Shown here piece by piece: positions 1 through 8,679 of a DNA stretch of 8,679 nucleotides (position 1 is the first letter of the stretch; the number at the start of each line of letters is the position of its first letter). The notes under the pieces were generated by a model, which had not been told where the DNA came from, did no database searches, and saw nothing but the letters and a program-made list of their open reading frames with translations. The DNA is taken from NCBI GenBank assembly GCA_021820805.1, contig JAKADF010000114.1, positions 1 through 8,679 of the forward strand. Reading direction: 5' to 3'. The translations under genes and the position numbers were made by a program. The DNA is from Bacillota bacterium (GTDB taxonomy: Bacteria > Bacillota > Bacilli > Alicyclobacillales > Alicyclobacillaceae).

Positions 1-93
1 TTTTGAAAAAGTCAAGAGCTTCTTTCTATTTTCGTAAAGTTTTTAATGCGGACGAATTCCAAATTCATACAGCAACTGCATAACGCATGTTTA
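1..93. other. Intergenic sequence downstream of the operon
   Basis: No gene is visible. GAATT/AATTC (54-58 and 62-66) nested inside ATGCG/CGCAT (47-51 and 84-88) could fold weakly after the zinc dehydrogenase stop, but no T-run follows on the minus strand, so no terminator is called. Confidence 0.3.
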
Positions 94-1101
94 TTATACA
101 GACAGTACAATTTTTGGGTATTGTGCGGGTCCGAATATCTGTTCCTCAAAAGATTGTTTGCCTTGTTCAAGCGGGCGAATATCCAACCAAGATTTGTCCG
201 GAACTACTTCTTTTCTTTGAATTAGAGATAGCCCATGTGCAAAATTTCTGTCTGAGTAACTAAACGAACCTGCAATCTCTATCTCTTTCCTGACAATTAC
301 GTTGCCTGGGACAACTGTATCATCCTCATGAAGGCCAATAAATACAATACGTCCGCCGTTTTCAACCATCTCAATTCCTTGTTGCCGTGTCAAAGGAAGC
401 CCGACAGCATCGATGACTTTTTGCAGCGATCCGCCCGTAATTTCTTTCACCTTCTCAATGGCATTCACATGTTTTGGATTCAGTGTGTGCGTAGCGCCAA
501 ACAGCTTCCCTTGTTCCAACCGTTCGTCATTTGTATCAATTAAGATACGCTCACCCGCTCCTTGGAGACTTGCTGCTTTCAAAGAGAAAAGGCCTATAAT
601 TCCGGCGCCAAATACAACAACATTATCTTCCAGGGATACGCCTGCCCTTTCTGCAGCTCGGATACCACAAGCCAGCGGTTCCACAAGTGTGCCCGCAACC
701 TCATCATCAACAAAGAAACACGAACTTGCAGGAACTTTAACGTACTCTGCAAAAGCTCCTGGATGATGGATACCAATAATACTGCGATGAATACAATTCT
801 GTTGGTCGCCCTGTTTGCACATACGACAACACCCACAAGTAATCAGCGGATTAACTACAACCAAATTACCCGGCTTAAACTCAGTAACACCCTCCCCTGT
901 CTCAACCACTTCACCGGTAAATTCGTGTCCCATGATAAGAGGAGGTTTACGCAGGCTATTTTCACCGAGATAGCCCGAAAGGTCTGAACCACATATTCCT
1001 GCATAGCGTGTTTTTAATACCACTTCTCCTTTTTGGGCTTCTGGCATGGGGATTTCTTGGAGCTTAAATTCACGAGGATTTGTCCATACGAGTGCTTTCA
1101 T
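94..1101 (-). CDS. Zinc-dependent medium-chain dehydrogenase (sugar, polyol or sugar-acid oxidoreductase)
   Basis: This 335-residue protein is a complete medium-chain dehydrogenase/reductase of the sorbitol/threonine dehydrogenase type, which oxidises a secondary alcohol with NAD(P)+. The catalytic zinc ligands are visible as Cys37 (GICGSD), His59-Glu60 (GHEFTG) and Glu141 (VEPLACG). The structural zinc site is Cys89, Cys92, Cys95 and Cys103. The nucleotide fold shows GAGIIG at 165-170, and Asp189 at the end of the next strand favours NAD+ over NADP+. I chose the ATG at 1101 because GGGAGGT sits 6 bases upstream and the family N-terminus (MKALVWTNP) begins there; an in-frame ATG 24 codons earlier adds only a non-homologous tail running back into the previous gene. 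It is the last gene of the cluster, 34 bases after the second dehydratase. I infer that it makes or interconverts the aldonic acid precursor; the exact substrate cannot be read from sequence. Confidence 0.9.
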   Translation of the reverse strand: MKALVWTNPREFKLQEIPMPEAQKGEVVLKTRYAGICGSDLSGYLGENSLRKPPLIMGHEFTGEVVETGEGVTEFKPGNLVVVNPLITCGCCRMCKQGDQQNCIHRSIIGIHHPGAFAEYVKVPASSCFFVDDEVAGTLVEPLACGIRAAERAGVSLEDNVVVFGAGIIGLFSLKAASLQGAGERILIDTNDERLEQGKLFGATHTLNPKHVNAIEKVKEITGGSLQKVIDAVGLPLTRQQGIEMVENGGRIVFIGLHEDDTVVPGNVIVRKEIEIAGSFSYSDRNFAHGLSLIQRKEVVPDKSWLDIRPLEQGKQSFEEQIFGPAQYPKIVLSV

Positions 1102-1107
1102 TTCATG

Positions 1108-1114
1108 ACCTCCC
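1108..1114 (-). promoter_or_regulatory. Ribosome binding site fixing the start of the zinc dehydrogenase
   Basis: The minus strand reads GGGAGGT here, 6 bases before the ATG at 1099-1101. The spacing and strength select this start over the in-frame ATG near 1173. Confidence 0.8.
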
Positions 1115-1135
1115 TGTTTGAAAAACAATGCTGAT

Positions 1136-2347
1136 CTAGTCACTTTCTTTGCTTGTCTTAATCGTAACATCACTCCGTTTAAATACCTCTGGCCTAAGTT
1201 TCGTACCTAGTCCCGGCGCTTGAAGAGGATACACAAAGCCTTTTTCGACTTTCGGCAGCTCTGTAACTAATTCCGAATACCAACTGCTGTAAAACGCACG
1301 TACAACTTCTTGAATAAACGCGTTTGGCGTTGCCATCGAAAGGTGGGAATCCACAACAAATGACACCGGGCCCACACAATCATGAGTAGCTACAGGCAGT
1401 TCATATGTGTCTGCGAAAGATGCAATACGTCTCCCCTCTGAAATTCCGCCAGTCCAAGTTGGATCAAATATAATTACGCCAGCTGCCTGACTTTCCAAAA
1501 TATCTCGGTATGCAAAGCGAGTCCCAAGCGTTTCGCTGGCTGCTGTCGGAACGCGTGTACTTGACGCAAACTCGCGCAAAGCCTGAACGTTATCCATTCG
1601 AATCGGATCTTCATACCAGAAGGGATTATATTCTTCTAGCGCCTTAGCAATATGCTTGGCTGTCCTTAAATCCCACTGAGAGTGCAATTCAACCATAATT
1701 TCAATTTTATCTCCCACGGCTTTGCGGATTTTCTCGAATGGTTCTAAGGCTCTCTTCAACTCAGAGGACGTAATCATGTGTCCGCCAGAAGCTTGTGCAT
1801 ACGGGTCAAAAGGCCAAATCTTCATTCCCATATACCCTTCCTCAAGGAGGCTGTGCGCCAATTCATCCGCTCTTTGCAAGAAGGCTTCTAAGTCTTCATA
1901 AGGACCCTCAGCTTTACCAGTCCCCCAATTATCGACAGGCAGATGTGCATCCTTTGGACGTTTCCTCGTGTACTGGTATCCCGCGCAGGTATTATACGCA
2001 GGTATTTTGTCTCGGACGAGCCCTCCTAACAGTTGATAAATTGGCTGCCCGCTCGCTTGGCCAAGAATATCCCAGAGTGCGATGTCAATTGCCGATCTTC
2101 CACGGTTTTCGACGCCAGTACTGCGGGATCCGACGAAACCGACCATTTGCCGCCAGTGCTTTTCAATCGTCAGAGGACTTTGCCCGAGCAAAACAGAAGC
2201 TGCGGTATCGTGAATCCACGCTTCAACAGACGAGGTGCCAAAATACGTTTCACCAAGTCCAATTAGTCCCTCATCAGTATGAACTTGTACAAAACAGATG
2301 TTTGGAAACTCTTCTATGCGAATCGTTTCTAAAGCAGTGATTTTCAT
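1136..2347 (-). CDS. Mandelate racemase/muconate lactonizing family sugar-acid dehydratase, copy B (galactonate-dehydratase-like)
   Basis: This 403-residue enolase-superfamily protein probably dehydrates an aldonic acid to a 2-keto-3-deoxy acid using Mg2+. It has an N-terminal capping domain to about residue 120 and a C-terminal barrel. Metal ligands line up as Glu220 (VELH), Glu246 (YEDP) and Glu272 (ASETLG). The acid/base set is Lys176 (MKIW), His222, Asp295 (FDPTW) and His322 (THDC), matching the His-Asp dyad plus Asp/Glu-x-His arrangement of E. coli D-galactonate dehydratase. The first ligand is Glu rather than Asp. Compared with copy A it carries roughly 20 extra residues around 123-150, between cap and barrel. 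The ATG at 2347 is chosen because AGGGGGAG lies 5 bases upstream; an upstream in-frame alternative adds 12 unlikely residues. It lies 39 bases after the enolase paralogue. The specific aldonate is unknown; rhamnonate, fuconate, galactonate or gluconate types are all possible. Confidence 0.88.
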   Translation of the reverse strand: MKITALETIRIEEFPNICFVQVHTDEGLIGLGETYFGTSSVEAWIHDTAASVLLGQSPLTIEKHWRQMVGFVGSRSTGVENRGRSAIDIALWDILGQASGQPIYQLLGGLVRDKIPAYNTCAGYQYTRKRPKDAHLPVDNWGTGKAEGPYEDLEAFLQRADELAHSLLEEGYMGMKIWPFDPYAQASGGHMITSSELKRALEPFEKIRKAVGDKIEIMVELHSQWDLRTAKHIAKALEEYNPFWYEDPIRMDNVQALREFASSTRVPTAASETLGTRFAYRDILESQAAGVIIFDPTWTGGISEGRRIASFADTYELPVATHDCVGPVSFVVDSHLSMATPNAFIQEVVRAFYSSWYSELVTELPKVEKGFVYPLQAPGLGTKLRPEVFKRSDVTIKTSKESD

Positions 2348-2352
2348 CTTTG

Positions 2353-2360
2353 CTCCCCCT
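2353..2360 (-). promoter_or_regulatory. Ribosome binding site of dehydratase copy B
   Basis: The minus strand reads AGGGGGAG 5 bases ahead of the ATG at 2345-2347. It supports that start over the upstream in-frame start near 2383. Confidence 0.75.
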
Positions 2361-2386
2361 GACCTAAACCAGTCCCAAACCAAAGT

Positions 2387-3706
2387 TCACTTCCCAAGTA
2401 TTTGACTGCAAAACTGCAAAGCACCAAGCTCTTCCTCCAGGCGAAACAGTTGATTATATTTGGCCAACCTTTCCGAACGTGTAATCGATCCGATTTTGAT
2501 TTGACCGGCCTTCGTTCCAACAGCGAGATCTACCATAAATGTGTCTTCTGTCTCACCGGACCGTGCAGATACAACTGTTCGGTACCCATTTTTACGCGCC
2601 AGTCGTATGGCGTCGAGCGTTTCAGTGAGCGTACCCACTTGGTTAAACTTGATGAGAACGGCATTGCCTACACCAGTCTGTATGCCGTGTTCGATACGCG
2701 GCACTGAAGTAGTGAATAAATCATCACCAAGCACCTGAATTCGGCTGCCAAATGCCTTGGTTAACTTTTCCCAGCCTGACCAGTCATCTTCTGCCAGACC
2801 ATCCTCAATAGAAATAATAGGATACTGTTCTACCCAAGATGACAACACCTCGACCATTTGGCTGGAATCGAGATATCGCTCTTCCTTCGCAAGTCGATAA
2901 ACGCCATCATTATAAAAATGAGTCGAAGCTACATCAATTGCAATTGCCCCAGTTCGGTTTGGCTCAAGTCCAGCTCTTTCAATTGCCAGTGTGAGCACCT
3001 CAAGTGCTTCTTCATTTGTGGAGAGATTCGGACCAAGCCCGCCTTCATCTGCCACCAAACGTATCTCATGACCGCGGCTTTTCAAGATATCGCGCGCCGC
3101 ATGGTAGACATCGAATACTCGCCGAATTGCTTCACTATAGGTAGAGGATCCGATAGGTACAAACAGAAAATCCTGAATATCGATTTGACCGCCCGCATGT
3201 AGCCCGCCGCTTAAGATGTTAACCATCGGTATCGGCAGTACGAATGAATCATCCGCATCCGAATATTTTGTGTTTTCTTGCTCTGCGCTTTGACCAAATA
3301 GTTCAGCAATATGTTTGTAAAGCGGCTGTCCTTTTGATTTCGCAGCAGCAACTGCGGCCGCAAGGGAGGCACCTAGTAACGAATTTGCACCAAGCAGACT
3401 TTTGTCGGGAGTGCCGTCAAGAGCAAGCAATTTTGTATCAAGTGCAGATTGGTCACTTACGTCCATACTTTTCAAGGCCGCTGTGATAGTTGTATTTACA
3501 TTTTCTACCGCCTGTAAAACCCCTTTTCCACGATAAGCGTTTGGGTCGCCATCACGCAGCTCCAAAGCTTCGTGACGCCCGGTTGAGGCACCTGACGGAA
3601 CAATTGCCCGGCCAATCGTTCCATCCGTAAGTGCAATATCTACTTCAACGGTTGGATTGCCGCGCGAGTCTAGAACTTGGCGGGCATGGACTGACTGAAT
3701 GTTCAT
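2387..3706 (-). CDS. Enolase paralogue with altered active site
   Basis: This 439-residue protein is clearly of the true enolase family (2-phosphoglycerate to phosphoenolpyruvate), with SRGNPTVEVD at 14-23, the mobile loop GASTG at 39-43, metal ligands Asp258, Glu301 and Asp328, the general-acid Glu221 (DEGG), the base Lys353 (LIKFNQ) and Lys404 (GQIK). It departs from ordinary enolases at key places. The usual NGG-x-HA-x-N is SGGLHAGG (166-173). The active-site Glu of the Q-E-F motif is Asp179 (yeast Glu168). The His of S-H-R-S-G-E-T is Ala381 (yeast His373), although Arg382 and Ser383 are kept; I checked both codons in the DNA. Residues about 138-153 are extra, and the C-terminal tail is unlike the usual one. 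The gene has its own ribosome site (AAGGGAG) and starts 22 bases after the kinase gene. No glycolytic genes surround it, so I infer a specialised substrate or a pathway-dedicated enolase. A weak housekeeping enolase remains possible. Confidence 0.9.
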   Translation of the reverse strand: MNIQSVHARQVLDSRGNPTVEVDIALTDGTIGRAIVPSGASTGRHEALELRDGDPNAYRGKGVLQAVENVNTTITAALKSMDVSDQSALDTKLLALDGTPDKSLLGANSLLGASLAAAVAAAKSKGQPLYKHIAELFGQSAEQENTKYSDADDSFVLPIPMVNILSGGLHAGGQIDIQDFLFVPIGSSTYSEAIRRVFDVYHAARDILKSRGHEIRLVADEGGLGPNLSTNEEALEVLTLAIERAGLEPNRTGAIAIDVASTHFYNDGVYRLAKEERYLDSSQMVEVLSSWVEQYPIISIEDGLAEDDWSGWEKLTKAFGSRIQVLGDDLFTTSVPRIEHGIQTGVGNAVLIKFNQVGTLTETLDAIRLARKNGYRTVVSARSGETEDTFMVDLAVGTKAGQIKIGSITRSERLAKYNQLFRLEEELGALQFCSQILGK

Positions 3707-3728
3707 TTATCGCAACTCCCTTCGAGGT

Positions 3729-4715
3729 TTAAGGCTTTGCACCTATGACCTCACGGTACAGCACTGTAACATCTGCCATATCCGCAGCATTACGGCTTAA
3801 TAACGAGATCCCAATTTGCCGAACCTGCTCCTTCATCTGCTCATTTAGGTACTCGACTGGTGATTTACCGTCCACCCTCGCAAGCAACAGTGCACCTGTT
3901 GTCTGCCAAGTGATGGCACGAAACTGGGATTCTGACAACACACCAACCACTTCAAAGTAGCTTCGGTAGAATGTATCAACTAGAGCTAAATAAGAAGCAA
4001 AGTTTAACTTAGCGTAAACCGCCTTCAGTAAAAGATGGTGCATCATAAAGCTGATATCAAATGACGCATGCCCCGCATGCGCCACTTCCCAGTCTAAAAC
4101 GACAGGTTGATTCTGTTTTGTACGCAAAAGCACATTTTTAGGGCTGAAATCCCCATGTACCAATACATCAGATGTACTCATCATCGAGTCAATCACTTCA
4201 TCAAGATACGTTCTATACTCGGGATAAAGGTCTAAAATAAATTCAAAGTATGGAGAAATTCGCAGTTGGTGAAAAAGTGTTTTGTCAGAAAAAGGCGTGA
4301 GATATTCGGAGTTTGCAAATGTAAGCCTATGAACTGTTGCTAAAAAACGACCAAGCATGGTTGCAACTTGTACATCTACATGACCTTGCAAAAGTTTATG
4401 TTTCCAAGTCAGTCCTTCTACATATTCCATAGCAAACAAGCCATTTGCCTCATCAACAAACAGCACCTTTGGCACAAACCGAGGAGCCATTTGTGATATT
4501 AGCTGCAAGCACAATCGTTCAATAATGTTGCGACTAGTGTTTGCAAACCAATCTTCCTTAACTCGCAATTTTGGGAGAGCCCGCTTGAGTACGAAGCTTT
4601 GTTCTGGTGTCTGCACGCGGACAACATCACTTGACACCCCGCCTGGCATTGCTTCAACTTTTACTTCGTCGGATTTTAAATAAGCGGAAACAGCAGCTGG
4701 ATCAGACAAATCCAT
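3729..4715 (-). CDS. APH/methylthioribose-kinase-fold small-molecule kinase
   Basis: With the start chosen here the protein has 328 residues and the aminoglycoside phosphotransferase (APH) kinase fold. Visible elements are a glycine-containing nucleotide loop (GGVSS, 25-29), the ATP-contacting Lys44 (FVLKRA), a hinge MEYVEG (96-101), the Brenner-type catalytic loop HGDFSPKN (187-194, with Asp189 and Asn194) and the metal motif Asp208-Trp-Glu210, followed by a second FDI near 219-221. The D-x-E form and the text after it resemble methylthioribose and choline kinases more than antibiotic kinases. The longest reading starts at a GTG at 4790 with no ribosome site; the ATG at 4715 has GGAGGT seven bases upstream, so I take that. 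It sits between the dehydrogenase and enolase genes, which suggests a metabolic role: phosphorylating a hydroxy acid, sugar or sugar acid that feeds the enolase paralogue. Substrate is inferred, not shown. Confidence 0.85.
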   Translation of the reverse strand: MDLSDPAAVSAYLKSDEVKVEAMPGGVSSDVVRVQTPEQSFVLKRALPKLRVKEDWFANTSRNIIERLCLQLISQMAPRFVPKVLFVDEANGLFAMEYVEGLTWKHKLLQGHVDVQVATMLGRFLATVHRLTFANSEYLTPFSDKTLFHQLRISPYFEFILDLYPEYRTYLDEVIDSMMSTSDVLVHGDFSPKNVLLRTKQNQPVVLDWEVAHAGHASFDISFMMHHLLLKAVYAKLNFASYLALVDTFYRSYFEVVGVLSESQFRAITWQTTGALLLARVDGKSPVEYLNEQMKEQVRQIGISLLSRNAADMADVTVLYREVIGAKP

Positions 4716-4722
4716 ATCGGCT

Positions 4723-4728
4723 ACCTCC
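4723..4728 (-). promoter_or_regulatory. Ribosome binding site that decides the kinase start
   Basis: The minus strand reads GGAGGT, 7 bases before the ATG at 4713-4715. The alternative GTG at 4788-4790 lacks any such site, and the 25 residues it would add have no recognisable family match. Confidence 0.8.
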
Positions 4729-4735
4729 AAAATTG

Positions 4736-4778
4736 GCCGGTCCAGGCCAAATGATTTCTTAGTAATGCCTGGGCCGGC
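4736..4778 (-). repeat. Inverted repeat able to form a 12-base-pair hairpin between SDR and kinase genes
   Basis: Positions 4736-4747 and 4767-4778 are complementary with one mismatch (4741 against 4773), separated by a 19-base loop. The stem is G+C rich and lies in the 79-base gap after the dehydrogenase stop, just upstream of the kinase ribosome site. Only a short T stretch follows on the minus strand (TTTT then GGAGG), so a full terminator is unlikely. It may instead tune message stability or partial read-through into the kinase-enolase half of the operon. Confidence 0.55.
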
Positions 4779-4794
4779 TTGGTTTACCACAAAA

Positions 4795-5568
4795 TTAGTT
4801 GAATTTACCTGCAGTTACGCCGCCATCTACAATCAGGCCGCTGCCCATTACATATTTCGCTTCATCTGAAGCCAGATACAAAGCGGCATATGCAACGTCT
4901 TCAGGCGTCCCTAATTCATTTCCGAGTTGGCGCTGTTTCAATTGTTCAATTGCCTCTGATGGATCGTCATACGACTTTTTCAAGTAATCTTCTACAAATG
5001 GAGTATAAATTGTCCCAGGTAACAGGGCGTTCACACGGATTCCATGAGGAGCATAATCGACTTGCATTGATTTTGTCATCGCAAGAACAGCACCCTTGGT
5101 TGCGGCATAAGCTGCTCTGCGCAACAATCCAGTATGCACAATACAGGATGACATGTTGATAATAACACCACGTTTTTGCTCCAGCATAACAGGTACAATC
5201 TCTTTCGAAACCACATAGACACCAGTTATATTCACAGCAAGCACGGCGTCCCATAGCTTACGCGGAACTTCATGCAGCTCACCAACAGCACTAATACCCG
5301 CATTATTGAACAAGACATCGACTCGGCCATGGCGATCGATTACTGCTTTTTTCCACGCACTAACGCTCTCTTCGTCTGTCACATCCACATGATGCCAAAA
5401 CGCACGACCGCCAGCTTCTTTAATCCGCTTCACCGTTGCTTCTGCCGCAGCATCGTCAACTTCGGCAATCTCCACAACAGCCCCTTCGCGCGCAAATACT
5501 TCTGCAGTTGCCGATCCGATTCCTTTTCCAGCACCTGTAATAAGACATACCTTGTCATCTAAACGCAT
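4795..5568 (-). CDS. Short-chain dehydrogenase/reductase, probable 2-keto-3-deoxy acid 4-dehydrogenase
   Basis: This 257-residue classical SDR oxidises a hydroxyl group with a nicotinamide cofactor in the cytoplasm. The cofactor loop TGAGKGIG is at 11-18, the Asp62-Val pair at 62-63, NNAG at 88-91, Asn113, and the catalytic Ser141, Tyr154 and Lys158 (YAATK) are all present. The acidic residue Glu36 at the end of the second strand favours NAD+. The family C-terminus (SGLIVDGG) is intact. The ATG at 5568 follows AAAGGAGAGG. The gene lies 52 bases downstream of the FAH hydrolase. SDR next to FAH hydrolase and an enolase-superfamily dehydratase is the known pattern of 2-keto-3-deoxy-L-rhamnonate, -fuconate and -pentonate 4-dehydrogenases, and I infer that role. 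Other sugar or sugar-acid dehydrogenations cannot be excluded, since SDR substrate range is poorly predicted from sequence. Confidence 0.88.
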   Translation of the reverse strand: MRLDDKVCLITGAGKGIGSATAEVFAREGAVVEIAEVDDAAAEATVKRIKEAGGRAFWHHVDVTDEESVSAWKKAVIDRHGRVDVLFNNAGISAVGELHEVPRKLWDAVLAVNITGVYVVSKEIVPVMLEQKRGVIINMSSCIVHTGLLRRAAYAATKGAVLAMTKSMQVDYAPHGIRVNALLPGTIYTPFVEDYLKKSYDDPSEAIEQLKQRQLGNELGTPEDVAYAALYLASDEAKYVMGSGLIVDGGVTAGKFN

Positions 5569-5594
5569 GTTAACCTCTCCTTTGCTATGTAATA

Positions 5595-5608
5595 TCGAGG
5601 CTTCTCGA
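5595..5608 (-). repeat. Small inverted repeat in the FAH-SDR gap
   Basis: TCGAG (5595-5599) and CTCGA (5604-5608) form a perfect 5-base-pair stem with a 4-base loop in the 52-base gap upstream of the SDR ribosome site. It is short and could be chance; there is no T-run to make it a terminator. Confidence 0.3.
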
Positions 5609-5620
5609 ATCTTATAGTTG

Positions 5621-6493
5621 TCAGCGGCTAACCATGCGGTTTTTCAACTTTCCTAGACCTTCGATTTCAACTACAACTTCTTCTCCTGCTTCGAGCCAAT
5701 GCTGCTCATCTTTAGGGAATCCTAAAATTACACCTTCTGGTGTACCTGTCAAAATCACATCTCCAGGCTGAAGCACCATATAACGAGACAGATAGGAAAT
5801 CAGCTCTTTACAGGAGAAAATCATGTCCGACGTATTTGAGTTTTGTACTAAATCGCCGTTGCGGTAAGTGCGAATATTTAAATCGTTTGGATTCAAAACC
5901 TCATCTGCAGTCGCAACTAAAGGTCCAAGAGGTGAGAACTGAGGGCAAGTTTTGCCAAGCAGCCACTGGGAAGTGCGCATCTGAAGATCGCGAGCCGACA
6001 AGTCATTTGCGTTACAATAACCAAATACATAATCGAGAGCTTCATCTTCTGATACATCTTCCGCTGTTTTTCCAATAACTATCGCGAGTTCAGCCTCGTA
6101 ATCTACCTGGTTTGAACCTTTAGGCAAGCAAATCTCTTCCCCATAGGCAGCAACAGTATCAGAGAACTTGCTGAAAACAACTGGATTTGTAGGAATCGGA
6201 GAGTTCGTCTCAATGGCATGTTTACGATAGTTCAAACCAATGCATATAACTTTTCCCGGTTGTTCAAGCGCTGGCCGATAGGTTACATCATCGACCGAAA
6301 CCACTCTGGCAGGCACTTCACCAGCTCGAACTCGTTTTTGGAGCTCTGCAAAAACCTCTGGCTGCTGCAATAAGCTGCCAAGTCCTGTTGGAAAATCGGA
6401 CGAAAGCCATGATTCATCACAAACTACAAAACCTCCGTCAACTTGCACGCCAATACGGTCGTTACCTTGCACCTTTAAATTTGCTAATTTCAT
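5621..6493 (-). CDS. Fumarylacetoacetate hydrolase family protein, probable 2,4-diketo-3-deoxy acid hydrolase
   Basis: This 290-residue protein has the FAH fold, which uses Mg2+ or Mn2+ to cleave a C-C bond next to a ketone. An N-terminal domain of about 75 residues precedes the catalytic part. Family landmarks are GLNYRKHAIE (86-95), the metal ligands Glu133 and Glu135 in DYEAELA and Asp164 in NDLSARDLQ, Lys181 in LGKTC, and GTPEGV (250-255). Length and motifs match the ~285-residue bacterial group containing 2,4-diketo-3-deoxy-L-fuconate and -rhamnonate hydrolases, ureidoglycolate-lyase-like proteins and acylpyruvases. The ATG at 6493 is preceded by AGGGAG. It lies 70 bases after dehydratase A and 52 before the SDR. 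With those neighbours I infer hydrolysis of a 2,4-diketo-3-deoxy acid to pyruvate plus a hydroxy acid: lactate from 6-deoxyhexonates, glycolate from pentonates, glycerate from hexonates. Acylpyruvase or decarboxylase activity is the main alternative. Confidence 0.88.
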   Translation of the reverse strand: MKLANLKVQGNDRIGVQVDGGFVVCDESWLSSDFPTGLGSLLQQPEVFAELQKRVRAGEVPARVVSVDDVTYRPALEQPGKVICIGLNYRKHAIETNSPIPTNPVVFSKFSDTVAAYGEEICLPKGSNQVDYEAELAIVIGKTAEDVSEDEALDYVFGYCNANDLSARDLQMRTSQWLLGKTCPQFSPLGPLVATADEVLNPNDLNIRTYRNGDLVQNSNTSDMIFSCKELISYLSRYMVLQPGDVILTGTPEGVILGFPKDEQHWLEAGEEVVVEIEGLGKLKNRMVSR

Positions 6494-6544
6494 TTCATCA
6501 TCTCCCTAAAAAGTTGTTAGTATCGATTGGATCTTTAGAAATGT

Positions 6545-6557
6545 GTGATAATATCAC
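6545..6557. repeat. Odd-centred palindrome in the dehydratase A-FAH gap
   Basis: GTGATA (6545-6550) and TATCAC (6552-6557) are perfect arms around a single base, six bases past the dehydratase A stop. The centre is too tight for a full RNA hairpin, so it is either a protein-binding dyad or chance. There is no recognisable promoter beside it. Confidence 0.3.
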
Positions 6558-6563
6558 TTGTGC

Positions 6564-7766
6564 TTAAAATCGATTTCCTAAATCATTTGCCCATGGGTCG
6601 CCGGCTGTCCAACCGACGCTCACAGTATTATCCTTTGTGACTTCCTTGGCAATACCCTTGCCTTCTAAAAACTCCTCTTTCAGCTTAAGACCAAGTCCTG
6701 GCCGCTCTGACACAAACAGTTGTCCCTGTTCAATGCGCGGCGCTTTATCGACAATGTCTTTATAAAAGGTTCTGTAGAAAGACCGTACAGTTTCTACCTT
6801 TAATAAATTAGGAATGTGTGACGCAACATGCGCGTACGCAGCTGTTTGCACAGGACCGCCACAGTTATGTGGTGCAATGGGGAGTTGGTACACGGATGCA
6901 AGTACTGCAATCTTCAGTATTTCTGATATACCGCCTACCCAGCAGATGTCTGGCATTATATAATCCGCAGCATGATGCTCCAAAATAGGAAGGAATTGAT
7001 GACGGGTAAACAAGCGTTCACTCACGCACAGAGGAGTCGCCGTTACGTCCTTTAATTCTTTCATCGCTGCTGCATTATCCGCAGGCATCATGTCTTCAAG
7101 CCACATTAAATTATACGGTTCCACCGCACGGGCAATTTTCTTCGCAGTAGGCAGATCCCAACATGCATGGCCCTCAAGTGCCACCTCCATACGGTCGCCA
7201 CATTCTTCTCGGATGGCTGCTAGTATGGATACGCCTTTCTGTAAGTCCCCTTCTGATATACCATGGCCCCTGGTCTTTTCGCTAAATCCGTCGAAAGGCC
7301 AAATTTTCATGGCTGAAATACCATCACTCATGAGGCTTTGTGCTAGTTTTCTAGGGTCATTCAAAAACAATTCTCTGTCGTCATACCCCCCATGGCTTAC
7401 ACACGTGTTGTATATTGGGATACCATCCCGCACCTTGCCGCCAAGCAGGCGATAGACAGGTTGCCCTGTAATTTGCCCTAGCAAGTCCCAAAGGGCAATA
7501 TCAACAGCACTGATGGCCCGCGTCTCCGCACCCGCATAACCATGGTAGTGAACCACACTAAACATGTCATGCCAATGCCGCTCAATATCCCTTGGATCTT
7601 GTCCAACCAGCATTCTAGACAACACATCATGTATGATTCGACGAACCGAATCAACTCGAGGCGTCGTCTCGCCTGTTCCAACAAGCCCATCATTTGTGTA
7701 AATGCGAACCCATAGCAACTGTGGATGGTCTTGTGCCTGGATTGTTTCTATTTTACTTATCTTCAA
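6564..7766 (-). CDS. Mandelate racemase/muconate lactonizing family sugar-acid dehydratase, copy A (galactonate-dehydratase-like)
   Basis: This 400-residue enolase-superfamily enzyme probably removes water from an aldonic acid to give a 2-keto-3-deoxy acid. The capping domain spans roughly 1-120. The barrel carries Lys154 (MKIWPFD), metal ligands Glu198, Glu224 (LEDM) and Glu250 (SERL), and the acid/base residues His200 (EGH), Asp273 (MPDICW) and His300 (APHN). These match the Asp-x-His and His-Asp layout of D-galactonate dehydratase, with Glu in place of the first Asp; the tail (DPWANDLGNRF) also resembles that family. The start is a TTG at 7766: an in-frame TAA lies six codons upstream, no ATG or GTG fits, and MKISKIET matches the family N-terminus. 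The ribosome site is weak (GAGAG about 10 bases away), suggesting low translation. It is first after the regulator, 44 bases downstream. It shares motifs with copy B but differs at the His loop (PHNC against THDC), which suggests distinct substrates. Confidence 0.88.
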   Translation of the reverse strand: MKISKIETIQAQDHPQLLWVRIYTNDGLVGTGETTPRVDSVRRIIHDVLSRMLVGQDPRDIERHWHDMFSVVHYHGYAGAETRAISAVDIALWDLLGQITGQPVYRLLGGKVRDGIPIYNTCVSHGGYDDRELFLNDPRKLAQSLMSDGISAMKIWPFDGFSEKTRGHGISEGDLQKGVSILAAIREECGDRMEVALEGHACWDLPTAKKIARAVEPYNLMWLEDMMPADNAAAMKELKDVTATPLCVSERLFTRHQFLPILEHHAADYIMPDICWVGGISEILKIAVLASVYQLPIAPHNCGGPVQTAAYAHVASHIPNLLKVETVRSFYRTFYKDIVDKAPRIEQGQLFVSERPGLGLKLKEEFLEGKGIAKEVTKDNTVSVGWTAGDPWANDLGNRF

Positions 7767-7810
7767 CTGTAACCATCTCTCTTATCATTCAATTGGGATG
7801 CTTAACCAGA

Positions 7811-8440
7811 TTACTGAAGAAAGGGTTTCCAAGAATCATCCAGCGCTAAGTGTTCCGATAATTGATGGGTTAATTCGTTATTATCTCGCAACTTAATGGC
7901 TTCTAAAATAGGTCGATGACGCTCTGCAAGTGCCTCCATATCGTCGAAATATTTCATCGTAACGTTTGCGATGAAGCGCCGAATTTGGCCATCCATTGTA
8001 AGCCACAAACGCAAAAATACTGTTTGCTTAGCACCTTCAATCAACGAACGATGAAACTCAACATCATTAGCAATCAAATGCGTCATGTTTCCTGCACGCG
8101 CGGCTGCCAGCATACTGTCAAAAGAATGTTGCAGAACCGCCAATTCATCTTGCCCTGCACGTTTCAGCAGTATTTTTCCCGATGTTATTTCTATCAATCT
8201 GCGCATCTCGAATAACTGCTCCATCTCACTAAATGACATGTGAGATACATACGTACCGGTATGACGGACTGTTTCTACCAACCCTTCCTGTCCCAGCCGC
8301 TGCAAGGCCTCACGCACCGGAGCCTGGCTCGTACCGAACGACTTTGCAACTTGCAGCTCAACAATCCTATCACCTGGGCGTAACTGCCCTGTGATAATTT
8401 CTAATCTAAGAGCTGCAAAAATCTTATCGCTCAAGATCAC
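7811..8440 (-). CDS. GntR-family transcriptional regulator, FadR/FCD subgroup
   Basis: This 209-residue protein has an N-terminal winged helix-turn-helix (about 1-66) with typical text: LSDKIFAALRLEIITGQLRPGD, then the recognition region GTSQAPVREALQRLGQEGLVE. It is followed by an all-helical FCD ligand-binding domain. Candidate metal and ligand residues in that domain are Asp126 and His130 (DVEFH), His175 (ERHRPI) and His192 or His197. FCD regulators commonly sense sugar acids or other organic acids and repress adjacent catabolic genes. The start is a GTG at 8440, which is immediately before the conserved LSD; the ribosome site is poor. It is the first gene of the cluster, 44 bases ahead of dehydratase A, so it is probably autoregulated. 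The promoter dyad at 8508-8534 and the leader dyad at 8456-8475 are its most likely operators. The effector, probably a pathway aldonate or 2-keto-3-deoxy acid, is inferred. Confidence 0.9.
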   Translation of the reverse strand: MILSDKIFAALRLEIITGQLRPGDRIVELQVAKSFGTSQAPVREALQRLGQEGLVETVRHTGTYVSHMSFSEMEQLFEMRRLIEITSGKILLKRAGQDELAVLQHSFDSMLAAARAGNMTHLIANDVEFHRSLIEGAKQTVFLRLWLTMDGQIRRFIANVTMKYFDDMEALAERHRPILEAIKLRDNNELTHQLSEHLALDDSWKPFLQ

Positions 8441-8451
8441 ATTTTCCGACC

Positions 8452-8465
8452 TGTAAACGGTTGTA
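8452..8465. promoter_or_regulatory. Candidate cre site (CcpA catabolite control) in the operon leader
   Basis: TGTAAACGGTTGTA matches the Bacillota cre consensus TGNAANCGNWWNCA at all but one defined position. It lies in the transcribed leader, roughly 45-60 bases after the predicted start point, a position where CcpA can act as a roadblock. A carbon-source operon is a natural target. It overlaps the 8456-8475 dyad, so the two readings compete. Confidence 0.4.
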
Positions 8466-8475
8466 CACCACCGTT
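8456..8475. promoter_or_regulatory. Imperfect dyad in the leader, possible GntR operator or RNA hairpin
   Basis: AACGGT-type arms flank a centre containing TTGTACACCA; 8 of 10 positions are symmetric across the 20 bases. The centre has the T-x-GT..AC-x-A shape seen in many FadR-type GntR operators. As RNA it could also form a 6-base-pair stem with an 8-base loop upstream of the regulator start. Confidence 0.4.
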
Positions 8476-8507
8476 CAAAATATTTTAAGAATTCGACTTA
8501 GAACCAT

Positions 8508-8534
8508 TAATTATCGATAATATATCGATAATTA
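8508..8534. promoter_or_regulatory. 27-base perfect dyad covering the promoter, probable operator
   Basis: TAATTATCGATA (8508-8519) and TATCGATAATTA (8523-8534) are perfect 12-base arms with a 3-base spacer. Each arm holds the self-complementary octamer TATCGATA, with centres 11 bases apart, about one helical turn. The dyad covers the predicted -10 box and part of the spacer, so a bound protein would block RNA polymerase. The GntR product is the natural candidate. Confidence 0.65.
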
Positions 8535-8547
8535 TAAAAGGTGTCAA
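8519..8547 (-). promoter_or_regulatory. Sigma-A type promoter of the operon
   Basis: On the minus strand a perfect -35 TTGACA (8542-8547) is followed after 17 bases by TATATT (8519-8524), one mismatch from the -10 consensus. The predicted start point is near 8512, giving a leader of about 70 bases before the regulator GTG. It can serve the whole eight-gene cluster, as no other convincing promoter is seen in the gaps. Confidence 0.7.
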
Positions 8548-8679
8548 TGACTTCTCCCAGTTGCCAAGAAAAGACGCTTATCTAACGCAAAAAAATCTTC
8601 TATAATTAGACCGATACATAGGCCATATATACTTAGGTCGAACATACAGAAAACATAAAAGACTAAACGAGAGTGGTTG
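8548..8679. other. Intergenic sequence upstream of the operon promoter
   Basis: No gene is visible in these 132 bases. The only notable element is a + strand TATAAT at 8601-8606, which could be the -10 box of a promoter for a divergent gene beyond the window, but the matching -35 (TTATCT, 8578-8583) is weak. Confidence 0.35.

Follow-up and report, generated by a model that had tools for sequence, protein, structure and literature searches.

A widespread enolase-like clade coupled to an APH-fold kinase: a candidate kinase-dehydratase module for a 2-phospho acid

The window, by which we mean the whole stretch of 8,679 nucleotides that was analysed, carries eight genes, all of which are located on the minus strand, in the order GntR/FCD regulator, MR/MLE protein 1, FAH-fold enzyme, short-chain dehydrogenase (SDR), APH-fold kinase, enolase paralogue, MR/MLE protein 2 and zinc alcohol dehydrogenase (Table 1). 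A preliminary description of this DNA had placed an APH-fold kinase and an enolase paralogue 22 bases apart within a dehydratase-SDR-FAH cluster, and both the coordinates and the Pfam and NCBIfam matches agree with it, the enolase gene running from an ATG at 3706 to a stop at 2387. The families of a diketo-hydrolase gene set (dehydratase, 4-dehydrogenase and FAH enzyme) are present, none of which reaches an equivalog model; the FAH-fold enzyme scores 217 bits against NF053535 (2,4-didehydro-3-deoxy-L-rhamnonate hydrolase), which is below the cut-off of 500. The cluster resembles the L-rhamnonate and L-fuconate diketo-hydrolase pathways in that MR dehydratase, SDR and FAH genes occur together, but differs from them in this low FAH score and in the addition of the kinase-enolase pair; we know of no diketo-hydrolase route that includes such a pair. 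For both MR/MLE proteins, the closest solved entries are 2pod, 4dx3 and 3dip, which have no specific function name, 3dip being labelled as an enolase. No tRNA was found in the window, and the comparison of its DNA with plasmids gave only short similar pieces among the best five matches listed.

Table 1 Genes of the window and exchanged active-site codons of the enolase paralogue.
Feature	Position	Strand	Matches
GntR/FCD regulator	7811..8440	-	PF00392, PF07729
MR/MLE acid-sugar dehydratase-like protein 1	6564..7766	-	PF13378 192.9 bits, PF02746; under every NCBIfam cut-off
FAH-fold hydrolase or dehydratase	5621..6493	-	PF01557 242.3 bits; NF053535 217 bits, cut-off 500
Short-chain dehydrogenase (SDR)	4795..5568	-	PF13561 205.4 bits
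APH-fold kinase, 328 aa, 5-methylthioribose kinase relative	3729..4715	-	
SAR-type enolase paralogue, 439 aa	2387..3706	-	
Codon 166, Ser for Asn (yeast N155)	3209..3211	-	
Codon 179, Asp for Glu (yeast E168)	3170..3172	-	
Codon 381, Ala for His (yeast H373)	2564..2566	-	
Codon 405, Ile for Thr (yeast T397)	2492..2494	-	
MR/MLE protein 2 (start at inner ATG; longest open frame begins at 2383)	1136..2347	-	PF13378 180.9 bits
Zinc alcohol dehydrogenase (start at inner ATG; longest open frame begins at 1173)	94..1101	-	PF08240, PF00107

The kinase frame is open from a GTG at 4790; a GGAGG and an ATG place the start at 4715, which is most likely the true start and coincides with the end coordinate given in the preliminary description. 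The protein read from this ATG is as long as database entry P0001 (328 amino acids). It matches the Pfam APH family (PF01636) with 69.3 bits (cut-off 23.2) and carries the APH signature HGD..N and DxE, of which H212, G213, D214, N219, D233 and E235 are invariant or nearly invariant among 44 rows. Its closest relatives are 50-55% identical, including two Alicyclobacillus species at 52%, which suggests a host among the Bacillota. With 5-methylthioribose kinase (MTRK, TIGR01767) the identity is 17-19%, and since the score of 78.3 bits lies far under the cut-off of 275, we ruled out that the protein is an MTR kinase; unlike MTRK, it has its own C-terminal ARVDGKSPVEYL-like stretch. The known glycerate 2-kinases (PF02595 and PF05161) would likewise supply an enolase, but they belong to other families, and neither is among the Pfam matches of the kinase up to an E value of 0.001.

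The enolase paralogue matches Enolase_N (PF03952) with 186.6 bits, Enolase_C (PF00113) with 341.9 bits and TIGR01060 with 551.6 bits (cut-off 300), and this curated model names it phosphopyruvate hydratase, as do many database entries of its relatives. It is a member of a separate clade, here termed SAR, in which active-site residues are exchanged clade-wide and which is found across many bacterial phyla and in haloarchaea, while the SAR motif pattern gave no match on viral contigs. In contrast to glycolytic enolase (TIGR01060), SAR enolases have Asp in place of E168, Ala in place of H373, Val or Ile in place of T397 and Ser or Gly in place of N155 (yeast enolase numbering). In a comparison of 154 SAR and 46 ordinary rows, representing 188 distinct sequences, position 168 is Asp in all SAR rows and Glu in all ordinary rows, and position 373 is Ala and His, respectively, with the same consistency. 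Because the pattern with which L001-L116 were found includes Ala381, this residue is fixed by choice in these 116 loci, but it was not used for the P relatives or for the 17 Alphaproteobacteria genomes described below, and positions 179, 405 and 166 lie outside the pattern altogether. All 154 SAR rows keep S39, H159, E211, D246, E295, D320, K345, R374, S375 and K396, which cover the base (K345), the acid (E211), three metal ligands and the phosphate and carboxylate contacts. The changes are confined to the vicinity of C3; the residues that bind the 2-phospho acid and take the alpha proton are unchanged, and the conserved residues are likely to form a working site for a 2-phospho acid. H373 of ordinary enolase contacts the substrate. 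For the enolase of M. tuberculosis, the counterpart of E168 is reported to touch the substrate and its Ala mutant to be inactive (PMC10619443). The SAR clade itself splits into two types, SAR-I and SAR-II, one with S38, S166 and G, A or S at 225 and the other with mostly A38, G166 and W225 (window-enolase numbering), which may correspond to two substrates; SAR-I as a single clade has an SH-aLRT value of only 66.

A motif scan of genome contigs yielded at least 116 SAR stretches from many phyla, many of them in metagenome bins whose taxon labels may be wrong. The kinase lies directly upstream on the same strand in 76 of the 82 testable SAR-enolase loci among the matches listed and in none of 40 ordinary-enolase windows, in a comparison for which the SAR windows are off-centre, some of the ordinary-enolase windows are short and gene calls are longest open frames; the other 34 of the 116 listed loci were not scorable, mostly because they were ended by the locus edge. 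Among genomes chosen by the SAR motif, the kinase is present in 48 of 50 (51 of 53 if G106, G188 and G268, which were chosen by the kinase, are added), always as a single copy except in G034, which has two. The two SAR-motif genomes without a kinase are G021 and G038, the latter being a bin. In G021, Bradyrhizobium SRL28, the SAR frame (L037, 1139-1633) spans residues 287-426 only, and no kinase match was found.

The coupling is also apparent in a sample of 190 Alphaproteobacteria that was drawn around G028 without motif selection (the class labels of this sample and of the Bacilli below follow record titles). The kinase occurs in 19 of these genomes, or 18 of 189 after exclusion of the motif-picked centre G028 from the counts. 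A second enolase is present in 17 of the 18 kinase holders and in none of 58 kinase-less genomes (Fisher p 5e-16), a count that covers 77 genomes, namely all 19 kinase holders and 58 of the 171 kinase-less genomes in handle order, and excludes G449, G452, G455, G464, G468, G470 and G471. All 17 second enolases carry D179, A381 and V or I405, as in G028, and the exception is G451, in which the kinase is present and a second enolase is absent. In Bacilli, the kinase was found in 4 of 398 genomes including the centre genome, each of which has two enolases, one of them SAR; in one of these genomes, kinase and SAR enolase are about 15 kb apart. The preliminary description had named a lack of conservation of the pair in related clusters as a reason to abandon its proposal, which has withstood this comparison, since the pair is conserved far beyond the window cluster. 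We also ruled out that the paralogue is an ordinary spare enolase, as the exchanged residues are fixed clade-wide and the copy tracks the kinase.

Two side cases concern other kinase-enolase combinations. In G500, a third enolase (L301, 8352-9911, minus strand) has Glu for H373 and keeps N155, E168 and T397. Behind it, likewise on the minus strand, comes a glycerate-kinase-type gene with DUF4147/MOFRL matches (6955-8304), so that a 2-kinase and an altered enolase may have been paired here independently. A plasmid of Enterobacter chuandaensis (H91; L120, 8205-9476 minus and 9875-10930 plus) carries a 32% identical kinase relative and, in divergent orientation, the gene of a "hypothetical protein" that is related to enolase (30% identity) and has D179, G381, I405 and Lys in place of the acid E211. 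The surrounding genes for peptidase, aminotransferase, oxidoreductase and transporter proteins give the locus the look of a biosynthetic cluster, so that biosynthesis may be a further role for which the pair was recruited. H92 has another 32% identical kinase relative, beside which no enolase is annotated.

Most hosts of the pair are already equipped for the ordinary reactions. A known glycerate-kinase family is encoded in 49 of 53 host genomes (22 with PF02595, 27 with PF05161), and the ordinary enolase motif was found in 46 of 50 SAR genomes, with a further enolase in three of the remaining four; the SAR enolase is an extra copy wherever checked, except in G023. In this Bryobacterales bin (L043 / L140), only the SAR enolase was detected, and neither motif nor protein search gave an ordinary enolase; the bin might be incomplete or, if it is complete, the SAR enolase might serve glycolysis there. 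Among Alphaproteobacteria of at least 2.3 Mb, PF05161 is present in 14 of 18 pair holders and in 27 of 34 other genomes (hand count), i.e. it is not linked to the pair; over all genome sizes the numbers are 15 of 19 holders and 29 of 58 others, PF02595 adding one genome, which is a holder. A replacement of a missing D-glycerate kinase by the pair is ruled out by these two results. Since a glycerate-kinase family and, in nearly all cases, an ordinary enolase are at hand, D-2-phosphoglycerate (D-2PG) is an unlikely substrate.

Gene neighbourhoods elsewhere share several families with the window. Cohnella has the order FAH-ADH-kinase-enolase-MR-ADH, and G106 (Bacilli) has kinase-enolase-MR-MR-GntR; in the latter genome, a lactate-racemase-type gene (PF09861, PF21113) adjoins a PF02595 glycerate kinase (L134, 358-2842, minus strand) at a distance of a few kb from the pair. 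Roseibium and Paracoccus plasmids carry kinase-enolase-FAH-SDR with sugar ABC transporters, and two haloarchaeal plasmids carry kinase-enolase-cupin with KARI-like and several MR and SDR genes, one of them also with RraA. Rhodococcus and Sphingobium loci include extradiol dioxygenase, FAH and 2-hydroxyacid dehydrogenase genes. On two Rhizobium plasmids (L119, 6112-10933; L126, 6103-10933), PEP carboxylase (ppc), 2-hydroxyacid dehydrogenase and kinase form a single run, and the SAR enolase lies about 4-5 kb away inside the adjoining extradiol-dioxygenase cluster. Enterobacter BIGb0383 has kinase-enolase-transporter-hydroxyacid dehydrogenase-hydratase-HpaI aldolase, Methylobacterium has enolase-kinase alone, and in many loci the pair occurs without further partner genes. 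The commonest extra partner is the 2-hydroxyacid dehydrogenase, found in 19 of 116 listed SAR 8-kb windows and in none of 40 ordinary ones (p 0.004). These enzymes belong to the D-specific family, many of them are encoded right behind the enolase, and they are of the glycerate/glyoxylate type (nearest structure 2cuk, 174 bits); in 13 of 131 loci examined, L027 included, the dehydrogenase reaches 289 bits or more when scored against its L027 counterpart. FAH genes occur in 11 of the 116 listed SAR windows and in none of the 40 ordinary ones, which is not significant alone (p 0.067), and SDR genes in 12 and one, respectively. To judge from predicted functions, the shared theme of the neighbours is glycerate-type acids, which would be handled by FAH splitting, 2-keto acid reduction and aldol cleavage.

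Taking the coupling, the altered active site and the neighbourhoods together, we tentatively propose, as an attractive reading that falls short of being probable in its full form, that kinase and SAR enolase jointly form a dedicated module in which an acid is phosphorylated to a 2-phospho acid and this is then dehydrated, L-glycerate being the leading candidate. The more general part, that the module acts on a 2-phospho acid other than D-2PG, is probably correct; it is favoured because a D-2PG route would be redundant and would leave the need of the kinase for its own altered enolase unexplained. The neighbouring catabolic enzymes would free a small 2,3-dihydroxy acid, which the kinase would phosphorylate at its 2-hydroxyl, and in the SAR enolase the conserved lysine would then take the C2 proton and the conserved glutamate would expel the C3 hydroxyl, giving phosphoenolpyruvate (PEP). 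In the window operon, MR dehydratase and SDR would make 2,4-diketo-3-deoxyhexonate, which the FAH enzyme would split into pyruvate and glycerate, and the leading version would proceed from L-glycerate via L-2-phosphoglycerate to PEP. The FAH, SDR and MR genes in the window, Cohnella, Roseibium and Paracoccus fit a glycerate-type source, and ppc beside the kinase in Rhizobium, i.e. in one lineage only, fits PEP as the product. The D-2-phosphoglycerate used by ordinary enolase is evidently not the ester in question, which puts L-glycerate in the lead, and L-glycerate is the simplest candidate, as L-hexonates would yield it and PEP needs no further enzyme; the lactate-racemase-type gene beside the glycerate kinase in G106 favours it weakly. 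Ordinary enolase, to our knowledge, does not use L-glycerate 2-phosphate. That L-glycerate is indeed the acid in question is nevertheless possible but doubtful, and G023 with its SAR enolase only, the kinase without a second enolase in G451 and the p value for FAH count against the favoured reading as a whole.

The retention of K345 and E211 suggests the same hand at C2 as in D-2PG, which counts against L-glycerate, and the D-specific dehydrogenases near the pair suggest that the acid, for SAR-II at least, is of D hand. With a D-configured C2, the change would sit at C3 and the acid would be longer. The kinase might accordingly act at C2 of a longer D-hand 2,3-dihydroxy acid, such as a tetronate, 2,3-dihydroxybutyrate or the sugar acid itself, from which the SAR enolase would make a substituted PEP; smaller residues at 168 and 373 would make room, 155 and 397 are changed too, with the base and acid that act at C2 unaltered, and aldolase and ring-cleavage neighbours as well as the frequent 2-hydroxyacid dehydrogenase are in line with such an acid. 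We nonetheless regard it as rather unlikely, as the pair stands alone in many loci, with no enzyme visible that would use a PEP analogue, and PEP carboxylase is a neighbour elsewhere. Anionic leaving groups (sulfolactate giving PEP and sulfite, or loss of a 3-phosphate) were considered of low probability because a His is lost and T397 has turned aliphatic, and phospholactate was ruled out as a substrate because it has no C3 leaving group.

If the hand were the ordinary one, the kinase would convert D-glycerate to D-2-phosphoglycerate and the paralogue would convert this to PEP, i.e. the pair would be an operon-bound duplicate of known steps, which is unlikely. Every catalytic residue but E168 and H373 is kept, the glycerate/glyoxylate-type dehydrogenases and the PEP carboxylase are suitable neighbours, and G500 appears to pair a MOFRL glycerate kinase with an altered enolase independently; the glycerate kinases already present in the hosts and the lack of a link between the pair and PF05161 stand against this, and two fixed substrate-contact exchanges and the strict coupling to one kinase would be left unexplained. 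The scheme of the preliminary description, in which glycerate is converted via 2-phosphoglycerate to PEP, is supported as far as chemistry, neighbours and ppc are concerned, but not in its D-glycerate version, which would duplicate host enzymes and accounts neither for the E168/H373 exchange nor for the one-to-one coupling. It is also conceivable, but highly improbable, that the SAR enolase abstracts the alpha proton without dehydration and acts as an epimerase, converting L-2-phosphoglycerate (or a different 2-phospho acid) into the D form for use by ordinary enolase. The proton-abstraction residues are kept and the surroundings of the leaving group are changed, in line with such an epimerase, and the diverged relative on the Enterobacter plasmid lacks the acid E211, but within the clade proper all 154 rows keep this acid. 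Racemases do occur in the wider superfamily, according to PMC6946804.

An enolase paralogue with another substrate has a precedent in carboxyphosphonoenolpyruvate synthase of bialaphos biosynthesis. This enzyme differs in serving antibiotic biosynthesis, and we know of no APH kinase partner for it. No description of the kinase-enolase pair was found in the titles and abstracts of papers listed from openly licensed PubMed Central content (CC0, CC BY, CC BY-SA), a set that leaves most subscription papers outside, or in passages of PMC12275187, PMC13228409, PMC6946804 and PMC12965863; the "enolase paralogs" of PMC6946804 are COG4948. While the enolase fold and chemistry are already known, the active-site exchange and the kinase coupling appear to be new, at least to us. 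Since both hands of 2-phosphoglycerate are sold commercially, as indicated by catalogue numbers in the methods of PMC13228409, the question of the substrate is directly testable. On balance, we lean towards a second physiological reaction of the enolase family, in which a widespread clade with its own APH-fold kinase would remove water from some 2-phospho acid that is not D-2PG, e.g. by converting L-2-phosphoglycerate to PEP. Enolase is among the most conserved metabolic enzymes, and the SAR clade would then stand for a branch of central carbon metabolism that has been overlooked, through which bacteria and haloarchaea would gain a phosphorylate-then-dehydrate entry into central metabolism.
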